From a virus, in IMG/VR virus record IMGVR_UViG_3300027788_000046, positions 1-30,657 of that record: DNA of 30,657 nucleotides. One strand, 5' to 3'. This document shows positions 1-30,657 of the stretch, piece after piece. The notes under the pieces were generated by a model. It was not told where the DNA came from. It saw only the letters and a list, made by a program, of their open reading frames with translations, and ran no database searches. Both the position numbers and the translations under genes were made by a program. The first letter of the stretch is position 1, and the number at the start of each line of letters is the position of its first letter.

Positions 1-207
1 TAAACGCTTTATATAAAACCTATGGAAATTAGACCACGATTAAACGGAAACAAAAAAACAGCATACGAAAACATAACTAAGAAAGAAACTCGTGTATTAG
101 CTATTGGAGATTTACATGAGCCATTTTGTTTAGATGGTTACCTTGAACACTGTCAGGAAACTTATGCAAAATATAATTGTAATAGAGTTGTATTTATAGG
201 AGACGTG
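1..207. repeat. Left copy of the terminal overlap (circular genome join)
   Basis: These 207 bases recur at 30451-30657. I find only two differences: A at 69 versus G at 30519, and G at 81 versus A at 30531. Both fall on third codon positions of the phosphoesterase gene (GAA/GAG for Glu16 and AAG/AAA for Lys20) and are silent. The first 32 bases are also the 3' end of the Cys-rich gene whose full copy is 30072-30482. The simplest reading is an assembly overlap of a circular or circularly permuted genome of 30,450 bp, with the mismatches coming from strain variation. A physical terminal repeat is the alternative, but silent differences between the two ends of one molecule would be unusual. Confidence 0.93.
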
Positions 208-732
208 ATTGATAATCACTATTCTTCTTATCACGAGTCAGATGCTGATGGAATGGGTGGGGGAGATGAACTTGAACTGGCTATTAAAAAAATTGCTAAA
301 TGGTACAAAGCATTTCCAAAGGCAGACGTTACAATTGGAAATCACGACAGACTTATAATGCGTAAAGCACAAACAAGCGCAGTGCCAAAGAAATGGATTA
401 AAGCTTACAAAGAAGTATTAGAAACACCAAAATGGAATTTTGTAGACAGGGTTGTTATCGATGGTGTGCAGTACATTCATGGAGAAGCTGGTACTGCCAG
501 AAGTAAATGCAGAGCAGATATGCAAAGCACAATTCAAGGACATTTACATACTCAGTGTTATACAGAGTGGTACGTCGGGCAGAACTTTAAAATCTTTGGA
601 GCGCAAATTGGATGCGGAATTGATGCCTCAGCTTACGCTATGGCTTACGCAAAGAGAGGCAAGAAACCCAACATAGCTTGTGCAGTGGTACTTGGAGGGC
701 ATACAGTAATTAACGAACTAATGGAATTATGA
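22..732 (+). CDS. Calcineurin-like metallophosphoesterase
   Basis: A 236-residue protein with the full set of metallophosphoesterase motifs: GDLH (residues 29-32), GDVID (60-64), GNHD (106-109), HGE (153-155) and GHLHT (173-177). The Asp, His and Asn residues of these motifs bind the two metal ions of the family. The substrate cannot be read from sequence; a phosphodiester, a nucleotide or a protein phosphate are all possible. Phage members are often near replication genes, and here a 5'-3' exonuclease lies about 400 bp downstream. The start overlaps the end of the preceding Cys-rich gene by 11 bases across the circular join. Its stop overlaps the next start in an ATGA arrangement, suggesting translational coupling. 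Confidence 0.92.
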   Translation: MEIRPRLNGNKKTAYENITKKETRVLAIGDLHEPFCLDGYLEHCQETYAKYNCNRVVFIGDVIDNHYSSYHESDADGMGGGDELELAIKKIAKWYKAFPKADVTIGNHDRLIMRKAQTSAVPKKWIKAYKEVLETPKWNFVDRVVIDGVQYIHGEAGTARSKCRADMQSTIQGHLHTQCYTEWYVGQNFKIFGAQIGCGIDASAYAMAYAKRGKKPNIACAVVLGGHTVINELMEL

Positions 733-887
733 AAAAAAAGGCATTTACAACAAAAGAAAGATTTGCAATACTTGAAAAAACAGTTGCGACATTGTACGTA
801 ATAATAGATAAACTATCCAGAAAAATAGACGGGGTGGATGATTTCTTAACTAAAGCAACAAAAAATTATAAAGAAAGTGATAAATAG
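729..887 (+). CDS. Small basic hypothetical protein, 52 aa
   Basis: The ATG lies inside the stop of the phosphoesterase (ATGA overlap), and the frame stays open to a TAG at 885-887. The product is 52 residues, Lys-rich, begins MKKKAFTTKERF and has a central amphipathic stretch (residues 14-38) that could form a helix or coiled coil. No family is recognised. The tight overlap and codon use like that of its neighbours support a real gene that is co-translated with the phosphoesterase. Confidence 0.7.
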   Translation: MKKKAFTTKERFAILEKTVATLYVIIDKLSRKIDGVDDFLTKATKNYKESDK

Positions 888-888
888 T

Positions 889-934
889 TTTTTATATTAA
901 CAAAATTGTTTATATTTACACAAAACAAAACAAA
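889..934 (+). promoter_or_regulatory. Probable promoter and A-rich leader
   Basis: TATATTTA at 911-918 matches seven of eight positions of the Bacteroidota -7 element TAnnTTTG. The base pattern GTTTATATTTACA recurs in the promoter before 26763. The expected -33 TTG is replaced by T-rich sequence at 889-891, so the upstream half is weak. CAAAACAAAACAAA at 921-934 runs directly into the ATG of the next gene and recurs before 6608 and 26924. An inverted TTAACAA lies at 897-903, the reverse complement of the TTGTTAA repeat found in two other promoters of this genome. Confidence 0.55.
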
Positions 935-1153
935 ATGAGAAAAGAAGTAACAGTAGATTACGATGGGATAATTCTAGTTGTAATAGGCGAATTTAATAAA
1001 GGACAAGATGGTGATTATGAGTATCCAAGTTTTAGTAATTATTTTGATTGTTATGAAGTGTTATGCGGAGGACAAGACATTATAGATATACTTGAGCAGC
1101 ATATTATTGAAGATTTAGAAGAAGAAGCAAACCAAATAATAGAAGCATTATGA
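935..1153 (+). CDS. Acidic hypothetical protein, 72 aa
   Basis: A 72-residue, strongly acidic protein with a hydrophobic beta-like N-terminus and a Glu-rich C-terminal helix (residues 49-72). No known domain is recognised. The start is fixed by the repeated ACAAAACAAAATG leader. Its end overlaps the start of the exonuclease gene by four bases, which links the two in translation. Small acidic early proteins of phages are often host-interaction or DNA-mimic proteins, but nothing in this sequence proves that. Confidence 0.75.
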   Translation: MRKEVTVDYDGIILVVIGEFNKGQDGDYEYPSFSNYFDCYEVLCGGQDIIDILEQHIIEDLEEEANQIIEAL

Positions 1154-1836
1154 TAGTTTTATTTGATGCTGATAGTTTAGTGTATTCTTCTTGTTGTGGT
1201 GTTGATGATATACTAGATGAAGCTATAGGAAAGTTTGACCAGGTATTTATGTCTATAGTAAATAAACTAGAAGAAACTTACGAAATAGATAAGGTAATAA
1301 CATTTAATAATAGTAGGGGAAACTTCAGAAAACTATTAGACCCAAACTACAAAGCCAATAGAAAGAAGCAAGAACACCCAAAGCTATTAAACGAAATGCA
1401 CGAACACATTGCAGAAATATATTCTACTAAAAAAGGTTGTGGAGTAGAAACTGACGACATGGTTGCAAGATACTGGAAAACACTTACCGATGAACTGGGG
1501 CGTGATAATGTTATAATAGTATCAATAGATAAGGATTACAAGCAGTTTCCAGCCTTAATTTATAACTATCATTACAAACACCAATGTATATATGATATAA
1601 CCCCTTACGAAGCTTTATATAACTTCTATGAACAAATGATAATTGGAGATGGTGCTGACAATGTAAACTACTGCAAAGGCTATGGAAAAGTATATGCAAG
1701 TAAATTATTTAAAGATTGCACAACACATTATCAATTTACAAAAAACACATACAATTTATTTAAAACAATATACAAATCAAAAGCAAAGTTAAAATACATA
1801 CAATGTTATAACCTTTTAAAGTTAAGGACACAATGA
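1150..1836 (+). CDS. 5'-3' exonuclease, T7 gp6-like (FEN/PIN fold)
   Basis: A 228-residue protein with the acidic metal-binding motifs of the 5' nuclease family: FDAD (residues 5-8), a basic KANRKK segment (68-73) of the helical arch, ETDD (100-103), SIDKD (125-129) and IGDGADN (165-171). The family degrades double-stranded DNA from 5' ends and removes RNA primers and flaps. T7 gp6 also breaks down host DNA and feeds recombination. The gene is joined by four-base overlaps to both neighbours. It lies directly before the dioxygenase-nuclease-glycosyltransferase cassette, so it may act on unmodified host DNA or during recombination-dependent replication. The exact role is inferred. Confidence 0.87.
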   Translation: MIVLFDADSLVYSSCCGVDDILDEAIGKFDQVFMSIVNKLEETYEIDKVITFNNSRGNFRKLLDPNYKANRKKQEHPKLLNEMHEHIAEIYSTKKGCGVETDDMVARYWKTLTDELGRDNVIIVSIDKDYKQFPALIYNYHYKHQCIYDITPYEALYNFYEQMIIGDGADNVNYCKGYGKVYASKLFKDCTTHYQFTKNTYNLFKTIYKSKAKLKYIQCYNLLKLRTQ

Positions 1837-2051
1837 AACTATTTGAAGATGATTGGGGTGTAGATAACAGCGCAATAGATAACACAGAAATAACCACTAC
1901 AATACTATATTTTAGTAAAGAAGAATTAAAAGAGTTTAAAAATTTATGTAAGCTTGGAATTAAAAAACACTATGCAGAACAAGCACAACAAAAAGGCAAT
2001 TTAAGTGATTACTTATTATTAATATTAAAAAAAGATAATGAAAACAATTAA
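1833..2051 (+). CDS. Hypothetical protein, 72 aa
   Basis: A 72-residue protein with an acidic N-terminus (residues 4-20) followed by a helical, Lys- and Glu-rich part (27-66). No domain is recognised. It overlaps the exonuclease by four bases and the dioxygenase by 14 bases, so it sits inside the same translationally coupled chain. Its fixed place between exonuclease and dioxygenase suggests a partner of one of them, which is inference only. Confidence 0.72.
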   Translation: MKLFEDDWGVDNSAIDNTEITTTILYFSKEELKEFKNLCKLGIKKHYAEQAQQKGNLSDYLLLILKKDNENN

Positions 2052-2904
2052 ATTAAATAACCATTTTAAAGCTAACCAAGCTGATAAATTTAAAGGTAAG
2101 TTTTTAAATGAAAATGATTTTGATACATTAATAACCGAAGATTGTGATGGCTTTGATATGTATGGTAATTTATTGTTTAGGTACAGAAAAAACGCCTTAC
2201 CTACCGAAACCCTACTATTAGGCTACAACAGTTTTAAAGAAAGCATAGAGCTCACTGAGGGGCGTGGCATAGCTTCAGGCAGTAGTCATAAGAGAATACG
2301 TAAAGACGGGACAGTAAGTAATATTACTGTAGGGAACAAAGTATATAGCGGAAGCGTTGGTTACATGGATGCTGGTGCAATGGTGCATTATTGCAGAAAG
2401 ACAGCTTTTGCACGTAAATACTTTGATGAGTTTACAGCTGGAATTCCATTTGTAGAATACATAGACAAAAAATACAAAGAACTTTGCCCTGAACATTATG
2501 CAAAACAAAAAGCAATTGCAGACGGAACGAACAGAAATTATGTAATAGGGAACACAAGTTTTACAACTGTTACTGTAAATAAAAATTTTATAACAGCAGT
2601 ACACAAAGATAGTGGTGATTTCCCTGAGGGGTTTGGTAATTTAATCACATACAGGCAAGGCAATTATGATGGAGGGTATTTTTGTTTGCCAGAATATAAA
2701 GTTGCTATTGATATGCAAAACAACGACTTACTATTTGTTGACGTACACAAATGGCACGGAAACACAGAAATAACAAATAAAAGCGATGACTGGTTACGCA
2801 TTAGCTTTGTATTATATTACCGAGAATATATGTATAAATGTAACCAACCAAGTAAAGAATTACAAAACATAAAACAAAACAAAACAGGATACTTAAAATT
2901 ATGA
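2038..2904 (+). CDS. TET/JBP-type 2-oxoglutarate/Fe(II) DNA base dioxygenase
   Basis: A 288-residue protein whose C-terminal half carries the catalytic core of the TET/JBP nucleic-acid dioxygenases. Visible are the iron ligands HKD (His189, Asp191) after an NKNF segment, a conserved YDGG turn (210-213), the distal His in KWHGN (His240) and the 2-oxoglutarate-binding Arg in LRIS (Arg254). The family oxidises the methyl group of 5-methylcytosine (TET and phage TET-like enzymes) or of thymine (JBP of kinetoplastids), giving 5-hydroxymethyl bases. The N-terminal 120 residues are less familiar. Downstream, linked by a four-base overlap, are a nuclease-like gene and a glycosyltransferase that could decorate the new hydroxyl group. 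I see no cytosine-5 methyltransferase in this closed genome. The substrate is therefore open: thymine, host-made 5-methylcytosine, or less likely a non-DNA target. Confidence 0.84.
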   Translation: MKTIKLNNHFKANQADKFKGKFLNENDFDTLITEDCDGFDMYGNLLFRYRKNALPTETLLLGYNSFKESIELTEGRGIASGSSHKRIRKDGTVSNITVGNKVYSGSVGYMDAGAMVHYCRKTAFARKYFDEFTAGIPFVEYIDKKYKELCPEHYAKQKAIADGTNRNYVIGNTSFTTVTVNKNFITAVHKDSGDFPEGFGNLITYRQGNYDGGYFCLPEYKVAIDMQNNDLLFVDVHKWHGNTEITNKSDDWLRISFVLYYREYMYKCNQPSKELQNIKQNKTGYLKL

Positions 2905-3356
2905 ACAGAGAAACAAAACAAAAAAAAGGATTAAAGTTCGAATCATTCATTATGGATTGGTTTGCTAAGGAAAAAAACATAAACCTTAGCCATTACACAA
3001 CTCTTGAAGAACAAATACACAAAGGCGAAAACAGGCAAGGCATTGAAATAAAAAATGACCAAATGTTTAAAAATACTGGCAACCTTTTTATAAGTGTTGA
3101 GCGTGAATATGATTATACTACATATGCAAGTGGTATATTTAAAAATCAAAGTTGGCTTTATGTTATAGGCGATAAAGAGTGTTTTTATATTTTTAGCACT
3201 AAACAATTACAACAAATATACAATGGTAATAAACCAAAATTATATAATGGATTTAAAACATTAAAGGGTGGTACAGAAAAAGGTTTTTTACTAAATAAAA
3301 CAATGGCTGATAAATATTGTATAGAAAAAATAAATATACAAACTAAATTATTTTAA
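2901..3356 (+). CDS. Putative PD-(D/E)XK-like nuclease in the base-modification cassette
   Basis: A 151-residue protein. After an N-terminal helix (KGLKFESF, with Glu14) it shows GENRQGIEIKND (residues 42-53), which fits a PD-(D/E)XK core with Glu43, Glu49 and Lys51, followed by a hydrophobic strand (LFISVE, 62-67). This is the usual helix-strand-strand order of restriction-like nucleases, but the first acidic residue is atypical, so the call is tentative. It lies exactly between the dioxygenase (four-base overlap) and the glycosyltransferase (one base apart). A nuclease placed there could spare glycosylated phage DNA and attack unmodified DNA, or could act in repair or packaging. The product ends in TKLF, as does the glycosyltransferase after it. 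Confidence 0.55.
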   Translation: MNRETKQKKGLKFESFIMDWFAKEKNINLSHYTTLEEQIHKGENRQGIEIKNDQMFKNTGNLFISVEREYDYTTYASGIFKNQSWLYVIGDKECFYIFSTKQLQQIYNGNKPKLYNGFKTLKGGTEKGFLLNKTMADKYCIEKINIQTKLF

Positions 3357-3357
3357 T

Positions 3358-4119
3358 ATGGACAACTTTTATATATTTATACCAACAAAAAACAGGTACG
3401 ATAATTGTAAAACTGCAACCCTTATAGGTGATTATAAAAATTTGTTTTTAATTGTAGAACCACAAGATTATAAAAAATACAGGATTAATTACCCCCACTC
3501 TAATATTATACAACTCCCAGAAGATGATAAAGGGATTATTTATTGTAGGAATTTTATTAAACAATATACAGAACAAAAAGATATTAAATATTATTGGCAA
3601 ATAGATGATGATATATCGTACATATATAAAAGAAAATTAACAAAATTAATCAGGCACAATTCTTTAGAAGCGTTAACATATTGTAATGATTATTTTATAA
3701 ATAATAACATATCTGTTGGTTCTTTAGAGTATAGACAATTTGCTTGGTGTGCTACAAAAGATATTATATTAAATTCGTTTTGTGATAGTGTTGTATTTAT
3801 AAATAATACATTAACTAAAAATATGCGTTATACTGAAGGGACGAAAGAAGATAGAGATTTTTGTATTCAAGTTATTAGTAAAGGGTTAAAAACTGGTAGG
3901 CTGACAACCTATGCTTTTTCAGCCCCAGCAAATGGGAGCAACAATGGAGGGTTAAAAGAAATATTTTATGATGTTAAGGGGGCAGAACTAAACACTTGTA
4001 AAAAAATGATTCAAATTTGGGGTGATGATATATGTAAACACATTGTAAAGCCAGACGGAAGAAACGACTTAAAAATAAATTGGAAAAATATTAATAGCAA
4101 ACAAACAAAATTATTTTAA
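3358..4119 (+). CDS. Putative TET/JBP-associated type glycosyltransferase
   Basis: A 253-residue protein with a GT-A-like layout: an N-terminal strand and loop (FIFIPTKNR-like, residues 4-13), an acidic QIDDDI motif (81-86) that can serve as the metal and sugar-nucleotide binding DxD, a second acidic motif KEDRDF (163-168), and a C-terminal GRNDLKINW segment. This pattern fits the glycosyltransferases found next to TET/JBP enzymes in phages, a family related to the kinetoplastid base J glucosyltransferase. The reaction would be transfer of a sugar to 5-hydroxymethyl bases made by the dioxygenase at 2038-2904. It starts one base after the nuclease-like gene. Sugar and base identity cannot be read from sequence. 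A general GT2-like enzyme is the alternative. Confidence 0.72.
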   Translation: MDNFYIFIPTKNRYDNCKTATLIGDYKNLFLIVEPQDYKKYRINYPHSNIIQLPEDDKGIIYCRNFIKQYTEQKDIKYYWQIDDDISYIYKRKLTKLIRHNSLEALTYCNDYFINNNISVGSLEYRQFAWCATKDIILNSFCDSVVFINNTLTKNMRYTEGTKEDRDFCIQVISKGLKTGRLTTYAFSAPANGSNNGGLKEIFYDVKGAELNTCKKMIQIWGDDICKHIVKPDGRNDLKINWKNINSKQTKLF

Positions 4120-4136
4120 ATAATAATTAAAACAAA

Positions 4137-4163
4137 ATGAAATGCTTTTATTATATTACATAG
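4137..4163 (+). CDS. Possible 8-codon leader peptide
   Basis: An AAAACAAAATG start context, the same as that used by other small genes here, begins a frame of only eight codons (MKCFYYIT) ending in TAG at 4161-4163. The next gene starts 22 bases later. It may be a leader peptide that affects translation of 4186-4425, the remnant of a gene, or chance. Little else can be said. Confidence 0.25.
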   Translation: MKCFYYIT

Positions 4164-4185
4164 TAACCAAGGGAGTTTGTTTTAA

Positions 4186-4425
4186 ATGAATTTAGATAAA
4201 GACACAGTAATTGAATTTTACAATTTAGCATTATATGAATATGAAAAAGGCACAAACATAACAGAACTTAAATTAGTTTTAAAAGAATACGAAACACAAC
4301 AAATGTATTTAGAATGCGCTGGTATAAAACTAGCCATAGAGTACATTGAATTTTTACTAATATTACAATTAATAATATATAAAAACAAAATAAATGACAA
4401 CAACACAGATAATGAATTTAGTTGA
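4186..4425 (+). CDS. Hypothetical helical protein, 79 aa
   Basis: A 79-residue protein predicted by eye to be mostly helical, with a hydrophobic segment (FLLILQLIIY, residues 56-65) that could be a short membrane helix or a buried helix. No family is recognised. A GGGAG lies 12 bases before the ATG, which is unusual in this genome where A-rich leaders dominate. The 3' end overlaps the DnaA-like gene by 32 bases. Confidence 0.6.
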   Translation: MNLDKDTVIEFYNLALYEYEKGTNITELKLVLKEYETQQMYLECAGIKLAIEYIEFLLILQLIIYKNKINDNNTDNEFS

Positions 4426-4858
4426 AAACGAACTAGGTTACAACATAAGCGGAAAGACAAGGGCAAGGCAAGTCGTGTACGGAAGAGCCATATACTTTAA
4501 AATATGTAAAGACAGAACAAACTTATCTTTGCAAGAAATAGGAGAAACTCTAAACCTACACCATGCCACAGTACTACACTCAATAAGAAACGTATTCCCA
4601 GCCTTTGAAATGTACAATCCTGAATACATGGAGATATACAATAGAATAATAAAAGCAGAGGAATACATCCCAGCTGATAAACAATTAGCAAGGTTAAAAA
4701 TACAACACTATCAATTAGAATTAAAATACAACTATGTAAAGAACCTAAACATAGACATAAAGCATAGAACACTATTAAGCAAAATAAAAGAAATACCAGA
4801 CTTAAAATTACAAGAAGCTGAAAAGCGTATTGATAGACTTGTTGAAAGGCTTAAATAA
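4394..4858 (+). CDS. DnaA domain IV-like DNA-binding protein
   Basis: A 154-residue protein. Residues about 18-68 resemble the C-terminal DNA-binding domain of bacterial DnaA: a basic helix (KTRARQVVYGRAIYF), a turn (LSLQEIGETLN) and the signature-like HHATVLHSI (56-64), close to the DnaA HTTVLHA motif that contacts DnaA boxes. The AAA+ ATPase part of DnaA is absent. The rest (about 80-154) is Lys- and Glu-rich and helical. It may mark the phage origin and recruit the host replisome, or act as a transcription regulator. It stands before the terminase genes. The start context is AAATGACA, with overlap into the previous gene. Confidence 0.72.
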   Translation: MTTTQIMNLVENELGYNISGKTRARQVVYGRAIYFKICKDRTNLSLQEIGETLNLHHATVLHSIRNVFPAFEMYNPEYMEIYNRIIKAEEYIPADKQLARLKIQHYQLELKYNYVKNLNIDIKHRTLLSKIKEIPDLKLQEAEKRIDRLVERLK

Positions 4859-4912
4859 CAAAAAGGCATTTATATTGTTATATAAAAAAATTAATAATAA
4901 TCTTTTTCAATT

Positions 4913-5161
4913 ATGGATTTAAGAAAAAACAATGGCGGACATCCTAATGCAGGACGTAAAACTAAAGCCGAAGAGGTTAAACTTATAGAAAGGTTAACAC
5001 CATTAGAGCCACAAGCATACGAAGCACTTAAGAAAGGAATAGAATCGGGTGAGTTTAAATTCATTCAGATGTTTTATCATTACTATGCTGGTAAGCCAAG
5101 AGAAACAAAAGACATAACATTAAACTCCGAACAGCCTATATTTAATATAACAGATATTTAA
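4913..5161 (+). CDS. Putative terminase small subunit
   Basis: An 82-residue protein lying directly before the large terminase, with a one-base overlap of stop and start. The N-terminal NGGHPNAGRKTKAEE segment (residues 7-21) resembles the GAGRK-type basic arm at the start of many phage small terminases and other DNA-binding phage proteins. The middle is helical and the motif YYAGKPRET (56-65) is typical of such proteins. Its role would be to recognise the packaging site and deliver DNA to the large subunit. It is shorter than many small terminases. Position and motif support the call. Confidence 0.72.
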   Translation: MDLRKNNGGHPNAGRKTKAEEVKLIERLTPLEPQAYEALKKGIESGEFKFIQMFYHYYAGKPRETKDITLNSEQPIFNITDI

Positions 5162-6330
5162 TGACAGACTTTGTAGTAACAACTGCAATTAAAAAACTTC
5201 TTAAACTTAAAAAGCGTAAGAAGATAATTCAAGGGGGTACATCTGCAGGTAAAACATTTGGAATATTGCCTATACTTATAGATAGGGCTTTAAGGACTTC
5301 AGGCTTAGAAATAAGCGTAGTAAGTGAAAGTATACCACATTTGCGTAGAGGTGCTTTAAAAGACTTCTTAAAGATTATGATGATGACTAATCGTTATAAT
5401 GATGTGCAATATAATAAGTCAATGCTTAAATATAGTTTTGCTAACGGAAGTTATATAGAGTTTTTTAGTATTGAATCAGCTGATAAATTAAGGGGAGCAA
5501 GAAGGCACACGCTTTATGTAAATGAAGCAAACAACATACCCTTTGAAGCTTACAACCAATTATCAATAAGAACAAGCGGAGACATATGGATTGACTTTAA
5601 TCCTACCTCATCCTTTTGGGCGCATACAGAAGTACAAGATAATGAAGATGCAGACTTTTTAAAACTTACTTATTTAGATAACGAAGCCTTACCAGAAACA
5701 ATAGTACAAGACATTGAAAAAGCTAAACACAAAGCATTAACGTCTACCTACTGGAGTAACTGGTGGAATGTATATGGGCTTGGTGAAATAGGTAGTTTAG
5801 AAGGTGCTTGTATTAAAGACTGGAAACTAATTGACTTACCAAATGAAGCCAGATTACTTTGTCATGGAATGGATTTTGGATACACTAATGATCCGAGTAG
5901 TTTAATAGCACTTTATAAATATAACAATGCCTATATATTTGATGAGGTTATATATCAACGTGGTTTACTTAATAGCCAAATAAGTAACTTACTAAAGACA
6001 CATCAGGTTGAAGATATAATATATGCTGATTCAGCAGAACCTAAAAGTATAGCAGAACTATCAAGCTATGGTCATATGGTGTTGCCAGTTAAAAAAGGTA
6101 AAGACAGTATTGTCTACGGCATTAACCTTATTAACCAAAATGAAATCTATATAACTAATAGAAGCCATAACTTAATTAAAGAACTACAGAATTATATTTG
6201 GTTAAAGAATAAAGAAGGCGAAACACTTAACAAGCCAATAGATGCGTTTAACCATTGTATTGATGCGATGCGTTATGCATTAACTTCACAGCTTGAGAAT
6301 CCTAATAAGGGAGCGTATTACATTTTTTAA
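5161..6330 (+). CDS. terL: Terminase large subunit
   Basis: A 389-residue packaging motor. The ATPase part has a Walker A motif GGTSAGKT (residues 25-32), an adenine and arginine-finger region (SESIPHLRRG), and a Walker B strand ending in VNEA (about 120-123). The C-terminal RNase H-like nuclease shows the expected acidic residues in MDFGYTNDP, YADSAEP and DAFNHCIDAMRY. It cuts concatemeric DNA and drives it into the prohead. Length and motif order fit the Terminase_3/6 group. It is the most useful gene for placing this phage in a tree. Confidence 0.95.
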   Translation: MTDFVVTTAIKKLLKLKKRKKIIQGGTSAGKTFGILPILIDRALRTSGLEISVVSESIPHLRRGALKDFLKIMMMTNRYNDVQYNKSMLKYSFANGSYIEFFSIESADKLRGARRHTLYVNEANNIPFEAYNQLSIRTSGDIWIDFNPTSSFWAHTEVQDNEDADFLKLTYLDNEALPETIVQDIEKAKHKALTSTYWSNWWNVYGLGEIGSLEGACIKDWKLIDLPNEARLLCHGMDFGYTNDPSSLIALYKYNNAYIFDEVIYQRGLLNSQISNLLKTHQVEDIIYADSAEPKSIAELSSYGHMVLPVKKGKDSIVYGINLINQNEIYITNRSHNLIKELQNYIWLKNKEGETLNKPIDAFNHCIDAMRYALTSQLENPNKGAYYIF

Positions 6331-6331
6331 A

Positions 6332-6406
6332 ATGTTAAAGAAATGTTAAAGTTATGTTAATATTTAATAAACATAGTTGTTAATAAGTAAATGTGTTGTA
6401 TATTAG
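6332..6406 (+). promoter_or_regulatory. Promoter with 11-bp phased upstream repeats
   Basis: TTG at 6377-6379 and TATATTAG at 6399-6406, separated by 19 bases, fit the Bacteroidota promoter TTG-N19-TAnnTTTG. Upstream, ATGTTAA occurs at 6332, 6343 and 6354, exactly 11 bases apart, and a fourth similar TTGTTAA overlaps the -33 element at 6377. This fits a protein binding repeatedly to one face of the helix. The promoter at 26665-26739 shares the layout and the 16-mer AAACATAGTTGTTAAT. Just after the -7 element, AGCTGT (6405-6410) and ACAGCT (6431-6436) form an inverted repeat. The transcript would start near 6412 and carry a leader of about 195 bases. Confidence 0.7.
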
Positions 6407-6498
6407 CTGTATAATTAAAGGGTTATTAAAACAGCTCCAATTAACTTTAAATAAGTTTTTTCATAAACGAGTTTATTTTTAGGTCTTTAATTTTTAAG

Positions 6499-6586
6499 TA
6501 AAAGGGTGGTATTTAACGCTAGTCAAGGCAACCTAACCGAACTGGAATCCAGCAACAAGCCTCTGAATCAACCCTTTTATTTTTTA
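6499..6586 (+). ncRNA. Structured RNA element of unknown class in the leader before 6608
   Basis: This patch is clearly less AT-rich than the flanking DNA. TAAAAGGG plus TGGT (6499-6510) pairs with ATCA and CCCTTTTA (6567-6579) with one bulged A. Inside, AGGC (6526-6529) can pair with GCCT (6559-6562), enclosing a hairpin CTGG-AAT-CCAG (6542-6552). A T-rich tract follows (6580-6586), so the outer stem could end transcription. I could not match it to a riboswitch, tRNA, ribozyme or intron known to me. It may be a terminator-linked leader, a riboswitch-like element or a stand-alone small RNA. The wider gap 6331-6607 holds only this element and the promoter. Confidence 0.55.
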
Positions 6587-6607
6587 ATTAACTAAAAACA
6601 AAACAAA

Positions 6608-6895
6608 ATGGAAATTCAAGATTATCAAAATTTAAAAAACAAATTAGAAACAATTAAAAATAATCATAGAGACAAATATAAAAACCTTTCAAATGGTTAT
6701 TTAGATGCATCTTATATATCTGTTAAAATGTTTGGAGATTGGAGATTAAAAAAGAAAGTAGGGTGTAAAAAACAATATCAAGGATGGTCTTTTTTTACTG
6801 CATCAGCTAATTCTAATGGATATGATTTATATGAAGAAATAAATAATGCTTGTAAAGATTTTAATTTATTATTAGTTACAGAAAAACAACTTTAA
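6608..6895 (+). CDS. Hypothetical protein, 95 aa
   Basis: A 95-residue, Lys- and Asn-rich protein with a central aromatic region (GDWRLKKKVGCKKQYQGWSFF, split at residues 43-64) and a helical end. No domain is recognised. It starts directly after ACAAAACAAA, the leader shared with 935 and 26924. It is the first gene behind the repeat-bearing promoter and structured RNA element, and is followed by a small terminator, so it may form its own transcription unit. Confidence 0.75.
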   Translation: MEIQDYQNLKNKLETIKNNHRDKYKNLSNGYLDASYISVKMFGDWRLKKKVGCKKQYQGWSFFTASANSNGYDLYEEINNACKDFNLLLVTEKQL

Positions 6896-6902
6896 TAATT
6901 AT

Positions 6903-6922
6903 GGGGTGTAAAAACCCCTTTT
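6903..6922 (+). terminator. Short rho-independent terminator
   Basis: GGGGT (6903-6907) pairs with ACCCC (6914-6918) around a six-base loop and is followed by TTTT. It lies eight bases after the stop of 6608-6895. The stem is short and the T tract is only four bases, so partial read-through into the next small genes is likely. Confidence 0.6.
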
Positions 6923-6935
6923 AAAACAAACAATT

Positions 6936-7034
6936 ATGAAAACAAATAAACAAAAGAAATACGAAGCAGTAATGATAGTTACTTTAACATCATGGTTAGG
7001 GATTATATTTATCCTTGCTTTTATTAATGCATAG
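6936..7034 (+). CDS. Small membrane protein, 32 aa
   Basis: An ATG at 6936 behind an A-rich leader opens 32 codons ending in TAG at 7032-7034. A basic N-terminus (MKTNKQKKY) is followed by one hydrophobic helix (residues 12-30), a typical single-span membrane protein with the positive end inside. No family is recognised. It may act in lysis control or superinfection exclusion, as small membrane proteins of phages often do, but there is no direct evidence. Confidence 0.6.
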   Translation: MKTNKQKKYEAVMIVTLTSWLGIIFILAFINA

Positions 7035-7242
7035 AACAACACGCAAGGCTATAAGCTGGTGCTTTAAAAATGACATTAAGATAATAATTAAACCAATTAC
7101 AAAAACAGGAAAACCTGACGCAATGTTAGAAATACACAGGGAAGGTAAAATACAAACAGGAAAAGAAATATACCAACAAGATAAAAAAATGCATAAGAAA
7201 ATAGAAGAACTATATATATATCTACACAATACATTTAAATAA
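7027..7242 (+). CDS. Hypothetical basic protein, 71 aa
   Basis: I chose the ATG at 7027; an in-frame TTG lies four codons upstream. The 71-residue protein is strongly basic (MHRTTRKAISW start, many Lys) with a helical C-terminus (residues 45-71). No family is recognised. It overlaps the small membrane protein by eight bases and is followed by a strong terminator, so it closes the transcription unit that begins at the 6377 promoter. Confidence 0.65.
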   Translation: MHRTTRKAISWCFKNDIKIIIKPITKTGKPDAMLEIHREGKIQTGKEIYQQDKKMHKKIEELYIYLHNTFK

Positions 7243-7262
7243 TTTTTTAGTTGATTAGTCTT

Positions 7263-7299
7263 AAAAAGGGGTTGCTTTATACAAAGTAATCCTTTTTTT
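7263..7299 (+). terminator. Strong rho-independent terminator
   Basis: AAAAAGGGGTTGCTTT (7263-7278) pairs with AAAGTAATCCTTTTTTT (7283-7299) around the loop ATAC. The stem has about 15 pairs, some G-U. The seven-base T tract forms the 3' arm and overlaps the start of the TTGTTTAATAAAAAAG box. It separates the small-gene unit from the tail genes. Confidence 0.85.
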
Positions 7300-7313
7300 G
7301 TTTAATAAAAAAG
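7298..7313 (+). promoter_or_regulatory. Repeated box TTGTTTAATAAAAAAG (copy 1)
   Basis: This 16-base box is exactly repeated at 15081-15096 and 17326-17341 and nearly repeated at 14298-14313 (two differences). Here it begins in the T tract of a terminator and ends six bases before the chosen ATG at 7319. All copies precede morphogenesis genes. It may be a late promoter part, possibly for the phage sigma-like factor, or a leader that helps translation without a Shine-Dalgarno sequence. Confidence 0.5.
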
Positions 7314-7318
7314 ACTTT

Positions 7319-7975
7319 ATGCAATTAGAAGTATCTATACCAAGTTCACTAAAAGAAGTTAAGTTAAAAGACTATCAAGAGTTCTTACTTATAGAAGAGC
7401 CTACAAATGATGATTTGCTTAAATGTATTTTAAACATTAACACAAAAGAGCTAGGTAAGGTAAAAGACAAAGATGTAGATTATTTAACACAACACATTAA
7501 TAAGCTATTTGATAAAGAACATGAGTTTGTCCCTACGTTTAAAATAAACGATGTTTTATATGGTTTCATTCCAAAGCTGGATGATATAACCTATGGAGAA
7601 AATAAAGACGTTACAAGCTATATAAATGAATGGGGTAATATGCATAAAGCAATGGCTGTATTATTTAGACCAATTAAACAAAAGCAAGGACACAAATACA
7701 TAATAGAAGAATACGAAGGAAGCCACAAGCATAGCGAGGCAATGAAACAGATGCCACTTAATGCAGCTTTAGGTGCTATGGTTTTTTTTTACAATTTAAC
7801 CAACGCATTGCTGAAATCTATACCGAATTATTTGGAGAAAGAGCTGAAGAAGGAACAGACGAAAGGAGTGGTTTCGCAAGAAAATGGGGTTCTTATTCAG
7901 AGTTATATACTCTCTCTCAAGGGGACATTACAAGATTTAAAGAAGTTGCAAAACTTCCCTTACACCAATGCCTAA
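7319..7975 (+). CDS. Tail assembly chaperone-like protein, zero-frame product (218 aa)
   Basis: I chose the ATG at 7319, six bases after the TTGTTTAATAAAAAAG box, over an in-frame TTG at 7298 that lies in the terminator T tract. The 218-residue protein belongs to a type common in Bacteroidetes phages, with FIPKLDDITYGE, NMHKAMAVLFRP and MPLNAALGAMVFF segments. A T9 run at 7782-7790 falls within the codons for MVFF. After it the zero frame continues to 7975, while the -1 frame carries a second, well-formed coding sequence to 8043. This resembles the G/GT tail chaperone pair that uses a -1 frameshift. It opens the tail gene block that leads to the tape measure, although it is about 4 kb from that gene, further than usual. 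Confidence 0.75.
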   Translation: MQLEVSIPSSLKEVKLKDYQEFLLIEEPTNDDLLKCILNINTKELGKVKDKDVDYLTQHINKLFDKEHEFVPTFKINDVLYGFIPKLDDITYGENKDVTSYINEWGNMHKAMAVLFRPIKQKQGHKYIIEEYEGSHKHSEAMKQMPLNAALGAMVFFYNLTNALLKSIPNYLEKELKKEQTKGVVSQENGVLIQSYILSLKGTLQDLKKLQNFPYTNA

Positions 7976-8043
7976 TGTATTTAGCTTTTGAAAAAGAAAA
8001 AGCAGAATATGAATCAAGAATGATTAAACGTAAATTAAAATAA
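7319..8043 (+). CDS. Frameshifted (-1) chaperone product, about 241 aa
   Basis: If ribosomes slip back one base on T TTT TTT (7783-7789), the first 157 codons join 84 codons of the -1 frame, which end in TAA at 8041-8043. The new part reads as a convincing protein: LQFNQRIAEIYTELFGERAEE, then RKWGSYSELYTLSQGDITRF, then EVAKLPLHQCLMYLAFEKEK and a basic tail. It continues 68 bases past the zero-frame stop and ends one base before the next ATG, leaving no gap. The segment W-G-x-Y followed by a GDI and a short helical end is like the T domain of tail chaperones. A homopolymer length error (nine T read instead of ten) would give the same fusion and must be excluded. Confidence 0.72.
7782..7790 (+). 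other. T9 slippery site for -1 frameshifting
   Basis: A run of nine T sits in the zero frame as G-TT TTT TTT T-AC, so the heptamer T TTT TTT (7783-7789) meets the X XXY YYZ rule for -1 slippage. Both tRNAs would re-pair perfectly after slipping. I see no clear stimulatory hairpin or pseudoknot just downstream, which lowers certainty slightly, though phage tail chaperone shifts often lack one. Confidence 0.65.
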
Positions 8044-8044
8044 T

Positions 8045-8509
8045 ATGCAAGGATTTTATAACCTATCAAACAAAATTAGAGAAACTCTACAATTAGATGC
8101 TTTTGTTAACACAGTAACCTATGGAGATATATTTGATGTAGACTTAAACAAACAAACTATATTTCCATTAAGTCATTTTATGGTTAGCGGTGCTACAATG
8201 CAAAGCAATGTTTGGAATTTTAGCATATCTCTTTTATGCATGGATATAGTAGATGAGAGTAAAAACTTTGCACAAGGAATCCCAGATGAATTTAGAGGAA
8301 ACAATAACGAACAAGATGTGTTTAACACTCAACTTGCAGTTGCTAATAGATTACTAGAGTTGTTATTAAGAGGAGACTTATATGTTGATAAATACCAATT
8401 AGATGGAAACCCTACACTAGAGCCGTTTGTAGATAGATTTGAAAACAAGTTGGCTGGTTGGACAGTATCTTTTAATGTATTGATTCCAAACGACATGACA
8501 ATATGCTAA
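8045..8509 (+). CDS. Putative tail completion or terminator-like protein
   Basis: A 154-residue protein that starts one base after the end of the -1 chaperone frame. It has a beta-rich look, with repeated aromatic and hydrophobic strands (FMVSGATMQ, VWNFSISLLCMDIVDE) and an end WTVSFNVLIPND typical of small head-tail joining or tail terminator proteins of Bacteroidetes phages. It overlaps the next start by seven bases. The general structural role is likely; the exact position in the tail is inferred from the context. Confidence 0.55.
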   Translation: MQGFYNLSNKIRETLQLDAFVNTVTYGDIFDVDLNKQTIFPLSHFMVSGATMQSNVWNFSISLLCMDIVDESKNFAQGIPDEFRGNNNEQDVFNTQLAVANRLLELLLRGDLYVDKYQLDGNPTLEPFVDRFENKLAGWTVSFNVLIPNDMTIC

Positions 8510-9039
8510 ATAATTTACAAACTGAACTTCAGAAATTTGGCAAGTATGTTGTACAACAGTCAAGGTCTAATCTTACAAAGCAAAAGCACAATGTAAGTAA
8601 AAGCCTTTATAATAGTATTCATTATGATTTAACTGAAAAAAATAACAACTATGATTTAAGTTTTATAATGGATGAGTACGGAACATTTTTAGATAAAGGT
8701 GTTAAAGGAGCAAATCCAAGTTTAGTTAAAAACGGAAAACAGAAAGGGGCAAACAGTCCATATAGTTTTAAAAGTAAAAGACCGCCAATGCAGCCATTAG
8801 CTGATTGGGCAAAAAAAAGAAATATAAGATTAAGAGATAAAGAAGGTAAATTTAAAAAAGGCAATTATAGAACAATAGGATTTATATTGCAAAGAAGCAT
8901 ATTTGCACAAGGAATAAAACCAACAATGTTTTTTACTAAACCCTTTTTAGTTGCCTTTGATAGATACCCTAAATTATTAGGTAAAGCATTTTTAAAAGAT
9001 ATAATAGATTTAATAAACAACAACAATGGCAAAAATTAA
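8503..9039 (+). CDS. HK97 gp10-like tail completion protein
   Basis: A 178-residue basic protein. The segments YGTFLDKGVKGA (residues 59-70), PPMQPLADWAKKR (93-105) and a C-terminal MFFTKPF part resemble HK97 gp10-type head-tail connector proteins, which have similar G-T-x-x and KPF-type blocks. In siphoviruses this protein closes the tail end that meets the head. It overlaps both neighbours (7 and 14 bases), which suggests coupled translation and fixed dosage. Confidence 0.68.
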   Translation: MLNNLQTELQKFGKYVVQQSRSNLTKQKHNVSKSLYNSIHYDLTEKNNNYDLSFIMDEYGTFLDKGVKGANPSLVKNGKQKGANSPYSFKSKRPPMQPLADWAKKRNIRLRDKEGKFKKGNYRTIGFILQRSIFAQGIKPTMFFTKPFLVAFDRYPKLLGKAFLKDIIDLINNNNGKN

Positions 9040-10165
9040 CGTAAGAAGTCCATACTTCGTAAACATAGCAACAACAAATTTAACAAGTGCAAAGATAGAA
9101 ATAGAAATATATACTGGTGTAGCAAATGCTTCTTGGCAAAGCACCCCACAATATACACTTACCTCAACAGCTATAAATGCCAAAATAAATTTTGAAATAG
9201 CTGAACTAATAAAAGACTACATTCCAGCAGAGTTTGATGGAACTTATCCAGATACAAATTTAGCAGATGATTACACGACAATGTACGTTGATTATAGGAT
9301 TACAGAATATATATCAACAGTCGCACAAACACCAGTTGACACATTAGGTGTAAGAGCGTTTTATGGTTATGGCTTTTTTGAAGATGGAGCAAACCCTCAA
9401 TTATTACAGGGGTACTTACAATCGAATACAACAATATTAAAATCAGATGATGATGCTTTAAGAATACCTGTAGATAACGAAAACACCACTTCAGTTGCTT
9501 TCTTTTATCAAAACGAACAAATACATACATGGACTCCTACTGCTGGATTAAAGATACAAGACCAGATTGCGTATGTAAGTACAGCTTCGGCAGATGTAGA
9601 TAATTACAGGGAAAGAGTAATTGCATCAGGCGGAACGTTTGAAGATAACCCATGTTTACAAGACTTTTTAAGAAACGAAACTATATACCCAGTTGATGAG
9701 GTTATTATAAACGCTGTAGAGGGTGTTACAGTATTAAGAATAGAAAACATAGAGGAATGTAAATACACGCCTTACAAACTAACCTTTATAAATAAGTTTG
9801 GTGCATATCAAGACATCTGGTTCTTTAAGAATTCTAAACTTGCAATGACTACAACCGAAGAACGCTACAAGTCTAATATATTAACAAACGGGACTTACAA
9901 TACGTATGATGCACAAATAAAATTAATTACTAAAAATGGTAACCAAACTTTAACATTAAACAGTGGTTATTATCCTGAAAGTAATAATGAAATATTTAGA
10001 CAACTGTTTTTAAGTGAAAAGGTTTGGATAGAATATAAAACTAAAACATTAGGCGTAACAATACAAACTAAAAACATTAATTATAAAACAAGTCTTACAG
10101 ATAGTTTAATAAACTACACAATAGATGTAAGCTTTGCCTTTGATACAATTAATAACATACGATAA
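9026..10165 (+). CDS. Structural protein, probably distal tail or baseplate
   Basis: A 379-residue, Thr- and Asn-rich protein with a beta-strand pattern throughout and no signal peptide. It begins MAKINVRSPYFVNI and contains an ERVIASGG and LRIENIEECKY region followed by KLTFINKFGAYQDIWFFK. Such proteins appear before the large tail protein in Bacteroidetes phages. No enzyme motif is visible. It ends exactly where the next gene begins (TAA then ATG with no gap). The tail assignment rests mainly on position. Confidence 0.58.
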   Translation: MAKINVRSPYFVNIATTNLTSAKIEIEIYTGVANASWQSTPQYTLTSTAINAKINFEIAELIKDYIPAEFDGTYPDTNLADDYTTMYVDYRITEYISTVAQTPVDTLGVRAFYGYGFFEDGANPQLLQGYLQSNTTILKSDDDALRIPVDNENTTSVAFFYQNEQIHTWTPTAGLKIQDQIAYVSTASADVDNYRERVIASGGTFEDNPCLQDFLRNETIYPVDEVIINAVEGVTVLRIENIEECKYTPYKLTFINKFGAYQDIWFFKNSKLAMTTTEERYKSNILTNGTYNTYDAQIKLITKNGNQTLTLNSGYYPESNNEIFRQLFLSEKVWIEYKTKTLGVTIQTKNINYKTSLTDSLINYTIDVSFAFDTINNIR

Positions 10166-12259
10166 ATGAATTTAGAATTATACATAAGTAATACACGAGT
10201 TGACTTATTTAAGGATGAAGCAATAACTCTTACTGATTCACAACAAAACATTCGTGATATTAGTTTAGTATTTGCTCCATTTAGTCAACAGTTTAATTTA
10301 CCAGCCTCATCTACTAATAATAAAATCTTTAAACATTATTACAACAACGATATAATAAATGGATATGATGCAAGGTTTAGAGTAGATGCTATTATTAAAT
10401 TAGATGGTGCTGATTACAAAATAGGCAAGATTAGATTAGACTCCGTTTCTATGAAAGATAATAAAGCTTATGCTTACAAAGTTGTATTCTTTGGAAACAC
10501 TACAAGCCTAAACGAAATATTTGGAGATGAGACTTTAAGCGCATTAAATCCTTTAAACGCTTATGACATTAGTTTTGATGCAGCTACAAACGACTTTAGG
10601 AACGCTTTTACGGATGGTTTACAAAGTGCTGGAGTAGTTGCCACAAATGATTCTAACAGGAACTTAATAGTGCCTTTAATTACTTTAGAAAATTACTATA
10701 GTTATGATTCTACAAACACAATAACAACACCTAATTTACATAATGTTAATTTCTTTACAGAACTACAAACGGAATTAAAACCAGCTATAAAAAGCCTAAG
10801 AATAATTGAAGCCATACAAACACAATATAATATTGAGTTTAATATGGTAGATGAAACAGGAATTACAAGCTTTTTTGATAGTGATGTATTTGATAAATTA
10901 TACTTATGGATGCATAGAGAGAAGTCTCCTATTACTGCACCAGAAACAGTTCCACCTACATTTGGAGTTAATACTTTACAAAGAAATAAAAAACTAACCT
11001 TTGCAGACTTTACTTATGATAGTGGAACTAACTATTTAAGTGGTGGCAATTTAGTTATTAGTGATGAATACTTATACTCTATAAGAATAACATTTCAGAC
11101 TTCAGCTGATAGAGAGTTAGAACTTATAACAATAGATAAACCAACAAACGAACTTTTAGATTATCAAACAATAATCACAAATGCGAATAACTTTAATATC
11201 ACATTAAGAGATTTAAATAGTGGAACTTTATCCTCAAGAACTTTTGATTTAGAATTTAGAATAAATGCAACAACAACCTTAGGTACTTCATTTGTTGCTA
11301 AACCTCAAGGGGTTTTTATAACAAGGAAATTAAGGTCAGATAATAGCGCAGTAGATACAGGTACATTTGGGTATTCTGTATTTACTTTACAGAGTAATAT
11401 TTATGTTCAAGATTACTTGCCTAAAATGAAAGTGATAGACTATTTAACCACTTTATTTAAGATGTTTAATTTAACAGCTTATACTAAAAGAGGTTCAAGT
11501 AAAATATATGTAGAAACCTTTGATGACTTTATGTCAACAGGAAACACACATGATATATCTAAATACATAGTAATAGATTCTAATACAATAGATAGACCAG
11601 TACCATATTCTATAATTAACTTTCAATACTCTCCATCTGTTACTCAAACCAGTTTAAGATACTTAAATCAATTTAGCCAACAATTTGGTAACCTTAATTA
11701 TTCAGCTCCTGACAAATACGATGGTCAAACCTATCAAGTACAGGTAGATGGTCAAAGAAGCCAATTAATAAACATAATAGATGAAAATACGGATTTAACT
11801 GGTTTGGTTTATGGCTGGTGGGTAGGTGCTGGAAATAAAACTGCTTTAGGCAGTCCATATATGTTTTTTAATAACTTATTAGATGCATCAGATTATCCTA
11901 TTACATTAAGTGGGTTTGACCAATACAACGCACCTTCTAATGTTACTGGAGACGGAAACCATACTTTAAATTTTGGGATAGAGTACAATGAGTATAACGG
12001 AAACGTAAATGAAAACAGTTTATTTAGTAGGTTTTACCAACAATACATAGTTAAGTTATTTGAAGAACAAGCAAGGATTGTAAAATTCACAGCACAATTA
12101 CCAACATCCATAATTTTAAATTATGAATTAAATGATGTGTTTATAGTAAACGGACAAGAGTATTATATTAACAGTATTACCACTAATTTATTAACTAACA
12201 AAAGTCAGTTAGAATTAATAACAAAACAAAGTGCATATACACCAAGCGTATTAACATGA
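10166..12259 (+). CDS. Large tail or baseplate protein, 697 aa
   Basis: A 697-residue protein with no spacing to the gene before it. The N-terminus contains ISLVFAPFSQQFNLPASSTN (residues 31-50), a segment I associate with large tail proteins of Bacteroidetes phages. The first 150 residues are beta-rich and could be a Dit or hub-like platform. The C-terminal part (QLPTSIILNYELNDVFIVNG and a Y-x-I-N-S-I end) again suggests a beta structure. It may be the hub to which the fibres at 20409-24031 attach. The gene is encoded before the tape measure rather than after it. Confidence 0.6.
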   Translation: MNLELYISNTRVDLFKDEAITLTDSQQNIRDISLVFAPFSQQFNLPASSTNNKIFKHYYNNDIINGYDARFRVDAIIKLDGADYKIGKIRLDSVSMKDNKAYAYKVVFFGNTTSLNEIFGDETLSALNPLNAYDISFDAATNDFRNAFTDGLQSAGVVATNDSNRNLIVPLITLENYYSYDSTNTITTPNLHNVNFFTELQTELKPAIKSLRIIEAIQTQYNIEFNMVDETGITSFFDSDVFDKLYLWMHREKSPITAPETVPPTFGVNTLQRNKKLTFADFTYDSGTNYLSGGNLVISDEYLYSIRITFQTSADRELELITIDKPTNELLDYQTIITNANNFNITLRDLNSGTLSSRTFDLEFRINATTTLGTSFVAKPQGVFITRKLRSDNSAVDTGTFGYSVFTLQSNIYVQDYLPKMKVIDYLTTLFKMFNLTAYTKRGSSKIYVETFDDFMSTGNTHDISKYIVIDSNTIDRPVPYSIINFQYSPSVTQTSLRYLNQFSQQFGNLNYSAPDKYDGQTYQVQVDGQRSQLINIIDENTDLTGLVYGWWVGAGNKTALGSPYMFFNNLLDASDYPITLSGFDQYNAPSNVTGDGNHTLNFGIEYNEYNGNVNENSLFSRFYQQYIVKLFEEQARIVKFTAQLPTSIILNYELNDVFIVNGQEYYINSITTNLLTNKSQLELITKQSAYTPSVLT

Positions 12260-12408
12260 TAATAATAAAATTATTAAACATAGATGAGTTTTATGGTATT
12301 GATAAAACCATAGAAATAGCAAAAGGCAAAAACAAATTACCAGAAACATTCAAAGAAGGGTTTAAACAGATTAAAAGACATACAAAATGGCTGAAAAGTA
12401 CACATTAA
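12256..12408 (+). CDS. Small hypothetical protein before the tape measure, 50 aa
   Basis: The ATG overlaps the stop of the large tail gene (ATGA) and the frame runs 50 codons to TAA at 12406-12408, overlapping the tape measure start by 22 bases in another frame. The product begins MIIIKLLNIDEFYG and has a basic C-terminal half ending KRHTKWLKSTH. No family is recognised. Its place suggests a role in tape measure expression or assembly, which is inferred. Confidence 0.6.
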   Translation: MIIIKLLNIDEFYGIDKTIEIAKGKNKLPETFKEGFKQIKRHTKWLKSTH

Positions 12409-14276
12409 ATATTGATGTTAACACATCTAAAGCTGTTAAAAGCGTAGACAAGTTAGACGACGCAATAAAAGACACTACAAAAGACACAGGAAATCTTGAT
12501 GGTGCAGTTGGTGGGTTAGATAAAGCCACTGGTGGATTAGTAACTAAATTTGCTGGTTTAAAAGTAGGTTTAAAAGGTATTACTGGAGGGTTTAAATCAA
12601 TGCGCTTAGCAATTATTTCAACTGGGATAGGTGCTTTAGTTTTAGGGATAACAGCACTAGCCGCAGCATTTACAGGTTCAGAAGAAGGGCAAAATAAATT
12701 TGCTAAGATAATGAGCGTTATCGGTGCGTTAACTGGTAACCTTGTTGATTTACTAGCAGATTTAGGAGAGGGAATAATTGACGCTTTTGAAAACCCTATG
12801 GAATCTATGGAATCCTTTTTTAATTTCTTTAAAGATAATATCGTAAACAGATTTGAAGGTTTTTTAAATTTAATACCAAGTTTAGGAAAAGCAGTAGAAC
12901 AATTTTTTAAAGGGAATTTCAGCGAAGCAGCTAAAATTGCAGCAGACAGCGCAGGAATGGTTTTCTTAGGTGTTGAAGGCATAACTGAAAAACTAGAAGG
13001 AGCTACCAAAGCTGTTAAAGATTTTGCGGCTGAACAAGTTAAAGAAGCTAAGATGGCAGCCTCAGTTGCAGACATGAGGGCTAAGGCAGATAAAATTGAA
13101 AGAGGTTTAGTAGTAGACAGGTCAAAATTAGAATCTGAAATAGCATTACTCCGATTAAAGTCAAGACAAGAAGATCAGTTTTCAGCAACGGAAAGAAAAC
13201 AAGCTTTATTAGATGCACAAGTTTTAGAAGACCAATTATTAGATAAAGAAACAGAATTTTTAGAGTTAAGAAGAGATGCTCAGGTTTTAGAGAATACATT
13301 TAGCAGAAGTAACAAAGAAAACTTAGATAAAGAAGCTCAAGCTATAGCAGCAGTAAACAGGCAACAGGCATCCAGAGCAAACGTGGCTAGGCAAGTTCAA
13401 AGAGAAGTAAATACGATTTCTAAACAAATTGAAGGTGAAGAAAAAGCAGCGGCTAATGAATTGGCAAATTTTAAAAAGACTTTACGAGATGCTGAAGCAG
13501 CTACCTTACAAGAAAAAAGAGATTTAGAGCTAATAAAAATTAGAGAGCAGTACGCATTATTAAGAGAAGAGGCAATACTTAATAATGTAGCCGTAGATGA
13601 ACTAGATGCAGCCAGAGACATTGTTTTAAAAGAAAAACAAGATGCATTTGATTTAGCCGACCAATTGGCAAAGGATAAAATTATTGCAGATGCTAAACTA
13701 CGAGCAGACGAAAAAAAGAAAATTCAAGAAAAAGAACTAGCAGATTCTAAAGCAATAACAGACGCTAAGATACAAATTGCAAAGGAAGAGGAAGCGGCAA
13801 AATTGGCAGCTTTAAATGGATATGCCTCTGCCCTTTCTAGCATATCTGGTATTATGAGTAAAGAAACTGAAGCTGGTAAAGGTCTTGCAATAGCTTCCTC
13901 TTTAGTTAATACTTTTGCAGCTATTACAGGTCAATTAAAAGCTTTTTCTGGCAAAGCTGTTCCTGGTTATGCTATTGCTCAAGCTATAGCGACTGGTGCT
14001 GTAGGTTTAGCAAATGTTAAAAAGATAGCAAGTGTAAAAATACCAAATTCATCTGGTGGGGGTTCTGCTCCAAACATTCCAAGTATATCTACAGCAGTAG
14101 TTCAAGCAACAGCACAAACACCATCCTTTGATATATTAGGAACAAGTGGAACAAATCAATTAGCTTCTGCTTTAGGACAACAAGCACCTGTACAGGCATT
14201 TGTAGTTAGTCAAGATGTAACTACTGCACAAAGCTTACAAAACAACATTATACAAGGTGCAACGCTTGGAGGTTAA
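12387..14276 (+). CDS. Tail tape measure protein
   Basis: A 629-residue protein with the typical make-up of tape measures: an Ala-, Lys- and Gly-rich N-terminus, a hydrophobic segment (about residues 73-95), a long charged coiled-coil region (about 210-460) and a second hydrophobic Ala-rich part (about 470-560) ending in a Ser/Gln-rich tail. Tape measures set tail length at about 1.5 angstrom per residue, which would give a tail near 90-95 nm if unprocessed. No lytic domain is visible. The start ATGGCTGAAAAG follows an A-rich stretch. A long open frame on the other strand within it is a composition shadow. Confidence 0.87.
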   Translation: MAEKYTLNIDVNTSKAVKSVDKLDDAIKDTTKDTGNLDGAVGGLDKATGGLVTKFAGLKVGLKGITGGFKSMRLAIISTGIGALVLGITALAAAFTGSEEGQNKFAKIMSVIGALTGNLVDLLADLGEGIIDAFENPMESMESFFNFFKDNIVNRFEGFLNLIPSLGKAVEQFFKGNFSEAAKIAADSAGMVFLGVEGITEKLEGATKAVKDFAAEQVKEAKMAASVADMRAKADKIERGLVVDRSKLESEIALLRLKSRQEDQFSATERKQALLDAQVLEDQLLDKETEFLELRRDAQVLENTFSRSNKENLDKEAQAIAAVNRQQASRANVARQVQREVNTISKQIEGEEKAAANELANFKKTLRDAEAATLQEKRDLELIKIREQYALLREEAILNNVAVDELDAARDIVLKEKQDAFDLADQLAKDKIIADAKLRADEKKKIQEKELADSKAITDAKIQIAKEEEAAKLAALNGYASALSSISGIMSKETEAGKGLAIASSLVNTFAAITGQLKAFSGKAVPGYAIAQAIATGAVGLANVKKIASVKIPNSSGGGSAPNIPSISTAVVQATAQTPSFDILGTSGTNQLASALGQQAPVQAFVVSQDVTTAQSLQNNIIQGATLGG

Positions 14277-14297
14277 TATAACAAAAATCAAAATTAA

Positions 14298-14313
14298 TTG
14301 TTTATAAAAAAAG
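14298..14313 (+). promoter_or_regulatory. Variant copy of the TTGTTTAATAAAAAAG box
   Basis: TTGTTTATAAAAAAAG differs at two positions from the three exact copies and ends four bases before the ATG of the protease gene. It lies in the short gap after the tape measure gene. Its repeated position just before morphogenesis genes supports a shared signal in transcription or translation start. Confidence 0.42.
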
Positions 14314-14317
14314 AGTT

Positions 14318-14935
14318 ATGGAAATAATAGAGTTAGTAATAGATGAAAATGAAGAGTTTTCCGGGATAGATGCAATTTCGGTTGTCTCAGCTCCTGCAAT
14401 AGAGGAGGATTTTATTGCACTTAAAAACCAAGAGCAAATAAGACTTGCAGAAATAAGCAAAGAAAAAAGACTATTAATGGGGGCTGCATTGATTCCAGAC
14501 AAACCTATCTATAGAAAGAACGGAGACCACGAGTTTTACATTTACTTTTCTAAAGAAACAGTCGCAAAAGCATCACAAATGTTTTTAAAAGCTGGTAATC
14601 AAGGTAAAGCTACAATGGAACATACTGACGAAAAGTTAGAAGGAATGACCATAGTGGAGTCTTGGCTAATAGAAGATGAAGTACACGACAAATCACGCAA
14701 GTATGGCTTAAATATGCCTGTAGGGACTTGGATGGTAGCTATGAAGGTAGACAACGATGACATATGGAATAACTATGTAAAAGAAGGAAAAGTAAAAGGA
14801 TTTAGTATTGAAGGTTACTTTGCAGATAAGCTTAATAAACCACAAGACAAACAAATAGACCAATTAACTGAAGAAGATAAACTACTAAACGAAATAATAG
14901 ATGTACTCAAAGAATCAAACACCAACTCCAAGTAG
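14318..14935 (+). CDS. XkdF-like head maturation protease
   Basis: A 205-residue protein resembling the XkdF / S78_2 type of phage head proteases. Visible are SAPAIEEDFI near the N-terminus, MEHTDE with a candidate catalytic His102, GMTIVESWLIEDEVHD (109-124), MPVGTWMVAMKVDND (133-147) and KGFSIEGYF (160-168) with candidate nucleophile Ser163. It would cut scaffold and perhaps capsid N-termini during head maturation. It lies just before the scaffold-like and capsid genes, as expected. The C-terminus (about 170-205) is acidic and helical and may itself be scaffold-like. Confidence 0.75.
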   Translation: MEIIELVIDENEEFSGIDAISVVSAPAIEEDFIALKNQEQIRLAEISKEKRLLMGAALIPDKPIYRKNGDHEFYIYFSKETVAKASQMFLKAGNQGKATMEHTDEKLEGMTIVESWLIEDEVHDKSRKYGLNMPVGTWMVAMKVDNDDIWNNYVKEGKVKGFSIEGYFADKLNKPQDKQIDQLTEEDKLLNEIIDVLKESNTNSK

Positions 14936-15056
14936 AACATCTCCAACTGGAGGAAGAAGGGGTTGTTTATGCAAAGACAATACTTATAATTCTAAATGTT
15001 GTAATGGGGATTTACAGAACCAAGGAGTAGGAGCAACAACAGGCGGAAATAGTTGA
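14901..15056 (+). CDS. Small Cys-rich head-region protein, 51 aa
   Basis: A 51-residue frame that starts within the protease gene (35-base overlap) and ends with TGA at 15054-15056. The sequence is Gly-, Thr- and Ser-rich with two pairs of cysteines in RGCLC (residues 20-24) and KCC (32-34). This pattern is familiar to me from small genes between protease and capsid genes in Bacteroidetes phages. It may bind metal or be a minor virion part. The cysteine pattern in an otherwise low-complexity sequence supports a real gene. Confidence 0.7.
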   Translation: MYSKNQTPTPSRTSPTGGRRGCLCKDNTYNSKCCNGDLQNQGVGATTGGNS

Positions 15057-15080
15057 ATTTACAACAACTTAATTAAAATA

Positions 15081-15096
15081 TTGTTTAATAAAAAAG
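15081..15096 (+). promoter_or_regulatory. Repeated box TTGTTTAATAAAAAAG (copy 2)
   Basis: An exact copy of the 16-base box found at 7298 and 17326. Here it lies 21 bases before the ATG of the scaffold-like gene, in the 61-base gap after the Cys-rich gene. The larger distance than in the other copies (four to six bases) fits a transcription signal better than a fixed-distance translation signal. Confidence 0.5.
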
Positions 15097-15117
15097 TAAT
15101 TACTTAAAATTATATAT

Positions 15118-15675
15118 ATGAACTCAAAAGAGACCCTTAACAAAGTGAAAACTTTATTAGGTTTAGAAGTTCAGTTAGAAGAGAGAAAGTTGGAAAACGG
15201 AACTCGCTTTGAAGCTGATTCATTTGAAGCTGGTAAAGAAATCTTTATTGTAACAGATGAAGATGAAAGAATTGCTGTACCACAGGGAGAATACCTATTA
15301 GATGATGGCTTTACAGTTGTTGTTGAAGAAGATGGTATTATTGCTGAAATCAAAGAAGCGGTAGAAGAAGAAGTAGAAGAAACTGTTGAAGCACCTGTTG
15401 TGGAAGAAGTTGAAGCTGCTGAAGAAGCTGACGTTGAAGATTGGAAAGGTATGGAAATTAGAATTAAAAATTTGGAGGATGCTATTTCTGATTTAAAGTC
15501 AAGATTTAGTGACAAAGAAGATTTAACATCTGAAGTAGAATTATCTGCTGAAGAAACTGCTAAACCTTTAAAACACAATCCAGAAAATAAAAGCGAAGTT
15601 AAATTAAATAGCTACGCGCAAAACAAACCAATGACTACTCAAGACAGAGTATTCGCAAAATTATTTAACAACTAA
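15118..15675 (+). CDS. Putative capsid scaffold protein
   Basis: A 185-residue, very acidic protein lying just before the major capsid gene. Residues about 85-108 are almost only Glu, Val and Ala, followed by a likely coiled coil (WKGMEIRIKNLEDAISDLKS, 109-128). The C-terminus has KPMTTQDRVFAKLFNN, a basic and aromatic end that could bind the capsid. High charge, coiled coil and position between protease and capsid gene are typical of scaffold proteins. The first 75 residues (KTLLGLEVQLEERKLENGT and a beta-like part) may form a separate small domain. Confidence 0.65.
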   Translation: MNSKETLNKVKTLLGLEVQLEERKLENGTRFEADSFEAGKEIFIVTDEDERIAVPQGEYLLDDGFTVVVEEDGIIAEIKEAVEEEVEETVEAPVVEEVEAAEEADVEDWKGMEIRIKNLEDAISDLKSRFSDKEDLTSEVELSAEETAKPLKHNPENKSEVKLNSYAQNKPMTTQDRVFAKLFNN

Positions 15676-15692
15676 ATTAAAAACTAAAAATT

Positions 15693-16655
15693 ATGTCAAA
15701 TAGATTAGACTTAGCTACAACAGTAAACATTACTTCAACTTATGCTGGAGAGTTTGCTGGAAAGTACATCTCTGCTGCTCTTTTGAGTTCAAGCACAATT
15801 GAAGATGGTGGTGTTACAGTAATGCCAAACGTAAAATACAAATCAGTTATCCAAAGGATAGAAACTGGAAACTTAATCGCAGACGGAACTTGTGATTTCA
15901 CTCCAATTTCTAACGTAGATTTAACTGAGGTTATAATTATGCCAGAGGAATTTCAGGTAAACTTACAATTATGTAAGTCAGACTTCATTAATACATGGGA
16001 AGCTGCTCAAATGGGATTCAGTGCCTTTAATCCAAATGGATTACCAACATCATTCGCTGATTATTTAGTTGGATATGTTGCTGGAAAAGTTGCTGCTGCA
16101 AATGAAACTAACATTTGGACTGGTAATCTCGGAGGAGCACAAGCTGGAGAATACAACGGACTAGAAACTTTAGCTGCTGCTGATGCAACTGTTATTGATG
16201 TACCAACTCCAGTAGCTTTAACTGCTGCTAACATTATTGATAAAATGCAAGCTGTGGTAGATTTAATTCCAAATGCACTTTATGGTAAAGAAGATTTGAA
16301 ATTATACGTTTCAAACAAAGCTGCTAAATTATATGTTAGAGCTTTAGGTGGATTTAGTGTAGCTGCAACTGCAAATTCAGGTACAGATGCAAAAGGAACA
16401 CAATGGTACAGTAATGGAAGTTTAACTTTTGGAGGAATTCCAATCTTTGTAGGAAGAGGGATGTCTGACGATACAATGATAGCTGCTGAATCAAGCAACC
16501 TGTTTTTCGCGACTGGACTTCTTAACGATTACAACGAAGTTCGTGTAATTGACATGACTCCAATGGATGGAAGTCAGAATGTACGTCTCGTTATGAGATT
16601 CACGGCTGCTGCTGCGATAGGAGTCGGAGCGGATGTAGTTTACTACGCTGGATAA
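15693..16655 (+). CDS. Major capsid protein, HK97 type
   Basis: A 320-residue protein with the composition and position of a major capsid protein: Ala-rich, few charged residues, directly behind protease and scaffold genes. Segments such as VNLQLCKSDFINTWEAAQMG, a spine-helix-like SFADYLVGYVAGKVAAANE and GGIPIFVGRGM near the end are typical of HK97-fold capsid proteins of Bacteroidetes phages. Codon use is notably regular, as in highly expressed genes. The gene is followed by a hairpin. The start follows an AT-rich leader, AAAAACTAAAAATTATG. Confidence 0.82.
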   Translation: MSNRLDLATTVNITSTYAGEFAGKYISAALLSSSTIEDGGVTVMPNVKYKSVIQRIETGNLIADGTCDFTPISNVDLTEVIIMPEEFQVNLQLCKSDFINTWEAAQMGFSAFNPNGLPTSFADYLVGYVAGKVAAANETNIWTGNLGGAQAGEYNGLETLAAADATVIDVPTPVALTAANIIDKMQAVVDLIPNALYGKEDLKLYVSNKAAKLYVRALGGFSVAATANSGTDAKGTQWYSNGSLTFGGIPIFVGRGMSDDTMIAAESSNLFFATGLLNDYNEVRVIDMTPMDGSQNVRLVMRFTAAAAIGVGADVVYYAG

Positions 16656-16677
16656 TTAATTACTAACTAATATTATA

Positions 16678-16697
16678 AGGGGGGAGTAAATTCCCCT
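16678..16697 (+). terminator. GC-rich hairpin after the capsid gene
   Basis: AGGGGGG (16678-16684) pairs with TTCCCCT (16691-16697), with two G-U pairs and a six-base loop. It lies 22 bases after the capsid stop but lacks a T tract. It is more likely a partial terminator or an RNA-stabilising structure that raises capsid expression relative to downstream genes. Confidence 0.5.
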
Positions 16698-16722
16698 CTA
16701 TAGTATATAAAACCTTAAACAT

Positions 16723-17250
16723 ATGTCATGTGATATTACATTAGGCAGATTAGAACCCTGTAAGGATTCTGTTGGAGGGATAATTGCAATCTATATTTCA
16801 AATTATACAAGTGGCTTGTTAGATACAGCTACATTTGTAGATGAGGAAGTAACAGGATTTGCTTCTCCACTTACTTTTTACAAATACGATTTAAAAGGTG
16901 CTAACTCTTTCGAACAAACAAACGAAAACTCAAGAGATAACGGAACTTCTTTTTGGACTCAAACTGGAACTATTGTTTTAAAGAAACAAGATTTAGCTAC
17001 GAGAAAAGAAATGAAACTTTTATCTTATGGAAGACCACAAATAATTGTACAAGATTATAATGGTAAATATTATTTAGCTGGAATTGAAAATGGATGTGAA
17101 GTAGCTGCTAATACAGCAACTGGAGCAACTATGGGAGATTTAAATGGCTATAATATTACTTTTACAGGAACTGAAAAGACTCCTGCGAACTTTGTAGCTT
17201 TTGCTGCAATGGTTACTTCTGCTGATATAGTGGTTGTTTCAGGAGTATAA
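16723..17250 (+). CDS. Putative major tail tube protein
   Basis: A 175-residue, beta-rich protein with few charged residues. It shows LTFYKYDLKGANSFEQ, WTQTGTIVLKKQDL, LLSYGRPQIIVQDYNGKYYL and a GATMGDLNGYNITFTGTEK segment. The late pattern M-G-D-x-N-G-Y-x-x-T-F-x-G-x-E resembles phage tail tube proteins, which often have a final strand before a T-G-x-E-like end. High expression is suggested by its place between a hairpin and tandem terminators. A head decoration protein is the alternative. Confidence 0.58.
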   Translation: MSCDITLGRLEPCKDSVGGIIAIYISNYTSGLLDTATFVDEEVTGFASPLTFYKYDLKGANSFEQTNENSRDNGTSFWTQTGTIVLKKQDLATRKEMKLLSYGRPQIIVQDYNGKYYLAGIENGCEVAANTATGATMGDLNGYNITFTGTEKTPANFVAFAAMVTSADIVVVSGV

Positions 17251-17271
17251 GTGTATTTATTTAACTAAATT

Positions 17272-17303
17272 AAAAGGCATTACTTTAAGTTTTGCCTTTT
17301 TTT
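17272..17303 (+). terminator. Rho-independent terminator
   Basis: AAAAGGCA (17272-17279) pairs with TGCCTTTT (17293-17300), and the T tract continues to 17303. Within the loop, ACTT (17282-17285) and AAGT (17287-17290) can also pair. It lies 22 bases after the tail tube candidate. Confidence 0.82.
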
Positions 17304-17307
17304 ATAT

Positions 17308-17327
17308 AACAGTTTTGCTGTTTTTTT
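17308..17327 (+). terminator. Second, tandem terminator
   Basis: AACAG (17308-17312) pairs with CTGTT (17318-17322) around TTTTG, and is followed by T to 17327. It stands five bases after the first terminator. The tract merges into the TTGTTTAATAAAAAAG box. Tandem terminators here imply that the next gene needs its own transcription start. Confidence 0.7.
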
Positions 17328-17341
17328 GTTTAATAAAAAAG
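17326..17341 (+). promoter_or_regulatory. Repeated box TTGTTTAATAAAAAAG (copy 3)
   Basis: An exact copy, starting in the T tract of the tandem terminator and ending six bases before the ATG at 17348. The layout terminator-box-six bases-ATG is the same as at 7263-7321. A fresh transcript is expected here, so the box is a good late promoter candidate. Confidence 0.52.
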
Positions 17342-17347
17342 CATTTA

Positions 17348-17683
17348 ATGATAATACTAACCACAAGTGCATTAGCACAACAATTAAAGTTTATTCCACG
17401 TGAGTATTCTGCAAGTAGTATTGTAATTACTGACCAAGACACAAATACACCAGTAACCTATACAGGATTAACATTTACAACAGATAGATATTACTTACAA
17501 GGAAACGTAATATTTAGTCCAATATTAAGAGAAGGTACTTTTTACACGCTTGAAATTTTAAACGGATCAAGCGTTGTATATAGAGATAATATATTTTGTA
17601 CAGACCAAACTATTAGTACATATAGTATTAATGATGGTGTATTTACAGAACACGTAACAACTAACGAATACGTAGTGATATGA
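17348..17683 (+). CDS. Hypothetical structural protein, 111 aa
   Basis: I chose the ATG at 17348. The frame is open upstream to a TTG at 17234, but that part contains two terminators and is mostly hydrophobic translation of T tracts. The 111-residue protein is beta-rich (FIPREYSASSIVITD, YYLQGNVIFSPI, FYTLEILNGSSVVYRD) and shows no enzyme motif. It overlaps the portal start by four bases. Its place between tail tube candidate and portal suggests a head-tail or minor tail role. Confidence 0.68.
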   Translation: MIILTTSALAQQLKFIPREYSASSIVITDQDTNTPVTYTGLTFTTDRYYLQGNVIFSPILREGTFYTLEILNGSSVVYRDNIFCTDQTISTYSINDGVFTEHVTTNEYVVI

Positions 17684-19605
17684 GCGAATTTTTCGTAACT
17701 AAATTAGCAGCCTATACAGCTCCAGAAGTTGTAGAATTAAAAAATAAGGATTGGGTTCAATATGGAATTGATAATAACTATTTTAATTACATTATCGATG
17801 TAAACAACAACTCTACCACTTGTAGAGCTATTACAATAGGGGTTTCCAATATGATTTACGGAAAAGGTCTTGCAGCGCATGATGGAGATAAAAGACCAGA
17901 GCAGTACGCTCAAATGATGTCATTATTTAAAAAAGCTGATTTACGTAGATTCATAAATGACTACAAAGTTTTAGGAATGGCTGCATTTCAATTAGTGTAT
18001 GAAGGTGGTAAAGTAAAACAAGTACACCACTTTCCAATGGAGACATTAAGAGCTGAAAAGTGTAATGATGAAGGGGAAATTGAAGCTTGGTATTATTCAA
18101 ACCATTGGGATAACTTAAAGCCTACTGAAAAACCTGAAAGAATACCAGCCTTTGGATTTGGTAAACAAAAAGGGGTTGAAATGTATGTTTTAAAGCCTTA
18201 TGAAGCTGGTAAATACTATTATAGTAGTCCAGACTGGTCTTCTGCCATGCCTTACGCTGTATTAGAGGACGAAATAGGAGATTACCTTATAAATGATTGT
18301 ATTAATGGTTTTAGTGGCACTAAGGTTGTCAATTTTAACAATGGTGTCCCTGACCCTGAAAAGATGCAATCGATAAAATCAGATGTATTAAATAAATTAA
18401 CTGGAAGCAGAGGAGAAAAAGTAATTGTTGCATTTAATAACAATGCCGAATCTAAAACTACGATTGATGATATTCCTCTGAATGACGCACCAGCTCACTA
18501 TTCCTATTTAGCTGATGAATGCTTTAAAAAATTAATTGTTGGTCATAGAGTTACTTCTCCGATGCTGCTTGGGATAAGAGAGGGGAACGATGGTTTAGGC
18601 AACAATGCAGAAGAAATTAAAAACGCAACACAGTTATTTGACAATATAGTTATACAATGCTTTCAAGACCAAGTAATAGAGTGTATGGATGCAATTCTAT
18701 CGGTTAATGATATAGCATTAGACTTATACTTTAAGACTCTTAAACCTCTTGATTTTACGGATATTGATATAGTAAACGAAGAAATAATAGAAGAAGAAAC
18801 AGGATATGAATTAAGTCTTAAAAAAATAGATGGCAAAGAAGTTTATAATACAATAGAAGAAGCTGAAGCAAAAGCCTTAGAACAAGGTTGTAGTGGTTCG
18901 CATGAAATGGAAATTGAAGGGGTTGTTTATTATATGCCTTGTGAAGAACATATAGAATTAAATAAAGATTTAGAACATTTTATAAGTTTAGGAGAAGATA
19001 TTGATGATAATGTTTGGGATGCAATAGACGAACAAGATGTTGATTATGAAAACGATGATAAATTAACAGAAATAATAAATGAACTTAATTTACAAAGTGA
19101 AGAAAAACTTTCAACTTTAAGTAAAATTTGGAAATTTGTTAGTACAGGTATTGCAAGACCAAACTCAAAAAGTGCTCAAGATAAAGAAGTAGATGTAAAC
19201 GGTATAGAAAACTATTTTAAAGTAAGGTATAAATATAATCCTGCAAGAACTGGCGGTAACCCAAGGGATTTTTGTGTTGCTATGACTAAAGCTAAAAAAT
19301 TATATAGAAAGGAAGATATAATAGCAATGGGGGGTAAAGCTGTAAATCCTGGCTGGGGTCCTAAAGGGGCTTCCACATATTCTATCTGGTTATACAAAGG
19401 AGGAGGCAATTGTAGACATTCCTGGAGAAGAGTAACTTATAGAAGTAAAGATGCTAAAATAGACTTAAAAACATCTCAGGATATAATAGGAACAAGACAA
19501 GCAGCAATTTTAGGATATAAAGTAACAAACCCTTATCAAGTTTCAGTACAACCAAGAAACCTACCAAACAAAGGGTTTTTACCAGGTAACCCACAAGGAA
19601 AATAA
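17680..19605 (+). CDS. Portal protein with an extra C-terminal domain
   Basis: A 641-residue protein. Residues about 1-400 look like a portal: CRAITIGVSNMIYGKG near the N-terminus, a wing and stem-like part, DDIPLNDAPAHYSYLADECF and TSPMLLGIREGNDGLGNNAEE before a helix. The portal forms the dodecamer through which DNA enters and leaves. From about 512 a second domain begins: FKVRYKYNPARTGGNPRDF, KLYRKEDIIAMG, NPGWGPKGASTYSIWLYKGG and NCRHSWRRVTYR. This Cys/His-bearing block is usually seen at the ends of other head-region proteins. The linker (about 400-510) is acidic. The domain fusion may tether head proteins or bind metal. The start overlaps the preceding gene by four bases. Confidence 0.82.
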   Translation: MSEFFVTKLAAYTAPEVVELKNKDWVQYGIDNNYFNYIIDVNNNSTTCRAITIGVSNMIYGKGLAAHDGDKRPEQYAQMMSLFKKADLRRFINDYKVLGMAAFQLVYEGGKVKQVHHFPMETLRAEKCNDEGEIEAWYYSNHWDNLKPTEKPERIPAFGFGKQKGVEMYVLKPYEAGKYYYSSPDWSSAMPYAVLEDEIGDYLINDCINGFSGTKVVNFNNGVPDPEKMQSIKSDVLNKLTGSRGEKVIVAFNNNAESKTTIDDIPLNDAPAHYSYLADECFKKLIVGHRVTSPMLLGIREGNDGLGNNAEEIKNATQLFDNIVIQCFQDQVIECMDAILSVNDIALDLYFKTLKPLDFTDIDIVNEEIIEEETGYELSLKKIDGKEVYNTIEEAEAKALEQGCSGSHEMEIEGVVYYMPCEEHIELNKDLEHFISLGEDIDDNVWDAIDEQDVDYENDDKLTEIINELNLQSEEKLSTLSKIWKFVSTGIARPNSKSAQDKEVDVNGIENYFKVRYKYNPARTGGNPRDFCVAMTKAKKLYRKEDIIAMGGKAVNPGWGPKGASTYSIWLYKGGGNCRHSWRRVTYRSKDAKIDLKTSQDIIGTRQAAILGYKVTNPYQVSVQPRNLPNKGFLPGNPQGK

Positions 19606-19608
19606 GAC

Positions 19609-20124
19609 ATGGCAAAAGCATTATTTATAACAACAAAAGACATTAAAAGGTACTCTGTACTTTCTGGTTCTGTAGACCCTGACAAGTTTATATACATGGT
19701 AGAAATTGCACAAGATACAGAAGTGCAGAATTACTTAGGAACTCAGCTATTAGAAAAAATACAAAACTTAATACTTGCTGGAACTATAAACGACCCAGCT
19801 AACGCAGCCTATAAGACGCTTTTAGAGACGTATATAAAGCCTATGACTATTTATTGGGCATTAGTATGCTATATGCCGTTTGCAGCGTACACAGTGGCTA
19901 ATGGAGGTGTTTACAAGCATACATCAGAAAGTAGTGTGACAGTAGACAAAGATGAAGTGGATTATTTAGTAGAAAAGTATAGAGATATCGCACAATTTTA
20001 TACTAATAATTTTATAAGCTATATGGTTTATAATCAAACCACCTATCCTGAGTATAATGCAAACACACAGGATGATATTTACCCAGATACAGCTAATGCA
20101 GATTTTGGTGGATGGGTTTTATAA
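19609..20124 (+). CDS. Head-tail connector-like protein
   Basis: A 171-residue, mostly helical protein directly after the portal, three bases apart. It contains FITTKDIKRYSVLSGSVDPDK, a helix EVQNYLGTQLLEKIQNLI (residues 39-56), YIKPMTIYWALVCYMPF (75-91) and a C-terminal tail rich in Asn and Asp. This pattern matches a connector-like family common in Bacteroidetes phages (DUF6712-like, by memory of the pattern). It would form a ring below the portal to which the tail attaches. Confidence 0.68.
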   Translation: MAKALFITTKDIKRYSVLSGSVDPDKFIYMVEIAQDTEVQNYLGTQLLEKIQNLILAGTINDPANAAYKTLLETYIKPMTIYWALVCYMPFAAYTVANGGVYKHTSESSVTVDKDEVDYLVEKYRDIAQFYTNNFISYMVYNQTTYPEYNANTQDDIYPDTANADFGGWVL

Positions 20125-20225
20125 GATATAGACAAAAGAGTAAAAATATTGTAAAGTTAAAGCAGTATTTGGAAAAGAAAAAAGAAGTTATAAAAGAACA
20201 AGAAAAAAATAAATTATGGGTATAA
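20112..20225 (+). CDS. Small basic coiled-coil protein, 37 aa
   Basis: The ATG lies inside the connector gene (13-base overlap) and 37 codons follow to a TAA at 20223-20225, overlapping the next gene by ten bases. The product is Lys- and Glu-rich (KQYLEKKKEVIKEQEKNK) and likely one helix. The two-sided overlap suggests a real small gene, but its composition is simple and it could be chance. Confidence 0.45.
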   Translation: MGFIRYRQKSKNIVKLKQYLEKKKEVIKEQEKNKLWV

Positions 20226-20416
20226 CTGCAAACACATCAAATTGGGGATTAGATTATAGTTATTCATGGTGGGGAAATGCTACGACAACTTCCGAGTGGG
20301 GTTCTGTTTATTTAGTTTCCTATTTAATGTCAGATTTAAGAAGAAGGACTAGCACTTATGAGAATAATATAATGACTATTCAATTATTAAACGATATAAA
20401 CGACTGTAATGACTAA
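20216..20416 (+). CDS. Small hypothetical protein, 66 aa
   Basis: A 66-residue protein, Trp-, Tyr- and Ser-rich at the N-terminus (MGITANTSNWGLDYSYSWWG) and helical at the C-terminus. It overlaps the first fibre gene by eight bases. The aromatic N-terminus is similar to short structural or fibre-associated proteins. No family is recognised. Confidence 0.62.
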   Translation: MGITANTSNWGLDYSYSWWGNATTTSEWGSVYLVSYLMSDLRRRTSTYENNIMTIQLLNDINDCND

Positions 20417-22859
20417 TTTATTATATAAAGCAAGTATTGTAACCACACCTACAGCTTATGGTGTTGGAGTGTTAAACTCTATAAAACCAGCTTATGCATT
20501 AGGCGAAAATCTTATAACCAATGGTAACTTTGCTACGGATTCAGATTGGACTAAAGGAAGTGCTTGGACTATTAGTAGTGGTGTTGCCTCTTTTGATGAC
20601 ACATCTAACTCAAGTTTATCACAATCAATAAGTTTTACAACAAGTAAATCTTATAAAATAAGTTTTGAGATAACTTCAGGTAGTGGTAGTATTGCATTTT
20701 TGTCAAGTAATGGGGCAACAACATATATTACATATGCAACATATACTGTTGGTGTACATACAGTTGATTTTAAATATACAACAGGCGTAGGGTTAAGTAT
20801 ATTTGCAAGTACATTTTTAGGTGGTGCTTTTTCAATAGACAACGTATCAGTAGTAGAGATAACAGACGCAGACTTCGACTTCACAAGAGCCTCAAGTGCC
20901 ACAAGAGTTAATCCAGATTACTTAATAGAAACAGTATCTATAAACTCTGCTAATTTAGTACAGAATGGAAACTTTAGCGAAGAGGGTTCGGAGCAAGTTG
21001 TAAATGGAGATTTCGCTACTGATAGTGATTGGTCAAAAGGAACAGGTTGGACTATTAATGGAGGTAAATTATTATCTGCTAATTCTGCACAATATGTATC
21101 TGTTAATCAGAATATACTAGGAGTCACTTTAGGGAAAACATATAAAACAACTATTAACGTAAGTTCTATTAGCGGAGGTTATATTGTAAAATTTGGCTCT
21201 AGCGGTACTATCTATACATTATCATTAGGTCTAAATACAATTAATGCGGTTTGGGATGGAACTAATAATGGTTTAGCAATATATAACAATACGTCTTCCG
21301 TTGGAAACATAACAATAGACAACGTATCAGTTAAGCAAGTAGACCCTAATGATAATTGGACTTTAGGTGGTGTAGCAGAATTTGGAAATAATTTAGTTCA
21401 TTTTGAAAGTAATTCAAATACATATAGCTATATAAGACAAGATATAAGCAGTCTATCTAATTCAAAATATAAAATACAATTAGAAGTTAAAAATTATGTT
21501 AGTGGTGCTTGTCAAGTTGGTTTTTCTGGTTCAAGTCCAATTCTTATAAACTTAAACATTACAAGTAATGGTATATATACAGCTATTGTTTCTTCAAATA
21601 GTAATGGAGATGATTTAGAAATATCAAGAGAATATACTGGTGGTAATTTTAATTTTGACATAACAGACATATCCGTAATAGAAATACAAGAAAACGGAGT
21701 ACCCAGATTAGATTATACTAATGGTACTGCAAGTATCTTACTTGAAAATCAGAGCACTAACTTGATTCCTTATTCAAATAATACAAGTTCTTATTCTAAA
21801 GCCAATATTACTGCAACAGATAATTTTACTACAAGTCCAGAAGGTCAAATAAATGCTGCAAAACTTCTTACTACTTCAACAGGTCAATGTAATATAAAAA
21901 CTTCTTTTACGGCTGCTGCTGGAAATTACACAGGAAGTATATTTCTAAAAAAACAAGATTTTGATTTTATTTATGTTGAGCTTGGTGGAGCTTATGCTTG
22001 GTTTAATATTAGTACAGGAGCAACAGGAAATAGTGGAAATTATGGTTCAGATTGGACTTTTTTAAGTCATAGCGTAGAATCATTTGGAAACAATTGGTAT
22101 AGATGCATTATTACTGGTAATTGCATAAATGCTGGAGGTTATAATTTTAGGTCTATGCAGCCAGTATCATCAAATGGAAGTTATAATTCTAATTTAAACA
22201 ATGGAACTACTTTTTGGTTTGGATGTCAATTAGAAGCCTTATCCTACGCTACATCTTACATACCAACATCTGGACAGTCAGGCGGAGTTACAAGAGCAGC
22301 AGAAACATTAAATAACGCTGGTAATAGCGACTTAATAAATTCAACAGAGGGAGTTTTCTATGCAGAGATAAGTGCTTTGGCTAATGATGGTACAAACAGA
22401 TGTATTAGTTTATATGATGGAACTGTAAACAATAGGCTTACTTTACTTTTTGGGAGTACAAATAATAGTATTAGAGCTTTAATAAAAAGTAATAATGCAA
22501 GTACATTTGATGCGACACACATAGTTAATTCAACCTTAAATTTTCATAAAATTGGAGTAAAGTATAAAGAAAATGATTTTGCTTTATGGATAGATGGAGT
22601 TGAGGTTGCAACAGACTCAAGTGGAGCTACTCCTATTGGTTTAAATGCATTAACTTTTGATACTGGAAATGGTGGGCAAAATTTATATGGAAGATGCAAA
22701 TCAGTAGCAGTTTTTTCAGAAGCATTATCAGACACAGAATTAGCTTGTTTAACAAGTACAAACAACAGAGAAATATTTTTAAATTATTATTATAGAATGC
22801 AGTATGTAGGAGCTAATACAGAGGCTTTAAGCTGCGCAGAACAAACTTTTAACATATAA
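20409..22859 (+). CDS. Tail fibre or receptor-binding protein with repeated lectin-like modules
   Basis: An 816-residue protein built of beta-rich modules. Two related segments start LITNGNFATDSDWTKG (about residue 34) and QVVNGDFATDSDWSKG (about 197), each ending near IDNVSV, like carbohydrate-binding jelly-roll modules. A motif FDFTRASSATRVN (about 155) is common in marine phage tail proteins. After VPRLDY and ENQSTNLIPYS (about 433-460) there is another module with QLEALSYATSYIPT (about 606-620), and a LamG-like end (about 640-805). It probably binds surface sugars of the host. It shares its last two modules and the ATRV motif with the next gene. Confidence 0.77.
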   Translation: MTNLLYKASIVTTPTAYGVGVLNSIKPAYALGENLITNGNFATDSDWTKGSAWTISSGVASFDDTSNSSLSQSISFTTSKSYKISFEITSGSGSIAFLSSNGATTYITYATYTVGVHTVDFKYTTGVGLSIFASTFLGGAFSIDNVSVVEITDADFDFTRASSATRVNPDYLIETVSINSANLVQNGNFSEEGSEQVVNGDFATDSDWSKGTGWTINGGKLLSANSAQYVSVNQNILGVTLGKTYKTTINVSSISGGYIVKFGSSGTIYTLSLGLNTINAVWDGTNNGLAIYNNTSSVGNITIDNVSVKQVDPNDNWTLGGVAEFGNNLVHFESNSNTYSYIRQDISSLSNSKYKIQLEVKNYVSGACQVGFSGSSPILINLNITSNGIYTAIVSSNSNGDDLEISREYTGGNFNFDITDISVIEIQENGVPRLDYTNGTASILLENQSTNLIPYSNNTSSYSKANITATDNFTTSPEGQINAAKLLTTSTGQCNIKTSFTAAAGNYTGSIFLKKQDFDFIYVELGGAYAWFNISTGATGNSGNYGSDWTFLSHSVESFGNNWYRCIITGNCINAGGYNFRSMQPVSSNGSYNSNLNNGTTFWFGCQLEALSYATSYIPTSGQSGGVTRAAETLNNAGNSDLINSTEGVFYAEISALANDGTNRCISLYDGTVNNRLTLLFGSTNNSIRALIKSNNASTFDATHIVNSTLNFHKIGVKYKENDFALWIDGVEVATDSSGATPIGLNALTFDTGNGGQNLYGRCKSVAVFSEALSDTELACLTSTNNREIFLNYYYRMQYVGANTEALSCAEQTFNI
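22227..22253 (+). repeat. 27-bp direct repeat shared by the two fibre genes
   Basis: These 27 bases occur unchanged at 23504-23530 in the next gene. They encode QLEALSYAT. The rest of the two modules is less similar at the DNA level, so the exact stretch may mark recent recombination or gene conversion between the paralogs, or strong constraint on this short motif. A further 19-base repeat, CAATAGACAACGTATCAGT, lies twice inside the first fibre gene (near 20837 and 21313). Confidence 0.85.
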
Positions 22860-22861
22860 TT

Positions 22862-24031
22862 ATGGCGACACCAAGTTTAGCAATGATACCATCTGCTTAT
22901 GCAGATTCTAAAGTATATTCAGTACTACCTAATAATGGAGATGGAGACTTTACTTTTGATAGAGCAAGTACAGCAACACGAGTTGGACAAAATGGATTAA
23001 TAGAAACAGTATTAACAGACATACCAAGACTAAACTACGATATATCAAATGGAGTAGTACAATCTTGCCCTTCGCTTTTGTTAGAACCAGCTTCTACAAA
23101 TTTAGTTCCTTATAGTCAAACATTTACTGGGTGGTCTTTAACTAACGCAGTAGAAACCCCTAACGCTTTAATAAGTCCAGACGGGAACTTAAATGCAAGT
23201 AAAATTGTTACAAGTGCTACGGGACTTGATGTAAAATACACAAACATTCCAGTTGCCGCAAATACTGTATATACATATTCTTTTTATTGTAATTATGTTG
23301 GAGGATTAGGTTTGCAAGGTAGATTTTATGATAATACTAATGGAGCAAATATTGAGTATTATGATTATATGAATCAAATAGAAGAAGGTAAATGGAAACG
23401 AGTTACAAGAACCTTTACTACTCCCTCTGGTTGTTCTAATATTCAAATTTGGTATTTAGCAGCAAGTTCAACGTTTCCAGTAACAGCATATTACTGGGGC
23501 GCACAATTAGAAGCCTTATCCTACGCTACAAGCTACATTCCTACTTTAAGTGGAGCAATTCAAACAAGAGCTGTTGAAACTTGTAATGATGCTGGGAATG
23601 CTTCTACGTTTAATTCTACAGAAGGAACATTTTTCATTAAAGTTAATTACATAAATACTACTGAAAGTTTTAGAATTTCTATAAGCGATAATACATCTAA
23701 TAATAAAATAATTCTTGCTACTTTAAATAACAAATATTACTATGAAGTAAGAGCTGTAGACGCTTCAATCTCTGCAAGTATATTAAGCAATATACCACAA
23801 ACAACTAATGAGGTTCTTTTAGCGGGAACGTGGAAACAAAACGAATTTAAGTTTTTTGTAAACGGAACAAAAATAGGAGAAGATACGTTAGGAAATTCAC
23901 CTAATGGATTAGATACAGTTAGATTTAATAATTTATCCACTAATCAACCTTTTTATGGTAGAGCAAGAGACATAAGAGTATATAACGAAGCATTATCAGA
24001 TGCACAATTAACAGTACTGACAACTTTATAA
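22862..24031 (+). CDS. Second tail fibre or receptor-binding protein, paralog of the first
   Basis: A 389-residue protein starting two bases after the first fibre gene. It has the same order of motifs in shorter form: FTFDRASTATRVG (about residues 30-42), IPRLNYD and LLLEPASTNLVPYS (about 55-85), a sugar-binding-like module, QLEALSYATSYIPT (about 214-228), and a LamG-like end with FYGRARDIRVYNEALSD. It lacks the two NGNF modules of the larger protein. The pair likely arose by tandem duplication followed by gain or loss of modules. Both may sit on the same tail tip with different receptor range. Confidence 0.75.
   Translation: MATPSLAMIPSAYADSKVYSVLPNNGDGDFTFDRASTATRVGQNGLIETVLTDIPRLNYDISNGVVQSCPSLLLEPASTNLVPYSQTFTGWSLTNAVETPNALISPDGNLNASKIVTSATGLDVKYTNIPVAANTVYTYSFYCNYVGGLGLQGRFYDNTNGANIEYYDYMNQIEEGKWKRVTRTFTTPSGCSNIQIWYLAASSTFPVTAYYWGAQLEALSYATSYIPTLSGAIQTRAVETCNDAGNASTFNSTEGTFFIKVNYINTTESFRISISDNTSNNKIILATLNNKYYYEVRAVDASISASILSNIPQTTNEVLLAGTWKQNEFKFFVNGTKIGEDTLGNSPNGLDTVRFNNLSTNQPFYGRARDIRVYNEALSDAQLTVLTTL
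23504..23530 (+). repeat. Second copy of the 27-bp fibre repeat
   Basis: Identical to 22227-22253 and in the same reading frame relative to the protein. The distance between copies is 1277 bases. Recombination between them would join the front of the large fibre gene to the end of the small one and keep the frame open. Confidence 0.85.
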
Positions 24032-24081
24032 CAAGCGTAACAATTACACCTATAATAATAACAAGAGTAAATAAATATAAT

Positions 24082-24441
24082 ATGAAAATTAGTAAATACG
24101 AATTTAGTGATGAAGCAAGTGCTTTATCTAAAATAGCTTCTTTACCACACGCAACAGATGAAGATGGTAATAACTACCCTACTCACAAACACACTATCGT
24201 AAAACTTGGCTTTATAGTATTAGAGCAAGGGGAATACAATGAAGAAGCAGAAGAAACTAAAGCACCTGTATTATCAGACAAATATTCTGTTGATGTACTA
24301 TGGAAAGATTTAGAAGAAACGGATGAAGAAGGTAATGTAACGATTGACCACCCTTATGGTTGGAAGTCTAAAGCTATTGATTTAGAAGATGAAGGAGTAC
24401 ACGGATTCTTTGGTGTTTCTTACCAAGACAATAAAATGTAA
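24082..24441 (+). CDS. Hypothetical acidic protein after the fibres, 119 aa
   Basis: A 119-residue acidic protein with KHTIVKLGFIVLEQGEYNEE (residues 37-56), YSVDVLWKDLEE and HPYGWKSKAIDLEDEGVHGFFG. No enzyme motif is visible. Small proteins of this kind often follow fibre genes in Bacteroidetes phages and may be fibre chaperones or virion parts; that role is inferred. The 50-base gap before it is AT-rich without a clear signal. Its stop overlaps the next start by one base. Confidence 0.65.
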   Translation: MKISKYEFSDEASALSKIASLPHATDEDGNNYPTHKHTIVKLGFIVLEQGEYNEEAEETKAPVLSDKYSVDVLWKDLEETDEEGNVTIDHPYGWKSKAIDLEDEGVHGFFGVSYQDNKM

Positions 24442-24578
24442 TGCCAATACCTAATCCTAAACCAGCAGAGAAACAAAGCGATTTCATGATAAGATGTGTG
24501 CCGATGCTTACGCCTTATCATGATAAAGACCAAGCTATTGCAATCTGTTACGATAAGTTTAAAAATAAAACATTATGA
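24441..24578 (+). CDS. Small conserved-type protein, 45 aa
   Basis: A 45-residue frame that begins in the stop of the previous gene (TAATG) and ends in the ATGA overlap with the next. It reads MPIPNPKPAEKQSDFMIRCV followed by AIAICYDKF. The pattern P-x-P-x-x-E-x-x-x-D-F-x-x-R-C and A-x-x-x-C-Y is familiar from small Bacteroidetes phage proteins and from the N-terminal part of some head-region proteins. Function unknown. Confidence 0.68.
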   Translation: MPIPNPKPAEKQSDFMIRCVPMLTPYHDKDQAIAICYDKFKNKTL

Positions 24579-24820
24579 AAGTAGATTTTAATAATGACGG
24601 AAAAGCAGATTTTAATTTAGATTTAAAAACTGTTATTTTAATTGTAGGCGGGATCATTAGTTTAACAATGACTTATAGCAATTTAATGAAAGAAATTCAA
24701 TTAGCCAAAGAAATGCCTATTCACAAAAACGCTGAAACTTTAGGAAGATTAGAAGCACAAATAAAATCTCATAACAGTCGTATTTATACACTTGAAAAAA
24801 AAGTATTTAAAATAAAATGA
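24575..24820 (+). CDS. Membrane protein with EF-hand-like loop, holin-like, 81 aa
   Basis: An 81-residue protein. DFNNDGKAD (residues 4-12) places Asp4, Asn6, Asp8, Gly9 and Asp12 as in dockerin or EF-hand calcium loops. One membrane helix follows (about 17-34), then a charged coiled-coil end (about 40-81). It lies before the lysin, so it may be a holin partner or spanin-like membrane protein. The calcium loop is unusual in this setting. Confidence 0.62.
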   Translation: MKVDFNNDGKADFNLDLKTVILIVGGIISLTMTYSNLMKEIQLAKEMPIHKNAETLGRLEAQIKSHNSRIYTLEKKVFKIK

Positions 24821-24981
24821 AACAAGACTATAATATATTGTTTATAAACGCTGGTAGTTTAGGAATATCCATGACACAAATAGACATAGGGTTAAAGGTA
24901 TTTTTATTACTAATCACTATTGGATATACAGTCCAAAAATGGTATTTAATGAATAAAAGAAATAATGACAAAGAACTTTAG
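24817..24981 (+). CDS. Small membrane protein in the lysis cluster, 54 aa
   Basis: The ATG overlaps the previous stop (ATGA), and 54 codons lead to a TAG at 24979-24981, overlapping the lysin start by 17 bases. One membrane helix is clear (about residues 24-40, VFLLLITIGY) followed by a basic end (KWYLMNKRNNDKEL). It may be a holin, an antiholin or a spanin-like part. Its place between membrane protein and lysin supports a lysis role. Confidence 0.6.
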   Translation: MKQDYNILFINAGSLGISMTQIDIGLKVFLLLITIGYTVQKWYLMNKRNNDKEL

Positions 24982-25348
24982 TAAAGAAGAGTTTGATTGT
25001 AATGATGGAAGTGAAATGCCTATAAACATATATCATAATATGGTAAAGGTAGCTAACCAATTACAAATATTAAGAAACTATTTAGGTAAACCTATTCAAA
25101 TTAATTCAGCTTGGAGAAGTGAAGAATACAATGCCTCTATAGGTGGGGTAAAAGACTCACAGCATATAATGGGTAGAGCTGCTGATATAGTAGTTAGGGA
25201 TTTAACTTCTACAGAAGTATATAATACAATAGAAGAATTAATAGAAAAAGGCGATATGCTTCAAGGTGGTTTAGGATTGTACGATACTTTTGTGCATTAC
25301 GATATTAGGGGAGAAAGAGCAAGATGGGACTTTAAAAAGAAATTATGA
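24965..25348 (+). CDS. Endolysin, M15 family peptidase
   Basis: A 127-residue protein with the zinc-binding pattern of D-Ala-D-Ala type M15 peptidases: SQHIMGRAADI (residues 65-75) with His67 and Asp74, and VHYD (110-113) with His111. INSAWRSEEYN (46-56) is the usual block before the first ligand. It would cut peptide cross-links of host peptidoglycan at the end of infection. There is no signal peptide, so release depends on a holin. Neighbours are small membrane proteins and a holin. Confidence 0.9.
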   Translation: MTKNFSKEEFDCNDGSEMPINIYHNMVKVANQLQILRNYLGKPIQINSAWRSEEYNASIGGVKDSQHIMGRAADIVVRDLTSTEVYNTIEELIEKGDMLQGGLGLYDTFVHYDIRGERARWDFKKKL

Positions 25349-25497
25349 TAATAGGCTTTAGCAATTTAATAGAAAAAGGTTTAATGATAGGTTGGGAATA
25401 CTATCCAGCATTAGACGAAGAAGATGATTCAGAACTAAATATTTATTTAGTTTTTATTTGTTTACATTTTAAATGGTATCATGAAGAAGAAGTTTAA
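25345..25497 (+). CDS. Small hypothetical protein in the lysis cluster, 50 aa
   Basis: The ATG overlaps the lysin stop (ATGA) and 50 codons run to a TAA at 25495-25497, overlapping the holin start by 17 bases. It has an acidic centre (LDEEDDSE) between two hydrophobic parts (IIGFSNLIEKGLMIG and IYLVFICLHF). It may bind the membrane edge. No family is recognised. Confidence 0.6.
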   Translation: MIIGFSNLIEKGLMIGWEYYPALDEEDDSELNIYLVFICLHFKWYHEEEV

Positions 25498-25918
25498 AGA
25501 CACAAAGGTTGGACAGTTCTTAAAGATCAACGGTTCAGGTATTATACATACAATAGGCGACGTATTACCTAATTCTGGAGTATTAGGTATAGTTAAAGGA
25601 CTTATAGACAAAGACAACACATTACCGCCAGAAGATAAAGAAAAGGCTTTAAAACTGCTTGAAATTGACATGGTAGAAATGCAAGAGGTAACTAAAAGGT
25701 GGGAATCAGATTTAGGGAGTGATAATGTACTTTCTAAAAATGTAAGACCACTCACATTAATTTTTATGACAGTATCTTTAATACTGTTTATATTACTAGA
25801 TTCAATATTTACAGGCTTTAACTTTGAAGATGTACATATAGAAACACTTAAGCAATTATGTTCAGTTGTATTTATAGCATACTTCGGTGGAAGGAGTTAT
25901 GAAAAAACCAGAAAATAG
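25481..25918 (+). CDS. Holin
   Basis: A 145-residue protein. The N-terminal 85 residues are soluble and helical. Two membrane helices follow (about 91-108 and 124-137), with RPLTLIFMTVSLILFILLD and a short end YFGGRSYEK. The R-P-x-x-x-x-x-M block and the F-G-x-R-x-x-E-K end are typical of the GTA-type/three-TM holin family. It would form the pore that lets the M15 lysin reach peptidoglycan. It is the last gene of the lysis cluster. Confidence 0.78.
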   Translation: MKKKFKDTKVGQFLKINGSGIIHTIGDVLPNSGVLGIVKGLIDKDNTLPPEDKEKALKLLEIDMVEMQEVTKRWESDLGSDNVLSKNVRPLTLIFMTVSLILFILLDSIFTGFNFEDVHIETLKQLCSVVFIAYFGGRSYEKTRK

Positions 25919-26060
25919 CCAGATATATTTGAATATTCTTCAGATATCTTTATTTTAATAATTTGTTATATATATTTATATTTATTTTATAAATCTTAAA
26001 TAATTAAAAAATTTAAAGTTATTACTTTTTTTTTTAATAAAAAAATGTTATATTTAAACT
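25919..26060 (+). promoter_or_regulatory. AT-rich gap with weak hairpin and possible promoter
   Basis: A very AT-rich 142-base gap. AGATAT (25921-25926) can pair with ATATCT (25944-25949), a weak possible terminator for the lysis genes. TATATTTA at 26049-26056 matches the Bacteroidota -7 element in seven of eight positions but stands only four bases before the ATG at 26061, so a transcript from it would have almost no leader. No good -33 element is seen. Apart from these I see nothing else here; the extreme AT content would also suit a DNA-unwinding region of an origin. Confidence 0.35.
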
Positions 26061-26210
26061 ATGAATATTTCAGTAAAGATTAAGAGGTACGAAAATCAAA
26101 CAGAATTTTATGAATTAAAACTTTCAACTTACAAAGAAAGTATTGAAGGTAAATTTAGTAAAGAGGATTTAAGATACCTAATACAGCAAATAGACAACGA
26201 AATAGTATAA
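26061..26210 (+). CDS. Small hypothetical protein, 49 aa
   Basis: A 49-residue frame starting MNISVKIKRYENQTEF and ending QQIDNEIV, with a beta-like first half and a helical second half. Stop and next start overlap by one base (TAATG), coupling it to the NinG-like gene. The pattern KFSKEDLRYLIQQIDNE suggests a folded alpha/beta mini-protein. Function unknown. Confidence 0.65.
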   Translation: MNISVKIKRYENQTEFYELKLSTYKESIEGKFSKEDLRYLIQQIDNEIV

Positions 26211-26602
26211 TGGCTAAAAAACCATCAAGAAAAACAATAGTTAAAAAACTTGATACAGTATTTAGTCAATTTATTAGACGTAGGTTTGCAGTTAATGAAA
26301 TATCAGAATGCGTAACGTGTGGCACGAAATCACATTACAAAAAATTACAGGCTGGGCATTTCATAAGCAGAAAGCATTATTCAACAAGATGGGATGAGAC
26401 TAATGTTCAAGTGCAATGCTACAGTTGTAATGTAATGAGATACGGAGAGCAGTATAAATACGGATTGTATTTAGAAAAGGCATATGAGAAAGGAACTGCT
26501 GAACTGTTATTAAATAAGAGTAGGCAAATAACTAAATTCAGTGATAACGAATTAATAATTTTAATAGAACATTATAATAAATTACTAACTAACTTAAAAT
26601 AA
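26210..26602 (+). CDS. NinG/Rap-like recombination nuclease
   Basis: A 130-residue protein with zinc-finger nuclease features of lambda NinG (Rap): CVTCG (Cys34, Cys37), LQAGHFISR (46-54, His50), TRWDETNVQVQC (59-70) and CYSCN (70-74). The order C-x2-C, G-H-F-I-S-R, N-x-x-x-Q-C-x-x-C-N is characteristic of this group and of HNH-like folds. Lambda Rap resolves recombination branches. Here it would act with the exonuclease, annealing protein and SSB. Length is shorter than lambda NinG, which has extra N-terminal sequence. Confidence 0.85.
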   Translation: MAKKPSRKTIVKKLDTVFSQFIRRRFAVNEISECVTCGTKSHYKKLQAGHFISRKHYSTRWDETNVQVQCYSCNVMRYGEQYKYGLYLEKAYEKGTAELLLNKSRQITKFSDNELIILIEHYNKLLTNLK

Positions 26603-26623
26603 TTCTTGTTTTGTTTTGTTTTT

Positions 26624-26657
26624 AAAGGGGTTAACTTAGGTTAGCCTCTTTTTTTTT
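26624..26657 (+). terminator. Strong rho-independent terminator
   Basis: AAAGGGGTTAAC (26624-26635) pairs over all 12 bases, two as G-U, with GTTAGCCTCTTT (26640-26651) around the loop TTAG, and T continues to 26657. Just before it, TTGTTTTGTTTTG (about 26607-26619) is the exact reverse complement of the CAAAACAAAACAA part of the leaders at 921, 6596 and 26910. Confidence 0.87.
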
Positions 26658-26664
26658 GCTTTAA

Positions 26665-26739
26665 ATGTTAAAATTTTGTTAAAGTTTAATATTTTTTTAT
26701 AAACATAGTTGTTAATTAAATAATAAAGTTTATATTTAC
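26665..26739 (+). promoter_or_regulatory. Promoter with phased repeats, twin of the 6332 promoter
   Basis: TTG at 26709-26711 and TATATTTA at 26731-26738 are 19 bases apart, the same as in the 6377 promoter. ATGTTAA at 26665, TTGTTAA at 26676 and TTGTTAA at 26709 are spaced by 11 and 33 bases, multiples of one helical turn. The 16-mer AAACATAGTTGTTAAT is shared with the other promoter. The transcript would begin near 26745 and have a short leader, AACAAAAAAACAAAACATT, before the ATG at 26763. It probably drives the small genes and recombination genes that follow. Confidence 0.75.
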
Positions 26740-26762
26740 ATATAACAAAAAAACAAAACATT

Positions 26763-26891
26763 ATGACAAATTCTTTTACACATTGGACAATTCAAGATTT
26801 ATGGAAACAATATCAATATTGTCAATTAAATAATACTAAATTTAACACAGCTATTTTAAAACAAGTTATAACAGAAATAAAATCAAGATAG
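26763..26891 (+). CDS. Small hypothetical protein, 42 aa
   Basis: The first gene after the 26709 promoter. It has 42 codons from ATG to TAG at 26889-26891. The product is polar, with aromatic residues (HWTIQDLWKQYQYCQLNN), and likely helical. No family is recognised. The promoter and A-rich leader directly before it support a real gene. Confidence 0.65.
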   Translation: MTNSFTHWTIQDLWKQYQYCQLNNTKFNTAILKQVITEIKSR

Positions 26892-26923
26892 TTAAACAAG
26901 ATATTAATAAAAAACAAAACAAA

Positions 26924-27241
26924 ATGGAATATTTCGACAAATTAAAATTTATTAGTGAATTAAAAGAATCAATAGGAGAATTTTTAAATGATTCAGACTT
27001 TAACGATGAAGAAGATGTTGAAGAAGAAGTAAATGAATTTATAGACAACTACATTAAAAACCAAACTATTTACTATGTAGATTGCTGGTCAATATGTTAT
27101 ACATTAGGCGCATCTGATTTTGAAATTGAACAATTAGGAAAAAAAGCTGAAAACATTAGTGAACTAGCATACTGGTCATTGTGGTCTGTGGTGGATGATA
27201 GTATTCAAACTTATTTAGAAGAAAAGATTTTAATAAAATAA
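26924..27241 (+). CDS. Acidic hypothetical protein, 105 aa
   Basis: A 105-residue protein, strongly acidic in residues 17-42 (many Asp and Glu), with a Trp- and Tyr-rich second half (YYVDCWSICYTLG, YWSLWSVVDDS). The start follows ACAAAACAAA, the leader shared with 935 and 6608. No domain is recognised. High negative charge early in infection could suit a DNA-mimic that blocks host defence, but this is speculation without structure. Confidence 0.72.
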   Translation: MEYFDKLKFISELKESIGEFLNDSDFNDEEDVEEEVNEFIDNYIKNQTIYYVDCWSICYTLGASDFEIEQLGKKAENISELAYWSLWSVVDDSIQTYLEEKILIK

Positions 27242-27249
27242 AAAACAAT

Positions 27250-27402
27250 ATGTACTATATAATAACAACTCAACAAGGAGACCAAATTAAAGAAACAGAT
27301 TACTTTAAAGCTTTTAGGTATTCTTTGTTTAATAAGTGTATATTAGAACAAAGAAATGGTTCTGGAGTAAAAGTAGAAATAAATAACTTTAGCAATTTAT
27401 AA
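27250..27402 (+). CDS. Small hypothetical protein, 50 aa
   Basis: A 50-residue frame starting MYYIITTQQGDQIKETDYFK and ending VEINNFSNL. It reads like a small beta protein (Y-Y-I-I-T-T, then K-V-E-I-N at the end) with a helix between. It starts eight bases after the previous gene and ends one base before the next ATG. No family is recognised. Confidence 0.62.
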   Translation: MYYIITTQQGDQIKETDYFKAFRYSLFNKCILEQRNGSGVKVEINNFSNL

Positions 27403-27403
27403 C

Positions 27404-27583
27404 ATGAAAGATTTAATAGACTTTAAAAATATGCAAATAGATGCTTTACAAAAAGAACTATTTAAAGCAACACAAAAAATAAGTAATTTAGAAACATTTA
27501 TCTTTGAATTATGCGACAAGGATTGTCCAAGTTCATACAGAGATATAGTAAAAAAAGAAGTGTATGACACTACAGGAAATTAA
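27404..27583 (+). CDS. Small hypothetical coiled-coil protein, 59 aa
   Basis: Fifty-nine codons from ATG to a TAA at 27581-27583. The first 36 residues look like a coiled coil (MQIDALQKELFKATQKISNL), followed by CDKDCPSSYRDIVKKE with two cysteines. It overlaps the next gene by 20 bases. No family is recognised. Confidence 0.6.
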   Translation: MKDLIDFKNMQIDALQKELFKATQKISNLETFIFELCDKDCPSSYRDIVKKEVYDTTGN

Positions 27584-27806
27584 CTTTCATAGCAATTATC
27601 AACTATTAGCGAAATTATTATTAGAGTTTAATAAATCTAAACCTAAACAATCTGAAATGTATATGAAGGCGTTAAGTGAAATGTATTTTTATATAAATTC
27701 AATGCATATAGAAAATAGAGAACTAAAAAAAGAATATAGCGATATAAAACACAAATCATTAAAACAACAATTAGAATTTTACGACTATAAAAACAAAACA
27801 ATTTAA
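27564..27806 (+). CDS. Hypothetical helical protein, 80 aa
   Basis: An 80-residue, helical protein rich in Leu, Glu and Lys (LLAKLLLEFNKSKPKQSE, SMHIENRELKKEYSDIKHKS). The charged heptad-like pattern suggests a coiled coil. It overlaps the previous gene by 20 bases. No family is recognised. A member of the run of very small genes between promoter and recombination genes. Confidence 0.6.
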   Translation: MTLQEINFHSNYQLLAKLLLEFNKSKPKQSEMYMKALSEMYFYINSMHIENRELKKEYSDIKHKSLKQQLEFYDYKNKTI

Positions 27807-27817
27807 AACTAAATAAC

Positions 27818-27907
27818 ATGGAACAACAAGAAATCATATTTCTATTATTAGGAATACTTTTAGGAATGCAAATAACATTATTAATTTATCAAAACAAAAA
27901 CAAATGA
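27818..27907 (+). CDS. Small membrane protein, 29 aa
   Basis: An ATG at 27818 opens 29 codons to a TGA at 27905-27907 that overlaps the next start (ATGA). The product is almost only one membrane helix (residues 6-24, IIFLLLGILLGMQITLLIY) with a basic end. The coupled overlap with the annealing protein gene supports it. Function unknown. Confidence 0.55.
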   Translation: MEQQEIIFLLLGILLGMQITLLIYQNKNK

Positions 27908-28329
27908 ATAGAGAAAAACTAGTAGACTTGTACAATAAGTACGAACTAACAAAAGACGATGTATATAAACATCAACACTATGTAATTATTACAAGAAAAG
28001 GTATTGAAAAGATACAAGCAAAAGAAAACATTAATATAGCATTTGAAGTTATAAAGTGTGAAACCAATTTTGCAGTATTCAAAGCAAATGCTTACATTAG
28101 TACAAAACCTGGCACACATATAGAAACATTCGGCTCAGCGTTAAAAGGAGCATCATTTAAAGACGGAAACTGTAATACTTGGTATGTAGCAGAGATGGCA
28201 GAGAAAAGAGCCTTGTCAAGAGCTGTTCTTAAACTAACTGGATTCTATGAGTTAGGAGTATTTGGAGAAGATGAATCAGAAGATTTTAAAAAAGTAAATA
28301 AAGATAAATTAATAAACCTAAATAAATAA
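27904..28329 (+). CDS. Putative single-strand DNA annealing protein
   Basis: A 141-residue protein. It has an N-terminal YELTKDDVYKHQHYVIITRKG part, a beta-like centre (FEVIKCETNFAVFKANAYIS) and a conserved-looking helix YVAEMAEKRALSRAVLKLTG (residues 94-113) before an acidic end. A-E-x-A-E-K-R-A-x-x-R-A is typical of phage annealing proteins of the DUF1071/ERF-like groups, where it follows a Y-P-V or similar strand. It would pair single strands made by the exonuclease at 1150-1836. SSB follows three bases downstream, which supports the role. The exact family needs a profile search. Confidence 0.62.
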   Translation: MNREKLVDLYNKYELTKDDVYKHQHYVIITRKGIEKIQAKENINIAFEVIKCETNFAVFKANAYISTKPGTHIETFGSALKGASFKDGNCNTWYVAEMAEKRALSRAVLKLTGFYELGVFGEDESEDFKKVNKDKLINLNK

Positions 28330-28332
28330 ACA

Positions 28333-28629
28333 ATGGCATCACTAATCAATTTAAACATTAACGTAGAAAATCTACCAAAAGAGAAATTTGTAAAAGGTAA
28401 AAAAGGAGTTTACTATAACTTGACTATAAGTGTAAACGATGACACAAATCAATTTGGTCAAAACGTAGCAGCTTTTGATTCTCAAACAAAAGAAGAAAGA
28501 GAAGCTAAAAAGCCAAAGAAATATCTTGGCAATGGTAAAGTGGTTTGGACAGACGGAAGTTGCGTTAAAGCAACACAAGAACAACCACAAGAGCAAACGG
28601 CAGACAACACTACAGATTTACCATTTTAA
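28333..28629 (+). CDS. ssb: Single-stranded DNA-binding protein
   Basis: A 98-residue protein with a short OB-fold-like part (INLNINVENLPKEKF, GVYYNLTISVNDD, NVAAFDSQTKEE) and a flexible Gln- and Thr-rich tail that ends TTDLPF. The acidic, Phe-final tip is the hallmark of bacterial SSB, where it binds partner proteins. It would coat single strands during replication and recombination with the annealing protein just upstream. It is smaller than cellular SSB. A terminator follows four bases after the stop. Confidence 0.78.
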   Translation: MASLINLNINVENLPKEKFVKGKKGVYYNLTISVNDDTNQFGQNVAAFDSQTKEEREAKKPKKYLGNGKVVWTDGSCVKATQEQPQEQTADNTTDLPF

Positions 28630-28632
28630 TAT

Positions 28633-28658
28633 AGGGGGGCGTAATTGCCCCTTTTTTT
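28633..28658 (+). terminator. Terminator that ends exactly at the next start codon
   Basis: AGGGGGGC (28633-28640) pairs with GCCCCTTT (28647-28654) around a six-base loop, followed by T to 28658. The next ATG is at 28659, so the T tract is the direct leader of the ATPase gene. In reading-through transcripts the stem would lie across the ribosome-binding region. The element may thus act as both attenuator and translation block. Confidence 0.83.
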
Positions 28659-29501
28659 ATGACAGAAGAAACGAAAATGCATATGCAGCTCTTAGAAGAG
28701 GAATGCATAATTAACACAAATGAAACAGTAGAATACCCACCTGTAGCTATAACAATGGGAGAAACAACTATACAGACTTTAAAAGGCACAAAGACCCTAC
28801 CAATACCAATAGGAACATATGGCAATTTTAGTTTTGTACAAGCCCCTCCTAAGACGATGAAAACATTTTTTATTAGTTTGTTAGCTTCTGTTTATTTGGG
28901 TGGCTCTAACAAGTTCGGAGGTAGCTTAAAAGGGCATAGGGATGGTAAATGTTTAATTCATTTTGATACTGAACAAGGTAAGTTCCACGCTCAAAGAGTA
29001 TTCCGTAGAGTAGTAGACATGAACCAAGAACAAGACTTGGGGTGTTATCATACCTTTGGATTAAGAACTGTAGGGTTTAAACATAGGGTTGAATTTATAG
29101 AATACTATTTAAAAGAAAAAATAGAAAAAGGTAAAGTTGGCTTGGTAGTTATTGATGGAATAGCTGATTTAGTATCAGACGTTAATTCACTTGAGCAAAG
29201 TAACGAGGTTGCTCAAAAACTAATGGAATGGAGTCAAAGGTTTAATTGCCATATAATTACAGTAATACACAGTAATTTTGGAACAGATAAACCAACTGGT
29301 CATCTTGGAAGTTTATTAGAAAAAAAGACAGAAACACAAATACAATTAGAAACAAACACAGTAAACAAGGATTGGATAACTGTTAAATGCAAAAGAAGTA
29401 GAGGTTACGCTTTTGAAACATTTAGCTTTAAAGTTAATGACGTAGGTCTTCCTGAAATAGTTGGAGATTTATATAATCCCTTAAAAGGTGTAAGTTTTTA
29501 G
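28659..29501 (+). CDS. RecA-fold ATPase with variant Walker A
   Basis: A 280-residue ATPase of the RecA/RepA-like (AAA_25) type. The P-loop position reads QAPPKTMKTF (residues 61-70), in which the Gly before the Lys is replaced by Met; such K-rich variants occur in related Bacteroidota proteins. Walker B is GLVVIDGIAD (161-170). Other blocks are FDTEQGKFHAQRV (102-114) and TVIHSNFGTD plus TGHLGSLLEKKTETQ (201-227), like DnaB/RepA helicases and Sak4-type ATPases. It may be a helicase loader, replicative helicase or recombination mediator. The start at 28659 lies directly after a terminator; Met7 or Met9 are possible later starts. Confidence 0.75.
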   Translation: MTEETKMHMQLLEEECIINTNETVEYPPVAITMGETTIQTLKGTKTLPIPIGTYGNFSFVQAPPKTMKTFFISLLASVYLGGSNKFGGSLKGHRDGKCLIHFDTEQGKFHAQRVFRRVVDMNQEQDLGCYHTFGLRTVGFKHRVEFIEYYLKEKIEKGKVGLVVIDGIADLVSDVNSLEQSNEVAQKLMEWSQRFNCHIITVIHSNFGTDKPTGHLGSLLEKKTETQIQLETNTVNKDWITVKCKRSRGYAFETFSFKVNDVGLPEIVGDLYNPLKGVSF

Positions 29502-29502
29502 T

Positions 29503-30075
29503 ATGACAGAATTTTTAGAAGCATTAGGTAAAAATCACAAAGAATGGGTACAAATAGCGAAAAATTTAGGAGCAAAAGATTACGCTGAAGATATTGTACA
29601 AGAAAGTTATTTAAAAATAATTAAATATGCAGATAATAAAAATGTATATAGTAATGGCAAGTATTCGAAAGCCTATATGTATTTTACTATTAGGTCAGTG
29701 TTTTTAAATTATATAAAATTAAAAAACAAAGTACACAAAATACAAATAGAAGAGTTTTATAAAGATGAAGAATTTATTGAAATTCAAGCAAAATATATAG
29801 AAAGGTTTACATCAAGCAATGATTTAAACAAAGAAGATGCTTTTTGGCGTTTATGTGAAAAAATGGATAACGAGTTAAACACTTGGCATTGGTACGATAA
29901 AAGTATATATGAGTTATATCGTGATACTGATTTAAGTATAAGGGGAATGGCTACAGAAACCAAAATAAGTTCTGTAAATATATTCCATACATTAAAAAAA
30001 GGTAAAAATATAATGAGGGATAAATTCAAAGAAGACTACGAAGATTTTAATAACGAAGATTATAATTTAATATGA
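29503..30075 (+). CDS. Sigma-70-like transcription factor
   Basis: A 190-residue protein. Residues about 24-45 (GAKDYAEDIVQESYLKII) fit region 2 of ECF-type sigma factors, where A-E-D-x-V-Q-E is characteristic. YMYFTIRSVFLNYIKLKN (58-75) matches the following helix. The C-terminal part (about 140-185, DLSIRGMATETKISSVNIFH and TLKKGKN) fits a region 4 helix-turn-helix, with a shortened, acidic end. It could direct host RNA polymerase to phage promoters, perhaps the TTGTTTAATAAAAAAG boxes. It starts one base after the ATPase stop and its end overlaps the next gene by four bases. Confidence 0.75.
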   Translation: MTEFLEALGKNHKEWVQIAKNLGAKDYAEDIVQESYLKIIKYADNKNVYSNGKYSKAYMYFTIRSVFLNYIKLKNKVHKIQIEEFYKDEEFIEIQAKYIERFTSSNDLNKEDAFWRLCEKMDNELNTWHWYDKSIYELYRDTDLSIRGMATETKISSVNIFHTLKKGKNIMRDKFKEDYEDFNNEDYNLI

Positions 30076-30482
30076 AAGCACCAAAAGATAAACGCACCAA
30101 AGAGTATAAAGAATGGAAAGCAAATTACGAAAAAGAATCAACAGGTTTAGGCGATACTATTGCAAAAATCACAAAAGCCACTGGGATAGATAAAGCTGTT
30201 AAGTTTTTAGCTGGAGAAGATTGTGGCTGTGACGCTAGACAAACAGCTATGAATAAAGCATTTAGATATAAAAGACCCAAATGTTTTTTAGAAGATGAAT
30301 ACACTTATTTAACCGAATGGTTTAACAACCCACGCAGTAGAGTAAAGCCAAATGAACAAAAAGAATTATTAAAAATATACAACAGAGTTTTTAGTGATAA
30401 AAAAGTAATGACATCCTGTGGAAGTTGTATAAGAAATATTACTAATGATTTAAACGCTTTATATAAAACCTATGGAAATTAG
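30072..30482 (+). CDS. Cys-rich hypothetical protein, 136 aa
   Basis: A 136-residue protein with a basic N-terminus (KDKRTKEYKEWKANYEKES), then GLGDTIAKITKATGIDKAVK (residues 26-45), GEDCGCDARQ (48-57), RPKCFLEDEY (68-77) and TSCGSCIRN (114-122). The two C-x-C or C-x-x-C pairs suggest zinc binding. The pattern G-x-G-D-x-x-x-x-x-T-x-x-T-G-I and E-D-C-G-C is common in Bacteroidetes phages, with unknown role. The stop lies across the circular join, 11 bases inside the phosphoesterase gene. Its last ten codons and stop are repeated at 1-32. Confidence 0.72.
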   Translation: MKAPKDKRTKEYKEWKANYEKESTGLGDTIAKITKATGIDKAVKFLAGEDCGCDARQTAMNKAFRYKRPKCFLEDEYTYLTEWFNNPRSRVKPNEQKELLKIYNRVFSDKKVMTSCGSCIRNITNDLNALYKTYGN

Positions 30483-30657
30483 ACCACGATTAAACGGAAA
30501 CAAAAAAACAGCATACGAGAACATAACTAAAAAAGAAACTCGTGTATTAGCTATTGGAGATTTACATGAGCCATTTTGTTTAGATGGTTACCTTGAACAC
30601 TGTCAGGAAACTTATGCAAAATATAATTGTAATAGAGTTGTATTTATAGGAGACGTG
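30451..30657. repeat. Right copy of the terminal overlap
   Basis: Repeats bases 1-207 with two differences (30519 and 30531). The repeat ends at the window edge and so gives only a lower limit of the overlap if the molecule is terminally redundant. It shows that the Cys-rich gene and the phosphoesterase gene are adjacent in the closed genome. Confidence 0.93.
30472..30657 (+). CDS. Phosphoesterase gene, partial second copy (N-terminal 62 codons)
   Basis: The same gene as at 22-732, cut by the window end after 62 codons, just past the GDV motif. The two base differences are silent, so the protein is identical over this part. It is an effect of the circular overlap and not a second gene. Confidence 0.9.
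   Translation, partial: MEIRPRLNGNKKTAYENITKKETRVLAIGDLHEPFCLDGYLEHCQETYAKYNCNRVVFIGDV

Follow-up and report, generated by a model that had tools for sequence, protein, structure and literature searches.

A TET/JBP oxygenase-glycosyltransferase cassette without a cytosine methyltransferase in a small marine phage, a candidate phage analogue of base J

We analysed a DNA stretch of 30,657 nucleotides (the window), corresponding to positions 1-30,657 of the IMG/VR virus record IMGVR_UViG_3300027788_000046, which represents a small marine bacterial virus. Because its ends repeat each other (Table 1), the genome closes on itself, as the initial annotation had stated, resulting in a size of ~30,450 bp. 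The three intact ORFs, found exactly where they had been placed before, encode a TET/JBP-family oxygenase (288 aa), a small protein here called ORF151 (151 aa) and a TET-associated glycosyltransferase (TAGT; 253 aa), and they are translationally coupled by a 4-base ATGA overlap followed by a 1-base gap. Among named phages, Nonlabens phage P12024L (NC_018272) comes closest, encoding an oxygenase (gp26) and a TAGT (gp27) in adjacent genes with 77% and 54% identity to the window proteins, respectively. A small ORF of P12024L (16207-16422) overlaps the oxygenase start, as the 72-aa ORF does in the window. From the likeness to P12024L we guess at a flavobacterial host. Further downstream, the window encodes a small protein with a DnaA C-terminal DNA-binding domain (4394-4858; 1.5e-11), which is a possible phage replication initiator.

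Table 1. Positions and assignments of the features in the window.
Feature	Position	Strand	Basis
Terminal direct repeat	1..207, copy 30451-30657	.	2 mismatches over 207 bases
72-aa ORF, function without assignment	1833..2051	+	ORF list; coupled, overlaps oxygenase gene start
TET/JBP-family 2-oxoglutarate/Fe(II) dioxygenase	2038..2904	+	Pfam Tet_JBP 1.8e-26; PHROG 24024 8.7e-111
ORF151, small conserved oxygenase companion, PD-(D/E)XK-like	2901..3356	+	weak fold match; no Pfam family
TET-associated glycosyltransferase (TAGT, GT-A type)	3358..4119	+	Pfam TAGT 5.8e-23; PHROG 842 7e-31

The initial annotation had assigned the first gene to the TET/JBP dioxygenases by its core residues, and the profile search of this gene confirms the assignment with a Tet_JBP score of 92.8 bits compared to a curated Pfam cut-off of 34.9. 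The AF2 model of the oxygenase (pLDDT 92) is predicted to adopt the TET double-stranded beta-helix fold, the top Foldseek matches all being TETs, i.e. NgTet1 (4e-13), CcTet, TET2 and CMD1. The metal ligands H189, D191 and H240, forming the HxD...H Fe(II) triad, and the downstream 2OG-binding R254 are unchanged across 22 homologues and throughout clades A-E of an alignment of 113 sequences. D194 stands at what we take to be the base-reading position, corresponding to NgTet1 D234 and TET2 N1387. We dropped an attempt to read substrate preference from the active-site columns, as these follow phylogeny rather than the presumed substrates of the clades. A PDB sequence search with the oxygenase and with the TAGT returned no match, and a PDB profile match to a dioxygenase was dismissed as chance. 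The annotated names of several TET/JBP oxygenases, i.e. those of HTVC112P (gp18), Cr30, DLP6, S-CBWM1 and PHROG 6059, read 'SNF2 DNA repair protein', 'DnaJ chaperone' or 'queuine tRNA-ribosyltransferase'; the SNF2 and DnaJ labels look as if they were inherited from the names JBP2 and 'DNA J-binding protein'.

The comparison covers ~340 loci, drawn from IMG/VR, from bacterial genomes and from phage records and scanned with home-built profiles. In a quick tree of 113 oxygenases, with SH-aLRT support only and without a true outgroup, the window belongs to clade A (support 100), the sister clades being B (Pelagibacter phage HTVC112P type) and C (Cr30/DLP6 type; 94). Clades A, B and C together with a few others are grouped on one side (SH-aLRT 96), with the Melnitz-type clade D (99) and the actinophage clade E falling outside. 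A ParB-like gene, seen for instance at L051 (6973-7602), adjoins the oxygenase at 77 of the 81 clade B loci and in actinophages, possibly encoding a targeting partner; in clade A it hardly ever takes this place, and it was not found near the window oxygenase.

The third gene had been proposed to encode a TAGT, and here again the profile search agrees (PF20691; 82.3 bits, cut-off 27.5), the translation showing an IDDD motif as the GT-A DxD. The TAGT is predicted to glycosylate a hydroxymethyl base. According to a 2026 paper (PMC13216743), TAGT homologues occur in many phages for which no further known glucosyltransferase is noted. For the middle gene the assignment is less clear. In 66 clade A loci ORF151 lies directly behind the oxygenase gene, usually with a spacing of 0-18 bp and rarely of ~180 bp. 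It contains the invariant residues E43 and E49-x-K51, with N44 at a position for which one might expect an acidic residue. The Pfam scan assigned it to no family, and for the AF2 model (pLDDT 89) the best fold match, the PD-(D/E)XK homing endonuclease I-Ssp6803I, is weak (probability 0.98, E 0.025, TM 0.44). The earlier PD-(D/E)XK assignment is weakly supported by the invariant E49-x-K51 and this fold match. ORF151 might possibly act as a nuclease of unmodified DNA or as a targeting factor. In P12024L the middle gene is absent.

The initial annotation had found no cytosine-5 methyltransferase, thymidylate synthase (TS)-like or hydroxymethylase gene in this genome, and this holds: PF00145 (C5-methyltransferase) has no match in the whole record, and Pfam scans of the window ORFs detect no methyltransferase, TS-like or hydroxymethylase gene and no PF00303 domain. 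The window thus contains neither a C5-methyltransferase beside the oxygenase, as phage 5mC-TET systems do, nor a TS-family dUMP hydroxymethylase of the M6/ViI type. As IMG/VR records may be fragments, single absences mean little, and we put weight on the pattern over many long contigs. A C5-methyltransferase is encoded in 67 of 72 clade D loci, nearly always directly beside the oxygenase, and in 11 of 98 clade A IMG/VR contigs, each searched over its whole length, there mostly 1.6-3.3 kb downstream of the oxygenase. We found none in clade B (0/81 loci) and clade C (0/84 loci), including 33 large B/C contigs of up to 197 kb, and none in the named phages HTVC112P, Cr30, DLP6, S-CBWM1, C48C1 and P12024L. 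PF00303, comprising TS and hydroxymethylases, was detected in M6, ViI, phiW-14 and T4, but in none of the 57 IMG/VR contigs tested; of the named phages encoding a TET, Cr30 alone has it.

Comparison of the loci reveals that the slot following the oxygenase or ORF151 is filled by alternative modules. In clades A, B and C it is occupied by a TAGT alone or by an amino acid:DNA transferase (ADDT) together with a P-loop kinase. Within clades A and B, TAGT is present in 98 loci, none of them with a kinase, and ADDT in 35 loci, 32 of them with the kinase, the two being near-exclusive alternatives (Fisher 1e-27). Since related loci are not independent, we counted switches on the tree and used independent pairs, resulting in at least 10 changes between TAGT and ADDT in clades A and B and in 11 independent pairs supporting the joint travel of ADDT and kinase (p about 0.002). 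The closest sisters of the window locus illustrate this: L003, L005 and L006 show the order oxygenase-ORF151-ADDT-kinase without TAGT, encoding oxygenases 93-94% identical to that of the window, and none of the 18 differences between the window and L003 oxygenases affects a metal or 2OG ligand. The window itself lacks both ADDT and HMU-DNA kinase. A third arrangement, oxygenase-ORF151-kinase, occurs at L053 (2652-3654), L057 (2940-3942) and L072 (2762-3777), in which neither ADDT nor TAGT was found and a gene of 150-180 aa without assignment follows. In the clade E actinophages MO526 and LittleMunchkin, for which the search for a C5-methyltransferase was negative, ADDT is encoded next to the oxygenase.

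The families of the alternative module connect these loci to phages with characterized DNA. ADDT (PF18724) is present in ViI, M6 and phiW-14 and absent from T4, the DNA of which contains hydroxymethylcytosine. The thymines of ViI, M6 and phiW-14 are chemically known to be hypermodified (PMC6449724). The L003 ADDT has no Pfam match by hmmscan but is detected by PF18724 in a whole-record search (5e-25) and by PHROG 3271 (6e-74), the PHROG to which both the relatives' ADDT and the ViI protein belong (profile alignment 7.7e-37). The relatives' kinases share PHROG 800 with M6 gp54 and Vi01_061c, the profile match to both being weak; in phiW-14 and ViI the kinase HMM matches are likewise weak (0.001-0.002), lying inside genes annotated as M6 ORF054-like or PHROG 800, so that we accept homology at the family level only. 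PHROG 800, M6 gp54 (NC_007809, 41685-42248), Vi01_061c and phiW-14 gp36 carry the label 'terminase small subunit'; these genes appear to encode the P-loop kinases of thymine hypermodification loci, the label looking wrong and having spread. TAGT and kinase are also present in the C5-methyltransferase-linked clade D, in which ADDT is not found, showing that neither TAGT nor kinase is thymine-specific; the kinase was dropped as a thymine marker as 28 methyltransferase-linked clade D loci carry it.

The window is strongly depleted of 4-bp palindromes containing G/C, i.e. GATC (5 versus 41 expected), GGCC (0 versus 16), CTAG (24 versus 74) and CATG (34 versus 75), and in many TAGT-type relatives CATG is missing altogether. 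The avoidance of GATC and GGCC resembles that of flavophage P12002L, for which our search gave no TET match, and is unlike that of M6 or phiW-14. It argues against any modification being a blanket one, such sites not being protected wholesale, and it fits a sparse or site-specific modification as for base J, which is sparse in kinetoplastids. We considered palindrome avoidance as a test for T versus C and dropped it: as the avoidance concerns GC-only as well as T-containing sites, it bears on the extent of the modification only.

Of the two options raised by the initial annotation, i.e. 5-methylcytosine (5mC) supplied by the host or thymine hydroxylated as by JBP, the comparative evidence favours thymine, short of proof. 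As best reading, with a probability of roughly 60%, the cassette would convert thymine in DNA to 5-hydroxymethyluracil (5hmU) followed by glycosylation, acting as a phage analogue of base J. The oxygenase would hydroxylate selected thymines at the methyl group once they are part of the DNA, and the TAGT would transfer a sugar onto the hydroxyl of the resulting 5hmU, a route needing neither a methyltransferase nor synthesis of a modified nucleotide. The modification would probably be sparse or site-specific and may shield the DNA from some host nucleases. This reading draws on the near-identical oxygenases working with either TAGT or ADDT, for which the substrate is most likely the same, and on ADDT plus kinase otherwise being known from phages with hypermodified thymine. 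With PF00303 found in M6, ViI, phiW-14 and T4 and in none of the 57 contigs, we see no source of a hydroxymethyl group for ADDT other than the oxygenase. The absence of a C5-methyltransferase from nearly all relatives, with clade D having it adjacent, points in the same direction.

According to the main alternative, the oxygenase acts on 5mC made by a host or phage C5-methyltransferase, yielding 5-hydroxymethylcytosine which the TAGT glycosylates. Known phage TETs are described as acting on 5mC (Burke et al. 2021, cited in PMC12730594), and clade D pairs TET with a C5-methyltransferase and sometimes with a TAGT. The 11 positive clade A contigs are in line with this, and in the related loci L031 and L038 oxygenase, ADDT, kinase and C5-methyltransferase lie in one run, a natural case in which both pyrimidines could be compared. 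Moreover, 52 of 121 genomes of the related bacterial family, that of a Winogradskyella MAG, encode a C5-methyltransferase, so that a host could supply 5mC, but over half of the family's genomes do not. Clades B and C never carry the enzyme, even on contigs of 160-197 kb, the methyltransferase just after the P12024L TAGT is of the N6/N4 type, and ADDT, alternating with TAGT, occurs in proven hypermodified-thymine phages and neither in T4 nor in clade D. Taken together, we regard modification of cytosine as unlikely, while still being the most serious competitor of the thymine reading. Much less probable is that oxygenase and transferase do not work on bulk phage DNA but on marks of host DNA, on RNA or at a few regulatory sites, or that the oxygenase erases host-type marks. 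The strong restriction-site avoidance, suggesting a genome that is not broadly protected, and the sparseness of kinetoplastid base J itself would agree with it, but TAGT, ADDT and kinase as DNA-modifying partners recur with the oxygenase over three clades, and the nearest folds of the modelled oxygenase are all DNA-acting TETs. The unusual I185 near the metal site, a position mostly occupied by R or Q in clade A, could speak for a decayed or inactive cassette in the window phage; with three intact ORFs, all catalytic residues kept and identical oxygenases in L001 and L002, we consider this very improbable.

Extending the thymine reading to the family, we think it somewhat better than an even bet that in clades A, B and C the TET/JBP enzyme serves as an in-DNA thymine hydroxylase working without a methyltransferase and combined with interchangeable decorating modules. 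TAGT would then create a true phage base J and ADDT plus kinase would create amino-acid-type thymines, with the window representing the glycosyl version and its closest sisters carrying the amino acid version.

The cassette shares features with several known systems without matching any of them. P12024L gp26-gp27 resembles it in the adjacent oxygenase and TAGT and in lacking a C5-methyltransferase, but is without ORF151, has the N6/N4 methyltransferase after the TAGT and shows a different gene order elsewhere, thus being a homologue only. Kinetoplastid base J synthesis by JBP1/JBP2 and the J glucosyltransferase would be alike, if thymine is the substrate, in a hydroxylase followed by a glycosyltransferase, both acting on DNA; the window oxygenase differs from JBP by having no JBP DNA-binding or SNF2 domain, and TAGT is a family other than the J glucosyltransferase, to which it is presumably unrelated. 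Systems of the type of Burke et al. 2021, represented by clade D, share the TET/JBP oxygenase and sometimes the TAGT, but have a C5-methyltransferase beside the oxygenase, which the window lacks, and belong to a different clade. M6, ViI and phiW-14 encode an ADDT and a P-loop kinase of the families with which relatives of the window oxygenase are paired; however, these phages make 5hmU as nucleotide by a TS-family dUMP hydroxymethylase, while here the oxygenase would act in DNA, and the window has TAGT instead of ADDT. The ParB-TET-aGPT-Pplase2-kinase cluster of the actinophage Tonitrus contains a TET-like gene and was labelled a thymidine hypermodification system by its authors (2025 genome note, PMC11955845). 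It differs from the window by probably being of the distant clade E type and by no TAGT being reported; its function, too, is a prediction. As this label precedes our work, the general idea is not new; it has a precedent, for which the swap pattern is new support.

As a summary, the TET/JBP plus TAGT cassette without methyltransferase is real and widespread. If the thymine reading is true, phage thymine would be armoured without a modified nucleotide pool and base J would have a counterpart in bacterial viruses, which would bear on the origin of kinetoplastid JBP. A single oxygenase would partner either of two unrelated finishing chemistries, making viral DNA armour modular, and the enzymes would be tools for writing 5hmU derivatives into DNA. 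The large natural series of near-identical oxygenases with different partners could settle the substrate.
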